NCBI GenBank assembly: GCA_026702615.1
Contig: JAPPBY010000028.1
Coordinates: 1 to 64,000, forward strand
DNA from: Chloroflexota bacterium
GTDB taxonomy: Bacteria > Chloroflexota > Dehalococcoidia > Tepidiformales > Tepidiformaceae
DNA length: 64,000 nt
Reading direction: 5' to 3'
The position numbers and the translations under genes are program-made. Below are positions 1 through 64,000 of this stretch, one piece after another. The notes below the pieces were generated by a model. The model saw only the letters and a program-made list of their open reading frames with translations, was not told the DNA's origin and did not search any database. How positions within the stretch are numbered: the first letter of the stretch is position 1; the number at the start of each line of letters is the position of its first letter.

Positions 1-2
1 TT

Positions 3-56
3 CGCGAGGGCGGGCGCACGGTCGGCGCCGGCGTCGTCACCAAGGTGCTCGAGTAG
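3..56 (+). CDS. tuf: Elongation factor Tu, C-terminal end (partial)
   Basis: Only the last 17 codons are in the window. They read [17 protein letters not shown] and stop at TAG 54-56. This is the conserved final beta-strand of EF-Tu domain III, the GTPase that delivers aminoacyl-tRNA to the ribosome. The neighbours rpmG-secE-nusG follow directly, which is the usual gene order after tuf. The start and the GTPase domain lie outside the window. Confidence 0.93.
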
Positions 57-66
57 GAGGCGCCGG

Positions 67-234
67 ATGGCCAAGAGTAGGGGTGACCGCCAGATCGTCA
101 CGCTCGGCTGCACTGAGTGCCGGGAGCGCACCTATACTAGTTCGAAGAACCGGCGCAACGATCCGGACCGGCTCGAGCTCCGCAAGTTCTGCCCTCGCTG
201 CCGGGAACACAAGCTGTACAGGGAGACAAGGTAG
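67..234 (+). CDS. rpmG: 50S ribosomal protein L33
   Basis: A 55-residue basic protein of the large ribosomal subunit. It carries the zinc-ribbon cysteines of the Cys-containing L33 type: CTEC near residue 15 and CPRC near residue 44. The ATG is preceded by GGAGG at 57-61. It sits 10 nt after tuf and 4 nt before secE, as in many bacteria. There is no room for the tRNA-Trp gene that often lies in this cluster. Confidence 0.96.
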
Positions 235-238
235 CGAA

Positions 239-595
239 ATGGCACGCGCCCAACGTCGCCGTGGTTCGCGTGGTCGCCGCGCAGCCCGCGAGCGCCGTGC
301 CCCTGGCGCCTCCGAGGAGGTGACCGAGGGCGGCGGTGACGTCGTCGCGACGGTCGCCACCCCTCGCCTTCAGCCGCGGCGAGGCCGCTGGAACCCGTTC
401 GGGTTCCTCAAGCGGCTCCAGCCCCGCGCTGTCGCCGACGTCATTTCGGAGCTGCGCAAGGTGACGTGGCCAACGTTCGCCGAGACGCGCTACCTCACCT
501 TCGTCGTCGCCGTCGTCGCCATCATCGTCGGCCTGATCCTCGGCGGGTTCGACCTGCTGTTCGGCTGGATCATCGAGCAGCTCTTCTTTACGTAG
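239..595 (+). CDS. secE: Preprotein translocase subunit SecE
   Basis: A 118-residue protein. The first ~60 residues are an Arg/Ala-rich extension. The conserved SecE core follows: an amphipathic helix with ELRKVTWPTFAE near residue 75, then one membrane span (roughly residues 88-112). SecE clamps SecY in the Sec translocon. The start at 239 was chosen because it lies 4 nt after rpmG with GGGAGA upstream. An in-frame start further upstream would overlap rpmG. Single-span SecE is normal outside the Proteobacteria. Confidence 0.95.
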   Translation: MARAQRRRGSRGRRAARERRAPGASEEVTEGGGDVVATVATPRLQPRRGRWNPFGFLKRLQPRAVADVISELRKVTWPTFAETRYLTFVVAVVAIIVGLILGGFDLLFGWIIEQLFFT

Positions 596-597
596 CC

Positions 598-1326
598 ATG
601 AGTGAGGACAACGTGGAAGTCCAGGACACCGACACCACCAGCCACGAGTCGCTGCCCGAGGCCGGGCCCGAGGAGGTTGGGCTGCAGCCCACCCGCCGCC
701 GCGCCCGCCGCGAGGAGCACGAGGAGCAGGATCAGATTAGCGACGAGGAGATCAGCGCCTCTGGCCGCTCCTGGTACTTCGTCAACACGTACAGCGGGCA
801 CGAGTACAAGGTGCGCCACGCCATTAAGGCGACCATCGACCAGATGGACGCTGGCGACCGTGTCTTCCACGTGATCGTCCCAACCGAGGACGAGATCGAG
901 ATTCGCGAGGGCCAGCGCCGCACCGTGAAGCGAAAGCTCTACCCCGGCTACGTGCTCGTGCAGACGATCACGCTGCAGGAGGGCGACCCCGAGTCCGACA
1001 ACCTCTGGCACATGATTCGCAACACCAGCGGCGTCACTGGCTTCGTCAGCGCGGGCTCCGAGCTCTCGGGCGGCACGCCCAAGCCGGTCGCCCTCACCCA
1101 GGACGAAGTCAACAACATCCTGCGCGCCATGCGCATGGAGCAGCCGCGCGTGCGCGTCGGCTTCCAGGTGGGCGAGAGCGTGCGAATCGCATCCGGCCCC
1201 TTCGAGGACCTCGTCGGCTCCGTCGACGAGATCAACACGGAGAAGGGCAAGGTTCGCGTGCTCGTGAGCATGCTCGGGCGCGAGACTCCCGTGGAGCTCG
1301 ATTTCCTCCAGGTGGAGAAGCTCTAG
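598..1326 (+). CDS. nusG: Transcription termination/antitermination factor NusG
   Basis: A 242-residue protein. The NGN domain begins at WYFVNTYSGHEYKV (about residue 59) and contains RKLYPGYVLV. The C-terminal KOW domain begins at FQVGESVRI and includes GPFEDLVGSV. NusG binds RNA polymerase and couples it to Rho or the ribosome. About 55 acidic, low-complexity residues precede the NGN domain, which is longer than in E. coli NusG. The start lies 2 nt after secE. rplK, the usual next gene, does not follow; an unrelated lipoprotein gene does. Confidence 0.95.
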   Translation: MSEDNVEVQDTDTTSHESLPEAGPEEVGLQPTRRRARREEHEEQDQISDEEISASGRSWYFVNTYSGHEYKVRHAIKATIDQMDAGDRVFHVIVPTEDEIEIREGQRRTVKRKLYPGYVLVQTITLQEGDPESDNLWHMIRNTSGVTGFVSAGSELSGGTPKPVALTQDEVNNILRAMRMEQPRVRVGFQVGESVRIASGPFEDLVGSVDEINTEKGKVRVLVSMLGRETPVELDFLQVEKL

Positions 1327-1423
1327 CAGCAGCGGCCGCCCCCCGCTTCCCTCCCGTAAGCCACGCGTGAAGATCGGCGCCGTTCGGGTTGTGCGCCGCC
1401 GACGGCTCTGCGAGGGTGGACCC

Positions 1424-2599
1424 ATGCTTCCTGCTTCGAGCCGCCACCTGCGTATGCCCTTCCTTCTCCTCGTCCTGGGCGCTATTGCCCTCATCGCGAT
1501 CGCTTGCGGCGGCGGTGATGAGTCGCAGGACGAACCGGCTGCTGCAACCGAGGCCGAGGCCCCAACCGCGGAGGCGACCGAGCCTCCGACCGAAGCGCCC
1601 GCGGCCACCGAGCCGCCTGCCACCGAGGCTCCCGAGCCGGTCGATGAGGCCGCGTCCGTCGACAGGCAGTACCTCCTCGCCCTCTGCGTGGCCGGCAACG
1701 ACTTGCAGACCGCCATGTTCACGGCGGCGATCCGAATGGAGACCGAGGGCGTGGACCCTGAAGATCCAGAGGCCTTTGGCGAGTTGTTCGTCGAGCCGCT
1801 GGCCGGCTTCCTCGAGGTTATGCGCGACGTTACGCCGCCCGACGACGTGGCGGATTACCACACGGCGGCACTGGCCCAATACGAGGCGCTGGTCAACCTC
1901 TTCGCCTCCATCCAGGAAGGCGAGGAGATGGAAGGAGACCCCTTCGAGCTCCTTGGCGGGATGCTGGGGGCGGCGGAAGAGATCCCCGTCATCCCCGAGG
2001 CCGCCCTTGACCGCCTCGCCGGGGTTTCCGAAGGCATTCCCGAGTGCGAAGGATCCATCTTCCTGCCCGCGTTCCTGGGGCAGGTTGACACGGGCGAGAT
2101 TGACGCCGGATCGCCCGCGGAAGGCGAGCAGGGGGGCGAGGCCGATCCCGAGGCCGAGGACTACGTCCGCCAGATCTGCCTCGCAGGCGACGACTACGAC
2201 GCCGCCATCCAGGAGGCGATCGCTGGCATGGGTCCCGACGCGGATCTGGACGAGAGCGATCCGGAGGTGTTCGCAACGGTGTTTCGGGAGGCGATGCGAG
2301 GTCTCGCCGAGAACATGGCGGGCATCTGGCCGCCTCCGGACATCGCTGAATACCACGAAGCCGCGACCGCCCGCTTCGGCGAGATGGTGGTGGTCCTCGA
2401 CGGCATCATGGAAGCGCTCGATGCCGGCCGCGAGGTCTCCGGTGAGCAACTGGCCCGCTTCCAGCAACTGCTGGGAGGCGGGATCGGGATGCCGGGTCTT
2501 CCGATGAACGTCGCCAACCGGTTCGGCCAGGCGGCCAACCACGTCATCGAGTGCTACAACTCCGGGTTCCTCTACGGCTTCCTCGGCGGGGGCCAGTAG
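1424..2599 (+). CDS. Lipoprotein with internally duplicated domain
   Basis: A 391-residue protein of unknown function. It has a signal sequence with a lipobox-like end (LIAIAC, Cys near residue 29), then GGGDES and a Thr/Pro/Ala/Glu linker to about residue 85. Two related alpha-helical modules of ~130 residues follow. The first starts YLLALCVAGNDLQTAM, the second YVRQICLAGDDYDAAI. They share PPDDVADYHTAAL / PPPDIAEYHEAAT and each ends near a Cys (PECEGS, IECYNS). The ATG at 1424 follows GAGGGTGGA. A later ATG at 1454 is also possible. It is probably exported and membrane-anchored. The module was not recognised as a named family. Confidence 0.75.
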   Translation: MLPASSRHLRMPFLLLVLGAIALIAIACGGGDESQDEPAAATEAEAPTAEATEPPTEAPAATEPPATEAPEPVDEAASVDRQYLLALCVAGNDLQTAMFTAAIRMETEGVDPEDPEAFGELFVEPLAGFLEVMRDVTPPDDVADYHTAALAQYEALVNLFASIQEGEEMEGDPFELLGGMLGAAEEIPVIPEAALDRLAGVSEGIPECEGSIFLPAFLGQVDTGEIDAGSPAEGEQGGEADPEAEDYVRQICLAGDDYDAAIQEAIAGMGPDADLDESDPEVFATVFREAMRGLAENMAGIWPPPDIAEYHEAATARFGEMVVVLDGIMEALDAGREVSGEQLARFQQLLGGGIGMPGLPMNVANRFGQAANHVIECYNSGFLYGFLGGGQ

Positions 2600-2620
2600 C
2601 GGCCTACCTGTCCGCCGCTC

Positions 2621-3289
2621 CTAGTTGCACTCGTAGCCGCCACAGGCTTCCGGCGGCAGCCCTCCCTCCGGGACGCGCTCCTCGCAGAGTCCCGAGAGGA
2701 TGCACGCCTCGTCCTTGACCCCGGCGTACTGCTGCATCAGCTCCTCGTCGCTCTCGTCGCCGAAGGAGATGAGCGCGCGGTCGATATCCGTGATGTCCTG
2801 GAAGGCGAGGCCATCGACCCGTACGCCGTTGACGATGAAGGAGAGCCGCTCCGTCTCCGAGTTGCACAACTGCTCCCCCTCGGGGGTCGTCAGGCACTGG
2901 TCCGTCAGCTCGAAGCCGAGGGAGTGAAAAAACTCCCGCCAGGTCGTGCCCTCCCGGTGCGCGTGGACGATGTCGTGGTACGGCTCGTGGATGTGGGCGT
3001 TCTCGCTGAGCTCGACCTCCGCGGTCGAGAAGAAGCGGTCCCGGTTGAAGTCGTAGCGCTCGCCGCGGACGTAGAGGGCAAAGTCCGCGTGCCAGTGCAC
3101 CGACTGACGCAGCTCGCAGCCCGGGGTTCCCGGTTCGCAGACCACCGTCACGGGGCCGTCGTCGCCGCTGTTGAGGATGAGCAGAACGGCCAGCACAACA
3201 ACGGCCGCCACGAGCAGCGCGACGATTGGGAGCCAGATGCGGGGAGCGAGCGTGCCCCGGGGCGGTTGGGATGGGTCAGCTGCCGTCAT
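2621..3289 (-). CDS. Membrane-anchored His-rich protein
   Basis: A 222-residue protein with one N-terminal membrane span (IWLPIVALLVAAVVVLAVLL) and an outward domain. The domain is marked by HWHADFALYVRGERYDF and HIHEPYHDIVHAHREG, then FFHSLGFELTDQCLTT. The His pairs look like a metal site and there are several Cys pairs. Similar HxH-type domains occur in uncharacterised archaeal and bacterial proteins; that link is from memory, not a search. The start at 3289 overlaps the end of the DsbA-like gene by 14 nt, which suggests translational coupling and a joint role outside the membrane. Confidence 0.72.
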   Translation of the reverse strand: MTAADPSQPPRGTLAPRIWLPIVALLVAAVVVLAVLLILNSGDDGPVTVVCEPGTPGCELRQSVHWHADFALYVRGERYDFNRDRFFSTAEVELSENAHIHEPYHDIVHAHREGTTWREFFHSLGFELTDQCLTTPEGEQLCNSETERLSFIVNGVRVDGLAFQDITDIDRALISFGDESDEELMQQYAGVKDEACILSGLCEERVPEGGLPPEACGGYECN

Positions 3290-4190
3290 CGTCCTCGGCG
3301 TCCGGCTCGCTCTCGCCGTCGCCATCTGGTTCCGCCTCGTCCTCGGCTGTCGCGGCCGCGATGGCTTCCTCGATCATCTCGCGCCAGGCCTCGATCGTCT
3401 GAGGAGGAGCCTGGACGGGGAGGTCGTTGATGACGAAGTTGGGCGTGCCCCGGAATCCGTACGCCTGCGCCGCCGACTGGCCCCTGGCGACGCGGCTGAA
3501 CGCATCGGGACCCGCCTGGCAGGCGGCGAACGCATCCGTGTCTAGCCCCAGTTCCCCCGCGATCTCGACTAGGCTCTCTTCCGAGAACACGCCCTCGTCC
3601 GGATAGAAGCCGTCCTCGGCCTGCTTCGCGAAGAGGCGGTTCGCGTACTCGAACATGCGGTTCTGCTCGGCTGCGCACTCAGCGCCCACGGCCGCCGTGA
3701 CCGACTCACGTATCCCAACCACGGGGTAGTGCCGGAATTCGATCTGCAGGAGTCCCGCCTTCACGAACTCCTCGACCAGGAACGGCTCGATGTTGAGCGT
3801 GTAGGTGAGGCAGTGGGGGCACTGGAAGTCCTCGAACTGGATCAGCTTCACCGGTGCGTCGTCGCTGCCCAGCTTCGTGCCGTTCTGCATCTCGGTGGGG
3901 AGGTCGGCCAGGGCCTGGTTGAGGAGTTCGACGGCAGTGTTCCCGTCGTCGTCACCGTTGCGAAGGGCGAGCACGATCACGAGCGCCAGAAGGACGGCCG
4001 CGAGGAGGCTCACGCCGATGAGGAAGGGCCAGCTCAGGAAGTTCGTGCCGCGCCCACCACCGCCGCCACCGCTGCCGCCGCTATCTCCGCCCCCCTGCGA
4101 CGAGCCCCGCGAACGCCCGCCGCCCCGGTAGGAGGTCGCCTGTCTGCGTGCCTGGCGGCTCTGCTCGCGTCGCGCCTGCCGGTTGGACAT
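3276..4190 (-). CDS. DsbA-family thiol:disulfide oxidoreductase, membrane-anchored
   Basis: A 304-residue protein. The N-terminus is basic and Gly/Ser-rich. A membrane span (FLIGVSLLAAVLLALVIVLA) follows near residue 85, then an exported thioredoxin-fold domain. The redox site is FEDFQCPHCLTY (CPHC) and the cis-Pro loop is FRGTPNFVIND. The C-terminus is acidic. It likely makes or shuffles disulfides in exported proteins. The ATG at 4190 was chosen because TATCCT lies 7 nt upstream as a -10 element and earlier starts give non-conserved sequence. It is the first gene of a two-gene operon with the His-rich protein. Confidence 0.88.
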   Translation of the reverse strand: MSNRQARREQSRQARRQATSYRGGGRSRGSSQGGGDSGGSGGGGGGRGTNFLSWPFLIGVSLLAAVLLALVIVLALRNGDDDGNTAVELLNQALADLPTEMQNGTKLGSDDAPVKLIQFEDFQCPHCLTYTLNIEPFLVEEFVKAGLLQIEFRHYPVVGIRESVTAAVGAECAAEQNRMFEYANRLFAKQAEDGFYPDEGVFSEESLVEIAGELGLDTDAFAACQAGPDAFSRVARGQSAAQAYGFRGTPNFVINDLPVQAPPQTIEAWREMIEEAIAAATAEDEAEPDGDGESEPDAEDDDGS

Positions 4191-4367
4191 CGCGTCGAGG
4201 ATAGCAAAGGGCGCGCTACGGGCATCGCGCGTATCGATATCCCTACAGTGCCCGAAGCGGGTCAACCCAAGGCTGCGGCGAGGCGTCGCCGTCCGCGGGC
4301 CGCCGTGGGTTTTCGCCCCATTGACGAGTGTGGCTAGAAAAGATAGCCTGCCGCAAGGAGCGATTTC

Positions 4368-4580
4368 TTGGTCACGCTCGACACACAGAAGGCTGTCACC
4401 CAACTCGAGGACGCTGGGGCCCCAGAGCCCCTGGCGCGTGCTACGGTTGATGTGGTGGAGGAAGGTGTGCAGAAGGGCACCGAGAAGCTTGTGACTGAAG
4501 CGACCCTGTACCGGGCGCTGTTGATTCAAGGCGGGGTGCTGCTCGGCGCGTTTGCAGCGGTCGAGGCGCTCCTCGGCTAG
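4368..4580 (+). CDS. Small membrane protein, DUF1640-like N-terminus
   Basis: A 70-residue protein starting at TTG, supported by AAGGAG at 4355-4360. The N-terminal part (TLDTQKAVTQLEDAGAPEPLA) resembles the opening motif of the CCDC90/DUF1640 coiled-coil family. The rest is a short helical stretch and a C-terminal hydrophobic segment (ALLIQGGVLLGAFAAVEALL). It lacks the long coiled coil of that family, so it could be a minimal relative. Function unknown. Confidence 0.6.
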   Translation: MVTLDTQKAVTQLEDAGAPEPLARATVDVVEEGVQKGTEKLVTEATLYRALLIQGGVLLGAFAAVEALLG

Positions 4581-4607
4581 CTAGTTGCTCCTGGCCCTAC
4601 CTGACGC

Positions 4608-5468
4608 CTAGCCCGCCGTCTCCGTCAGGAACCCCTCGACCAGCTCCAGGAACCGGTCGAACTGGTCGTGGTGGACCCAGTGACCCGAGTCCTCGACCGT
4701 CTCGGCGCGGTAGTAGTGGAACGCGCTGTAGTCGGCTGCGTCCTGCTTCCCCCAGCTCTCCGCCCCCTGGATGAAGAGGATGGGCGCCCGGATCTGGTTC
4801 CAGATGTCGCGCGCGTCTTCCATGTTGAACTCGTAGGGCGAGCGCGAGCGCACGTGATTGTCGAACTTCCACAAGTAGCCGCCCTCCACCTCCCGCACCC
4901 CGTGCACGGTCAGGTGGCGGGCCAGCTCGGGCGAGAGGTGCGAGTTCGCCTCACGCATGCGTGCCACGGCGTCCTCGAAGGTTGGGTAGATGCGCGGCTC
5001 GCGGCCGGCCAGCTCGCGCATGTCCGCGAGCCACTCGCGCATGCGCTCGTGCGCGGGGCGGTGCTGCTCCCCCGCCCACGGCAGCCGGCCCAGCCCCTCG
5101 ATGCTGACCACGGCCTGGACGTTCTCGGGCACCGTGCCCGCGTACTGCAGGGCGATGCTGCCCCCGAGCGAGTGCGCCACGAGCGTCACCGGCGTCCGCC
5201 CGATCTCCCCCACGACGGCGTGCAGGTCGAGCGCGTAGTCGATGATCGAGTAGTTCCCGCCGAGCGCCCAGTCGGAGTCGCCGTGGCCGCGCAGGTCGAC
5301 GGCGAACACCTGGTAGCGGTCGATGAGCGCGAGGGCGGTACGGTCCCACGAGCGGGCGTGGTCGCGCCCTCCGTGCAGGAGGATGAGCGGCGGCTTGTCC
5401 GCCTCCCCCCAGACGACGTAGTGCAGTTGTACGCGTTGCGAGGTGACGTAGCGGGATTCGGGTTCCAT
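4608..5468 (-). CDS. Alpha/beta hydrolase
   Basis: A 286-residue alpha/beta-hydrolase fold protein. LHGGRDHARSWD gives the oxyanion-hole region, HSLGGS the nucleophile elbow with Ser, and GHWVHHDQ the catalytic His near the C-terminus. The substrate is unknown; esterase or haloalkane-dehalogenase-like activity is possible. The ATG at 5468 fits family length. A GTG at 5519 would overlap the upstream stop as GTGA and add 17 unconserved residues. It is clearly paralogous to the protein at 23672-24538, sharing HGGRDHARSWD and GHWVHHDQ. Confidence 0.85.
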   Translation of the reverse strand: MEPESRYVTSQRVQLHYVVWGEADKPPLILLHGGRDHARSWDRTALALIDRYQVFAVDLRGHGDSDWALGGNYSIIDYALDLHAVVGEIGRTPVTLVAHSLGGSIALQYAGTVPENVQAVVSIEGLGRLPWAGEQHRPAHERMREWLADMRELAGREPRIYPTFEDAVARMREANSHLSPELARHLTVHGVREVEGGYLWKFDNHVRSRSPYEFNMEDARDIWNQIRAPILFIQGAESWGKQDAADYSAFHYYRAETVEDSGHWVHHDQFDRFLELVEGFLTETAG

Positions 5469-5515
5469 GGCGTGCGGCAGTGTAGTGGCCTCTGCCCTTA
5501 CGCGGTGCGGCCGGC

Positions 5516-5761
5516 TCACGAACCGTCCGGGTTCTCGCTCAGGCGCGCAATGGCGCTGTAGAGGTCGGACATCTCAATGCCCTGCCTGAGGAGCGCCGCG
5601 ATCTGCTCTTCGATGGTCAGGTTCTCGCTGTCTTCCAGGAGTACCCAGTGAACATTCCGGTACGTCGTGAACAGGTAGACGCCGTTCGTCTCTCCGTCCT
5701 CGTGGTAGCCGAGGTCCTCAAGTGCGGCCGAGAGAACGGCAAACGCCCGGCTATGCGGCAA
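5516..5761 (-). CDS. Small protein, possibly HicA-like partner
   Basis: An 81-residue protein if read from TTG 5761, which overlaps the end of the upstream HicB-like gene by 11 nt. The pattern is an N-terminal helix (FAVLSAALEDLGY), three short strands (GVYLFTTYRNVHWVLL) and C-terminal helices. This is loosely like the dsRBD-like fold of HicA toxins, but the usual HicA catalytic His context is not evident. The coupled position behind a HicB-like gene is the main argument. It could also be an unrelated hypothetical protein. Confidence 0.45.
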   Translation of the reverse strand: MPHSRAFAVLSAALEDLGYHEDGETNGVYLFTTYRNVHWVLLEDSENLTIEEQIAALLRQGIEMSDLYSAIARLSENPDGS

Positions 5762-6062
5762 TGGGGAGCTGCTCGACGGACTCGTTGGCCAGCGTCGGCG
5801 CGGGCTCCCGGCGAGGCGGGTCGCCAAGCTCGTAGCTGATCCCGCGCGCCGTCAGGAACGAATCAAGCGCCTCTAGCCCCTCCCTCTTGAGGCGCCGGAC
5901 GAGCATGACGTGGGCAGCGCCGCTCTTGCTCTCCGCCTCGTCCCGCGTCGCCCCCGCTGTGATGACGCCAGTCTCCAGCGCGGTCGTGGTCCAGTGGCCG
6001 CCGTGCTCAATGCTCTGAACCGTCAGGCGGAAGTGCACCGTGTCCTGGACTGCGTCGGCCAT
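5751..6062 (-). CDS. HicB-like small protein
   Basis: A 103-residue protein. It shows a HicB-like strand-strand-helix pattern (VHFRLTVQSIEHGGHW, GVITAGATRDEAES) and then a helical tail ending VEQLPIAA. A close paralogue lies at 13096-13386 with the same core (HWTTTALETGVITAGATR against YWTTKALETGIVTPGATR) and the same C-terminus (SVEQLPLAA). The family is not firmly recognised. HicB-like antitoxin or partner is an inference from fold pattern and gene pairing. Confidence 0.6.
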   Translation of the reverse strand: MADAVQDTVHFRLTVQSIEHGGHWTTTALETGVITAGATRDEAESKSGAAHVMLVRRLKREGLEALDSFLTARGISYELGDPPRREPAPTLANESVEQLPIAA

Positions 6063-6206
6063 CCGCTGACTCCTCCCCTGGAGGACGGCGCCCGATTGGT
6101 GTCGGGCCTGCTCCGCCTGCGCCGAAGTGTACGTCGTGTCGTTGCAACTGGTAAATGGATTGGGCTTGTGTGCAGAACCGGCTGGCCATCGGCCAACCAG
6201 CTCTGC

Positions 6207-7043
6207 CTAGGAGAAGGCGGGGCCGCCCGGCTGGCAGGTGCGGCAGAAGCTCGTCACCTTCTTGCTCGCCTCGATGTCCGTAATCTTCGCCCCGTCCCGG
6301 GGACAGAGGGCGTCGCCGCCAAGCCGGTGGACGCGGAAGAAGTCGCGCCGCTCGCGGTACTCGAGCGACTCGCCCTTCACCATGCGCTCGCGGGCGAGCG
6401 GTGTCGCCCATGCCATCACCTCGCGCGCCGAGGCGAACAGGCGGCGCAGGTCGTCCTCCTCCAGGTCCTTCCGGGCGGTGAACGGGTTGATGCGCGCCTG
6501 CCACAGGATCTCGTCGCTGTAGGCGTTGCCGACGCCCTGCACGAACTCGGCCTTGGTGAGGATGTTCTTGATGCGCCCCCGGTACTTGCGGATGCGCTCC
6601 AGCCACACCTCCTCCGTGAGGGCGGGGTCGAGGAGGTCGGGGCCGCCGGCGGTCCAGTTTGGGATCGCCTCGATCTCCTCCAGCGGTAGCAGGTAGATGC
6701 GTCCCATGACGCGGAAGTCTGCGTAGCGCAGCTCCATGCCGCCCGAGAGCGACAGGCGCAGGCACGTCCGGCCCTGGCGCTTGGCGTCGGGCGGGGCGTA
6801 CTGGAAGCGGCCCGTGAGCATAGGGTTGATGGCCAGCACCCGCCTTGAGGCGAGCGTGAACAGCAGGAACTTCCCGTGCCGCTCCGTCTCCCCGAAAGCG
6901 TCGCCCGGGAGCGACTCCGCGAGCGCGGTCGCCCCCGTCCGCACGACGTGCGGAATTTTGACCTCGACCGACTCGACGGTCTGGCCCGGAAGCCGCTCGT
7001 TCAGGAAGCCGCGGATCGCCTCAAGGTCGGGGATCTCGGGCAT
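6207..7043 (-). CDS. Fpg/Nei-family DNA glycosylase
   Basis: A 278-residue base-excision repair glycosylase/AP lyase for oxidised bases. It starts MPEIPDLE, giving the catalytic Pro2 and Glu3 after Met removal. HGKFLLF carries the conserved Lys, and the H2TH region has FVQGVGNAYSDEILW. The C-terminal zinc finger is atypical: it reads CPRDG then CRTC, so the second Cys of the usual CxxC is Asp. It begins 4 nt after sufE in an operon with the sulfurtransferase. An upstream in-frame extension through sufE is not conserved. MutM or Nei substrate choice cannot be decided here. Confidence 0.9.
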   Translation of the reverse strand: MPEIPDLEAIRGFLNERLPGQTVESVEVKIPHVVRTGATALAESLPGDAFGETERHGKFLLFTLASRRVLAINPMLTGRFQYAPPDAKRQGRTCLRLSLSGGMELRYADFRVMGRIYLLPLEEIEAIPNWTAGGPDLLDPALTEEVWLERIRKYRGRIKNILTKAEFVQGVGNAYSDEILWQARINPFTARKDLEEDDLRRLFASAREVMAWATPLARERMVKGESLEYRERRDFFRVHRLGGDALCPRDGAKITDIEASKKVTSFCRTCQPGGPAFS

Positions 7044-7047
7044 CGCG

Positions 7048-7500
7048 TCAGACGCCCTGGCGGCCGGTCGCCTCGCGGGCGAAGGCCTGCACCGACGTGA
7101 GGATGCCGAGCAGCCCCTCTCCCTTGCCCATCGAGACCTCGCGACCGTAGATGTCGAAGACGACGTCGCCGGGGATGCGCAGCACCTCATCGAGCGACGC
7201 ACCCGAGATGGTGTCGTCGAGGATGGCGCAGAAGGACATGGCGGAGATGCCCTGCGGGTTCTCGACGGCGAACCAGTACTTCTGGGCGCCGTCGTCCGTG
7301 TCCTCGGCCCAAACGTACGCCTGCGATTCGCAGCGCTTCACGCGGCGCTCCTCGGGGAAGGGGCGCACGGCCACTCGCTCGGGTACCGGCTCGAACTGGT
7401 CGGCGTACTCGATCAGGTAATCGACGCGCTCCCCACGCTCAAGGAACGAGAACTCGTCGAGCAGGTCCGCGAGCGGCTGGGGGATGCCCTCGTGGGTCAC
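7048..7500 (-). CDS. sufE: SufE-family cysteine desulfuration protein
   Basis: A 150-residue SufE protein. It accepts persulfide sulfur from a cysteine desulfurase (SufS) for Fe-S cluster assembly. The acceptor Cys lies in [12 protein letters not shown], and [14 protein letters not shown] matches the family core. The GTG start at 7500 overlaps the sulfurtransferase stop as GTGA, a classic coupling arrangement. An ATG at 7533 is less likely. No sufS, sufB or sufC lies nearby. The neighbour is a rhodanese, which suggests sulfur relay between the two. Confidence 0.9.
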
Positions 7501-8360
7501 TTCTCGATGGGCACGTTCACCAGGTTGCCCCATTCGGTCCAGGAGCCGTCGTAGTTGCGGACGTTCCCGAAGCCGAGCAGGTGCGTGAGCACGAACCACG
7601 TGTGGCTGCTGCGCTCACCGATGCGGCAGTAGGCGATCGTGTCTCCGTCGGGCGAGAGCCCCTGCTCGTTCAGGTAGATCTCCTGAAGCTCGGCGGCGGT
7701 CTTGAAGGTGCCGTCCTCGGGGTTGGCCGCGCGCGCCCAGGGGATGCTCCTGGCGGTGGGGATGTGGCCGCCGCGCAGGGCGCCCTCGTTGGGGAAGTCG
7801 GGCATGTGCAGGCGCTCGCCGGAATACTCCTGCGGGCTGCGAACGTCCACGAGCTGGCCGCCCGCATCGAGGTGCGCGAGCACGTCCTCGCGGAAGGCCC
7901 GGACGGGGGCGTCGTTGCGCTCGGGGGCGGAGTAGTCGGTGGCGTCGTAGGTGGGCACCTCGCGCACGAGGTCGCGGCCCTCCTGCTCCCACTTCTGGCG
8001 GCCGCCGTCCATCACCTTCGCGTTGCTGTGGCCGAAGAGCTGGAACACCCAGTAGGCGTAGCAGGCCCACCAGTTGTTGCGGTCGCCGTAGAAGATGACG
8101 GTCGTGTCCTGCCCGATCCCGCTGCGCGACATGAGCGCCTCGAAGCCTTCGCGGTTCAGGTAGTCGCGGCGGAGCTGGTCGTTCAGGTCAGCCGCCCAGT
8201 CGACCTGCACCGCCCCGGGAATGTGCCCGGCGGGGTAGAGGAGCTGGTCTTCGTTGGACTCGACGATGCGGATTCCGGCGGTATCAAGGTTGTCGGCGAC
8301 CCAGTCGGTGCTGACGAGGACATCGGGGTTGGAGTACCCCCGGCTGGCGATATCGGACAT
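7497..8360 (-). CDS. Thiosulfate/3-mercaptopyruvate sulfurtransferase
   Basis: A 287-residue protein of two tandem rhodanese domains. The N-terminal domain (about residues 10-135) is inactive-type; the C-terminal domain (about 150-285) carries the active-site loop [20 protein letters not shown] and [11 protein letters not shown] mark the two domains. It transfers sulfane sulfur to thiophilic acceptors. It leads the operon sulfurtransferase-sufE-fpg. The ATG at 8360 is not preceded by a strong ribosome-binding site. Confidence 0.92.
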
Positions 8361-8420
8361 GGCGTTGCTCCTGAGCGTGTTGCCGCGGCGGGTAGGGCCC
8401 GCGGCGGGGCATGTAGCGTA

Positions 8421-8536
8421 CTAGGAGAGCGCTCGCTTCGCTCGCTGAGTGGAGCGGCGGGCTGCCGCCCGCCTGAGGAGAGCGCTTGGCGCTGCGCGCC
8501 TTGCTGAGGAAAGCGCCGCGCTGGCGCGCGGCTGAG
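8421..8536. repeat. Four tandem hairpin-bearing repeats
   Basis: Four consecutive units of 28-31 nt (8421-8449, 8450-8477, 8478-8508, 8509-8536). Each has a conserved AGCG-type left flank and ends CTGAG. The middle differs but keeps self-complementarity: GGCGGGC-TGCC-GCCCGCC in unit 2, GGCGC-TGC-GCGCC in unit 3, and GCCGCGC-TGGC-GCGCGGC in unit 4. Unit 1 folds weakly. Conserved flanks with compensating stems resemble REP-like elements. It lies between two divergent genes and fills most of that gap. Confidence 0.7.
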
Positions 8537-8579
8537 TGGGCGGGGGCCAGTTACGAACCACTGGCGACTGGCGCGTAGC

Positions 8580-8861
8580 ATGACGGGAATGAAGGACGCC
8601 AGGGACCTCACCCCGGAGGAGGCCGCAAAGCGGCTGCGGGAGATCATGTACGCCGGGTCGAGCAACCGGGCGAGCCTGAACACCGAGCCCATGAAACGGG
8701 CGATCCGCGAGCTGTCGGAGCGGGCCGCCGAGGCGGAGCCCCTGGAGGCATCGGCCGAGGTGGTTGTGACGTCGCACGGCGTAGGCCGAGGTGCGCTCTT
8801 CGCGGGGCTCGCCTTGCTCGTGCTCATCGGTGGCATCGCGGCCGCGATAGTCCTGGGCTAG
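8580..8861 (+). CDS. Small tail-anchored hypothetical protein
   Basis: A 93-residue protein of unknown function. The N-terminal part is helical and charged (DLTPEEAAKRLREIMYAG). A single C-terminal membrane span (ALFAGLALLVLIGGIAAAIVLG) ends at the stop, giving a tail-anchored topology. ATG at 8580 or 8589 could start it. It follows the hairpin repeats directly. Confidence 0.6.
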   Translation: MTGMKDARDLTPEEAAKRLREIMYAGSSNRASLNTEPMKRAIRELSERAAEAEPLEASAEVVVTSHGVGRGALFAGLALLVLIGGIAAAIVLG

Positions 8862-8871
8862 CCACCAGCCA

Positions 8872-9297
8872 CTAGAACACGAGCTGTTGGGAGTCCCCGT
8901 CCGTTGCTGGAGCGGCGGCGCCTCCGCCCTCCAGCCAGCGCTCCAAGTCGACGCGCTCGAAGCCCTGCACGGCGGCGAGGTCCTGCGGGTCGCAGACGTG
9001 GGGCGCGCCGCGCTCGTGGCCGGGCAGGGCCGTCAACTCGGCGCGGAAGATGATGGCCAGCTCCCAGCCGTTGTCGCCCTCGCGCGAAATGACGTCGGCA
9101 AGGCGCAGGTCTGACATGGCGCCGTCGCACCACTCGTCGATGATCGTCGAGGCGATCTCGTACGGGTTCGCGCCCTGGTCGAGTACGGTCCAGGGAAGCC
9201 AGCGGCCCTTCGGTCCGGGCGGGTCCAGGACGAAGGCGACGATGCGTCCCTCCAGCACGGGCACGACGTGCACCGAGAGCAGGACGCCGCTCGCCAT
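8872..9297 (-). CDS. Hypothetical protein downstream of M16 peptidase
   Basis: A 141-residue protein. Its ATG overlaps the peptidase stop by 1 nt (TGATG), so the two are probably translated together. The core (GRIVAFVLDPPG, GRWLPWTVLDQG, GWELAIIFRAEL) has alternating strands somewhat like a Nudix fold, but no Nudix box GX5EX7REUXEEXGU is present. Function unknown. Confidence 0.6.
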   Translation of the reverse strand: MASGVLLSVHVVPVLEGRIVAFVLDPPGPKGRWLPWTVLDQGANPYEIASTIIDEWCDGAMSDLRLADVISREGDNGWELAIIFRAELTALPGHERGAPHVCDPQDLAAVQGFERVDLERWLEGGGAAAPATDGDSQQLVF

Positions 9298-10595
9298 CAG
9301 ATAACGCCGGCGAAGACCGAGTCGTCCTCGAACGGCCCCACGGCGGCGATCGTCGCCGCCTCCGGCCGCAGGAGGTCGCCGCCCACGCGGCGGAGGTCGT
9401 CGAGCGTGACCCCTTCGACCATCGCCACCACCTCGTCGACGGTGAGCACCTCGTCGAGGACGAGCTCCTGGCCGCCAAGCCAGGCGGCAACCGAGCGCGT
9501 GTCCTCCATGCGCAGCTGGATGCGGCCCGTCACCATGCGCTTGCCCTTCTCCAACTCCTCGTCGCCGGCGTCGCAGAGGAAGCGCTCGATCTCCTCGCGC
9601 GCGGCCTCCAGGGTGACGCGCGCGTTCGAAGGGTCGCAGCCCGCGTAGACCGTGAACGCGCCCGCATCGCGGTACTCGCTCATGTAGGAGTGGACGTCGT
9701 ACACGAGCGCGCGTTCCTCACGCAGCTCCAAAAAGAGGCGGCTCGACATGCCTTCGCCCAGCAGCGCGCTCACCAGCCCGGCGGCGTACTGGTCCTCGTG
9801 GCCGAGGGGCAGAGCGGGGTAGGTCAGGCAGAGGTGCGCCTGCTCCGTCGCCTTCGTGCGGACGCCCACGCGGGGGGACTCGCCGCGCGGCTCGACCGGG
9901 TGCCAGGCGTGGGCCTCGCCCTCCGGGGCGGGCCCGAGCCAGCGCGAGGCTGCCTCCACCACCGCCTCGTGCGTGATGTTCCCCGCCACCGACAGGACCA
10001 TGTTCGAGGGCACGTACTGCGCGCGGAAGTAGCGCTCGACCGCGGAGAGCGGCAGCGACCGCGCCGTCTCCATCGCGCCGCCGATGTTGCGCCCGAGCGG
10101 CTGGTCGGGCCAGAGCGTCTCATCCGCGAGGATGGCGGCCAGCTCGCCGGGGTTGTCCTCCACGCTGGACAGCTCCTCGAGGATGACCATGCGCTCCTTC
10201 TCGAGCTCGACCGGGTCCATCTCCGGGGCCGTCACCATGTCGGAGAGGATGTCGATCGTCTCGAGGGCGGCGAAGTCGGGCGTCTTCGCGTAGTAGACCG
10301 TCAGCTCGCGGTCGGTGGCGGCGTTGTGCAGGCCGCCGACCGACTCGATCGCCTCCGCGATCTCCTGCGCGGTCGGCCGGCGCGAGGCGCCCTTGAAGAG
10401 CATGTGCTCGAGGAAGTGCGAGAGGCCCGCCTCCGCGTCCACCTCGTAGCGGCTGCCCGCGCCCACGTACAGGCTGACCGTGGCCGACCGCGTCTGCGGC
10501 ATCTCGCTCGTGATGATCCGCAGCCCGTTGGGCAGCACCGTTCGCTGGAACACGTCGTCTGTTTCCCTCGCCTGCCGTTTAGCGGCGCTCATCAT
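9297..10595 (-). CDS. M16-family zinc peptidase (processing-peptidase type)
   Basis: A 432-residue peptidase. The inverted zinc motif is HFLEH (residues about 60-64), with [13 protein letters not shown] about 75 residues later supplying the third zinc ligand region. The N-terminal [11 protein letters not shown] and GAGSRYE are typical of the mitochondrial-processing-peptidase-like branch. It is a single-chain, half-size M16 protein, normal for bacteria. It overlaps the end of ruvB by 17 nt. ATG codons at 10595 and 10592 are adjacent. Confidence 0.92.
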
Positions 10596-11682
10596 GGGCG
10601 GCGGGGGTGTTCAGGGACAACCTCTCGTCTACGTCAGGCTCGCCCCACAACTCACCCTGCGAGCTCGCCCCGGGCGTCGCGGGCGGGTCGATCCCGAGGT
10701 GCCGCCAGGCGGCCGCCGTGGCCATCCGGCCCCGCGGCGTGCGCTTCAACAGCCCGCGCTTCAGCAGGAACGGCTCGTACACGTCGAAGACCGTGTCCGA
10801 CTCCTCGCTGATGGCCGCGGCGATCGTCTCCAGCCCCACGGGGCCGCCCTCGAACTGTTCGACGAGGGCCCGCAGGAGGCGGCGGTCATTCACGTCGAGC
10901 CCGAGCGCGTCCACCTCCAGCAGGTCGATCGCCTCGCGCGTCGCCTCCAGCGTCGCGACCCCGTCCGCGCGCACCTCGGCGTAGTCGCGCACGCGCCGCA
11001 GGATGCGGTTCGCGACGCGCGGCGTGCCTCGCGCGCGCTTCGCGATCTCCTCCGCGGCCTCCCCGGCGAGTTCGATCCCCAGCAGGCCCGCCGAACGCCG
11101 CACGATCGTCGTGAGCGCATCGAGCTCGTAGAAGTCGAGCCGGTAGACGGAGCCGAAGCGGTCGCGCAAGGGTGCGCTGATCATGGCGTAGCGCGTCGTT
11201 GCCCCGATGACCGTGAAGTTCGGGAGCTGCAGCCGGATGGAGCGCGCCCCCGGTCCCTTCCCGATGACGAGGTCGATGGCGAAGTCCTCCATCGCCGGGT
11301 AGAGGATCTCCTCGACGGCCCGCGCCAGCCGGTGGATCTCGTCGATGAACAGGACCTCGCCCTCCTTCAGGTTGGTGAGGATGGCGGCGAGGTCGCCGGG
11401 CCGCTCGATGGCGGGGCCGCTCGTGGTGCGGATGGGGGCGGTCATCTCCGCCGCGAGGATGTGCGCCAGGGTCGTCTTGCCCAGCCCGGGCGGCCCGTAG
11501 AAGAGGTGGTGGTCGAGCGGTTCGCCCCGCTTCTTCGCCGCCTCGATGGCGATCACGAGGACTTCCTTGACGCGCTCCTGCCCGGGGAAGTCGCCGAGCC
11601 GTTGGGGCCGCAGGGTCTGCTCCGCCTGGAGCTCCTCATCGTCCTGCAGGGCCCCGTCGATCGCGCGTTCCTCGGCGGCCAT
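10579..11682 (-). CDS. ruvB: Holliday junction branch-migration helicase RuvB
   Basis: A 367-residue AAA+ motor that acts with RuvA and RuvC in recombination. It starts its conserved core at [12 protein letters not shown]. Walker A is [11 protein letters not shown], Walker B FIDEIHRL, and sensor region [11 protein letters not shown] follows. The C-terminal winged helix (RTPRGRMAT) is intact. ruvA and ruvC are not adjacent. The gene lies 38 nt after the Cys/HTH gene, whose upstream region holds a LexA-like box, so SOS induction is likely. Confidence 0.96.
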
Positions 11683-11720
11683 GCCGCAAGTCTACCCGGA
11701 CGGGAACGGATGTTCGAGCG

Positions 11721-12026
11721 CTAGCCCGTCGCCTGCAACTCCTCCGGCTGCCGCGCCGCGCGCAGCACCCGGAAGATCGTGCGCCGCGAGAGCCCGAAGC
11801 GCGCCGCCAGCTCATCGACCGATAGCCCCTGTTCCCGCGAGAGCCGCACGATCGTCGCGTCGCGACCCGTGCGCAGCATCGCCGGCGCCCCGCCCGGCTC
11901 CTCGTAGCGACAGCGCGGCAGCGGGCAGCGCAGGCACGAGGGATAGAGGTCGCAGCCGGTGTCGCGGTAACGGGTGTTCTCGGGCAGCGCGTCGATGCGC
12001 GGCCGCCGGACCGGGGACTCGTCCAA
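11721..12026 (-). CDS. Small Cys-cluster/HTH protein
   Basis: A 101-residue protein with two parts. Residues ~25-41 hold a four-Cys cluster, CDLYPSCLRCPLPRC followed by YEE, likely a metal site. Residues ~62-92 form a helix-turn-helix (LSVDELAARFGLSRRTIFRVLRAA) of resolvase/homeodomain type. It is probably a DNA-binding regulator. It is the first gene in front of ruvB and lies 35 nt from the LexA-like palindrome. Family not recognised. Confidence 0.72.
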   Translation of the reverse strand: MDESPVRRPRIDALPENTRYRDTGCDLYPSCLRCPLPRCRYEEPGGAPAMLRTGRDATIVRLSREQGLSVDELAARFGLSRRTIFRVLRAARQPEELQATG

Positions 12027-12060
12027 GGCGCTCCACCTCCTGTGGGGGAGGAGGCAGAAT

Positions 12061-12074
12061 AGAACTATTGTTCT
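12061..12074. promoter_or_regulatory. LexA-like operator (SOS box candidate)
   Basis: A perfect palindrome AGAAC-TATT-GTTCT. Its core GAAC-N4-GTTC is the LexA recognition core of Bacillus and actinobacteria. It lies 35 nt upstream of the Cys/HTH gene, which leads into ruvB, a classic SOS gene. The site and its position are seen directly; LexA binding is inference. Confidence 0.65.
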
Positions 12075-12127
12075 AAGAGGTCATCACCCGGATGGCATTC
12101 CTGTCGGAAACTGAAGGCTGCCCCGGG

Positions 12128-12949
12128 CTACAGCGACATCGTCCGCAGCCGCTCGATGCGCTCCTCCAGCGGCGGATGCGTGCTGAACAGCTTCCCCATG
12201 CCACCCCCCCGGAACGGGTGGACGATGTAGAGCGCCGCCACCGCTTCCTGCTGGGGCGTCTCCTGCATTGGCGCGTACTCGACGCCCTGGTGCAGCTTCT
12301 GCAGCGCGCTCGCGAGCGCGTGCGGGTCGCGCACGATGCGCGCGCCCGTCTCGTCGGCGGCGAACTCCCGCGTGCGGCTGATGGCGAACTGGATGATGGA
12401 GGCCGCAAGCGGCGCCAGGATCATGATCGCGATCGCGGCGAACGCGTTCCGCTGGCCGCCGAAGAAGATCAGCATGAACGAGATCATCGAGATCGCCCCC
12501 GCGATCGTCGCCACGATCGAGCTCGTGAGCGTGTCCCGGTTCTTCACGTGCGCCATCTCGTGACCGATGACGGCGCGCAGCTCGTGCTCGTTGAGCAGCT
12601 GCACGATGCCCGTCGTGACCGCTATCACGCCCTTCTCCGGGCTGCGGCCCGTGGCGAAGGCGTTCGGGGTGGCGCTCTCGATGATGCAGACCTTCGGCAT
12701 CGGCATGGAGGCGCGGTAAGCCACTTCTTCGACCATGGCGTGAAGCCCCGGCGCTTCGTCCGCCGATACCTCGCGCGCCCCCGCCATGCGCAGGGCGAAC
12801 TTGTCGCTCCACCAGAAGGCGGAGAAGTTCATGACCGCCGCGATGACGAGGAAGATGATGAGCCCGCCGAATCCGCCCAGCGCGTAGCCGATGAAGAGCA
12901 GCAGCGCCGTCAGGGCCGCGAGCAGGAAGCCGGTCTTGATACCGTTCAT
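12128..12949 (-). CDS. htpX: Membrane metalloprotease HtpX
   Basis: A 273-residue M48 peptidase that degrades damaged membrane proteins. Two N-terminal spans (TGFLLAALTALLLFIGYALGG region) precede the zinc motif HEMAH near residue 129. TPNAFATGRSPEKGVIAVT is the HtpX signature, and two further spans follow. The third ligand region is FAADETGARI. A ribosome-binding site GGAGG and a TATACT -10-like hexamer (12983-12988, reverse) lie upstream. Confidence 0.95.
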   Translation of the reverse strand: MNGIKTGFLLAALTALLLFIGYALGGFGGLIIFLVIAAVMNFSAFWWSDKFALRMAGAREVSADEAPGLHAMVEEVAYRASMPMPKVCIIESATPNAFATGRSPEKGVIAVTTGIVQLLNEHELRAVIGHEMAHVKNRDTLTSSIVATIAGAISMISFMLIFFGGQRNAFAAIAIMILAPLAASIIQFAISRTREFAADETGARIVRDPHALASALQKLHQGVEYAPMQETPQQEAVAALYIVHPFRGGGMGKLFSTHPPLEERIERLRTMSL

Positions 12950-13095
12950 GGGTGTGGAGATTCCTCCGTGAGTCCACGATCCAGTATAGGAGAGCGGACG
13001 ATCGGCGCGTGAAGGCGCGGTCTGCTTAACCGAACCTATCTGCCTTATGGATATGAAACGTGTACATTTGTCGTGACGGGGTGAGGAGGTCGCTC

Positions 13096-13386
13096 ATGAG
13101 CGAGGCGATCGAGGCGGTGGTTCACTTCAAGGTGACCGTGCGAAGCGTCGAGCACGAGGGCTACTGGACGACGAAAGCCCTCGAGACCGGCATCGTGACC
13201 CCGGGCGCCACGCGGGGAGAGGCCGAAGCGCGAAACGGCGAGGCCCACGTCCTGCTGGTCCGGCGGGTCAAACGGCTGGGCCTCGTGGCGCTTGCCGAGT
13301 TCATGGACTCCCACGGCGTCGACTACGAGATCGGCGACCCGGCGCTCACGAACCGGTCGGTCGAGCAACTGCCGCTGGCCGCGTAG
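13096..13386 (+). CDS. Solitary HicB-like protein
   Basis: A 96-residue paralogue of the protein at 5751-6062. It shares the strand-strand-helix core and the end SVEQLPLAA. The ATG at 13096 follows GAGGAGG at 13082-13088, which outweighs the in-frame start at 13060. Unlike the first copy it has no downstream partner on its strand; a convergent Nudix gene follows. A family of stand-alone regulatory or antitoxin-like proteins is possible. Function unknown. Confidence 0.65.
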   Translation: MSEAIEAVVHFKVTVRSVEHEGYWTTKALETGIVTPGATRGEAEARNGEAHVLLVRRVKRLGLVALAEFMDSHGVDYEIGDPALTNRSVEQLPLAA

Positions 13387-13393
13387 CCCCGCC

Positions 13394-13816
13394 TCAGCCC
13401 CTGGCGACGAACCCCGCCACCGCCCGCCGCGCCTTCTCCTGCGTCCCGGCAAGCTCGTCCCCGCCCTCCAGGGGCGTCCAGCGATACTCGAACCGCAATC
13501 CCTGCACCCGTTCCGGCCCCAGCGGTTCGCAGCGCCAGGTGTCGGGCAGTTCGAGGGCCGGCGTCGTGACGAAGCAGTGCCACTTCTGGTCACCCGCCTC
13601 GAAGACTCCTGCCCGCTCCCACCCCCCGAGCGGCAAGCCGCTCTCCTCCAGCACTTCCCGCGCGACCGCCTGCAGTGGCGTCTCGCCGGCGTCCACCTTG
13701 ACCGTCCCGCCTGGCACCTGCAGGCCCGCCTCGGGCACGCCCGCGTGCTCGAACACGAGCAACTCGCGCCCCTCCTCGCCCTCGCGAACCACGAATCCGT
13801 ACGCCTTTTCCATCAT
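13394..13816 (-). CDS. Nudix hydrolase
   Basis: A 140-residue protein that hydrolyses a nucleoside diphosphate linked to another group; the substrate is unknown. The Nudix box reads as VPGGTVKVDAGETP then AVAREVLEESG, with the metal-binding REVLEE core. The spacing between GG and the first Glu is two residues longer than the consensus. Small size and lack of extra domains prevent a finer call. Confidence 0.88.
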   Translation of the reverse strand: MMEKAYGFVVREGEEGRELLVFEHAGVPEAGLQVPGGTVKVDAGETPLQAVAREVLEESGLPLGGWERAGVFEAGDQKWHCFVTTPALELPDTWRCEPLGPERVQGLRFEYRWTPLEGGDELAGTQEKARRAVAGFVARG

Positions 13817-13866
13817 GTGATGATTCTGGCAGATCGTTCCCTTGCGCGAACGGCTACACTCGCTTC

Positions 13867-14091
13867 GTGACCCAGCAAGAAGGCCGATCGAGATTCGCAG
13901 GCTTCTGGCGCTACCTGCGGATGGTGCTCATCGTCGTCCTCGGCGTGCTGCTCATCATGCAGATCGTCCGCGGCCAGTGGGGCGACGTGCCCATCACCGC
14001 CGTCTTCGTCGCGCTCCTGATCTTCCTGGAGGCCATGGACCGCGGCTGGATCAGCGGGTTGCGGGGCGGCGGGCCTCCCGGCTCGCGTTAG
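13867..14091 (+). CDS. Small two-span membrane protein
   Basis: A 74-residue protein with two hydrophobic segments: MVLIVVLGVLLIMQIV near residue 19 and VPITAVFVALLIFLEAM near residue 41. The ends are basic. It starts with GTG only 6 nt after TACACT (13855-13860), a -10-like hexamer, so the mRNA is probably leaderless. Function unknown. Confidence 0.6.
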   Translation: MTQQEGRSRFAGFWRYLRMVLIVVLGVLLIMQIVRGQWGDVPITAVFVALLIFLEAMDRGWISGLRGGGPPGSR

Positions 14092-14122
14092 AATCGCGCC
14101 CCAAGCTGAAGGGAGCCCTCAC

Positions 14123-14554
14123 ATGTCCGACGCCCAGTACCTCGCCGACCGCATCGCTCTCATGGACGTCCTGGTCAAGTACGGCACCGCCGTTGACGCC
14201 CGCGAGATGGACCGCTACCGCTCCTGCTTCACCGACGACGTGCTCGTCGTGGGCTACGGCCCCGAGAACATCGAGGGCGCCGATGCCTACCTCGACTACG
14301 TAATCACCGCCCTCGAGAACTTCCCCGCCACGCAGCACATGATGGGCAACCAGGTCGCCGAGATCGACGGCGACACCGCTCACACGCGGACCGACGTCCA
14401 GGCCACGCATGTGCTGAAGGAAGACCCCGACGCGATCATGACCCTCTGGGCCACCTACGTGGACGACATGGTCCGGGGCGACGACGGCCAGTGGCGCATC
14501 AAGCGCCACGAGCTCGTGCGCGCGGGCAGCCAGCGGACGGTCAACCAGCCCTGA
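14123..14554 (+). CDS. SnoaL-like (NTF2-fold) protein
   Basis: A 143-residue protein of the SnoaL_4 type: an N-terminal helix (LADRIALMDVLVKYGTAVDAREMDRYRS in part), CFTDDV, and a cone-shaped beta-sheet region ending DGQWRIKRHELV. Members are small polyketide cyclases, isomerases or dioxygenase beta-like subunits. A role with the oxidoreductases next door is plausible but unproven. GAAGGGAG precedes the ATG. Confidence 0.8.
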   Translation: MSDAQYLADRIALMDVLVKYGTAVDAREMDRYRSCFTDDVLVVGYGPENIEGADAYLDYVITALENFPATQHMMGNQVAEIDGDTAHTRTDVQATHVLKEDPDAIMTLWATYVDDMVRGDDGQWRIKRHELVRAGSQRTVNQP

Positions 14555-14569
14555 CCCCGTAGCCGCCCG

Positions 14570-15520
14570 CTACAGCTTCGCCACCTGCGGCAGCACGTTC
14601 TTCGCGAGCCAGTCGGGCACGGCGTTCGACGACAGGTTGAACCAGATGAACACCACCTCGTCGACGCCCGACTCCGCGAGCTGCCCGATCCGGTCCACCA
14701 TCTGGTCGGGTGACCCCATGATCGCGCCTCGCTCGTAGAGCGAGGCGATGTAGTCCGGCGGGGACATGGGGCTGGGCGGGGCCCGCCGCAGCATCTGCAG
14801 CGCCGCCTCCGCCTCGAGTTCTGCGTCGGTCGCCCCGATCAGGCCCATCGTCATCATCGTGTGCCGGATCTCGCCCGGGTCGCGCCCGATCTCGTCGCAG
14901 TAGCCCGCCAGCAGCTCGCACTTGCGCTGGTAGACCTCCGGCGAGAGGTCGACGCTGTTCCACTCGTGCGCGTGCTTCGCCACCAGGGGCAGGGTGCGCC
15001 GCTCGCCGCCGCCGGCGATGAGCACGGTCGGTCGGCTCGCTTCCGGCTTCGGGCGCGTGTCCGCCTCGCGAAGCTGGTAGTAGCGCCCGTCAAACGAGGC
15101 GGGGCCCTCGCCCCACATCGCCAGCATCACCTGGATGTACTCGTCGAGCCGCTCGGAGCGCTCCCGGATTGAGGGGTAGTCGACGCCGTAGGTGCGGTGC
15201 TCCCCCTCGTGCCAGCCGACCCCCAGCCCCATCACGAAGCGGCCCCCGCTGAGCAGATCGAGCTGCGCCGCCAGCCGCCCGACGTTCGAGGGTGGCCGGA
15301 ACATGACCGGGGTCACCAGCGGCCCGATGCGCACGCGCTCCGTCTCCCGCGCCGCCAGCGCGAAGAGGATGTAGGGCTCCAGCGAGACGATCTGGTTCAC
15401 CGAGAAGAAGTGGTCACCCAGGTACCACGAGGCGAACCCGCGCTCCTCGGTCGTTCGCATCGAGGCGGTCGCCTCCTCGAACGTGAGGTCCCACGGGCCT
15501 ATGACGAGCGCGACATCCAT
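14570..15520 (-). CDS. Luciferase-like (LLM class) oxidoreductase, copy 3
   Basis: A 316-residue TIM-barrel flavin enzyme of the bacterial luciferase superfamily, probably F420- or FMN-dependent. The start MDVALVIGPWDLTFEEA, then YLGDHFF, LGVGWHEGEH and the end VFIWFNLSSNAVPDWLA are typical. It is the last gene of a tandem triplet on this strand, 28 nt after the preceding gene. All three have exactly 316 residues and align without visible gaps at their landmarks. Substrate unknown. Confidence 0.9.
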   Translation of the reverse strand: MDVALVIGPWDLTFEEATASMRTTEERGFASWYLGDHFFSVNQIVSLEPYILFALAARETERVRIGPLVTPVMFRPPSNVGRLAAQLDLLSGGRFVMGLGVGWHEGEHRTYGVDYPSIRERSERLDEYIQVMLAMWGEGPASFDGRYYQLREADTRPKPEASRPTVLIAGGGERRTLPLVAKHAHEWNSVDLSPEVYQRKCELLAGYCDEIGRDPGEIRHTMMTMGLIGATDAELEAEAALQMLRRAPPSPMSPPDYIASLYERGAIMGSPDQMVDRIGQLAESGVDEVVFIWFNLSSNAVPDWLAKNVLPQVAKL

Positions 15521-15548
15521 TCGTGCATCCCTCCTCGGGTTCCGGGTC

Positions 15549-16499
15549 CTACAGGTCCGCGACCTGCGGCATCACCTCGCTCGCGAGCCAGGCTGGCACG
15601 CTGTCGGAGGACAGGTCGAAGTAGGTGAACTGGACCTCGTCGATGCCCGCCTCCGCGAGCCGTCCGAGCTTGTCCACGATCTCGTCGGGAGTCCCCATGA
15701 TCGCGCCGATCCCGCGCAGCATCTCGCGGTAGTCCGCGGGCGACATGCCCGGCGGCGGGGGCATGCGCTGCATTTGCAGGAGCGTCGCCGCCTCCACCTC
15801 CGCCTCGGTCGAGCCGATGAGCCCCATCGTCGTCATCGTGTGGCGAATCTCGCCCGGATTGCGACCGGTCTCCTCGCAGTAGCCAGCCAGGAGCTCGCAC
15901 TTGCGCCGGTAGTCGTCGAGCGGCAGGTCGACGGCGTTCCAGGCGTCCGCGTACTTCGACACCAGCGGCAGCGTGCGCTTCTCGCCGCCGCCCGCGATGA
16001 GCACCGACGGCCGCCCGGACACTGGCTTGGGCTGCGGGTCCGCGTCGCGAAGCTGGTAGTAACGTCCGTCGAACGAGGCGGGTCCCTCGCCCCACATGGC
16101 CTGCATCACCTGGATGTACTCGTCGAGCCGGTCGAAGCGTTCCCCGAGCGACGGATACTCGATGCCGTAGGCCGCGTGCTCCCCTTCGTTCCAGCCGATC
16201 CCCAGGCCGAGCACGAAGCGCCCTCCGCTCAGCAGGTCGAGCTGCGCCGCCAGCCGCCCCACGTACGAGGGCGGCCGGAACATCACCGGCGTCACCAGCG
16301 AGCCGAAGCGGATGCGCTCCGTCTCGCGCGCCGCCAGCGCGAACAGCATGTACGGCTCCAGCGAGTCGATCTGGTCCACCGTGTAGAAGTGGTCCCCCAG
16401 GTAGTACGAGGAGAACCCGTGCTGCTCCGTGACCCGCATCGAGGAGACGGCCTCCTCGAAGGTCACTCCCCACGGCCCCACGACGAGTCCGATGTCCAT
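15549..16499 (-). CDS. Luciferase-like (LLM class) oxidoreductase, copy 2
   Basis: A 316-residue paralogue of its neighbours. It starts MDIGLVVGPWGVTFEEA and has YYLGDHFY, LGLGIGWNEGEH, and an end QFTYFDLSSDSVPAWLA. LIAGGGEKRTLPLVSKYAD forms the conserved middle. It is in the centre of the triplet, 18 nt after copy 1, and probably in one transcript with it. Cofactor (F420 or FMN) cannot be told from the sequence alone. Confidence 0.9.
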   Translation of the reverse strand: MDIGLVVGPWGVTFEEAVSSMRVTEQHGFSSYYLGDHFYTVDQIDSLEPYMLFALAARETERIRFGSLVTPVMFRPPSYVGRLAAQLDLLSGGRFVLGLGIGWNEGEHAAYGIEYPSLGERFDRLDEYIQVMQAMWGEGPASFDGRYYQLRDADPQPKPVSGRPSVLIAGGGEKRTLPLVSKYADAWNAVDLPLDDYRRKCELLAGYCEETGRNPGEIRHTMTTMGLIGSTEAEVEAATLLQMQRMPPPPGMSPADYREMLRGIGAIMGTPDEIVDKLGRLAEAGIDEVQFTYFDLSSDSVPAWLASEVMPQVADL

Positions 16500-16517
16500 C
16501 GTCCGCCTCCGCCCCCG

Positions 16518-24623: not shown

Positions 24624-26153
24624 GTGCCTGCGACGGACGAGCCACCGACCACCGACCACCGACCACCGACCACCGGCTCGGTAGCGCTCGTCGGGGCGGG
24701 CCCGGGCGACCCCGGCCTCATCACCGTCGCGGGACTCGAAGCCCTGCGCACCGCCGATGTCGTCCTCTACGACGCCCTCGCGCCCCACGCACTCCTGCGC
24801 GAGGCGCGCGTGGGCGCCGAGCTGCGCGCCGTAGGAAAGCGTGCGGGAGCGCACATCGCGATTCAGAAGGAGATCGAGGCGCTCATGCTCGAACGCGCGA
24901 AGGAGGGGAAGCGGGTCGTGCGACTCAAGGGTGGCGACCCCTTCGTGTTCGGGCGCGGATCGGAGGAGCTGCGCGCCTGCAGGGAGGCGGGCGTGCCCTG
25001 CACGGTCGTGCCGGGCGTCACGTCCGCCATCGGCGCCTTCGCCTACGCCGGCATCCCCGTCACCCACCGCGGGCTCTCCAGCGCCTTCATGGTCATCAAC
25101 GCCCGCAGCATGAACGACGGTGTGACCAGCTGGCGCGCCGCCGCCGAGGTAGACACCCTCGTGCTGCTCATGGGGACCTTCACCCTCGCCGAGTGTGCTG
25201 AGCGCCTCATCGCGGAGGGCCGCTCTCCCGACACGCCCGCCGCCTCGGTCCAGTGGGGAACGCGCCCCGACCAGCGCGTCGTGACCGGTACCTTGCGCGA
25301 CATCGCCGAGCGCGTCGCCGTGGACGGGCTGACCGCGCCCCTCGTGACCGTTGTGGGGCCAGTCGCCGGGCTCGCGAGTGAGCTCGCTTGGTTCGATCCC
25401 GGCCCCCTCGCCGGGCGCCGAGTCGCCGTGACGCGCTCCCGTGCGCAGGCGAGCGATCTGGTGGCGCTGCTCGAAGCCGAGGGCGCCGTCGTGACCGAGG
25501 CGCCCGCCATCGAGCTGGTCTCGCGGGCCGGCGAGCCCCAGCTCTGCGAAGCCGTTGCCGCTCCTGCCGACTGGTGGGCCTTCAGCAGCGCGAACGGCGT
25601 CCACGCCGCCATGGAGACCCTGGCGGCGGCCGGCCTCGACTCGCGCGCCCTCGCCGGTCGCCGCATCGCCGCCGTCGGCGAGGCCACCGCCGACGCCCTC
25701 GCCGGCTACGGCCTTCGCCCGGACTTCGTCCCCGAACGGTCCTGGTCGGGCGCGCTTGCCGAGCTCCCCTCCGAGCCCGGCGCGACCGTCACCGTTTTCC
25801 AGTCCAACCTCTCGCCCCCCGACCTGTGCCTCGCCCTGGAGGCGCGAGGCCTGTCCGTGCGGGCCGTTACCGCCTACGAGAACCACCCCGCACCCCTCTC
25901 CCCCGAGCAGCTGGAAGCGGTCCGTGAGGCCGACGCCATCACCTTCACGAGTAGTTCGACCGCGCGGAACCTGCGGAGTGCCCTCGGCGACACCGCCGCA
26001 AGCACGGAGGCCGCCCTCGTCAGCATTGGCCCCAGCACCTCGACGGCCGTGCGCGAGTGCTTCGGCCGCGTCGACGGCGAGGCCGCCTCGCCCGGGCTCG
26101 ACCAGCTCGTGCGGGCCGTCATTGACGCGCTGGTCCAGGACCCGGAGCGATGA
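24624..26153 (+). CDS. cobA-hemD: Uroporphyrinogen-III C-methyltransferase / uroporphyrinogen-III synthase fusion
   Basis: A 509-residue bifunctional enzyme. Residues ~20-250 are the SAM-dependent methyltransferase that turns uroporphyrinogen III into precorrin-2 (VGAGPGDPGLIT and RLKGGDPFVFGRGSEE). Residues ~255-505 are HemD, which closes hydroxymethylbilane to uroporphyrinogen III (RVAVTRSRAQASDLV). The GTG at 24624 follows GGAG. The first ~18 residues (PPTTDHRPPTTG) come from a short tandem repeat. It overlaps the CbiX-like gene by 4 nt (ATGA). The two genes supply siroheme or cobalamin precursors. Confidence 0.93.
   Translation: MPATDEPPTTDHRPPTTGSVALVGAGPGDPGLITVAGLEALRTADVVLYDALAPHALLREARVGAELRAVGKRAGAHIAIQKEIEALMLERAKEGKRVVRLKGGDPFVFGRGSEELRACREAGVPCTVVPGVTSAIGAFAYAGIPVTHRGLSSAFMVINARSMNDGVTSWRAAAEVDTLVLLMGTFTLAECAERLIAEGRSPDTPAASVQWGTRPDQRVVTGTLRDIAERVAVDGLTAPLVTVVGPVAGLASELAWFDPGPLAGRRVAVTRSRAQASDLVALLEAEGAVVTEAPAIELVSRAGEPQLCEAVAAPADWWAFSSANGVHAAMETLAAAGLDSRALAGRRIAAVGEATADALAGYGLRPDFVPERSWSGALAELPSEPGATVTVFQSNLSPPDLCLALEARGLSVRAVTAYENHPAPLSPEQLEAVREADAITFTSSSTARNLRSALGDTAASTEAALVSIGPSTSTAVRECFGRVDGEAASPGLDQLVRAVIDALVQDPER
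24640..24672. repeat. Heptamer tandem repeat inside coding start
   Basis: Four to five copies of a 7-nt unit (ACCGACC / CACCGAC register). They encode the Pro/Thr/His tract at the N-terminus of CobA-HemD. Related CCACTAG/GGTGGCC-type tracts occur at 8541-8578, 8862-8876, 23036-23068 and 24511-24550. Confidence 0.7.
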
Positions 26154-26851
26154 CGCACGCCCTCGTCCTCGCCGGCCACGGATCGCACCTGAACGCGCGC
26201 TCCAGCGAGGCGGTCCGCGCCCACGCCCGCGCGCTGGCCGGGGACGGCTCCTGGGACGAGGTGCTCGTCGGTTTCTGGAAGGAGGAGCCGTCCCTCTCTC
26301 GCGCCCTCGACGGCTGCACCGCGAGGGAGGTCACGGTCGTGCCCGTCTTCATGTCTGAGGGGTACTTCACGGGCGAGGTCATCCCCGCCGAGATGGGCCT
26401 CGACGGCCCCGTCACCTGTCGCGAGGGCCGGACGATCCGCTGCACCCGCCCTGTCGGCGCTCACCCCGCCCTCGCCGGCATCGTTGTCGACCGCGCCCTG
26501 GAGGCGGGCGCCTCAGCCGACGATGCCCTCTTCGTGCTCGGCCACGGCACGCCGCGCAATGCGGGCTCGGCGAGCGCAGTCCAGGCGCAGGTCGAGCGCG
26601 TGCGCGACGCGGGACCCTTCGCGCAGGTCGCCGCCGTCTTCACCGACCAGGATCCGAATATCGCCGCCGTCCCCGACCTCGCGGGCGAGCGGAATGCGGT
26701 CGTCGTGCCGTACTTCGCGTCGGAGGGCTGGCACGTCGGCCAGGTCGCCGCGAACGGCGCCCACGCCGTCCGCTACGCCGAACCCGCCGGTACCCACCCC
26801 GGCATCGCCGCCGTCATCCGCACCCTCGCCCTCGAAGCGGCGCGGACGTAG
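26150..26851 (+). CDS. Two-domain CbiX/SirB-like chelatase
   Basis: A 233-residue protein of two tandem chelatase half-domains. Each opens with a metal-binding His loop: LAGHGSHLN near residue 7 and LGHGTPRN near residue 129. It would insert Fe or Co into sirohydrochlorin, the oxidised product of the enzyme encoded just upstream. The ATG overlaps the upstream stop as ATGA. Whether it makes siroheme or feeds cobalamin synthesis cannot be told from sequence. Confidence 0.85.
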   Translation: MTHALVLAGHGSHLNARSSEAVRAHARALAGDGSWDEVLVGFWKEEPSLSRALDGCTAREVTVVPVFMSEGYFTGEVIPAEMGLDGPVTCREGRTIRCTRPVGAHPALAGIVVDRALEAGASADDALFVLGHGTPRNAGSASAVQAQVERVRDAGPFAQVAAVFTDQDPNIAAVPDLAGERNAVVVPYFASEGWHVGQVAANGAHAVRYAEPAGTHPGIAAVIRTLALEAART

Positions 26852-26853
26852 CC

Positions 26854-27726
26854 CTAGCGCTCGATCGGACCGCCCGCGAAGACCGTCGAGCGTACGACCG
26901 CGGGGTTGCCATCGTTCTGGATGGCATCGTGCCGGCGGGGAATCTGCCCCTCGTGGTCGTCGTGCGTGAGGATGTAGAAGCGGTTCGCCTTGATCCCCTC
27001 GAACACGCACTCCGCTGCCCACTCAGCCGGCAGGGCCTGCAACCGAACGGTGTCGCTGAAGCCCGGGGTCTTCTCCGTGCGCGCTCGCACCGCGTCCGCG
27101 TCGAGGTCACGCAGGTGCTCGGGGCGGTTGCGCTCGGAGTTGCGCAGGTTCGTGCGGATGATGCCCGGGCAGAGCACCGACACCCCCACGTTCGAGCCCG
27201 CGTCCTGCAGCTCGCCGTACAGCGTCTCCGAGAGGGTCACGACACCGTGCTTGCTCACGTTGTACGGCCCCGTCCCCGAGACCGACACGAGCCCCGCCAT
27301 GGAGCCCGTGTTAACGATGTGCCCCTCGTCCTGCTCGACCAGGTGCGGCGCGAATACGCGCACCCCGTGGATCACGCCCCACAGGTTCACGCGCAGCACG
27401 AACTCCCAGTCGTTCACGCCCAGCTTCCACATCGTCCCCCGTGCCCCCACGCCCGCGTTGTTGCAGACGACGTGGACGGATCCGTAGTGCGCAAGCGACT
27501 CTTCGGCGAGGTTGTCCATTGAAGCTGCGTCCCCGCAGTCGGTCTGGACGGTCAGGACCTCGGCGCCGCCCTCGCGGAGGCCGGCGGCGGCCTCCTCCAG
27601 CACCGCTTCCTCGATATCGGCGAGGACGAGGCGCATCCCCTCGGCGGCGAATCGCGTCGCCATGGCGAGCCCGATGCCGCTCGCCCCGCCCGTCACAACC
27701 GCGACCTTGCCCGCGAAATCCTGCAT
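26854..27726 (-). CDS. Short-chain dehydrogenase/reductase
   Basis: A 290-residue SDR. The nucleotide-binding motif is TGGASGIG, NNAGVG follows, Ser lies in NTGSMAGL, and the catalytic pair is YNVSK. The C-terminal extension is ~40 residues longer than classical SDRs. The ATG at 27726 is backed by AGGAGG. It lies behind a hairpin that separates it from the Rieske gene, so it may be transcribed on its own. Confidence 0.9.
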   Translation of the reverse strand: MQDFAGKVAVVTGGASGIGLAMATRFAAEGMRLVLADIEEAVLEEAAAGLREGGAEVLTVQTDCGDAASMDNLAEESLAHYGSVHVVCNNAGVGARGTMWKLGVNDWEFVLRVNLWGVIHGVRVFAPHLVEQDEGHIVNTGSMAGLVSVSGTGPYNVSKHGVVTLSETLYGELQDAGSNVGVSVLCPGIIRTNLRNSERNRPEHLRDLDADAVRARTEKTPGFSDTVRLQALPAEWAAECVFEGIKANRFYILTHDDHEGQIPRRHDAIQNDGNPAVVRSTVFAGGPIER

Positions 27727-27767
27727 GTTCGTCCTCCTGGTGGTGGCGGGCGCAGCGTACAGCAAGA

Positions 27768-27794
27768 AGGCCGCGCACAAGCCGTGCGCGGCCT
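27768..27794 (-). terminator. Hairpin after Rieske gene (copy 2)
   Basis: A perfect 10-bp stem AGGCCGCGCA / TGCGCGGCCT with a 7-nt loop, followed on the minus strand by TTCTTGCT. It lies between the Rieske stop and the SDR ATG. Confidence 0.65.
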
Positions 27795-27818
27795 CCCGCT
27801 GGTGGTCGACCGGCGGGC

Positions 27819-29099
27819 CTAGCGGTCCGGGCCCTCCAGGTAGTCGTCGATGACCTTGTGCATGTGGCGGATGCGGCGCTCGCGGTAGTTGATCAGCAAC
27901 CCCTTGAACGAACGCGAGTTCATCCCCTTCTGCACGCGCGGCAGGTTGTACGAGTCCTGGTCGAGCCCCAGCCCGAGCGATATCTCGCCGTGCTTGTGCG
28001 TCGTGTGCACCGGGCGCGGCGGCGGGTCCGAGCCCTCCGGGATGCGCACGTAGTTCTGCAGGTCGTAGTACATCTTGTTCGGGTCGGTCGCGTGCGGCCG
28101 CTGCCGGAACAACATCACGCCCGAGTGGTGCGTGTTCAGCGTGATGTTCGGGAAGATGTAGTAGTGGTAGTCGTCGCTGAGCTGGTCGTCGTTCAGCTCT
28201 GACAGGTCGATTCCGTGGTCGGCGGCGTGCTTCTTCACCTGAGCCTGGAGGGCGGGCCGCACGTCCGCGGGACCGCCTTCGAACGTCTCCGGGTCGATGC
28301 CCGCGGCTTGCAGCATCTCCTTCAGCGCGCGCGTCAGCTCCTCCTGGTTCGGGTAGCGTGGGCTCAGAAGCCCGAACGGCACCAGGTAGCGGTTGTGCCG
28401 TTCGTACAGGTCGATCTGCACGTGGATGTCATCGATGTTCTCGAGGATCTGCGGGTGGATGCCCTGCACGTGATACACCTCGTTGAAGGCGTCCACCGAG
28501 GTCTTCCAGTTGCAGTCCCACTCGATCGTGACGTCCTGGACGAAGTACTGCTTCTCGAAGTGGTAGGGGTTGAGGTGGTCGGGGATCTCTCCGAGGAACT
28601 CCATCAGGGGCTCGGCGTCGGGGTTCATGTTGAACCAGACCCAGCCGCCCCAGGTGTCGCAGGGCACCTCGATCAGCGCCGTCTCCTGGGGCACGCCCTG
28701 AGTGAAGGTGTCCTCGTCGGGGACGAACTTCTTCGAGCCGTCGAGGTTGAACTCGAAGAAGTGGTAGGCGCACTGGAACGACTCCGCATGCCCCATGCCG
28801 GCGTTGCGTATCTGGTTCCCGCGGTGGGGGCAGACGTTGTAGAAGGCGCGCACCTTCTCCTCCGCCTCCCGCACGATCAGGAAGGACTCGGGACCCAGCT
28901 CCGTCGTGAAGTAGTCCCCCACGTTGGGGATGTCCTGCGTGCGACCGGCGATGTTCCACACCTTGGTCCACATGCGCTCCCACTCGCGGTCCATGAACTC
29001 CTTCGAGATGTAGCGCTCCTTGGGGATGAGGTCGGTTCCGAGGACTGGCTCGGACGCCTTCGTGGTCGGCGTTTGCTGGGACACGGATTCGAGGACCAT
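27819..29099 (-). CDS. Rieske aromatic ring-hydroxylating oxygenase, alpha subunit (copy 2)
   Basis: A 426-residue paralogue of the 18573-19850 protein. It has CPHRGN and CAYHFFEF as Rieske ligands and NWKTSVDAFNEVYHVQGIHP at the iron site. Long blocks match the other copy (GRTQDIPNVGDYFTTELGPES region, NKMYYDLQNYVRIPEG region), while the middle substrate region differs. SDR genes lie on both sides, suggesting oxidation of the hydroxylated product. Confidence 0.92.
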   Translation of the reverse strand: MVLESVSQQTPTTKASEPVLGTDLIPKERYISKEFMDREWERMWTKVWNIAGRTQDIPNVGDYFTTELGPESFLIVREAEEKVRAFYNVCPHRGNQIRNAGMGHAESFQCAYHFFEFNLDGSKKFVPDEDTFTQGVPQETALIEVPCDTWGGWVWFNMNPDAEPLMEFLGEIPDHLNPYHFEKQYFVQDVTIEWDCNWKTSVDAFNEVYHVQGIHPQILENIDDIHVQIDLYERHNRYLVPFGLLSPRYPNQEELTRALKEMLQAAGIDPETFEGGPADVRPALQAQVKKHAADHGIDLSELNDDQLSDDYHYYIFPNITLNTHHSGVMLFRQRPHATDPNKMYYDLQNYVRIPEGSDPPPRPVHTTHKHGEISLGLGLDQDSYNLPRVQKGMNSRSFKGLLINYRERRIRHMHKVIDDYLEGPDR

Positions 29100-29154
29100 G
29101 TGACTACTCCCTCTGCTGTGGTCACGAAAAGACTGGCGCGCACATGCGCCGCTG

Positions 29155-29184
29155 CTATAGCGACAATACTACGCGCGCTGTCAA
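29155..29184 (-). promoter_or_regulatory. Sigma-70-type promoter of Rieske copy 2
   Basis: On the minus strand a perfect TTGACA (29184-29179), an 18-nt spacer and CTATAG (29160-29155). It lies 56 nt upstream of the ATG. Confidence 0.6.
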
Positions 29185-29211
29185 CGCTTTTCTCGCCGGT
29201 CTCGCGGCGTT

Positions 29212-29991
29212 TCAGGCGGGCGCGAGGGCCGCGATCTCCTCGAGGCTTTGGGCGCGCGGCGTGCCCGAGGTGCCGAACACGAACGTCTCCCCGCTGGGCC
29301 CGTCCGACCCGTGCGAGAGGATGTTGATGACCGCCTGCCCGACGTCCGAGGATCGCATCCCCGCCTCCGCCGCCGCCGCCGAGACGGCGCGCAGCATCGG
29401 CGTGTCCGTCGCCCCCATGCAGAGGCCGTTGACGCGGATGTTGTGCTCGGCCAGCTCGATCGCCCAGGTCTCCACCTGGCGCCACTGCACCCACTTGGCG
29501 CAGTCGTAGCCGCTGGCGGCCCCGCCCGTCATCAGGTGGCCTTCCTTGATGTGCTCGGTGATGACGTTGAGGATCTCGCCGCCGCCGACCGCCTGCATCG
29601 CCGGCACTGCCGCCGTCGCGCAGTAGTAGCTGCCCATCGCGCAGATATCGATGGAGCGCTCGTAGGCGTGCGTCTGCGATTCGTAGCTGCCGCCCGTGAG
29701 CGTCGTGTCCGCGTAGATGGCGGCGTTGTTCACGAGCACGTCGATGCGTCCCAGGCGCTGCAGGGCGCTGTTGATGGCGCGGCGCACCTGCACCTTGTCG
29801 GCCACGTCGCAATCGATGGCGATCCCCTGGCGGCCCGTGGCCCGCACCTGCGCGGCCGTCTCCGCGTTGTTGGCGGCGTCGATGTCGAGACTGGCGACGT
29901 CCGCGCCGTTCTCGGCCAGCGCCACCGCGATCCCGCGTCCAATCCCGACCGCTCCGCCCGTGACGACGGCGGCCTTCCCCTCAAGCAGCAT
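29212..29991 (-). CDS. SDR-family oxidoreductase with atypical catalytic loop
   Basis: A 259-residue SDR. The cofactor motif is TGGAVGIGRG and NNAAIY follows. The catalytic Tyr/Lys pair is in YDCAKW. The usual Ser strand instead reads NVITEHIKEGHLMTGG, with no Ser about 13 residues before the Tyr, so catalysis may differ. The ATG at 29991 is the family start. It lies upstream of the Rieske gene on the same strand but is separated by a promoter. Confidence 0.85.
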   Translation of the reverse strand: MLLEGKAAVVTGGAVGIGRGIAVALAENGADVASLDIDAANNAETAAQVRATGRQGIAIDCDVADKVQVRRAINSALQRLGRIDVLVNNAAIYADTTLTGGSYESQTHAYERSIDICAMGSYYCATAAVPAMQAVGGGEILNVITEHIKEGHLMTGGAASGYDCAKWVQWRQVETWAIELAEHNIRVNGLCMGATDTPMLRAVSAAAAEAGMRSSDVGQAVINILSHGSDGPSGETFVFGTSGTPRAQSLEEIAALAPA

Positions 29992-30099
29992 GACGTACCT
30001 CCCGTTCCTGCTTCGTAAGCGCGCCGATTCTGGCCGATCGCGCGCCGCCTCGCCACGGCCCACCCGAGTTGCCCACGAGGGGCGTGAGGGCGTGACGCG

Positions 30100-30105
30100 T
30101 AGACT
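30100..30105 (+). promoter_or_regulatory. -10-like hexamer, probable leaderless start
   Basis: TAGACT lies 8 nt before the MFS start codon, and no Shine-Dalgarno is present. Transcription would begin at or next to the ATG. Confidence 0.4.
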
Positions 30106-30113
30106 CGGCGGTT

Positions 30114-31373
30114 ATGCCCGACGGTCGCGTCCAGGTGTTTCGTGCCTTCCGCCACCGGAATTTCCGGCTCCTGCTGGCCGGGACGGTGCTCGTCGGGCTG
30201 GTGCAGCCCCTCCACTTCGTCACCCAGATCTTCTGGGTGCAGGAGGTCTACCCCGACCTCCAGATCATCTATACGGGCTTCCTCATGGGCGCCCGGGGCG
30301 TCGCCACCCTGCTCTTCAGCCTGATCGGGGGCGCCATCGCCGATCGCTTCGAACGCCGCCTCGTGCTCCTCGGCTGCGAATCGGCCACGCTCGTCCTGAG
30401 CGCCTTCGTGGCCCTCCTCATGCTGACCAACCCCTTTGGGGACGCGACGTTTTTCGGCGTCCTCGTACTCACCTTCTTCGCGGCGGCAACGCAGGCGATC
30501 GACCACCCCGCCCGCCAGGCCAGCATCCCCGCTGCGGTCGGCATGGACGACCTTGGGAACGCGATCAGCCTCAACTCCGCCGCCCAGCAGCTCATGATCC
30601 CGATCACGATTCCGCTCGCGGCCGTCCTCAACGACGTCGTCGGGCCGGGCGTGCTCTATGGCGGCTCGCTCGTTACCTGGATCGGCATCATCCCGCTCAT
30701 CGCTGCGCTCAACTACAGCAGCCGGGGCGAGGCCGGGCGCCAAGTGTTCCGCGCCGTCGCCGAGGGCCTCCAGTACACCTGGCGCCACATCGTCATCCTC
30801 GCGGCGGTCGGCCTCCTTTTCGTCATGAACGGCGTGGGCATGCCCGGCGTGGGCAACCTCGGCATCATCTGGGCCACCGAGATCCTCGATGTCGGCGGAA
30901 GGGGCTTCGCCCTCATGGCCTTCGGCTGGGGCGGGGGCGCCGTCGTCGGTTCGATGTTCTTCGCCCAGCGCCCGGACGTCGCCGGCCGCGGCTCGACCCT
31001 CGTGCTGGCCGCTCTCGCCTTCGCCGCCAGCGCGATCGTGTTCGCCTATTCGCGCTCCATCTGGCTCACCGCTGCCACCAACGTCGGTCTCGGCGTCGCC
31101 CTCAGCGCCTCCTCGATCAGCGCCGCCGTCATCATCCAGCAGAAGGTCGAGGAGGGCGTGCGCGGGCGCGTGATGGGCCTCCTGCCCCTCACCAACGGTG
31201 TCGCCATGCTGCTGACCTTCCCGATCAGCGCCGTCGCCCAGCAGGCGGGGTTGCCCATCGTGCTCGTCGTGCTCGGCTGGTCGACGCTCGCGCTCTCAGC
31301 CGCGATCGCCCTGGTCGTCCCCCAGATCCGCCGCGTCCGCCCCGAACCCGTCCCCTCGTCCGCCCCGGGGTAG
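30114..31373 (+). CDS. MFS transporter (enterobactin-exporter-like branch)
   Basis: A 419-residue integral membrane protein with 10-12 hydrophobic spans. It begins VFRAFRHRNFRLLLAGT, a signature of the MFS_3 branch that holds EntS-like exporters. GARGVATLLFSLIGGAIADRFERR is the conserved loop 2-3 motif. Substrate unknown; export of a small molecule is the likely role. It is divergent from the SDR-Rieske genes. Confidence 0.88.
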   Translation: MPDGRVQVFRAFRHRNFRLLLAGTVLVGLVQPLHFVTQIFWVQEVYPDLQIIYTGFLMGARGVATLLFSLIGGAIADRFERRLVLLGCESATLVLSAFVALLMLTNPFGDATFFGVLVLTFFAAATQAIDHPARQASIPAAVGMDDLGNAISLNSAAQQLMIPITIPLAAVLNDVVGPGVLYGGSLVTWIGIIPLIAALNYSSRGEAGRQVFRAVAEGLQYTWRHIVILAAVGLLFVMNGVGMPGVGNLGIIWATEILDVGGRGFALMAFGWGGGAVVGSMFFAQRPDVAGRGSTLVLAALAFAASAIVFAYSRSIWLTAATNVGLGVALSASSISAAVIIQQKVEEGVRGRVMGLLPLTNGVAMLLTFPISAVAQQAGLPIVLVVLGWSTLALSAAIALVVPQIRRVRPEPVPSSAPG

Positions 31374-31383
31374 GGGGAGTCCC

Positions 31384-33831
31384 CTACCCCGCGACCGCGA
31401 CCTCCCCGTCGCGGGCGTGGGCGGCGAACGTGTACTCGCCGTCGGCGAAATCGACGGTAATGCGCTGGCCCTCGCCGAATTCGCCCGCGAGGATGCGCCG
31501 CGCCAGCTCGTTCTCGACGCGCCGCTCGACCGTGCGCCGCAGCGGGCGCGCGCCCAGCTCGGGGTCGTACCCCTCGCGCACGAGCTCCTCGCGCGCGGCA
31601 TCCGTCAGCTCGATGTCGATGTCGCGCTCGGTGAGCCGCCCGCGCACCTCGACGACGAGCAGGTCGACGATCGCCGCCAGTTCGGGCTTCGTGAGCGGCT
31701 CGAACACGATCGTGTCGTCGATGCGGTTCAGGAACTCGGGGCGGAAGTGCTCGCGCAGGGCGCGCTCAACCGACTCGCGCACCTGCTCGCCCGCGCCGCT
31801 CTCCTCGCTGCGCTGCGTGAAGCCGAGCGTGAGCCGGTTCTGCGCCCCCGTGCCCAGGTTGCTCGTCATGATGACGACCGTGTTGCGGAAGTCGACCGTG
31901 CGGCCGTGGCCGTCGGTCAACCTCCCATCGTCGAGTATCTGCAGGAGCGTGTTGAACACGTCCGGGTGCGCCTTCTCGATCTCGTCGAAGAGGATGACCC
32001 GGTAGGGGCGGCGCCGGACGAGCTCGGTGAGTCCGCCCGCCTCGTCGTAGCCGACGTAGCCGGGAGGCGCGCCCACCATGCGGCTCACCGTGTGCCGCTC
32101 CTGGTACTCCGACATGTCCAGCCGGATCATCGCCTCCTCGTCGTCGAACAGGCACTGCGCGAGCGCCTTCGCTAGCTCCGTCTTCCCCACACCCGTGGGC
32201 CCCAGGAAGATGAACGAGCCGATCGGGCGCTTCGGGTCTTTGAGCCCTGCCCGCGCCCGGCGGACGGCGTCGCTGAGCGCCTCGATGGCGCGGTCCTGCC
32301 CCACCACGCGCTCGTGCAGCGTTTCCTCCATGCGCAGCAGCTTCTCGGTTTCCGTCTCCTCGAGCCGCGAGACGGGGATGCCCGTCATCTGCCCGACGAG
32401 CGCGGCGATGTCCTCCTCGGAGACTCGCAGCTCGGCGGGCCGCGCGGCGTCGTCCGCCGCGCGCAGCCGCGCGTACTCCTCCTGGAGTTGCAGGACCTCC
32501 TGCTTGATGTGGGCGGCGCGCTCGTGGTCCTCGCGCGCGACGGCCGCGTCAGCCTCCTCCCCGAGGGCGTCGAGCCGCTTCGCGATGGCGCGAACCTCCG
32601 GGGCCGTCTCCTGCGCGTCGATGACGTGCTTGCTGGCGGCCTCGTCGATGAGGTCGATTGCCTTGTCGGGGAGGTGCCGCTCGGTCACGTAGCGCGAGGA
32701 GAGCCGCACGGCCGCCTCGAGCGCGTCGTCGCCGATCTCGACCTTGTGGTGGTCCTCGTAGCGCGAGCGCAGGCCCTCCAGGATCGCGATCGTGTCCTCC
32801 TCGGAGGGCTCGTCCACGTACACGGGGGCGAAGCGCCGCTCGAGTGCGGGGTCCTTCTCGATGCGCCGGTACTCGTCGAGCGTGGTCGCGCCGACGGCGC
32901 GCAGCTCGCCCCGCGCCAGCGGGGGCTTCATCAGGTTGCTCGCGTCGATGGCGCCTTCGGCCCCGCCCGCGCCCATGACGGTGTGGAGCTCGTCGATGAA
33001 GAGGACGATGCCGCCGTCGCTCTCGCGGACCTCCTCCATCACGGCCTTCAGGCGCTCCTCGAACTCGCCCCGGAACTTCGCCCCCGCCAGCAGCGCACCC
33101 ATGTCGAGCGCCCGCAGTGACTTGTCTTGCAGGTTTTCGGGCACATCGCCCTCGGCGATGCGCTGGGCGAGCCCCTCGACGATGGCCGTCTTGCCGACGC
33201 CCGCCTCGCCGATGACGACGGGGTTGTTCTTGGTGCGCCGGTTCAGGATCTGCATCACCCGCCGCACCTCGGTGTCGCGACCGATGACCGGGTCGAGCTT
33301 GCCCTCGCGCGCGAGCTGCGTGAGGTCCGCGCTATAGCGCTCGAGGCTCTGGTAGCTGCTCTCGGCGGTCGGGCTGGTCACGCGCGCGCTCCCGCGGATC
33401 TCGCGCAGGGCGCGGTAGATGCCTTCCTTGGTCACGCCGAACTCGGCCAGCAGGCCGGCGGCGCCCGACTCCTCGTTGTCGGCGATGGCGATGAGCAGGT
33501 GCTCCACGCCCACGTAGTCGTCCTTCAGCCGCTCCGCCTCTGCGTTCGCGGTTTCCATCATCCGCACCACTTCGGGCGTCGTGTAAATCTGGACGACGTC
33601 CTGCTGGAGGCGGGGCTGCTTCTTCAGCACCTCGTCCACGCGCGCCTTCAGCCGCGCGACGTCGACGTTGAGCTGTTCGAGCACCTGCAGCGCGAGCCCG
33701 CCGTCCAACTCGGCGAGCGCGAAGAGCACGTGGGGCACGCCCCACTGGCTGTGGCGGCGCGTGCGCACGGCCTCCTGGGAGGCGGCGAGCACCTGCTGGG
33801 CCTGCTCGGTGAATCGGTCCTGTCGCATCAT
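31384..33831 (-). CDS. clpC: ATP-dependent Clp protease ATP-binding subunit ClpC
   Basis: An 815-residue AAA+ unfoldase. Order: Clp N-domain (FTEQAQQVL to ~150), first ATPase ([13 protein letters not shown]), a short middle domain with a UVR-like segment, second ATPase ([13 protein letters not shown]), and a C-terminal domain. The loop RLTLGFTQ carries LGF, the ClpP-docking tripeptide, and the middle domain is short, both favouring ClpC over ClpB. AGGAGG sits 10 nt before ATG 33831 and only 1 nt before ATG 33840, so the later start is preferred. It follows hspR, its probable repressor. Confidence 0.9.
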
Positions 33832-33892
33832 CGGGGTCATTCCTCCTGCCCCGCGGGCGCGGGGTCTTCCGAAGTGGGCGGTACGGGTTGGG

Positions 33893-34270
33893 CTAGCGGG
33901 CCGGGCGCCCCTCGCTATCGACGGCGGGCGCCGGAAGCCGCGTCCGGCGAATCGTGTCGAGCTCGGCCTTCACCTCGTCGAGCTCGGCCTGGAGCGTGCG
34001 CAGCTGGTCGCTCATGCGCAGCACCACTTCCACGCCGGCGAGGTTCACGCCGAGCTCCTCGATGAGGCGCTGGGCCTGGCGGATGCGGTGAATGTCGGCG
34101 TTCGAGTACATGCGGATATTGCCGCTCGTGCGGTGCGGGCGGATGAGCCCGGCGCGCTCGTAGTAGCGCAGTGTCTGCTGGTGCAGCCCCACCAGCCGCG
34201 ATGCAATCGAGATGACATAGCAGGGCTCGTCGTCGCGGAGGGGCTCGTCGGGTGGTCGGCGGCGGGGCAT
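33893..34270 (-). CDS. hspR: HspR-type MerR-family heat-shock repressor
   Basis: A 125-residue MerR-family protein. The winged-helix part is YVISIASRLVGLHQQTLRYYERAGLI and the wing RPHRTSGNIRMYS. A coiled dimerisation helix follows (LRTLQAELDEVKAEL). HspR binds HAIR repeats and represses chaperone genes. It lies between dnaJ and clpC, the typical arrangement. It has no C-terminal sensor domain, as expected for HspR. Confidence 0.92.
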   Translation of the reverse strand: MPRRRPPDEPLRDDEPCYVISIASRLVGLHQQTLRYYERAGLIRPHRTSGNIRMYSNADIHRIRQAQRLIEELGVNLAGVEVVLRMSDQLRTLQAELDEVKAELDTIRRTRLPAPAVDSEGRPAR

Positions 34271-34287
34271 CGGTTCGTCCTTCCTCG

Positions 34288-35265
34288 CTAGCTGGCCGCT
34301 CGCGCGGTCGTCGTGTTCTGGCGGAGCTCTTCGAAGAGGGCCTGCTCACGTTCGCTGAGGTGTTCGGGCAGGACCACGTTCACGTGCGCGAAGAGGTCGC
34401 CGCGACGCTCACCCCGCCCGAGCACGGGCATGCCCTTGCCGCTCAGGCGGATGCGCCGCCCGTTCTGGGTGAGCGGCGGAATCGTGAGCATCACCCGCCC
34501 CGTGAGCGTGGGCGCCTCCACCTCGCCGCCGAGGACGGCGTCGAGGTACGGCACGGCAACCTCGACCGTGAGGTCGTCGCCGTTGCGCTCGAAGCGGGCG
34601 TGCGGGAGCACGGTGACGAGCAGGTAGAGGTCGCCCGATGGGCCGCCCCCCATCCCCGGCCGCCCCTCACCCGCGACGCGCACGCGCGAGCCGGTACGGA
34701 CGCCGGGCGGCACCTTCACTTCGAGGCGGCGCGGCTTGAGCGCCTCGCCGCTGCCGGCGCAGGTGTGGCAGCGAGCGTTGCCGATCGCCCCGCTCCCGGC
34801 GCAGATGCCGCAGGATTCGCTGCTCTGCAGGTTGATGGTGCGCGTTGTGCCCGCGGCCGCCTCCTCCAACGTGACCTCGGTGGGCGACTCGATGTCCTGG
34901 CCCCGGCGCGGCCCTCGCGGTCCGCCCCCGAAGATGCCCCCGAACACGCTGCCGAGGTCGCCGAAGCCGCCGTCGAAGGAGAACCCGCCGCCCCCGAAGC
35001 CTCCCTGGGCGCGCTGGCGCTCCATCTCCTCGAACTGGTCGGCCTGCTGCCAGCGGTCGCCGTACTTGTCGTACTTCTTGCGCGTGTCGTCGTCGGAGAG
35101 GACGTCGTAGGCGCCCTGGATCTCCTTGAAGCGCTCCTCGGCGCCCGTGTCGTTCGGATTCACGTCGGGGTGAAAGCGGCGTGCGAGCTTCCGGTACGCG
35201 GAGCGGATCTCCTTCTCGGATGCACTGCGGGCAACCCCGAGGGTCTCGTAGAAGCTCTTCGCCAT
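34288..35265 (-). CDS. dnaJ: DnaJ-type co-chaperone with reduced zinc domain
   Basis: A 325-residue protein. J-domain with FHPDVN (HPD) at the N-terminus, a Gly/Phe region (GGFGGGGFSFDGGFGDLG), a zinc region, and the C-terminal substrate domain (VKVPPGVRTGSRVRV). Only two CxxCxGxG motifs are seen, CGICAGSG and CHTCAGSG, where classical DnaJ has four. It stimulates DnaK ATPase; dnaK and grpE are not in the window. Leader and -10 (TATAAT, reverse of 35275-35280) are only 9 nt from the ATG. Confidence 0.9.
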   Translation of the reverse strand: MAKSFYETLGVARSASEKEIRSAYRKLARRFHPDVNPNDTGAEERFKEIQGAYDVLSDDDTRKKYDKYGDRWQQADQFEEMERQRAQGGFGGGGFSFDGGFGDLGSVFGGIFGGGPRGPRRGQDIESPTEVTLEEAAAGTTRTINLQSSESCGICAGSGAIGNARCHTCAGSGEALKPRRLEVKVPPGVRTGSRVRVAGEGRPGMGGGPSGDLYLLVTVLPHARFERNGDDLTVEVAVPYLDAVLGGEVEAPTLTGRVMLTIPPLTQNGRRIRLSGKGMPVLGRGERRGDLFAHVNVVLPEHLSEREQALFEELRQNTTTARAAS

Positions 35266-35274
35266 GGTAGCTAC

Positions 35275-35280
35275 ATTATA
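35275..35280 (-). promoter_or_regulatory. -10 element of the dnaJ-hspR-clpC operon
   Basis: A perfect TATAAT on the minus strand ends 9 nt before the dnaJ ATG. Just upstream lies TAGCACTC (35295-35288), which equals one arm of a CIRCE element, but the second arm is absent. Confidence 0.55.
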
Positions 35281-35403
35281 CGAGAAAGAGTGCTATTTTT
35301 CCATAATGATACGGAAGGGAAGCTGATAAGGAGACTATAAGGGTTAGAGGCGACCGAATGGGGAGAGGGAAACGCTCTGGGACCGCGCGGAGCGGGCATG
35401 CAA

Positions 35404-35427
35404 AGCGGGAGGCATTCGCCTCCCGCT
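35404..35427 (-). terminator. Perfect 10-bp hairpin after small gene
   Basis: AGCGGGAGGC-ATTC-GCCTCCCGCT, 30 nt downstream of the 71-residue gene on the minus strand. A short T run (TTTGC) follows, so termination is probably partial or Rho-assisted. The gap 35266-35457 otherwise holds only the dnaJ promoter. Confidence 0.65.
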
Positions 35428-35457
35428 GAGATGCTGGGGCTGGTGGGGCTGCGGAAG

Positions 35458-35673
35458 CTAGGCGCTGCTCACCTCGGCCGTGATGTCCTCGACCACGACC
35501 TTGTTCGTCGCGTCGACGTTGATGCGGACGATTTTCCCGTCCTCGAGCAGCGCCTCGACGTTCTGCTGGTGCGAACGCCAGCCCTTGGGGAAGGCGTAGC
35601 CGTTGTCCTCGAGCGCCTCGAGGAAGAAGTAGCTCATCGTCATCGGGGCCAGGTAGAAATCCGTGCTGTCCAT
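35458..35673 (-). CDS. Small hypothetical protein
   Basis: A 71-residue protein of unknown family. It starts MDSTDFYLAPMTMSYFFLEAL and ends VVVEDITAEVSSA, with a likely mixed fold. The ATG is preceded by GAGGGAGAA. It has its own terminator and stands alone between the heat-shock operon and the divergent stress-protein gene. Confidence 0.62.
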   Translation of the reverse strand: MDSTDFYLAPMTMSYFFLEALEDNGYAFPKGWRSHQQNVEALLEDGKIVRINVDATNKVVVEDITAEVSSA

Positions 35674-35853
35674 TTGCGTTCTCCCTCGTGGTCGGACCGC
35701 TCTGCGGCCCGAGCGCGCCCATTATGGCGATCCGAACGCCCGCGCGCCAACGGTCTCGCCCGCCTCGTGCCGCGCCGCCGGCGGTAAAGCGCGCCGCATT
35801 GTGCGCGGAGCCCCGCGGCAGTATTCTCGCTCGTCGCGGAGGGACGTTTCGCA

Positions 35854-36327
35854 ATGGCGAGATTCCGTTCCATCCTGGCCCCGGTGGTGGATGACTCGGC
35901 CAGCCTTGAGGCCGTCGCTGTGGGCGCCGCACTGGCGCGCCAGGAGAAAGGCGTCCTCACCCTCCTGCATGTCATCGAAGTCGAGCGCAGCCTGCCCGTC
36001 ACCGCCGACCTGGACCTGGAAGCCCAGCGCGGCGAGGAACTGCTGCGCCGCGCCCGCGCGCTCGCCGAGGGCGAAGGCAACGGCGCCACCATCGAGGACG
36101 AGCTCCTGCAGGCGCGCGTGGCCGGCCCCGCCATCGTGGAGGAGGCCGAGGCCCGTGGCGTCGACGTGATCTTGCTCGGCGTCGGCTGGACTCCCCTCCT
36201 CGGCCAGTTCGAGGTCGGCCCCACCGCCGGCTACGTCCTCAAGCACGCGTCCTGCAACGTCTGGATCGTGCGCGAGCCGCTGGAGCTGCCCGCTCCCGCC
36301 GCCGGGAAGGCCGCGGCCCGCCGGTGA
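35854..36327 (+). CDS. Universal stress protein family protein
   Basis: A 157-residue UspA-fold protein. It starts FRSILAPVVDDSASLEAVAVGA and ends with GVGWTPLLGQFEVGPTAGYVLKHASCNVWIV region typical of the family. The ATP-binding GxxGx9G motif is altered (GVGWTPLLGQ), so nucleotide binding is uncertain. GGAGGG supports the ATG. Its stop overlaps the TrkA-N gene as GTGA. Usp with TrkA points to a potassium or osmotic response. Confidence 0.85.
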   Translation: MARFRSILAPVVDDSASLEAVAVGAALARQEKGVLTLLHVIEVERSLPVTADLDLEAQRGEELLRRARALAEGEGNGATIEDELLQARVAGPAIVEEAEARGVDVILLGVGWTPLLGQFEVGPTAGYVLKHASCNVWIVREPLELPAPAAGKAAARR

Positions 36328-36734
36328 ACGTCGTCATCATGGGCTGCGGGCGCACCGGGGCCGCCATCGCCGCCAGCCTCGACCGCGACGGCCACTCCGT
36401 CACCGTGCTCGACCTCAACTCCGGCCAATTCCGCCGCCTCCCCGATGGCTTCGGCGGACGCATGGCCGTCGGCAACGGCATGGATGCCGACGTCCTGGAG
36501 CGCGCCGGCGCCCGCGAGGCGGACGCCTTTGTCGCCGTCACCCAGGGTGATAACCGCAACTACTTCGCCAGCCAGCTCGCCCGCGAGATCTTTGGCGTGC
36601 AGCACGTGGTCTGCCGCACGAAGGACCCGGAGCGGGGCGAGATCTTCGGCCACCTCGGCCTCCAGACCTACAGCCCCACCAGCGCGGGGGCGGAGGCGAT
36701 CATCGCCATGCTGCCCAACCCGGGACCGGCCTGA
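36324..36734 (+). CDS. TrkA-N (RCK N-lobe) protein, single domain
   Basis: A 136-residue protein holding one Rossmann domain of the TrkA type: VVIMGCGRTGAAIA, then acidic VTVLDLN at the end of beta-2, GNGMDADVLERAG and VAVTQGDNRN. The GTG start overlaps the upstream stop by 4 nt. There is no C-terminal TrkA-C domain. It would bind NAD(H) or ATP and gate a K+ channel or Trk/Ktr transporter, which is not encoded nearby. Confidence 0.88.
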   Translation: MNVVIMGCGRTGAAIAASLDRDGHSVTVLDLNSGQFRRLPDGFGGRMAVGNGMDADVLERAGAREADAFVAVTQGDNRNYFASQLAREIFGVQHVVCRTKDPERGEIFGHLGLQTYSPTSAGAEAIIAMLPNPGPA

Positions 36735-36737
36735 GCC

Positions 36738-37412
36738 GTGTACGTCATCATCGCCGGCGGCGGCAAGGTCGGGTACTACCTCGGGCGCGAGCTCCTCGGC
36801 GGTGACCACGAGATGCTCGTCATCGAGCGCAGCGCCTCCCGCGCCGCCGAGATCAACGACCTGCTCGAGGGCACCGTCCAGCAGGGAGACGCATGCGAGG
36901 CGTCTGTGCTCGACGGCGCCGGCATTGCCCGCGCCGACCTCGTCGCGGCCGTCACCGGCGACGACGAGGACAACCTCGTCGTCTGCGAGATCGCGCGCTA
37001 CCGGGGCGTCCCGCGCGTCCTCGCCCGCGTCAACAACCCCACGAACGCGCTCCTCTTCCAGAAGCGCGGCATCGAGACGACGGTCTCCGCCACGGAGGCA
37101 ATCCTCTCCCAGATCGAGCAGGAGCTGCCCGTCACCTCGATGGTCCCCGTGATGCAGCTCCACCAGGGGCTGGAGCTGGTCGAGGTGCGCCTCTCGGAGA
37201 CCTCGCCCGTGGTGGGACGCACGCCACGCGAGGTGTTGCTGCCCCCCGAGTCGCTCATTGCCCTCATCGTCGATTCCGGCGGCGTGCCCCGCGTCCCCGG
37301 CGCCGATACCACCCTCACCGCCGGCGACGCCCTTGTCGTCGTAACCCGCGCCGAGAGCAAGGGGATGCTCCAGGAAGCGCTCATCGGGGGCGCGCATGGG
37401 TTCGACACCTGA
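36738..37412 (+). CDS. TrkA-family potassium uptake regulator (N+C domains)
   Basis: A 224-residue protein, half the length of E. coli TrkA. TrkA-N: YVIIAGGGKVGYYLGREL, LVIERSASRA, VVCEIARYRGVPRVLARVNN region. TrkA-C from about residue 140: LVEVRLSETSPVVGRT and ADTTLTAGDALVVV. It starts with GTG 3 nt after the single-domain protein, so the two are likely made together and may form mixed rings. Confidence 0.9.
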   Translation: MYVIIAGGGKVGYYLGRELLGGDHEMLVIERSASRAAEINDLLEGTVQQGDACEASVLDGAGIARADLVAAVTGDDEDNLVVCEIARYRGVPRVLARVNNPTNALLFQKRGIETTVSATEAILSQIEQELPVTSMVPVMQLHQGLELVEVRLSETSPVVGRTPREVLLPPESLIALIVDSGGVPRVPGADTTLTAGDALVVVTRAESKGMLQEALIGGAHGFDT

Positions 37413-37428
37413 GGCGGGAGGGGCCGGC

Positions 37429-38250
37429 GTGAAGGTCGCCTTCCTTGGCCCGCCGGGCACCTTCGGCGAAGAGGCCGCGCGGCGCTACTTCCCCGACCCC
37501 GATCTGCTCCCCTGCCAGACGCACGGCGCCGTCGCTCGCGCCGTCGAGGCGGGCGAGGCCGAGACTGGCGTCATGGCCATCGAGAACTCGCTCAACGGCT
37601 CCGTGCCCGAAACCCTCGACATCCTCATCCACGAGACCGCCCTCAAAATCCAGGGCGAGGTGCTCGTGCCGGTTGTGCACAACCTGGTCGCCGCCCCGGG
37701 CACGGCCGTCGACGAGATCGAGCTCATCTACTCCCACCCACAGGCACTCGGGCAGTGCCGCGTCTTTCTCGGGCAGCACTGCCCCGAGGCCCAGCGCGCC
37801 GCCGCGCTCTCCACCGCGCAGGCTGTCGAGCTCGCCGTCGCCCAGCCGGGCGCCGCCGCCATCTCCACGGTCCGCGCCGCCGAGATCTACGGGGCCGACG
37901 TTCTCGCCGAGGCCATCCAGGACCAGGACAGCAACGCCACCCGCTTCGTGGTCGTGGGGCGGCACGAGCCTGAGCCCTCGGGCCGGGACCGCACCTCCAT
38001 CGCCTTCGAGTTCGCCGGCGACCGCGCTGGCCTCCTCACCGCCGCCCTCACCGAGTTCTCCAGCCGCGGCATCAACTGCACCAAGATGGAGAGCCGACCC
38101 ACCCGCGCCACCTTCGGCGAGTACATCTTCCTCATCGACTTCGAGGGTCACGAGTTCGACCCCGAGTGCGCCGCCGCCCTCGACGGACTGCGCGGCATGA
38201 CGACCATGCTCAAGGTGTTCGGCAGCTACCCCCGGGCGTTCGATGGCTAG
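37429..38250 (+). CDS. pheA: Prephenate dehydratase
   Basis: A 273-residue enzyme that converts prephenate to phenylpyruvate in phenylalanine synthesis. It starts VKVAFLGPPGTFGEEA and has the catalytic NATRFVVVGR (TRF) motif. A C-terminal ACT domain (IAFEFAGDRAGLLTAALTEF, then KMESRPTR) binds phenylalanine for feedback control. The GTG at 37429 follows GGGAGG; an ATG at 37396 would overlap trkA by 17 nt. No chorismate mutase domain is fused. Its stop overlaps the DUF3179 gene. Confidence 0.93.
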   Translation: MKVAFLGPPGTFGEEAARRYFPDPDLLPCQTHGAVARAVEAGEAETGVMAIENSLNGSVPETLDILIHETALKIQGEVLVPVVHNLVAAPGTAVDEIELIYSHPQALGQCRVFLGQHCPEAQRAAALSTAQAVELAVAQPGAAAISTVRAAEIYGADVLAEAIQDQDSNATRFVVVGRHEPEPSGRDRTSIAFEFAGDRAGLLTAALTEFSSRGINCTKMESRPTRATFGEYIFLIDFEGHEFDPECAAALDGLRGMTTMLKVFGSYPRAFDG

Positions 38251-39436
38251 GGCGCTCGCGGCCGCCGTCGCGACGCTGACCCTCGGGCTGGCGGCCCTCG
38301 CCTGCGGCGGCTCCGACCCGGGGGCGCCCCCCGCCGCGCCCACCGAACCGCCTGCCACCGAAGCCGCCACCGCTACCGCCGCCACGGAACCCCCCGCCAC
38401 CGAGGCTCCCGCCACGCAGCCCGCGGACTCCACGCCCCGCGCGACCGAGGCGGCGGCGCCTGCGGACCCCCGCCAGCCGGGCGACCCCGACCTCGAAATC
38501 GTCACCCTCCTCCCCCCCGACGCCATCCCCGCCGTCGACAACCCCCGCTTCATCACGGCTGAGGAGGCCGACCAGCAGCTCGCTCTGAGCGACCTCGTCA
38601 TCGGCGTCTCCATCGACGGAAAACACCGCGCCTACGGCGCCGCCTTCCTCAGCGCCCACGAGATCGTCAACGACACGCTCGGAGGCCGCGCCATCGCGGT
38701 CACCTGGTGACCGCTCTGCTTTACGGGCATCGTGTATGCCCGCGAAATCGAGGGAGAAACGCTCAGCTTCGGCGTGTCGGGGAAGCTCATCATGAACGCC
38801 CTCGTCATGTTCGACCGCCAGACCGAGACCCTCTGGAGCCAGTTCCTCGGCGAGGCCGTCGAGGGGCCGCTCAAGGGCACGCCCCTTGAGGTGGTGCCCG
38901 CCGTCCTCACCACCTGGGAGAGCTGGCGCCAGCTCCACCCCGATACGCAGGTGCTCGATCAGGGCGGCTTCGTCATGGACGCCTACAACGGCTACTACTT
39001 CAGCCCCCAGGCGGGCGTCATCGGCGAACGCAACGCTGACGATCGCCTCTTCGGCAAGGAGCTCGTCCACGGGGTCGTCATTCCCCAGGGGCGGAAGGCC
39101 TACTCGCATCGCGTCCTCGCCGAGCATCCCGTCGTCAACGACCTCATCGGCAACCAGCCCGTGCTCGTGGCCTGGGACACCGTCGGACGCGCCGCCATCG
39201 CCTACGACCCCACGGTCGACGGTCGCCTCCTCACCTTCGAGGTCCATGAGCCCGACGCCAGCGGCGAGACCCTGCGCGACCTCGAGACCGGCTCCGTCTG
39301 GTCCGTGCTCACGGGCGAGGCGCTCACGGGAGAGCTTGCTGGCTCCCGCCTCGAGGTCCTCAACGGGTTCGCCGTCTTCTGGTTCGCCTGGTCCGACTAC
39401 TTCCCCGACACCGATGTGTTCCAGCCGGAGGGCTAG
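38243..39436 (+). CDS. DUF3179-family lipoprotein, probable selenoprotein (in-frame TGA = Sec)
   Basis: A 397-residue protein if TGA 38708-38710 (codon 156) is read through. The N-terminus is a signal with Cys at LAALAC then a Thr/Pro/Ala linker. The DUF3179 domain starts near residue 90. Just before the TGA the frame reads GGRAIAVTW and just after it PLCFTGIVYAREIEG, then LSFGVSGKL and MFDRQTETLWSQF. In this family the position is normally the first Cys of CPLC, so the protein would carry U-P-L-C, a typical Sec/Cys redox pair. The frame stays open for 241 more codons with family-like sequence. It overlaps pheA by 8 nt. A pseudogene or sequencing error is the alternative. Confidence 0.8.
38724..38742 (+). 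promoter_or_regulatory. Candidate bacterial SECIS hairpin
   Basis: A perfect 7-bp stem CGGGCAT-CGTGT-ATGCCCG lies inside the coding sequence, 13 nt after the in-frame TGA. The loop starts 20 nt after the TGA and has G as its second base. Known bacterial SECIS elements have a small G-containing loop about 16-37 nt downstream of UGA, where SelB binds. Confidence 0.7.
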
Positions 39437-39493
39437 CGCGCGACTCCCGCCGTAGGGCTTGCGGATAACCGGAATTCCGATTACGTTTCCCCG

Positions 39494-40522
39494 ATGCGAA
39501 GTTTGCGCGAAAGGGGACCCGCACTGAAAGATGGTCGGGTGCCTCCCTCCGTCCAGGTTTCCGGTCTTTCGCGCCGTTTTGGCGAAATCACGGCTGTCGA
39601 CGACATCTCCTTTGACGTAGGCGAGGCCGAGATCTTCGGCTTCCTCGGCCCCAACGGCGCCGGCAAGACGACCACCATCTCCATGCTCTGCACGCTCCTC
39701 CGCCCAACCGGCGGCCGCGCCACCATCGGCGGCCACGACATCGTCGACGACCCCGCCGGGGTTCGGCGCGAGATCGGCATCGTCTTCCAGGACTCAACCG
39801 TCGACGAGCGTCTCACCGCCCGCGAGAACCTCGTCTTCCACGGCGAGCTGTTCGGGATGGCCCGCGAGGACATCCGCCCGCGCGCCTACCACCTGCTCGA
39901 CCGCGTCGGCCTGGTCGAGCGCTCGAATGACCCTGTCATCACCTTCTCCGGCGGTATGCGCCGCCGCCTCGAGGTCGCTCGCGGCCTCATGCACTGGCCC
40001 TCGGTGCTCTTCCTCGACGAGCCCACCGTCGGCCTCGACCCGCAGACCCGCCGCAGCATCTGGGCCTACGCCCGCTCCCTGCGTGACACCGAGGGCGTCA
40101 CCATCTTCCTCACCACCCACTACATGGACGAAGCCGAGGCCTGCGACCGTGTCGCGATCATGGACCACGGCAAGATCATCGCTCTCGACACGCCCGACCG
40201 CCTGAAGGCGCGCCTCGGCGGCGACGTCGTCTCCATCGCCGGGCCCGACAACGAAGGGCTGGCCCGCGAGGTGCGCGAGTCCTTCGAGGTCGAGCCCCGC
40301 TTCGAGAACGACGCGGTAGAGTTCAACGTCGAGCAGGGTGGCGAGTTCCTTCCCATCCTGCTCAACCGCATCGAGGGCGAGGTGCGCTCCGTCGGCATTC
40401 GCGCCCCTACCCTGGAGGACGTCTTCGTCACCATGACCGGGCACCAGATCCGCGAGGCCGAGGCCAGCGAAGAGGACAAGATGCGATCGATGCGTCAGCG
40501 TGGCTTCGGGAGGATGCGATGA
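39494..40522 (+). CDS. ABC transporter ATP-binding protein (DrrA-like)
   Basis: A 342-residue ATPase. Walker A GPNGAGKTTT, signature FSGGMRRRLE, Walker B LFLDEPTVGLD, and a DrrA-type C-terminal extension with PTLEDVFVTMTG. It powers export of a lipid, drug or other amphiphile with the permease that overlaps its stop by 4 nt (ATGA). ATG 39494 or GTG 39539 could start it. A 10-nt palindrome CGGAATTCCG at 39470-39479 lies just upstream. Confidence 0.9.
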   Translation: MRSLRERGPALKDGRVPPSVQVSGLSRRFGEITAVDDISFDVGEAEIFGFLGPNGAGKTTTISMLCTLLRPTGGRATIGGHDIVDDPAGVRREIGIVFQDSTVDERLTARENLVFHGELFGMAREDIRPRAYHLLDRVGLVERSNDPVITFSGGMRRRLEVARGLMHWPSVLFLDEPTVGLDPQTRRSIWAYARSLRDTEGVTIFLTTHYMDEAEACDRVAIMDHGKIIALDTPDRLKARLGGDVVSIAGPDNEGLAREVRESFEVEPRFENDAVEFNVEQGGEFLPILLNRIEGEVRSVGIRAPTLEDVFVTMTGHQIREAEASEEDKMRSMRQRGFGRMR

Positions 40523-41412
40523 CCGTCGACCAGGCCACGGTCGCGACCGAAACCGGCGCCCGCGTTGCGACCGGCCGCGCGCGCCCCGAAACCGGCCGCG
40601 CGAACTTCCTGCAGGTCGTGCGCGTGATCTGGATGCGCGAGGTGCTCATCTACGTCCGCGACCGCCCCCGAATGATCTCCGCCTTCATCATGCCGATCAT
40701 GATGCTCGTCATGTTCGGCGAGGGGCTGGGCAACAGCATCGCCACCCTCCCCGGCGATATCGGCTACCGCCAGTTCATCTTCCCGGGCATGGTCGCCATG
40801 ATCGTCCTCATGAACTCCGTCTTCTCCGGGGTCTCCATCGTCACCGACCGCCAGTTCGGCTTCCTCCGCGAGATCCTCGTCGCGCCCGTCAGCCGCTCCG
40901 CCATTTGCATCGGCAAGATCGCCGGCGGCGCGACCATCGCCCTCGTGAACGGCCTCGTCATGTTCGTGATGGCGCCCATCCTCGGTATCGACATCTCCCT
41001 CGAAATCGTCGGCAAGCTCATCCCCCTCATCATCCTCGTGTCGATCATGCTCACGGGCCTGGGGGTGGCTATGGGCAGCCGCCTGCGCTCCGTCGAGAGC
41101 TTCCAGATGATCTCGCAGGTCGCCATCTTCCCGGCCATGTTCCTCTCCGGGATCTTCTTCCCGATCAACAACATCCCCGCGTGGATGGACGTCATCGTCA
41201 AGATCAACCCCGTCACCTACGCCGTCGCCCCCATCCGCGAGATCGCCCTCTCCGAGCAGCTCAGCGCCCTCCCTGCCGATGCCCCCTTCCAGATCACCCA
41301 CGTCGACTGGTTCGGCTACACCCTCAGCACGTGGGAGGAGATCGGCATCGTGTTCGTCTTCGCCGTGGCCATGCTCACCATCTCCATCCGCGCCATCCGC
41401 ACGACGGAGTAG
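40519..41412 (+). CDS. ABC-2 type permease
   Basis: A 297-residue membrane protein of the DrrB/ABC-2 family with six spans. The N-terminal cytoplasmic part ends MREVLIYVRDRPRMISAF. The motif FPAMFLSGIFFPINNIPAWM is the conserved ABC-2 stretch between spans. It pairs with the ATPase encoded by the overlapping gene. Substrate unknown. Confidence 0.9.
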   Translation: MTVDQATVATETGARVATGRARPETGRANFLQVVRVIWMREVLIYVRDRPRMISAFIMPIMMLVMFGEGLGNSIATLPGDIGYRQFIFPGMVAMIVLMNSVFSGVSIVTDRQFGFLREILVAPVSRSAICIGKIAGGATIALVNGLVMFVMAPILGIDISLEIVGKLIPLIILVSIMLTGLGVAMGSRLRSVESFQMISQVAIFPAMFLSGIFFPINNIPAWMDVIVKINPVTYAVAPIREIALSEQLSALPADAPFQITHVDWFGYTLSTWEEIGIVFVFAVAMLTISIRAIRTTE

Positions 41413-41421
41413 GCTCGCCCC

Positions 41422-42321
41422 ATGCCCGACCGCTACCAGGTGCCCGAGCCCCTGGCGACGTTCGACGCGACCATGGCCGATGGCACGGTGATTCGGGTCC
41501 GGCGGCACGGCAACCCCGACGGCCCGCGCATGGTCCTTAGCCACGGCAACGGGCAGTCCGCCGACGGCTACTACCCGTTCTGGTCGAACCTCACCGACCG
41601 TTTCGACCTCTTCGTGTACGACCTCCGCAGCCACGGGCTGAATCCCGTCGGCGCTCAGGAGACGCACAACATCGGCGCCTTCGGGGACGACTGCGGCGGC
41701 GTCCTCGACGCCATCGCCGAGCGCTTCGGGGAGAAGCCCGCGATCGGCGTCTACCACTCAGTCTCGGCGCTGGGCGCGCTCCTCCACGCGCAGACGAGCG
41801 ACGCCTTCGCGGCCCTCGTCCTCTACGACGCGCCCGTCTGCAAACCCGGCCTCACGCCCGAACAGATGGGGGTCAGGTTCGAGCGGGGCGCAGCCGGAAC
41901 CCGCCGCCGCCCCGACCGCTTCGCGTCCCGCGAGGAGCTCGCCGAGAGCCTCCGGCGCAACCCCATGTACCAGCACATGCGCCCGGGCGTGCCCGACCTC
42001 CTCGCCGAGACCGTCCTCCGCCCCGCCGCCGACGGTTCCGGCTTCGAGCTCTGCTGCCCCAAGGAGTACGAGGCCCAGGCCTACGACGGCGCTGTCCGCT
42101 GGTGCGTCCAGGTCGACCTCGACGCCCTGCGCTGCCCCATCAAGGTCATCGGCTCCGACCCGACCACCCCCTTCTCCTTCTTCCCCGGCGTCGACCTGAG
42201 CGAGCTCATTCAGGCCAACTACGACTTCATTCCCGAAACCACTCACTTCCTCCAGCTGGAGGAACCCGAGCAGTGCGCCGCCCTCGCCATCCAGTTCCTG
42301 GAGGAACTCGGCCTGGCCTAG
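41422..42321 (+). CDS. Alpha/beta hydrolase
   Basis: A 299-residue alpha/beta hydrolase not closely related to the two others in the window. LSHGNGQSADGYYPFW gives the oxyanion region, VYDLRSHGLNP the next strand, and GVYHSVSALGA the nucleophile elbow (Ser of HSVSA). The catalytic His is likely in PETTHFLQLEEP. It lies 9 nt after the permease and may share its transcript. Substrate unknown. Confidence 0.82.
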   Translation: MPDRYQVPEPLATFDATMADGTVIRVRRHGNPDGPRMVLSHGNGQSADGYYPFWSNLTDRFDLFVYDLRSHGLNPVGAQETHNIGAFGDDCGGVLDAIAERFGEKPAIGVYHSVSALGALLHAQTSDAFAALVLYDAPVCKPGLTPEQMGVRFERGAAGTRRRPDRFASREELAESLRRNPMYQHMRPGVPDLLAETVLRPAADGSGFELCCPKEYEAQAYDGAVRWCVQVDLDALRCPIKVIGSDPTTPFSFFPGVDLSELIQANYDFIPETTHFLQLEEPEQCAALAIQFLEELGLA

Positions 42322-42333
42322 GCGGAAGCGCTA

Positions 42334-43518
42334 CTACTCCTCAGCGCAGTGCTCGATGGGTTCCAGCTCCCACCACGCGTCCGGGAGCCGAACCGCGATG
42401 CCCTCAACGTCCCCGCCGCGCACCTCGACGTACGTCGCACCTCTCCGGGACGCCGTGAAGCCGGTGTCCTCCTCGTACCACCCGATCATGGTGCAGGCGG
42501 TTGTCGGCGGGGGGTTGATGCTGATGGTGTACCAGCCTTCCGCCGGAACGGCGATCACGAAGCCCCCATCCGCCACCGACAGGCTGTAGGAACTCTGGGC
42601 CCCGTCGCTTGACACCACCACAAGGGCGATCCGTCGCAGGCCGTCGCCGCGCGGCCCCACCACGGAGCCGCTGATGGTGTGGAAAGGCGGCCGGTTCTCG
42701 GCGCGATGAAGCTCGAACTCCTCGTAGAACGCGTCCACTCCGATGCCGAACACGTCGCTGAAGGCATCCTTCCACGAGAGGCCCGTCGAGACGCTTCGGT
42801 AGTAGTCGAGCAGGGCGCCTTCCCCGGCCCGCTGGACAAGCAGATCTACCGCCAGAAAGCCAAGGACGTAGCCTTCCACGAATATCCGGTCGCCCGTCGC
42901 CTCGAGCCTGCCGGCCCATGAGGTCACGGAGAACGCGTTCTCGTCCCGCAGTTCCTGGTAGGTTCGGAGCCCCACCTCCGCCCGGTAAACGGCTTCCGCG
43001 TAGTCGGCCATGCCCTCCAGCAGCCAGATTGGCCCGGTGGCGCGGCGGAACCCCTCAGTGTTCTCGCCGAACCCCGCCAGGTGAATCTGAAGGAGGTGGA
43101 AGTACTCGTGGTCGAGAACGAGTAAACCGTCGACACGACAGCGATCCTCGACGAGGAAGATCGTGCCCCCCCGTGCAGCAAGGCAGTCGGATCTCGCCAT
43201 GCGGAAGCCGGTCACATCCAGGAAGACGTCCTCCAGCGTGTTGCGGTTGTCTGTGAGGTAGACCGCGACCCCCGGCACGCTGACGCCGAAGCGCGCGTCG
43301 AAGAAGGCGATGATGCTGGCCATCTGGGCGTGCACTTCCTCCGCCAGGCCCTGGTCGAGGCCGTTGTAGAGCACGACCCTCGCCTCCACCGTCCCTCCCG
43401 AGTCCAGGTGAACCGCGCGCGTCGTCGCCTCGCCCTTCGGACCGCATGCGCTCAGCGCCAGCGCGACCAGCCCGACGCCGACCGCCGCAGTTATTCGGGA
43501 ACGCCAGAAGGGCGTCAC
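42334..43518 (-). CDS. Lipoprotein metallopeptidase-like (gluzincin) protein
   Basis: A 394-residue exported protein. Signal with LALSAC lipobox, then a gluzincin-type domain: zinc motif HEYFH near residue 138 and downstream Glu in LLEGMADYAEAVY, as in peptidase-MA families. Three Cys around the core (SDCLAARGG, EDRCRV) may pair. From about residue 285 a beta-sandwich like a carboxypeptidase regulatory domain follows (ISGSVVGPRGDGLRRIALVV). It probably acts on peptides or proteins at the cell surface. Substrate unknown. Confidence 0.78.
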   Translation of the reverse strand: MTPFWRSRITAAVGVGLVALALSACGPKGEATTRAVHLDSGGTVEARVVLYNGLDQGLAEEVHAQMASIIAFFDARFGVSVPGVAVYLTDNRNTLEDVFLDVTGFRMARSDCLAARGGTIFLVEDRCRVDGLLVLDHEYFHLLQIHLAGFGENTEGFRRATGPIWLLEGMADYAEAVYRAEVGLRTYQELRDENAFSVTSWAGRLEATGDRIFVEGYVLGFLAVDLLVQRAGEGALLDYYRSVSTGLSWKDAFSDVFGIGVDAFYEEFELHRAENRPPFHTISGSVVGPRGDGLRRIALVVVSSDGAQSSYSLSVADGGFVIAVPAEGWYTISINPPPTTACTMIGWYEEDTGFTASRRGATYVEVRGGDVEGIAVRLPDAWWELEPIEHCAEE

Positions 43519-43568
43519 AAGCCAAGCATAGGGGGCGACGGACAGGACTCGCGCCAGGCGAGCGTGAA

Positions 43569-43593
43569 GCGGGGCGCCCGATGGGCGCCCCGC
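43569..43593 (-). terminator. Perfect 11-bp hairpin after amidohydrolase
   Basis: GCGGGGCGCCC-GAT-GGGCGCCCCGC lies 28 nt downstream of the amidohydrolase stop on the minus strand. It also faces the start region of the divergently placed lipoprotein gene. No T run, so it may act as a Rho-aided or transcript-end-stabilising hairpin. Confidence 0.6.
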
Positions 43594-43621
43594 GTTGGTG
43601 CGTTGCCGCTGAACGTTCGCG

Positions 43622-45322
43622 CTAGCCCTGGCCGTGGCGCAGGAGCTTGCCGCTCGTCGCGCCCGTGCACTCGCCGTCCACGAACGTCTCCTCGCCGTTG
43701 ACCATGATGTGACGGTAGCCGTGCGGCTTCCGGATCAGGCGCCACGCGCCTGCCGGGTAGTCGTACGCCCGCTCCACCTCGCCCATGTCGAGGTTCTCGA
43801 GGTCGTAGACCACGATGTCGGCGGGAGCGCCCTCGCGGATGGTGCCGCGGTCGCGGAAGCCCGCCGCCAGCGCCGGGTAGGCGCTCAGCCGCCAGTGGGC
43901 CTCTTCGAGGCTCATCATCTCGTGGTCGCGAACCAGGAGTGCCAGGTACTCGGTCGGGTAGCGGCCGAGCGTGATGAACTTCGTGTGCGCGCCGCCGTCG
44001 GAGACGCCGGGCAGGGCGAACGCCGAGGTCGCCATCTTCTTCATGGCCTCGATGTCCATCTTCTGCGGGGCCGTCACGAAGAGCGCTTTCATGTCGTCCT
44101 CGAGGGCGATGTCGAGCATCGCATCGATGACGTGTACGCCGCGCTCCTTCGCGACCTCGCCACAGGTCCAGCCCGTGTACCGGTCCAGCTCGGGCTTGTG
44201 CAGCTCGCCGATGATCAGGTCGTTGAAGTTCAGGACGACGCCCGCGCCGCCTTCCGACCAGTCGCCGCCCTCGTCCTTGATCGCCTGGCGGCGGACGGGG
44301 TCGGCCATCTTCGCGGCGCGCTCCTCGACCGTGCCGAGGGTCATCTCGCGCCAGGCCGGGCTGGAGTCGAACAGGTTCCACTCCTCGAAGGTGAACTGGA
44401 AGTTGTTCTCCGCCGTCAGCGCCTGCCCGAAGATGCGGGTGCCGCGGGCGTTGCACTCGTCAAGCCAGTCCATCGCCTGCTCGTAGCCCGGCATGGCGAT
44501 GCCGTGCTGGTCCGTGAAGACCGCGAGCACGTTCCAGATGACCGGCCGGCCACTCTCGTCGGCCAGCTTCTCGGTCAGGTCCTGGCTCGCGCCGATGCAC
44601 TGGATGAAGCCGCGGCCCACTTCGCGCAGCACGCGCGCGAAGGAGAGCAGGTCGTCCTGCGTCATCAGGTTGGTGATCATGAGCGTGCCGTCGTAGTCAC
44701 GCTGCACGTCGTTCTCGCCGATCTGGGCCGACCAGCCGCAGCCGCCTGCTTCCAGACCTTCCTTCATCAGGCGGTGCATCTCCGCCATCTCGGTCTCGTT
44801 CGCCGGGCGGCTCTTCGCCGCCTCCAGACCCATCACGTACGCCATCAGCGGGTTGAGGGGCATGTAGCTGAGCACGTTCACGCCCTTGGGCGTGCGCTCC
44901 AGGCTGTCAAGGAACTGGGGATAGGTCTCCCAGTCCCAGGGCATGCCTTCCTTCATCGACTCCAGGGGAACCGCCTCGTTGCGCGACATTGTCATCATCG
45001 CGCGGTCCTGGTCCTCGGGCTTGCAGGGCGCGAAGCCGAAGCCACAGTTCCCGATGGCGACCGAGGTGACGCCGTGCCAGCCGGAAATCGAGCACCACGG
45101 ATCCCAGTAGATCTGGGAGTCGTAGTGCGTGTGCAGGTCGACGAAGCCGGGGACCACGTTCAGGCCGCTGGCGTCGACGATCTTTCCGGCGCTGGACGTG
45201 TGAATCTTGCCGCCGATCGAGGCGATGACACCGTCCTTGATGCCGATGTCGCCGGTGAATCGCGGTGTCCGCTGGCCATCGAAGATGGTTCCGCCCTTGA
45301 TGACGGTATCGAATTCAGGCAT
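43622..45322 (-). CDS. N-acyl-D-amino-acid deacylase-type amidohydrolase
   Basis: A 566-residue amidohydrolase of the D-aminoacylase family. The metal motif is VDLHTHYDSQIYWDP near residue 60, with GNCGFGFAPC and later SDGGAHTKF supplying catalytic residues. The enzyme hydrolyses an N-acyl-D-amino acid or related cyclic amide. About 80 residues longer than typical D-aminoacylase, mostly in the middle region. Single gene between a Panacea locus and a lipoprotein gene. Confidence 0.88.
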   Translation of the reverse strand: MPEFDTVIKGGTIFDGQRTPRFTGDIGIKDGVIASIGGKIHTSSAGKIVDASGLNVVPGFVDLHTHYDSQIYWDPWCSISGWHGVTSVAIGNCGFGFAPCKPEDQDRAMMTMSRNEAVPLESMKEGMPWDWETYPQFLDSLERTPKGVNVLSYMPLNPLMAYVMGLEAAKSRPANETEMAEMHRLMKEGLEAGGCGWSAQIGENDVQRDYDGTLMITNLMTQDDLLSFARVLREVGRGFIQCIGASQDLTEKLADESGRPVIWNVLAVFTDQHGIAMPGYEQAMDWLDECNARGTRIFGQALTAENNFQFTFEEWNLFDSSPAWREMTLGTVEERAAKMADPVRRQAIKDEGGDWSEGGAGVVLNFNDLIIGELHKPELDRYTGWTCGEVAKERGVHVIDAMLDIALEDDMKALFVTAPQKMDIEAMKKMATSAFALPGVSDGGAHTKFITLGRYPTEYLALLVRDHEMMSLEEAHWRLSAYPALAAGFRDRGTIREGAPADIVVYDLENLDMGEVERAYDYPAGAWRLIRKPHGYRHIMVNGEETFVDGECTGATSGKLLRHGQG

Positions 45323-45437
45323 GCCTTTTCTCCCGGATTAGGTTGGTCGTTGTCGCCAGTGTACGCGCGTCCGCGGGCCCGTCCAGACGACGGGGGGAGG
45401 AGAGCATACCGTATTCGTTGCGGGGGTTGCCGCGCCC

Positions 45438-45713
45438 TCAGGGAGCGGGCCGCTGGAGCAGGCGGATCTCCTCGACCCAGAACACCCCTTCCGAGTCCTC
45501 GCTGAAGATGAGGACAAGGTGAGGGATGCCCGGAAGACGCTTGGTCTCGACGGTACGCAGGCCTCCGGAATTCGGCGCGACCGGGAGCTGGCGCCCGGCG
45601 ACGCCAATCGTACGCAGGGCCCCGTCGATTGCTCCCCGGGCACGCGGGAACTGCCGGGTGAGCGCCTGATACTGGGAGTCTGCGAAGGGCGTCCAGCGAA
45701 CCTCAGCCAGCAC
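45438..45713 (-). CDS. RelE/ParE-like toxin partner of Panacea antitoxin
   Basis: A 91-residue protein read from GTG 45713, which overlaps the upstream antitoxin stop by 11 nt. The pattern VRWTPFADSQYQALTRQF (helix pair) and later HLVLIFSEDSEGVFWVEEIRLL (beta-strands) fits the RelE/ParE fold. Clear catalytic residues are not seen, so activity is uncertain. The overlap with a Panacea-domain gene is the main evidence for toxin identity. It may instead be an unrelated toxin fold. Confidence 0.6.
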   Translation of the reverse strand: MLAEVRWTPFADSQYQALTRQFPRARGAIDGALRTIGVAGRQLPVAPNSGGLRTVETKRLPGIPHLVLIFSEDSEGVFWVEEIRLLQRPAP

Positions 45714-46194
45714 GCGCGACCCGGCCCAGCCGTTCGGCGACTTCCTGCGCTGCGCGGGTCGCTTCCGGACTAGGGGGTTCAGTGGATACGAATACGAGGT
45801 TGTAGGCGATGACTTCGCCGTCATCGACGTACCGGGTTAGAGACTCGATGTGGGTGGAGAGTTCGCTGTCAGGGGCTTCCCGGTCACGAAGCGCCTGCTC
45901 GATGACCGCGACTTCCTCGTCGCCAAACAGGGATCTGTCGGCGTCCTCGCCGATGCCTTCCATGCCGTCGAGTTCCGCGTCGAGGCACTCCGGCCAGGGG
46001 CCCTCAGCCGACTTCCTGTAGGTTGCCCCGGTAATGGAGTCCCCCAGCCGCGCGTAGGCGAGAAAGTCGCAGTGGTAGAGCAGGCTGGCCAGCTTCGCCC
46101 TGTCGAACGCCGGGTCCGCCTGTGAGCGCGATGTCACGTACCGCGCCAGGGCCCGGAACCGCTCACCCCTGTAGGTGCGCCCTTCTTGCTCCAT
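45703..46194 (-). CDS. Panacea-domain (DUF4065/SocA-like) antitoxin
   Basis: A 163-residue protein. KLASLLYHCDFLAYARLGDSITGATYRK, in part KLASLLYHCDF and SITGATYRKSAEGPWP, is the Panacea signature. The domain neutralises many unrelated toxins in PanAT pairs. A C-terminal helix set (SLTRYVDDGEVIAYNLVF) is added. ATG 46194 is preferred over the adjacent GTG. TACAGT lies 6 nt upstream, so the transcript may be leaderless. The downstream overlapping gene is the presumed toxin. Confidence 0.85.
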   Translation of the reverse strand: MEQEGRTYRGERFRALARYVTSRSQADPAFDRAKLASLLYHCDFLAYARLGDSITGATYRKSAEGPWPECLDAELDGMEGIGEDADRSLFGDEEVAVIEQALRDREAPDSELSTHIESLTRYVDDGEVIAYNLVFVSTEPPSPEATRAAQEVAERLGRVARAG

Positions 46195-46311
46195 CACTCG
46201 ACTGTACAGCTATTGTCCACCCCACGCACTCCCGGCATTCCCAACCGTAGTGGTCAGCGCACTCCCCGGGGAATATCCTTCCCCCCACAACATCCCTGCC
46301 CGGAGCGCGCC

Positions 46312-47430
46312 ATGACCGCGATCGCCATTCCCCCCATCGCCTGGCCCGTCGACCGCGAGATCCCCGACCTCGACTGGCAGCCCCCCGCCGGTACCCGCGT
46401 CATCTCCGCCGATGACCACTGGCTCGAACCCCCCGACCTCTTCGTCGACCGCATGCCCGCGAAGTATCGCGACCAGGCCCCGAAGGTCTGGCGCGACGAG
46501 ACCGGCACCCATCTCGAGTGCGAGGGCCGCAACCTCGACTCCGTCGGCCAGAACCTGAACCTCACGCAGGGGCGCCCCGGCATGGGCGATATCGAGCAGC
46601 GCGTCCCCGACATGGACGCCGAGGGGCTCGACGCCGGCCTCATCTTCGCCCAGGTCTCCATGGCCCTCTTCTCGCTCGAGGACGAGGACCTGATGATCGC
46701 CGCCTACGACGCCTACAACGAGGGCCTCGCCGAGTTCTGTGCGGGCATGCCCGGACGCCTCTATGGCGTCGGCATCCTCCCCACCATCTACAGCCCCGAG
46801 CGCACCGCCGACTACATCCAGAAGCTGAAGGCGCTGGGCTACGTCGCCATGCAGATCCCCTCCTACCCCCGCGCCGAGCGCGTCTGGTACAACGGCTCGA
46901 AGTGGGACGTCATGTGGGACGCCATTGAGGAGAGCGGCATCCCCCTCTCCTTCCACATTGGCGAGAACCCCAACTACCGCGGACGCGGCGCCCTCGGCAC
47001 CTACCTCACCACCGGCTTCCAGCCCTTCCGCCGCCTCTGGTCGCTGCTCACCTTCTCCGGGACGCTGGAGCGCCACCCCGAGATGAACGTCATCTTCACC
47101 GAGGGCGGCATCTCTTGGGTCCCCGCCTGCCTCTACGACGCCGACAAGACGTACCGCCAGTTCGAGAGCGAGATGAAGCCCCAACTCGCCGAGATGCCGA
47201 GCTACTACTGGTACCGCCAGTGCTACGCCACCTTCATGGACGACCCCAGCGGCATCAAGCTCCTCGACGACATCGGCCCCGAGCACGCCCTCTGGTCGGC
47301 CGACTACCCCCACCCCGAGAGCACCCTGGGCGAGAGCCGCGGCCTCGTAAAGTCCTTCTTCGACGCCCTCCCCGAGGACCAGGCGAAGCTGGTCGTCGGC
47401 GGCAACGCCGCAAGGCTGTGGGGGATTTAG
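46312..47430 (+). CDS. ACMSD-like metal-dependent amidohydrolase
   Basis: A 372-residue protein of the amidohydrolase_2 family. The metal-binding start is SADDHWLEPPDLFVDRM, with IPLSFHIGENP and the C-terminal ALWSADYPHPEST giving further ligands. It would act in decarboxylation or hydrolysis of an aromatic-derived acid. CGGAG precedes the ATG at 46312; longer frames upstream are not conserved. Single transcription unit. Confidence 0.88.
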   Translation: MTAIAIPPIAWPVDREIPDLDWQPPAGTRVISADDHWLEPPDLFVDRMPAKYRDQAPKVWRDETGTHLECEGRNLDSVGQNLNLTQGRPGMGDIEQRVPDMDAEGLDAGLIFAQVSMALFSLEDEDLMIAAYDAYNEGLAEFCAGMPGRLYGVGILPTIYSPERTADYIQKLKALGYVAMQIPSYPRAERVWYNGSKWDVMWDAIEESGIPLSFHIGENPNYRGRGALGTYLTTGFQPFRRLWSLLTFSGTLERHPEMNVIFTEGGISWVPACLYDADKTYRQFESEMKPQLAEMPSYYWYRQCYATFMDDPSGIKLLDDIGPEHALWSADYPHPESTLGESRGLVKSFFDALPEDQAKLVVGGNAARLWGI

Positions 47431-47516
47431 GAAAGGGTCGTTAGCCCGCCGCTCCAACCAAAGGAAACTATTCCCGAGCATCCAACCTCCAAGAACTTGA
47501 TAACAGGGCCGTTTCG

Positions 47517-47999
47517 CTAGGCTTCTCGGAGCCTCAGCACGTTGCCCGACCTCTCCCAGTCGTCGTCAGGGGAGTACCAAGGGGCGCCATCCAGAACCGC
47601 GTTCCTGCCGCTCCAAGTGAGATTCCCCGCGACCGCCACGCATAGAGCGGTCAGGCTGTCTTCCCCGTCGAACGGAACAACGTCAGCGTGCCACGGGTTC
47701 ACGGGAATGTCCGGTGTATTCAAGGCTCTTGCTGAGGCGTTATTCACCCTCTCCGCTGTGAAGCACTGCCAGCCGTGAAAATTCTCGACATTGGGATTGG
47801 CAGTGGCCTGAGCATCGTGTAGGCCGCGCAGATAGGGAAGGTCTGCGGAGTCTATCCGGTCAACGGATATCTCATTGTGCCTGCGGTAGGCCTCTCGGAG
47901 GTTACGTTTCACGTCAGATGGGCTTTTGCGACTCTGGAACCATGCCCTGCCAAGGGTCTCTCCGTCCTCCACAGGACCCACATCAATGGATTGGCTCAT
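47517..47999 (-). CDS. Unknown protein, third gene of cassette
   Basis: A 160-residue protein of no recognised family. Features: REAYRRHNEISVDRI, GWQCFTAERVNNASARALN, and VPFDGEDSLTALCVAV. Its ATG overlaps the previous stop as ATGA. Codon use is less GC3-rich than in flanking genes. No signal peptide or membrane segment is seen. Function unknown. Confidence 0.62.
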   Translation of the reverse strand: MSQSIDVGPVEDGETLGRAWFQSRKSPSDVKRNLREAYRRHNEISVDRIDSADLPYLRGLHDAQATANPNVENFHGWQCFTAERVNNASARALNTPDIPVNPWHADVVPFDGEDSLTALCVAVAGNLTWSGRNAVLDGAPWYSPDDDWERSGNVLRLREA

Positions 48000-48751
48000 T
48001 CGCGCTGGAGCACGTCAGACAGCCCCCGCTCCACGAAGAAATCGGGCAGCGTCTGTGAGTCTGGGTATCTAAGCTGCAAGTGGTACCTGTCGACGGACAC
48101 AACACATAGAGCCTTCCGGCCTGGTTCGCAACGCAGAAGGAAGCCGCCATGCGGGGTGTTGAACACCTCTATTTCGGCAGCGCCGCCCTTGTCGGCAACG
48201 ACGGACACGTCGACGGGGAGGTTCTTCAGGGCAAGGAGGATGCGCCCTACCTCGCTCCGAACTTCCGAACTGACCTTAACCTTCTGCTGACGTGCGTCTT
48301 CATCAAGATCACGTAGGCAGCGTTGTACGATCGCTGTTCGTGGTGTCGCGGGGGGTATGACTTGCGCGATGTCTGCTTCGCCGAGATGGGTGCGAAGCAA
48401 CACGTCAAAGACCTTCCTAATGGACTCTGTGGCCAGAGGAAGCTCCGCAGAGGGTGGGGCCGAGTGGTAGGGATTGCCGATAAGAGGCCGTCCGAGGGTT
48501 GCCATCATCCATGCCGAGAGGTCGTCTTCCTGCAACTCCACTTCGGGCATCCCATGGGCTTGAACGGTCCCGCCCCCCCATGCGTCGAGGTCTGTAATGG
48601 GGAACGACCACCAGTTCGGCCCCTTGGTAGTGGGGGGGTTGCCAGCGATGTTGAGGGATTCGTAAAAGTCCAGAACACCCTCGTCGTCGCCTTGTGATCC
48701 TCGTCCCGGCTTCGTAGGCGACGTGCTGATCTTCAAATCGGGTGAAGACAC
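47996..48751 (-). CDS. Unknown protein, second gene of cassette
   Basis: A 251-residue protein of no recognised family. The N-terminal part includes GPNWWSFPITDLDAWGGGT; the C-terminal part is beta-rich (GGFLLRCEPGRKALCVVSVD). GTG 48751 overlaps the previous stop (TAGTG), so the start is set by coupling. A central helix region RDLDEDARQQKVKVSSEVRS resembles no known motif. Composition matches its cassette partners. Confidence 0.62.
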   Translation of the reverse strand: MSSPDLKISTSPTKPGRGSQGDDEGVLDFYESLNIAGNPPTTKGPNWWSFPITDLDAWGGGTVQAHGMPEVELQEDDLSAWMMATLGRPLIGNPYHSAPPSAELPLATESIRKVFDVLLRTHLGEADIAQVIPPATPRTAIVQRCLRDLDEDARQQKVKVSSEVRSEVGRILLALKNLPVDVSVVADKGGAAEIEVFNTPHGGFLLRCEPGRKALCVVSVDRYHLQLRYPDSQTLPDFFVERGLSDVLQRE

Positions 48752-49410
48752 TAGCGACCCCCCTGGGCGATGCTGTTGAGCAGCATGTGGGAGCGGTCCC
48801 ACGTAAGTTCCAAGTCGGCCAATATCTCGTGTCGACTAGGAAGAGTCTGCTCGTCTCGATGATGGTTCACCTTGACGAAGACGCGGGTAGTGTCCTTCTC
48901 CCAGAAGCGTGGCTCTACTTGGAAGGTCCAAGTTCTGCCCTCCTCTTCGAGGCGAAGGTCGAAGCCTCCACTCGTAGACTTCCAAGGCACTCCGCTCGAC
49001 GCGAGCGCCTCGCCGAGCATTTGGCTCGCCAGATACTCTCCTGCGGGAATTTCGGAGTCCTGATCAAACACAAGCTCCATGTTGTAGCCGTAGGCTTCCG
49101 GCACCTCGTCCTCGCCCAGTGTGCTCTTGTCGATACATGTGGAAGTGGCATCTGCGAGCAGAGCCAGATCGTCTCTATCTGGATGCTGCCTCTCAATCTG
49201 TGAGCCGTCGCCACCCAGCAGAAGAGATGTCCGCTCGCGACTCATCAACATCACATCAATTCTCTGCTGATCATCCACCACCTCGGTACGGCGAATGACT
49301 TCTGTCTGCATGGCTTCTCGAAAGTCGTCAAAGTCGCTGTCCTCGGGAAGGAAGCGAATCCCCCGGAAGACCAAATTGGCCCTCAACGCGTCAATAACCG
49401 TGAACGCCAT
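48751..49410 (-). CDS. Unknown protein, first gene of cassette
   Basis: A 219-residue protein. ATG 49410 is supported by GGAAG upstream. It contains GIRFLPEDSDFDDFREAMQT, a middle region EAYGYNMELVFDQDSEIP, and an acidic to basic C-terminal domain (WTFQVEPRFWEKDTTRVFVKV). The middle region is faintly like TIGR04255-type proteins of sporadic operons; that is a guess. The three cassette genes are tightly coupled and probably form one system. Confidence 0.62.
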   Translation of the reverse strand: MAFTVIDALRANLVFRGIRFLPEDSDFDDFREAMQTEVIRRTEVVDDQQRIDVMLMSRERTSLLLGGDGSQIERQHPDRDDLALLADATSTCIDKSTLGEDEVPEAYGYNMELVFDQDSEIPAGEYLASQMLGEALASSGVPWKSTSGGFDLRLEEEGRTWTFQVEPRFWEKDTTRVFVKVNHHRDEQTLPSRHEILADLELTWDRSHMLLNSIAQGGR

Positions 49411-49568
49411 GCTACTTCCTTCGTCTCCAGATCGGGCTTGGCACTCCACAAACAGGGTAGCGGAACCTACGTCGGGCAGGCATGGGCGTCAACCGGCGTA
49501 AGGTCCGATTGTTGGACCCACTTCCCGACCGTTTGCCGAGGTTGTGCTTTCCTTCACCTCTCCGCTCC

Positions 49569-50765
49569 CTAGCCCGCCAGCTCGACCAGCGAGCCCTCGA
49601 TCAGGCGCATCCCGAACTCCATCCCCAGGGGGATGGCGCGCTCGTCGATGATGAAGCCCGGGTCGTGGTGGCGGCCGGCGGCGCCGTTTATCTCGTTGCG
49701 CGCGCCCAGCCAGAAGTAGCAGCCCGGACGCGCCTCCAGGAAGTACGCCATGTCCTCCGCCCCCATCCCCCGCGACACCCGCGCCTCCTTCCCGAAATAG
49801 CGCCTCCCCTCCTCTTCCACGAACGCCGTCACCGCCTCGTCGTTCACCAGCGGCGGACAGCTCGTCCTGTGCTTGATCTCGGCCGTCGCCCCGAACGCCG
49901 CGCAGACCCCGCTCACCACGTCCTCCACCCTCGCCACCATCCGATCGCGCACGCGGTCGCTGTAGGTGCGAATCGTGCCCCGCAGCTCCGCCGACTCCGC
50001 GATCACGTTGCCGCGGAAGCCCGCCTCCAGCTTCCCGATGGTCAGCACGGCCGTCTCCAGCGGCGGCAGCGTGCGGCTCACGACCGTCTGTAGCGCCGTG
50101 ATGACGTGCGCCGCTACCACCACCGAGTCGACCGACTGGTGGGGTGAGGCGGCGTGCCCGCCGCGGCCCTTTATCGTGATGCGCAGGCTCGTGGGGGAGG
50201 CGAAGAACGGCCCCGGCGCCACGTTGATCTCGCCGACCGGCACGTCCGCGCTGATGTGCAGCCCCAGGCAGCGGTCGACGTTCGGCTTCTTCAGGATGCC
50301 TTCCCGGATGCACAGCGCCGCGCCGCCCGAGGCCTCCTCTGCCGGCTGGAACACGAAACGCACGCTCCCCGCCAGCGATTCCCGCGCCTCGGACGCGACC
50401 TGCGCCATTCCGAGCGCGATGGCCGCGTGCGTGTCGTGACCGCAGGCGTGCATCACGCCCTCGTTCTCCGAAGCGAAGGGCACGCCCGACTTCTCGGGCA
50501 CGGGCAGGGCGTCGATGTCCGCCCGCCAGAGCACGCAGGGGCCCTTGCGCCCGCCCTTCACGAGCGCCGTCGCGCCCGTGTTGGCGATCGGGCGCACGTC
50601 CTCCAGGTCGAGCTTCGCGAGCTCCTCGAGGATGACGCGCTGCGTGCGCTCCTCCTTCCAGGAGAGCTCGGGGTGCTGGTGCAGGTCGCGACGCACCGCG
50701 ATCACCTCGTCGGTGATGCGCTCGACCTCCGGCCGCACGCTCGGCAGTTTCGTTCCTCGGTTCAC
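49569..50765 (-). CDS. M20-family amidohydrolase (hippuricase-like)
   Basis: A 398-residue metal-dependent hydrolase. DLHQHPELSWKE opens the family; ACGHDTHAAIALGMA and PAEEASGGA hold the zinc ligands and the catalytic Glu; GMGAEDMAYFLE lies near the C-terminus. It removes an acyl or aminoacyl group from an N-acylated amino acid. Start ATG 50765 fits family length. It is 11 nt after the YkgJ-type gene. Confidence 0.93.
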   Translation of the reverse strand: MNRGTKLPSVRPEVERITDEVIAVRRDLHQHPELSWKEERTQRVILEELAKLDLEDVRPIANTGATALVKGGRKGPCVLWRADIDALPVPEKSGVPFASENEGVMHACGHDTHAAIALGMAQVASEARESLAGSVRFVFQPAEEASGGAALCIREGILKKPNVDRCLGLHISADVPVGEINVAPGPFFASPTSLRITIKGRGGHAASPHQSVDSVVVAAHVITALQTVVSRTLPPLETAVLTIGKLEAGFRGNVIAESAELRGTIRTYSDRVRDRMVARVEDVVSGVCAAFGATAEIKHRTSCPPLVNDEAVTAFVEEEGRRYFGKEARVSRGMGAEDMAYFLEARPGCYFWLGARNEINGAAGRHHDPGFIIDERAIPLGMEFGMRLIEGSLVELAG

Positions 50766-50775
50766 GGCGGCGAGC

Positions 50776-51369
50776 TTACCACCCGCCCGCCCCGCCTACG
50801 GAGCGTGCGTACGTCTCGCGCAGGAGGTCGCCCCATGCCCCCTCGGTCGAGGGCGGGCCGGTGAACCCGGGGCACTGGTCGTGGCGTAGCAGCAACGGCA
50901 CCGCTCCCTCCGCCGCGCGCCCCGCGGCCACCGCCTCCACCGCCCGCCGCCCCGCCTCCGGCGACGGCTGTGCTGGCCTCCCGCTCGCGCCGTCGACGAA
51001 CACGACCTGGTGCGGGTACGAGCGGCACGGGTCGGGTCGCGCCTCGTACTGGTCGCAGGTCAATTCCGCGCTCAGGAAGACGCAGTGCCCCTCGCGCCGT
51101 CCCAGCACGAACGGCTTCGCCAGGGGCAGCGCGATCGGCTCGCCGTCCGCGCTCTCCAGGAACCGCGAGGCGGGGAGGCCGCTGGACTCCCGCAGGCGCT
51201 CCGCCTCACCCTCCCCCACCGAGACGTTGAAAGCGCGGCAGCAGTAGGCGTCGCACTCGTGCGGCTGGCAGATGAAGCTCGCGTCGCCGGGAAGCACCAG
51301 CAGGTAGCTCCCGTAGCGCTCCCGGACGCGCGCCCAGAGGGCCTCCAGCTCGGCGGTGCGAATCGCCAT
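50776..51369 (-). CDS. YkgJ-family Cys-cluster protein
   Basis: A 197-residue protein. CQPHECDAYCCRAF near residue 36, then GHCVFLSAELTCDQYEARPDPCRSYP match the YkgJ family, named for a Fe/Zn-binding Cys cluster. It may insert metal or modify a partner; the true role is unknown. It lies upstream of the M20 gene in the same direction and probably forms an operon with it. Confidence 0.85.
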   Translation of the reverse strand: MAIRTAELEALWARVRERYGSYLLVLPGDASFICQPHECDAYCCRAFNVSVGEGEAERLRESSGLPASRFLESADGEPIALPLAKPFVLGRREGHCVFLSAELTCDQYEARPDPCRSYPHQVVFVDGASGRPAQPSPEAGRRAVEAVAAGRAAEGAVPLLLRHDQCPGFTGPPSTEGAWGDLLRETYARSVGGAGGW

Positions 51370-51490
51370 GCCGGCAGCCTACCGCAGGCCCGCGAGGCCC
51401 GTGCCGCCGCTGCTTGCGGCTGAGCCGCCCCCGCGCGAGACTTGACGGAAGATGTCCGCAAACGTCGCGGTCCACCTGGAGAACGCCCTC

Positions 51491-51557
51491 GCCCCGGTCT
51501 CGCCGGGGCGCACCCTCGGGCGCGTCTAGTGCCGCGGCCCTCGCGTTAAGGGCCGCG
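51491..51557 (+). promoter_or_regulatory. Two hairpins in the leuA leader
   Basis: GCCCCGG-TCTCG-CCGGGGC (51491-51509) and a 9-bp stem CGCGGCCCT-N7-AGGGCCGCG (51533-51557) lie 85-150 nt before the leuA ATG. They resemble an attenuator layout, but neither is followed by a T run. A small frame at 51452-51529 could be a leader peptide. Confidence 0.35.
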
Positions 51558-51642
51558 ATCGATCCTGACATCCCCAAGCCCGATGCCTCGCGCCTCTGCC
51601 GCGCGACCGGGACCTGAGCATCCCCTCGGAGGACCCAGCCCA

Positions 51643-53199
<1,557 letters not shown>

Positions 53200-53230
53200 T
53201 GCCTGGTCCACGGAAGCCGGTCGGCGGCGG

Positions 53231-53803
53231 GTGCTTCAGGCGCTCGCCGCCGTTGCGCTTCTCCTCCTTGCCGTGTCCCTGCTCGCAGGCTGCACGCGCG
53301 ATAAGTCGTGGCTCACCTCGCCCTCGGCCAAGGCGCTCCTGGGCGTCACGACCCCCGCCCTGCTCGCCTTCGACCCCCTCGACGAGCCCCCTGCGGATGT
53401 CCCTGCCCCCGAGGGCTGGCGACTCACCGTCGACCTTGCCCGCTTTGGCGAGCTCGAGAACGGCACCCCCGCCCTCGCCATCCTCCTCGACATCGAAAGC
53501 GAGCCGGGCGCCGTCATGGACCTCTGGCTGTCGGACGACGAGGGGCCGATCGCGCGCTGGTCGGGCGGCTCGACCGAGGACTACCGGGGCGACGCCTGCT
53601 TCCAGCTCCCGCTCGTGAGCGAGGACGGCGAGCACGCCCTGCCCCTGGCCGGCACCACCGGCCACAGGGTCACGGTCGCGTTCCGCGGCGAGGGCGGCCA
53701 CGTCATCCTCGCGGTCACGCGCGGCATTGCGAGTCTGGTTCCCGAGACCACCGGAACGCCCGGCCGCTCCGAGGTCTTCCGCGACCTGCTCGCCTGCCCC
53801 TGA
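53231..53803 (+). CDS. Hypothetical lipoprotein
   Basis: A 190-residue lipoprotein of unknown function. The signal ends LLAGC (Cys near residue 21), a good lipobox. The rest is beta-rich (GWRLTVDLARFGEL, AVMDLWLSDDEGPIARW), suggesting a beta-sandwich. GTG 53231 is the chosen start. It is 32 nt after leuA but has no functional link to it. Confidence 0.68.
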   Translation: MLQALAAVALLLLAVSLLAGCTRDKSWLTSPSAKALLGVTTPALLAFDPLDEPPADVPAPEGWRLTVDLARFGELENGTPALAILLDIESEPGAVMDLWLSDDEGPIARWSGGSTEDYRGDACFQLPLVSEDGEHALPLAGTTGHRVTVAFRGEGGHVILAVTRGIASLVPETTGTPGRSEVFRDLLACP

Positions 53804-53806
53804 GCC

Positions 53807-54601
53807 TCAGTGAATGAGGCGCCGCCGCATCAGCTTCACTGCCAGCACGTAGAAGAACACCGTCACCACCGCCAGCCAGGCGAGGCTGCCAAGCATCGAC
53901 CACTCCAGGTTCCCCGTGATCAGCCCCCGGTAGATGTCGACCACGTGCTTCAGGGGCATGAACCAGCCGAGGATCTGCACCCATCGCGGCATCGCGTCGA
54001 AGGGGAAGAAGGCGCCCCCGAACCAGAAGAGCGGGTTGATCACGAGGTTGAAGAAGTAGGCGAAGTGGCTCATCGCCCGCGCGATCGAGGCGAAGCAGAT
54101 CGAGATCGAGCTGAACAGCAGCCCCGGCAGCACGCCCACGGGCACGGCCAGGATGGCCCAGGGCGAATCCACCATGTGCAGCCACGGGTTCAGGATCGAA
54201 GCCACGATCAGGATGTAGGTGCCGTTCACGAGCGCCCGCGTCGTGCCCCACAGGATCTCCCCGGTGATCACGTCGTCGACGCTGATGGGCGTCGCGATGA
54301 TCGACTCGTACGTGCCCTGCATCTCCAGGCGTACGTAGCTCCCCCAGGCGCACTCGAAGGTGGCCGCGAACATGGGGAAGAGCGCCAGCAGCCCCGGCGC
54401 CAGGAACTCGACGTACTTCTCGCCGCTGTCGAGCTCAACGAACTGTCCCAGCGCCAGCCCCAGCGCGAGGATGATCGCGAACGGCTCGACGGCGATCCCG
54501 AGGAATTCGGTTTTCCAGTTGCGCAGCGTTGCATCGCGATTCCGCTGCCAGACGCGGTACGCGCCGAAGGAGACGTCCGGGGTCAGGGCGAACGCGGTCA
54601 A
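53807..54601 (-). CDS. ABC-2 type permease (second exporter)
   Basis: A 264-residue membrane protein with six spans; LALFPMFAATFECAWGSYVR and INPLFWFGGAFFPFDAMP match ABC-2 permeases. Its ATG overlaps the ATPase stop by 4 nt. It is not closely similar to the permease at 40519-41412, so the two exporters are probably distinct in substrate. Confidence 0.9.
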   Translation of the reverse strand: MTAFALTPDVSFGAYRVWQRNRDATLRNWKTEFLGIAVEPFAIILALGLALGQFVELDSGEKYVEFLAPGLLALFPMFAATFECAWGSYVRLEMQGTYESIIATPISVDDVITGEILWGTTRALVNGTYILIVASILNPWLHMVDSPWAILAVPVGVLPGLLFSSISICFASIARAMSHFAYFFNLVINPLFWFGGAFFPFDAMPRWVQILGWFMPLKHVVDIYRGLITGNLEWSMLGSLAWLAVVTVFFYVLAVKLMRRRLIH

Positions 54602-55521
54602 TCGAGCAGCCCCCGGCCCGTGAGCAGCAGGAACACGTCCTCCATGTTCCCCGGGCGAAGGTGCGCGCGATGCGGGTCGCCCACGCGCTCCGCCGCCATC
54701 GCCGAGGCTGGGCCGCCACCGAACACATAGGTCAGGTCCTCCACCTGCTCCACCGAGAAGCCGTCGCCCTGCGGGAACTCGGCCAGGAGCGCGTCGCGCT
54801 CCGGCGAGGGCAGCCGCAGCTCCAGCACCTGCGGGCCCACCAGCTCCGCGACCAGGTCGTACGGGCGTCCCTCAACCAGGATCTTCCCCCGGTGCATGAT
54901 CACCAGCCGGTCGCAGAGGTGCGTCGCTTCCTCCATGTAGTGCGTCGTCAGCAGCATCGTCACGCCCCGGCTCTTCAGCAGCCGCAGCTGCTGCCACACC
55001 AGGTGCCGCGCCTGTGGGTCGAGCCCCGTCGTGGGCTCGTCGAGGATGAGAACCTGCGGGTTGTTCACCAGCGCCCGCGCGATCGTGAGCCGCCGCTGCA
55101 TTCCGCCCGAGAGGTCGTCGACGTTCGAGGTCGCGCGGTCGTCGAGCTGGAACAGCGCCAGCGCCTCATCGATGCGCTGGCGCACATCGTCGCGCCCCAG
55201 CCCGAAGTAGCGGGCGTAGACCTCGAGGTTCTGGCGCACCAGCAGGTCGGGGTCGAGGTTGTCGTCCTGCGGCACCACCCCGAGCACTGCCTTCACCTGG
55301 CGCGGCGCTTCCTTCACGTCGAGGCCCGCCACCCGCAGCTCCCCCGTCGTGACGGGCGAGGTGGCCGTGATCATGCGGATCGTCGTCGTCTTCCCCGCCC
55401 CGTTCGGGCCGAGCACACCGAAGCATTCCCCCTCGCGGATGTCGAACGAGATGTCGTCGACCGCGACGAAGTCGCCGTAGTGCTTCACGAGGCCGCGCGC
55501 CTCAATGAGGGCGGATGTCAC
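54598..55521 (-). CDS. ABC transporter ATP-binding protein (second exporter)
   Basis: A 307-residue ATPase. Walker A GPNGAGKTTT, signature LSGGMQRRL, Walker B LILDEPTTGLD, and a C-terminal region ending MEDVFLLLTGRGLLD. GTG 55521 follows GGAG and skips an unconserved upstream extension. With the next gene it forms a drug- or polyketide-type exporter. Confidence 0.9.
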   Translation of the reverse strand: MTSALIEARGLVKHYGDFVAVDDISFDIREGECFGVLGPNGAGKTTTIRMITATSPVTTGELRVAGLDVKEAPRQVKAVLGVVPQDDNLDPDLLVRQNLEVYARYFGLGRDDVRQRIDEALALFQLDDRATSNVDDLSGGMQRRLTIARALVNNPQVLILDEPTTGLDPQARHLVWQQLRLLKSRGVTMLLTTHYMEEATHLCDRLVIMHRGKILVEGRPYDLVAELVGPQVLELRLPSPERDALLAEFPQGDGFSVEQVEDLTYVFGGGPASAMAAERVGDPHRAHLRPGNMEDVFLLLTGRGLLD

Positions 55522-55599
55522 AGGATGTGTCCTCTCCGGCGGTTGCCGGCGCCGCGGCGAAAGGCTGCCCGCCATCGTAGGAACGCGAGGGGGCTATGT

Positions 55600-56310
55600 T
55601 CAATCGGCGTGGGCGGGCGCCACGCGCAGCGAGAGCTCCGTGCCGCCCCGTAGCGGCAGCGTCGCCGAGGCGAAGCCGTTGGCCGGATCCTGCGCCCAGG
55701 CCACGTAGTGCTGCATCTCGAACGGGAACGAGCCGACGTTGTCCGCCATCACCATGCCGCCCACGCGCACGTGCGGCGCGAGGATCTGGAGCATCGTCAG
55801 GTTCAGGTTGGGGAACCCGTCGATCAGCACGAGGTCGAGCGGCCCGCCCGGGTCCGCCAGCTTCTCGCGCGCGTCCCCGACGCGTATCTCGGCAAACTCC
55901 GAGAGCCCGGCTTTTTCCAGGTTCGCCCGCGCCACCGCCGCCTTCGACGGCTGGATCTCGCTGCCGATGACGACCCCGCCACCGTTCTCCCGGATCGCCG
56001 CCGCCAGGTAGATCGTCGAGACCCCGAACGAGGTGCCAAACTCCGCCGCCCGCCGCGCGCCCAGCGAGCGCGCGAGCAGGTAGAGGAGGTTGCCCTGCTC
56101 CCGCTCCAGCGAGATGTACTTGTCGGCGAAGAACTCGGCCGCACCCTCGGCGTTGAAGGGTCCAGGCTCCGGCGGTGGCTCGGGCCGGGGCTCCTGCGTG
56201 AACGCTTCCATCTCCGCTTCGGCGGCCGCGTGCAGCCGGTCGAGCACGGCACGGACCCGTGGGTCGGGCACGACGCTGTGGTGGCTGTGGGGCTCAGTCG
56301 AACTCGTCAT
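55600..56310 (-). CDS. Class I SAM-dependent O-methyltransferase
   Basis: A 236-residue protein of the O-methyltransferase_3 family. Motif I is AAEFGTSFGVSTIYL, the acidic loop IGSEIQ, and VLIDGFPN gives motif IV with the metal-binding Asp. ATG 56310 overlaps the TPR gene by 17 nt. The substrate (catechol, flavonoid-like or other) is unknown. It is made after the TPR protein in one operon. Confidence 0.85.
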   Translation of the reverse strand: MTSSTEPHSHHSVVPDPRVRAVLDRLHAAAEAEMEAFTQEPRPEPPPEPGPFNAEGAAEFFADKYISLEREQGNLLYLLARSLGARRAAEFGTSFGVSTIYLAAAIRENGGGVVIGSEIQPSKAAVARANLEKAGLSEFAEIRVGDAREKLADPGGPLDLVLIDGFPNLNLTMLQILAPHVRVGGMVMADNVGSFPFEMQHYVAWAQDPANGFASATLPLRGGTELSLRVAPAHAD

Positions 56311-57154
56311 CGTCATCCTCGTCTTCTGCTTCCCGTGCCTTCGCCTCGTCCTCGGTCTCGTACTCGATGCGCGTCTCCTGCCAGCCCTCCTCGGGCAGCT
56401 CGTCCGCGGCGCCTCCAACGTCGGCGGGGCCGTCTTCGTCCTCGGCCAGGTCGTCCACGTCCTCGCGCAGGAAGTTGCGCCGCGTGTAGGCGCGCACCTC
56501 GTTGATGCTCGACTTGGGGAAGCTCACCTTTCCCGCCTGCGACGGATCCTGGTACTCCTCCCGCACGATTATGCGGGGCGAGTCGCCGGCGCTGACGAGC
56601 GCCGCCGAGTAGCGGTTTCCCCCATCCATCAGCCGTGCCAGCCGCAGCCCCACCCGCGGTTCCACCATCCCCAGGTACACGCCCCCGGGCGTGACAGCGT
56701 TGACCGCGTTCCCCCGCACCTCCAGCTCTACCGGGTCGCCCGCGTCCAGCGCCCCGAGCGCGTCGGACGGCGCCGCCTCCAGCCGTACGACCGCCGCTTT
56801 CCCCACCTCCTCGATAAAGAGGCCCCGGCTCATCTGCGCCGCGGGCTCGGCGGCGGACTCTTCGCCCTTCACCTGTTCGAGCCGGTCGAGGTTGCGCTGC
56901 GCGATCGCGTTCGTGGGGTCGACTTCGAGCGCCTTCTCGTACACGAGGCGCGCCTCGCGAATGCGCCCCAGTTCCGTGAACGCCTTGCCCAGCCGGTTGT
57001 AGACCTCGGCGTCGTCGCCGAAGCGCGCAATCAGCTCGCGGTTGAGCGCCGCCGCCTCTTTCCAGCGCCCCGCCACGGCCAGCTTCACCGCTTGCTCGTT
57101 GGCCGCCCGCCGCGCCCCCGGTCTCTCGGGCACCCGTGCCGATAGCTCGCTCAT
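56294..57154 (-). CDS. TPR-repeat protein with acidic tail
   Basis: A 286-residue protein. Two TPR repeats (AVAGRWKEAAALNRELIARF, then AEVYNRLGKAFTELGRIREAR) occupy residues 20-90. A beta-rich middle domain (NAVTPGGVYLGMVEPRVGLRLA) follows, and the last 55 residues are strongly acidic. ATG 57154 is the first in-frame start after the divergent dapB promoter. It is probably a protein-binding scaffold. Function unknown. Confidence 0.75.
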   Translation of the reverse strand: MSELSARVPERPGARRAANEQAVKLAVAGRWKEAAALNRELIARFGDDAEVYNRLGKAFTELGRIREARLVYEKALEVDPTNAIAQRNLDRLEQVKGEESAAEPAAQMSRGLFIEEVGKAAVVRLEAAPSDALGALDAGDPVELEVRGNAVNAVTPGGVYLGMVEPRVGLRLARLMDGGNRYSAALVSAGDSPRIIVREEYQDPSQAGKVSFPKSSINEVRAYTRRNFLREDVDDLAEDEDGPADVGGAADELPEEGWQETRIEYETEDEAKAREAEDEDDDDEFD

Positions 57155-57238
57155 CGGCGGCAGAATAGGGCCGTCTTCCGTGAGCGGCAACGCCCCCTGA
57201 CGCACTCTTGGCACGGTCCGCCCCCGCCACCGCGGGCG

Positions 57239-57244
57239 TACAAT
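57239..57244 (+). promoter_or_regulatory. -10-like hexamer of dapB
   Basis: TACAAT lies 8 nt before the dapB ATG and there is no Shine-Dalgarno, which points to a leaderless mRNA. No convincing -35 is present. Confidence 0.4.
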
Positions 57245-57252
57245 CGCCCGTC

Positions 57253-58032
57253 ATGGACAGCATCCCGATCGTCATCTCCGGAAGCGGCAACATGGGTCGT
57301 CAGGTGGCCCTCGCCGCCGCTGCCGACCCCGCCACCGAACCCCTCGCCTTCATCGACGCGCTCGGCGAGGGCGATTCCTGCGAGGGGCTGCCCCTCTACC
57401 GCGATGCCGCCCCCGCCCTCGACGCCCACAGCCCCGAGGTCGTCGTCGACTTCTCCAACGCCGCTTGGACGCCCGTCCTCGCCCGCGCCGCCCTCGAGCG
57501 CGGCGTCCGCCTCGTCATCGGCACGACCGGCCTCCCCGCCACGTTCCTCGACGAGCTCCGCGAGGAAGCCGCCGCGCGCAAGGTCGGGGTTGTCGTCGCC
57601 CCCAACTTCGCCATCGGCGCCGTCCTCCTGATGTACTTCGCCCGCCAGGCCGCGCGCTTCTTCGACCACGCCGAGATCATCGAGCTCCACCACGCCGGCA
57701 AGGTCGACGCGCCCAGCGGAACGGCGAAAGCGACCGCCGAGCAGATGGTCGAGGCCCGCGGCGAGCCCTTCGAGCGCGTCGAGGCCGAGGTCCAGACGGT
57801 GCCAGATACGCGCGGCGGCGAAGTCGGGGGTGTGACCCTCCACTCCGTGCGCCTGCCCGGCCTCGTCGCCCACCAGGAGGTGCTCCTCGGCGGGCTCGGC
57901 CAGACTCTCTCCCTGCGCCACGACAGCACCGGCCGCGACTCGTTCATGCCGGGCGTGCTCGCCGCCGTGAAGGCGGTCAGGGAAACCGAGGGCCTCGTCG
58001 TCGGACTCGACGCGCTCTTCGGGCTCGACTAG
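57253..58032 (+). CDS. dapB: 4-hydroxy-tetrahydrodipicolinate reductase
   Basis: A 259-residue reductase in lysine and diaminopimelate synthesis. The nucleotide motif is VISGSGNMGRQV (usually GxxGxxG). The signature ELHHAGKVDAPSGTA holds the catalytic His pair and Lys. ATG 57253 lies 8 nt after TACAAT. dapA does not follow; gyrA is convergent. Length and motifs are normal for DapB. Confidence 0.92.
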   Translation: MDSIPIVISGSGNMGRQVALAAAADPATEPLAFIDALGEGDSCEGLPLYRDAAPALDAHSPEVVVDFSNAAWTPVLARAALERGVRLVIGTTGLPATFLDELREEAAARKVGVVVAPNFAIGAVLLMYFARQAARFFDHAEIIELHHAGKVDAPSGTAKATAEQMVEARGEPFERVEAEVQTVPDTRGGEVGGVTLHSVRLPGLVAHQEVLLGGLGQTLSLRHDSTGRDSFMPGVLAAVKAVRETEGLVVGLDALFGLD

Positions 58033-58046
58033 CGACGCGCCCCGCC

Positions 58047-60581
<2,535 letters not shown>

Positions 60582-60717
60582 CCGCGGCAACTCCGGTCGG
60601 GGGCGGTCGTCGAAACCGCTAAGGTAATTGTACCAATTCCGGGCCTACAGGGCGGCCCGGGCGCGACCCTTGAAGCCGGGTAGGGAAAATCGCGCCGCAC
60701 CCCTCTAGGCTGCCCCC

Positions 60718-62778
60718 ATGACCCGTCGAGAGCGTGGCCGGCCGCGCCACCCTGGCCCCCTCACCCCCGCCGAACAGCGCGTCCTCGACGAGCTCCGTAA
60801 GGGCGGCACCAACGCCGAGATCGCCGTGCGCCTCGGCATCAGCCCCGACGCCGTCAAGTACCACATCTCCAACATGCTCGGGAAGCTCGACCTCCCCGAC
60901 CGCCACGCCCTCGCCGCCTGGCGCCCCGATCGGGAGCGTCGCCGCTGGCTCGGCCTCGCCGTTCCGGCGGGGCTCGCTTCCCTTGGCCGGCCGCTGGTGT
61001 GGGGTGGCGTGGGGCTGGGTCTAGCAACCGCGGTCGCGGTGGTGGCACTGCTGGTGGCCGTCATTGCGGGCGGTGAGGAGCCGCAGTCTGTGGTGTCCCC
61101 CGCGCCAACCGCGAAGCCTACATCGACGGCAGAAGCAGGGGGATCCCCCGAGCCCACGCCGCGTGCTCCGACCCCCGCATCGACCTCCAGTCCCTCCACC
61201 CCTCCGCCTGGGCAGCCGACGGAAGATCCGGTCGTAGAGATGAGCCTCGGATTGGAGTTCACGTGTGCGGTCAGACAGTCTGGGGCGCTGCTGTGTTGGG
61301 GATCGATCCGTGGTGAGGAACTCGATGTCCCTCCGGGACAGTATCGCTCCGTTAGCGCCCACCTCTACTACGTGTGCGCGGTCCGGGAGACTGGTGATGC
61401 AATCTGCTGGGGTGAGGAAGATGAAGGCAGGACAGATCCCCCTCAGGGAGAATTCACCTCGGTTAGCACGGGAGCGTTGCACGCTTGCGGAATGCGCGCG
61501 TCCGGAGAAGTCATTTGCTGGGGAAGCAATGAGGAAGGGCAGTTAGACGCGCCTTCAGGGCAGTTCGTCTCGGTGAGCGCGGGTGGGGATCAGGCCTGTG
61601 CCGTGAAGCAATCGGGCGAGGTCGCTTGCTGGGGTGAGGAGGTCTGGCCCCGGATTCAGCGGCCGCAGGGGACCTATCGCTCCGTGAGCGTGAGCGGCGG
61701 CTACGCGTGTGGGCTGCGCCCGACGGGCGAGGTCGCCTGCTGGGGGAGCACCCCTCCCGCTTCCGCCGTTCAGCCGCCGGGAAAGTACCTCTCGGTAAGC
61801 ACGAAGGGCGGGAATGCATGTGGCATCCGGGAGTCAGGAGAAATCCACTGCTGGGCCGGTGACTACTGGGTCGACGCCAGAGTGCCTGCTGGAGAGTTCC
61901 GCTCCGTGAGCGTGGGCTTCATCCACGCGTGTGCAATCCGACAGTCGGGCGGCGTGCTGTGCTGGTCGATGGACGACTATGGGCAGGCGGACGTTCCCTC
62001 CGGGACTTACGCATCAGTGAGCGCAGGTGAAGAGCGCACCTGCGCGGTTCGCGCGTCTGGGGCGCTGACCTGCTGGGGCGGCGCCAAGGACGGCCCGCGT
62101 TCACTACCACCGGGCCAGTTCAAGTCCGTGAGTGCAGACCTGCCGGGTACCTGCGCGCTTCGGGAGTCGGGCGAGATCATCTGCTGGGGCGACGACTGGA
62201 CGTACGCGCCCACGGGACGATTCGTGGCAGTTGAGGTTGGATCGGCTCATGCATGCGGCTTGGCGGAAACTGGTGAACTCGTCTGTTGGGGCCCTGACGG
62301 CCAGGCCATGCCTGGAACACCGCCCGGGCAGTTTCGTGTGTTCAGTGTTGGCTTCCGCGCTGCCTGCGCGATAAGCGAAATCGGTGACGTGGTGTGCTGG
62401 GGGAACAATCGGAATGTGGAGGGTGGTCCCTCTGGGACATACAGCTCGGTGAGCGTGGGCGCACATCACGTTTGCGCACTCAGGGAGTCCGGGGAGATCG
62501 ACTGTTGGGGGAGTCCCCTATACGAGTTGCTAGTGGAAGCCCCAGCGGGCCAGTACCGCGCTGTCAGCGCCGGTACCGGCCACACCTGCGCATTGCGAGT
62601 GACGGGTGAGATTGACTGCTGGGGTGACAACACCTACGGCCAGACGGACGCCCCGCCTGCCACATTTGTTTCCGTGAGCGCCGGGCGGCTTCATACCTGC
62701 GCGCTCACAGAGTCGGGCGAGGTGGCTTGCTGGGGTGGCAAGTACCTCGCCGCCCAGGTGCCACCCGACCTCCGATAG
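60718..62778 (+). CDS. LuxR-HTH / transmembrane / 14-repeat RCC1-like protein
   Basis: A 686-residue protein. Residues ~14-68: LuxR-type helix-turn-helix (LTPAEQRVLDELRKGGTNAEIAVRLGISPDAVKYHISNM in part). Residues ~95-118: one membrane span (GLATAVAVVALLVAVIAGG). A Ser/Pro/Thr linker follows to ~165. Then fourteen ~37-residue repeats follow, each with SVSxG, C-A-x-R-x-S/T-G, and C-W-G. Fourteen repeats are enough for two seven-bladed propellers. It looks like a one-component sensor with outside propellers and an inside DNA-binding domain. Confidence 0.82.
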   Translation: MTRRERGRPRHPGPLTPAEQRVLDELRKGGTNAEIAVRLGISPDAVKYHISNMLGKLDLPDRHALAAWRPDRERRRWLGLAVPAGLASLGRPLVWGGVGLGLATAVAVVALLVAVIAGGEEPQSVVSPAPTAKPTSTAEAGGSPEPTPRAPTPASTSSPSTPPPGQPTEDPVVEMSLGLEFTCAVRQSGALLCWGSIRGEELDVPPGQYRSVSAHLYYVCAVRETGDAICWGEEDEGRTDPPQGEFTSVSTGALHACGMRASGEVICWGSNEEGQLDAPSGQFVSVSAGGDQACAVKQSGEVACWGEEVWPRIQRPQGTYRSVSVSGGYACGLRPTGEVACWGSTPPASAVQPPGKYLSVSTKGGNACGIRESGEIHCWAGDYWVDARVPAGEFRSVSVGFIHACAIRQSGGVLCWSMDDYGQADVPSGTYASVSAGEERTCAVRASGALTCWGGAKDGPRSLPPGQFKSVSADLPGTCALRESGEIICWGDDWTYAPTGRFVAVEVGSAHACGLAETGELVCWGPDGQAMPGTPPGQFRVFSVGFRAACAISEIGDVVCWGNNRNVEGGPSGTYSSVSVGAHHVCALRESGEIDCWGSPLYELLVEAPAGQYRAVSAGTGHTCALRVTGEIDCWGDNTYGQTDAPPATFVSVSAGRLHTCALTESGEVACWGGKYLAAQVPPDLR

Positions 62779-62787
62779 CAATAGCCC

Positions 62788-63096
62788 CTACCCCGCCAGC
62801 TCCCGCAGCAGCGACTCCGCCCGCTCTAACCGCTCCAGGATGCCCCACTGGCCGTGGATGTTGAGCGTCATGTTGGCCGCGTTGCCGCGCACCCCCGCCA
62901 CCCGGCCTCCCTCGCCCACGTCGCGCTGGTAGCGCGCCACCTCGTCCGACTCCGCCCCGAACGCCGCCGTCAGCACCTCGACCGTACGCGCGTCCCACTG
63001 GTCGTACTCGAACGGGTTCGGGCCCGTCCCGCGCAGGCGCGGGATGAGCGCGATCTGCGCCTCGATGCGGGTCCGGTCGGCGTCGGTTGCGGGCAT
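62788..63096 (-). CDS. Hypothetical protein
   Basis: A 102-residue protein of no recognised family. It contains GTGPNPFEYDQWDARTVEVL and a C-terminal helix (ILERLERAESLLRELAG). ATG 63096 was chosen as a mid-position start; a longer frame beginning at 63216 would overlap rimI. It lies in line with rimI on the same strand. Confidence 0.5.
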   Translation of the reverse strand: MPATDADRTRIEAQIALIPRLRGTGPNPFEYDQWDARTVEVLTAAFGAESDEVARYQRDVGEGGRVAGVRGNAANMTLNIHGQWGILERLERAESLLRELAG

Positions 63097-63122
63097 GCGC
63101 GGGATTCTACCCACGAGCGTCG

Positions 63123-63578
63123 CTAGCCGCCCACGCCCAACGCGAGCGTCATGATGACCGCGTCCTCGCCGTCGGCGTAATAACGACGCCGCTCCCCCAC
63201 CTCCTCGAACCCGCACCCCGCATAGAGCGCCCGCGCTGCCCCGTTCGAGGCGCGCACCTCCAGCGTGACCGCCTCCGCCCCGAGAGACCCCGCCAGCGCC
63301 ACCAGCGCCGTCACCAACCGCCGCCCGTGACCCCGCCGCCGCGGCTCCTCCGCCACCGCCAGCGACGTGATGTGCGCGTCGTCCGGCGCCAGCCAGAGGC
63401 TCCCCACCCCCACGACCTCACTCCCCACCTCCAGCACCACCGCCCGCGTGCGCTCGTCGTCGAGCTCCGTGCGCCGCGCCTCCAGGGAGCGCGACGGCAG
63501 GTCCGATGCCTCCTCGATCGCCGCCACGGCCGCGAGGTCGGCCTCCATCAAGGAGCGCAGGACGAACGGTTCGGCCAT
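63123..63578 (-). CDS. rimI: GNAT acetyltransferase, RimI-like
   Basis: A 151-residue GNAT protein. VLRSLMEADLAAVAAIEEAS opens the family, SLWLAPDDAHITSLAVAEEPRRRGHGRRLV includes motif A (RRRGHG), and GAARALYAGCGFEEVGERRRYY is motif B. Similar proteins acetylate ribosomal S18; other substrates remain possible. ATG 63578 gives the family start; upstream in-frame codons overlap the divergent gene. Confidence 0.85.
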   Translation of the reverse strand: MAEPFVLRSLMEADLAAVAAIEEASDLPSRSLEARRTELDDERTRAVVLEVGSEVVGVGSLWLAPDDAHITSLAVAEEPRRRGHGRRLVTALVALAGSLGAEAVTLEVRASNGAARALYAGCGFEEVGERRRYYADGEDAVIMTLALGVGG

Positions 63579-63633
63579 GCCCCGATCGTAGCGCCGCTTT
63601 GACAACACTCCCGCCGACGGGTTCCCTGTGACC

Positions 63634-64000
63634 ATGCGTGCCCTCGTCATCGCCAACGGCGACCCGCCCTCCGCAGCGCTCCTCGAGGAACTGCGGGAGG
63701 GCGCCGCGCTCGTCGTCGCCGCCGATGGCGGCGCCCGCAGCGCTCTCGCCCTCGGCCTGATGCCCGACATCGTCACCGGCGACCTCGACTCCATCGGCGA
63801 CGCCCGCCACGCCATCCCCGCCGACCGCATCCGCCCCAACGCCGACCCCAACGGCACCGACCTCGAGAAGGCCGTCGCGCTCTGCCTCGAAGAAGGCTGC
63901 GACGCCGTCGACATCATCGGCGGCGGGGGCGGTCGCGCCGACCACGCCCTCGCCAACCTCAGCGCCCTCGTCCGCTTCGGGCGGCGGGCGCGCGTGCGCA
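63634..64000 (+). CDS. thiN: Thiamine pyrophosphokinase (partial)
   Basis: The first 122 residues are present; the end is beyond the window. ALVIANGDPPSAALLEEL, VVAADGGARSALALGLMPDIVTGDLDSIG, and NGTDLEKAVALCLEEGCD match TPK, which transfers pyrophosphate from ATP to thiamine. ATG 63634 or GTG 63628 may start it. TTGACA is at 63599-63604, so transcription would begin close to the start codon. Divergent from rimI. Confidence 0.88.
   Translation, partial: MRALVIANGDPPSAALLEELREGAALVVAADGGARSALALGLMPDIVTGDLDSIGDARHAIPADRIRPNADPNGTDLEKAVALCLEEGCDAVDIIGGGGGRADHALANLSALVRFGRRARVR

Follow-up and report, generated by a model that had tools for sequence, protein, structure and literature searches.

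The window, the 64,000-nt stretch of DNA analysed here, is part of a draft MAG (G000, 2.87 Mb, 95% complete) and carries on its forward strand a DUF3179 gene of 397 codons whose start shares an 8-base overlap with the end of pheA (37396-38250). The order pheA, DUF3179 gene, ABC-2 transporter ATPase is kept across the genus, and this conserved neighbourhood gives no clear functional hint. A sequence-only reading had described the frame as open from 38243 to 39436 except for a TGA at the first Cys of a CPLC motif, and both translation and alignment to homologues confirmed this, with the TGA at 38708-38710 the sole internal stop (context AIAVTW-*-PLCFTGIVYAR). The features of the gene, referred to below as Sec-DUF3179, are as follows.

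38243..39436, + strand: Sec-DUF3179 CDS, 397 codons, ATG to TAG, with a single internal UGA
38243..38305, + strand: putative signal peptide of a lipoprotein, up to Cys21, read from the sequence
38519..38956, + strand: N-terminal beta domain, copy 1 of a duplication, carrying U-P-L-C (alignment, profile comparison and AlphaFold2 model; predicted Rieske-like fold)
38708..38710, + strand: UGA, probable selenocysteine (Sec) codon in place of the first CPLC residue (frame translation and homologue alignment)
38717..38719, + strand: partner, putatively resolving, Cys of U-x-x-C, without variation in 33 aligned rows
38724..38742, + strand: SECIS hairpin, stem CGGGCAU/AUGCCCG of 7 bp, loop CGUGU at 38731-38735
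38999..39412, + strand: C-terminal beta domain, copy 2 of the duplication, in which the motif position is degenerate and reads WDTVG (profile comparison and AlphaFold2 model; predicted Rieske-like fold)
39434..39436, + strand: TAG, the true stop codon (translation)

With the UGA read as Sec, the protein matched the Pfam DUF3179 profile (PF11376) over positions 2-292 of 292 (E 2.3e-87; 293.5 bits against a curated cut-off of 27) and, because this whole-length match spans the TGA, the frame belongs to the DUF3179 family on both sides of it. The UPLC of the window protein follows HEIVNDTLGG, the family-typical motif and flank (HEIVND..GG) thus both being present, and the Cys/Sec column and the second Cys are invariant in the 33-row DUF3179 alignment. 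The predicted signal peptide, judged by reading the sequence rather than by a signal predictor, ends in GLAALACGG in the window gene and in IAVACGG in orthologues, and Cys21 is followed by a linker rich in Pro, Ala, Thr and Glu, a layout repeated in orthologues L076, L077 and L080-L082. None of the NCBIfam models recognised the window protein, and for this reason automatic annotation is likely to split the gene at the UGA. A search of viral contigs found no relative. A scan of the window for further recoded TGAs returned just two sites, 38708 and 36732. The second is an ordinary gene boundary: its TGA (36732-36734) is a normal stop, followed in the same frame by the start of a TrkA-like gene, and this layout mimics recoding in the coding-potential scan.

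Exchange of UGA and Cys codons among DUF3179 homologues

DUF3179 was found in eight of the nine genomes of the genus, each with exactly one copy containing a single TGA and two to three copies lacking it. The TGA occupies the identical alignment column in all eight genus orthologues, which come from separate assemblies, and the TGA-less copies in the same genomes encode Cys at that column (CPLC or CTLC). Among 400 Chloroflexota genomes we recovered 12 further TGA copies in six genomes (G395, G302, G260, G035, G320 and G274), again at this column, where the motif reads UPLC, UTLC or UPAC. All 20 TGA copies therefore share one column, with TGA nowhere else in the gene, which excludes chance, and all 44 homologues examined that lack the TGA have a Cys codon in its place (38 TGC, 6 TGT). 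An Anaerolineae MAG carries a Cys homologue with the sequence TWCPLCF and a TGT codon. The TGA/Cys exchange that the sequence-only reading had put forward as a check is thus present. The relatives that carry names are MAGs of Dehalococcoidia/Tepidiformaceae, and a sponge source is suggested by isolate names such as IRC and APA.

In a maximum likelihood tree 12 UPLC copies formed one supported clade (98/95) and three UTLC copies another, whilst two UPAC copies lay on long branches; the supported branches force at least two Sec/Cys changes. Within Tepidiformaceae, the family of the window organism, the Sec form is confined to the genus, and among the 400 Chloroflexota genomes the nearest Sec relatives of the genus lie outside its class, a patchy distribution that likely reflects horizontal gain.

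Several copies showed features of their own. Some genomes (G260, G302 and G035; L092-L096 and L102) hold two or three different Sec-DUF3179 copies, and in G035 two of these lie next to each other in convergent orientation, with about 40 bases between their domains. The Tepidiformaceae orthologue L082 (5001-5915) has TGA both as its internal, putatively Sec-encoding codon and as its terminal stop, and so offers within one gene a natural comparison for SECIS dependence. An in-frame TAG in G267 (L100; G267:C42:24011-24940) was considered as a recoding event and rejected, its position being different and its CPLC intact; this Cys-type copy is decayed or broken, or contains a miscall or assembly error.

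SECIS hairpin, constraint around the UGA and selenocysteine machinery

The compact hairpin that had been noted at a SECIS-like distance downstream (38724-38742, CGGGCAU-CGUGU-AUGCCCG) was borne out. Published bSECIS rules call for a 3-9 nt loop, a 4-16 bp stem, a G in the first two loop bases, a distance of 16-37 nt from the UGA and an energy of ≤ -7.5 (PMC13188914), and the window hairpin satisfies them, with a 5-nt loop lying 20 nt after the UGA, 7 bp and about -9.9 kcal/mol when folded alone. Its stability in the single window sequence was unremarkable against shuffles (z -0.95), and since single-sequence folding was non-significant we used covariation across homologues. Over 18 distinct Sec sequences, 93.7% of stem cells pair, both sides have changed in four of the seven hairpin pairs, and the covariation score was reached by none of 500 shuffles; sliding the partner by 1-3 columns lost the signal, giving far lower scores, and RNAalifold, unprompted, gave the same stem. 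The mean number of pairs formed, of seven, was 6.55 in Sec genes versus 3.2 in the 44 Cys homologues (p 2e-9, an optimistic value given that the sequences are related), and by this comparison the hairpin is absent from Cys-type DUF3179 genes. In this register G274 and G395b, the TGA copies that diverge most, formed only four and three of the seven pairs; they may form shifted stems instead. An Rfam search of the UGA region gave chance matches only.

Selection on the protein was equal on the two sides of the TGA, with a pN/pS of 0.36 before and 0.36 after it in the eight genus orthologues; this upholds the earlier argument that family-like sequence beyond the TGA speaks against a decayed gene. 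At codons +1 to +12 synonymous variation was seen in 1 of 11 amino-acid-invariant codons versus 85 of 164 elsewhere (Fisher p 0.009), a stretch picked after a sliding scan in which +169 to +202 was nearly as low (2/11). The low synonymous variation just 3' of the UGA points to constraint at the RNA level, for which covariation is a stronger argument than the synonymous-site scan.

The genome was also checked for selA, selB, selC and selD, as had been proposed, and all were present, on contigs other than that of the window. SelA scored above cut-off, tRNA-Sec (anticodon UCA) reached 71.1 bits, above the Rfam cut-off, and SelB and SelD reached 298.7 and 347.4 bits respectively. The selD gene contains an in-frame TGA of its own within the motif GCGG-U-ASKAGP (L045 1501-2436; G000:C8:40194-41129), SelD thus being itself a probable selenoprotein, and this TGA is an internal control that the organism recodes UGA. 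selA was found in 9/9 genomes of the genus and in 14/14 genomes with a TGA-type DUF3179, whilst none of the eight DUF3179 genomes lacking selA had the TGA type, a contrast that is weak alone as selA was present in 70 of the 78 genomes tested.

Predicted fold of the two DUF3179 halves

Profile comparison shows the two halves of DUF3179 to be homologues (E 2.5e-32), and the CxxC pair is kept only in the first. An AlphaFold2 model, built with Cys replacing Sec, was confident, with a mean pLDDT of 83.6 (86.9 for the N-terminal half alone), and is mostly beta with short helices. The best structural matches of both halves were Rieske domains (VIA Z 8.7 for the C-terminal and 9.8 for the N-terminal half), which filled nearly all the top rows for both halves among the matches listed, thioredoxins not being among those matches; Foldseek against Rieske structures gave probabilities of up to 1.00 at E 0.03-0.2. 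Comparison of Rieske and DUF3179 profiles with hhalign was non-significant, the window protein had no Pfam Rieske match, a PDB sequence search with the DUF3179 family profile gave no match, and the Rieske ligand set C-x-H...C-x-x-H was absent from the 33-row family alignment, in which only C/U-x-x-C is conserved. Given the lack of homology support from profiles and the missing ligand set, we do not claim homology to Rieske proteins and describe the halves as having a predicted 'Rieske-like fold' and not as a 'Rieske protein'. The papers examined that name DUF3179 contained no report of an internal duplication or of a Rieske-like fold.

One rather doubtful scenario is that DUF3179 derives from Rieske domains in tandem, a scaffold from which the iron-sulfur cluster was lost and in which a cluster loop was reused for Cys-x-x-Cys, a former ligand position having become Sec in the present clade; if true, a Rieske-like fold would here bear a Sec redox site or a metal site with Sec as ligand. 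Separately, 22 matches to Rieske domains were counted across G000, two of them on C18, the contig of the window (19458-19709 and 28707-28958). Many of the 22 lie in long open frames, which suggests a rich repertoire of Rieske oxygenases.

Probable recoding of the UGA and relation to known systems

We conclude that the UGA at 38708-38710 is very probably recoded as Sec (probability about 0.93), the selenoprotein proposal made from the sequence being strongly supported by the sel genes, the TGA/Cys exchange, the SECIS hairpin and the equal constraint on both sides. SelB and tRNA-Sec would translate the UGA, directed by the hairpin at 38724-38742, and the product would be an exported, membrane-anchored DUF3179 lipoprotein, export and lipid anchoring being deduced from the signal peptide. 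Sec would replace the first Cys of the family CxxC and so create a U-P-L-C redox site in the first Rieske-like beta domain, where Sec would attack and Cys would resolve the product as a selenenylsulfide.

A TGA that arose as a nonsense mutation or as a miscalled TGC or TGT would need only one base to separate it from the Cys codons of the homologues, but the recurrence of the same codon, at this one place in the gene, in eight separately assembled genus orthologues and a further 12 copies and the purifying selection that is equal either side of it refute a pseudogene or sequencing error, leaving a negligible chance for this explanation. Readthrough that does not involve selenium, with Trp inserted at the UGA or a near-cognate tRNA decoding it, draws on nothing beyond the open frame; it is hardly credible when all 44 TGA-less homologues examined have Cys at the aligned codon, when the full Sec machinery occurs along with a covarying SECIS and when the L082 orthologue terminates normally at a TGA. 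SECIS-dependent Sec insertion is often inefficient and varies with selenium supply, and the UGA might thus mainly terminate translation to give a functional product of 155 residues, Sec insertion being minor or regulated. Such a product would stop within the first domain and before the CxxC pair, and the downstream protein is as constrained as the upstream part, making deliberate truncation very improbable.

The recoded protein is most likely a lipoprotein at the cell surface in which Sec and Cys form a redox pair, and thiol/selenol redox chemistry is a reasonably probable function judging from the motif alone. A competing view of the function, which leaves the recoding untouched, is that the U-x-x-C pair binds a metal such as mercury or copper, or holds an iron centre on the Rieske-like scaffold. 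Metal binding is common among CPxC pairs and both model halves resemble Rieske domains, but the Rieske ligand set is missing from the alignment and profile comparison with Rieske sequences is non-significant, so that metal binding is possible but unlikely.

Cys-type DUF3179 proteins (CPLC/CTLC), of which the same genomes hold two to three paralogues, share the domain and length of Sec-DUF3179 but have a Cys codon where the Sec genes have UGA and are without the SECIS hairpin. Rieske-type ferredoxins and NirD resemble each half in predicted fold (VIA Z 8.7 to 9.8), whereas DUF3179 is a tandem duplication without the [2Fe-2S] ligand set or a significant sequence match. The claim of the sequence-only reading that no Sec-containing DUF3179 protein had been described proved wrong: among the selenoprotein families given in reviews is 'DUF3179 domain-containing protein, UxxC/T', credited to Zhang and Gladyshev 2007, in the deltaproteobacterial Olavius algarvensis symbiont (PMC9312934; PMC13188914). 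The selenoprotein status of DUF3179 is therefore already known. What is new are the Chloroflexota members, the SECIS covariation, the patchy distribution and the predicted duplicated Rieske-like fold: a well-supported Chloroflexota Sec clade is added to a selenoprotein family without assigned function, a hairpin with covariation over 18 distinct sequences is supplied for DUF3179, and the predicted fold offers a structural lead. The published proteins (MBW1804167.1, MDJ0986319.1) and those described here belong to the same Pfam family, PF11376, with Sec first in UxxC; the present members differ in their Chloroflexota hosts, where many homologues carry Cys.

Follow-up and report, generated by a model that had tools for sequence, protein, structure and literature searches.

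A DUF3179 gene in a Chloroflexota genome of 2.87 Mb appears to encode a selenoprotein. The gene lies in the window, the whole 64-kb stretch of DNA analyzed here from the start of its contig, and contains a single in-frame TGA followed by a hairpin. We read this hairpin as a bacterial SECIS element, with a probability of about 0.96 given the sequence comparisons below; SelB with Sec-tRNA(Sec) would insert selenocysteine (Sec) at the UGA, yielding a full-length DUF3179 protein with a UxxC motif. The evidence in hand comprises the geometry of the hairpin, its conservation, the covariation of its stem, its restriction to UGA copies, and a complete Sec machinery.

Read through the TGA, the gene product matches PF11376 over residues 93-390 (E 2.3e-87, 293.5 bits against a cut-off of 27), and NCBIfam has no model matching the gene. 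The frame stays open past the TGA and continues into homologous DUF3179 protein, with the TGA standing where homologues have the first Cys of CPLC (TW-U-PLC). With its PF11376 match and UPLC at the motif, the gene shows the feature that marks a DUF3179 selenoprotein, a predicted Sec in UxxC/T. Translation table 11 splits it into ORFs at 38243-38710 and 38732-39436, and standard gene calling breaks it into fragments of 155 and 234 amino acids. The lipobox of the putative N-terminal export signal is imperfect, as judged by eye. A prephenate-dehydratase gene flanks the gene on one side and an ABC transporter pair on the other. The same genome holds two more DUF3179 copies without TGA (L050 on G000:C8 and L051 on G000:C13), with CPLC at the motif in one and CTLC in the other.

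Table 1 Features of the DUF3179 gene and its predicted SECIS element, in window coordinates.
Feature	Position	Strand	Basis
DUF3179 gene with one in-frame TGA	38243-39436	+	397-aa read-through; Pfam PF11376
N-terminal hydrophobic stretch ending in Cys (ALAC), putative lipoprotein-like export signal	38243-38305	+	translation, inference
First DUF3179 half with UxxC, predicted Rieske-like beta fold	38579-38965	+	model pLDDT 95.6, fold comparison
TGA (UGA) codon, proposed Sec	38708-38710	+	alignment with homologues
SECIS stem, left arm CGGGCAT	38724-38730	+	sequence, covariation, folding
Apical loop CGTGT, second nucleotide G	38731-38735	+	sequence; homologue comparison
SECIS stem, right arm ATGCCCG	38736-38742	+	sequence, covariation, folding
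Second, homologous half without UxxC	39062-39433	+	HMM-HMM, fold comparison

The original prediction placed a SECIS-type hairpin right after the TGA, with a perfect stem, a G in the second loop position, and the loop 20 nt downstream, inside the 16-37 nt range of bacterial SECIS elements. Sequence and coordinates bear this out: the 7-bp stem (38724-38742) is perfect, and the spacing from TGA to loop spans 38711-38730. In its available text, the bacterial SECIS model of PMC13188914 specifies a loop of 3-9 nt, a stem of 4-16 bp, a spacing of 16-37 nt, an MFE <= -7.5 kcal/mol, and a G at loop position 1 or 2 with a U after it. The window hairpin falls within range throughout (5 nt, 7 bp, G second, 20 nt, and -11.4 kcal/mol), the energy being that of an RNAfold prediction on 38708-38748 that returns precisely the CGGGCAT/ATGCCCG stem. 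The warning attached to the prediction, that GC-rich DNA readily folds, was also right. Compared with dinucleotide shuffles, the hairpin energy is ordinary, as 35 of 200 fold equally well (z -0.90) and z is only -0.10 with a 61-nt segment; folding energy was rejected as evidence for SECIS on this ground. A comparable hairpin, defined as a Watson-Crick stem of at least 7 bp meeting the spacing and loop-G rules, follows 25 of the 1313 TGAs on both strands of the window (1.9%). Because the folding energy is unremarkable and such hairpins recur at this rate, it is the comparison with homologues that decides. The window sequence by itself is no more than suggestive, and the case rests on conservation and covariation across aligned copies.

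The ordinary folding and the 1.9% of window TGAs with a chance hairpin also speak for the best-surviving alternative, that the gene is decaying, with the TGA a nonsense mutation or a sequencing error and the hairpin a product of chance in GC-rich DNA. A case of this kind may exist among the homologues, where L106 (G365:C36:61784-62734, minus strand) keeps the Cys of CPLC but carries a TGA at the position of a conserved Trp, probably because the gene is broken or the TGA an error. Decay of the window gene is nonetheless very improbable: a TGA copy with an open frame is present in 8 of 9 members of the genus, TGA and open frame recur at the same codon in other families and classes, and the stem covaries.

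This covariation was measured in a first sample of 99 DUF3179 loci (L017-L116; L093, a duplicate of L092, was excluded). A motif expression, widened for L111 and L113 (both TGA), located 81 of them and missed 18. The located loci comprise 34 distinct TGA copies, aligned without gaps, and 47 Cys copies, among the matches listed, so that TGA totals are lower bounds. A helix, scored as at least 6 consecutive pairs in either of two fixed registers, is present in 31 of the 34 TGA copies, which goes against the possibility, raised at the outset as a refutation, that TGA homologues might lack the hairpin. The three others have 5 (L115), 4 (L096), and 3 pairs (L111), with no clear helix for L111 and L096 in the registers tested; some copies (L030, L092, L100, L101, L103, and L049) pair in a register displaced by one position, with a loop of 8 nt. 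Set beside the bacterial SECIS model, most DUF3179 TGA copies have in common a loop CGUGU or CGGGU (CGTGT in 19/34 and CGGGT in 8/34). Across the 34 copies, 84.0% of helix cells are paired versus 69.5% after shuffling, and 28 cells show double changes versus 6.4 (0/500 shuffles). The covariation score of 0.346, versus 0.104 shuffled, is reached by 0/500 shuffles, and helix versions slid along the alignment are at most 46.6% paired. The expected stem covariation is therefore present, with compensatory arm variants CGGGCAT/ATGCCCG, CGGCCAT/ATGGCCG, CGGGCGT/ACGCCCG, CGAGCAT/ATGCTCG, and CTGGAGT/ACTCCAG.

Cys homologues served as the control. A further 28 Cys copies were added from 37 loci (L128-L164; 3 not located, 6 placed at another codon), and the same helix is found in 2 of the 75 Cys copies (47 + 28), as against 31 of 34 TGA copies, so that the hairpin is far from equally present in the two groups, the outcome that would have counted against the original prediction. 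Helix columns in the 47 Cys copies resemble their own shuffles (43.2% versus 42.3% paired). The most informative are four Cys copies inside the Sec clade (L145, L148, L150, and L155), which have a near-identical peptide and no hairpin. The two Cys copies with a helix are L083 and L161; the latter (G370:C338) adjoins the window's clade on the tree and has a 6-pair run in the shifted register with a loop G, possibly a relic SECIS left after a Sec-to-Cys switch, or chance.

A later phylum-wide search provided a second sample, mostly from other classes, of 18 TGA copies from 11 genomes among the matches listed, 10 of these genomes outside the class. The copies are not all independent, as 5 of the 11 genomes come from one genus. 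Sixteen TGA loci were placed by the motif expression and two (L185 and L186) by reported coordinates, and 17 of 20 fetched Cys loci were located. The helix is present in 16/18 TGA copies and 0/17 Cys copies, and L185 and L186 have a 7-bp hairpin in a different register. L193 and L194, which stand outside these counts, have a TAG elsewhere; their motif residue is Cys, and neither has a hairpin.

There is overlap between the helix and conserved codons, and most Sec and Cys clades differ in the peptide, both of which would suit a second alternative in which the stem merely mirrors conserved amino acids (TGIVYAR) and there is no RNA structure. Synonymous re-coding of the next 17 codons, using the codon usage of 8 window genes, however, gives such a hairpin in just 0.36% of 20000 trials, and Cys homologues with FTGIVYDR peptides occur without one. 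The arms also co-vary, for example from the window stem to the CTGGAGT/ACTCCAG variant, and PLCYTGLVHDR-type copies form a different stem in the same place. An origin in the peptide is thus a shade less probable even than decay.

The SECIS reading calls for a decoding apparatus, and the window's genome encodes SelA (515.9 bits), SelB (298.7 bits, with SelB winged-helix domains), SelD (347.4 bits), and a tRNA-Sec with anticodon tca (71.1 bits). SelD (L119; G000:C8:40194-41129, plus strand) has its own in-frame TGA, in the context LTGCGG-TGA-ASKAG, and on this sequence is probably itself a selenoprotein. SelB (E <= 1e-60) is found in 28/32 class genomes with the motif TGA among the matches listed, versus 259/393 overall. 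The four TGA genomes without a SelB match at 1e-60 (G046, G141, G261, and G281) are 69-87% complete, and at 1e-40 three of them show SelB matches, all below the cut-off. A tRNA-Sec was detected in 39/43 TGA genomes and in 28/28 of those with at least 90% completeness and at most 5% contamination; the search of the 43 found no match in G040, G046, G062, and G620. Decoding of UGA as Trp or another ordinary residue, which would also leave the frame open beyond the TGA, has a negligible probability, since the site aligns with Cys and not Trp, the Sec machinery is present, and the neighboring genes at 36324-36734 and 36738-37412 terminate in TGA, so UGA is a stop here.

Within the class, 143 of 393 genomes have DUF3179. 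On a tree of 109 copies built by a quick method, Sec and Cys were exchanged in 9 changes, at least 6 of them on starred branches. Over six tree-independent pairs, the hairpin accompanies Sec in a mean of 4.4 pairs, and the opposite association does not occur; the sign test on these pairs, which are too few, is not significant (median p 0.125), and part of the association between hairpin and Sec is therefore shared descent.

AlphaFold modeled the DUF3179 protein with a pLDDT of 94.0, and the first half alone with 95.6. The two halves are clearly duplicates by sequence (HMM-HMM probability 99.8, E 1.3e-29, 33% identity). Each half has a predicted fold similar to Rieske-type ferredoxins and NirD-like proteins. 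By title, every match listed for the first half is a Rieske ferredoxin, a Rieske oxygenase, or a NirD-type or related protein, the best against Rieske-type folds having a VIA Z of 8.8, which carries a middling-Z warning (rmsd 3.5, 98/106 aligned; Foldseek E >= 0.04). Nearly all matches listed for the second half are likewise Rieske-type by title (best VIA Z 9.0, rmsd 3.1, 92 aligned). The VIA listings are no evidence against families that they omit. DUF3179 differs from Rieske proteins in lacking the CxH...CxxH ligand set, a Pfam Rieske match, and HMM-HMM support. In the alignment, the CxH and CxxH boxes are absent from the window protein, PF00355 gave no Pfam match up to E 10 among 34 members, and a PDB sequence search with the protein returned nothing credible. 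Rieske homology by sequence was tried against 10 Rieske domains encoded in this genome and rejected, with profile probabilities of 1.2% for the first half and 4.2% for the second. Since sequence methods are blind to the relation and the ligand boxes are missing, the predicted structures point to a relation that is fold resemblance, not membership. Rieske-domain matches occur in the window itself, on the minus strand at 19458-19709 and 28707-28958, and total 22 in the genome.

Taken together with the SECIS reading, these observations suggest how the gene may work. SelB with Sec-tRNA(Sec) would bind the loop downstream of the UGA, and Sec inserted there would give a full-length protein in which a U-P-L-C pair stands where CxxC is usual. 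The product would be exported and possibly lipid-anchored, and its selenol-thiol pair may act as a redox center in a Rieske-like fold without cluster ligands; the placement of Sec relative to the Rieske ligand positions is inferred. A broader proposal, which we hold tentatively and at somewhat less than even odds, is that DUF3179 is a tandem-duplicated Rieske-like fold that lost its cluster ligands and carries an exported UxxC/CxxC site, a thiol/selenol redox or metal site, near the ligand positions, with Sec and Cys swapped repeatedly and a SECIS element gained or lost each time.

DUF3179 (PF11376) is tabulated as a UxxC/T selenoprotein family in the available text of PMC9312934 and PMC13188914, both citing Zhang and Gladyshev 2007, and the window gene is therefore a new and well-supported example of something already known. 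Like the listed proteins, it belongs to this Pfam family, and its proposed Sec opens the UxxC motif; it differs from them in coming from Chloroflexota and in being backed by covariation and a Cys control. The word "Chloroflexi" is absent from the available text of both papers, and "Chloroflexota" from that of PMC13188914. Our literature search found no paper naming both Rieske and DUF3179. New here are the Chloroflexota DUF3179 selenoprotein, for which the Sec case is well supported, the covariation and Cys control, the 6-9 Sec/Cys switches, and the predicted Rieske-like fold. The family offers a clear natural experiment, in which Sec and Cys have been exchanged at least 6-9 times and the hairpin nearly always tracks Sec, and the predicted Rieske-like fold would provide a first structural handle on this domain of unknown function.
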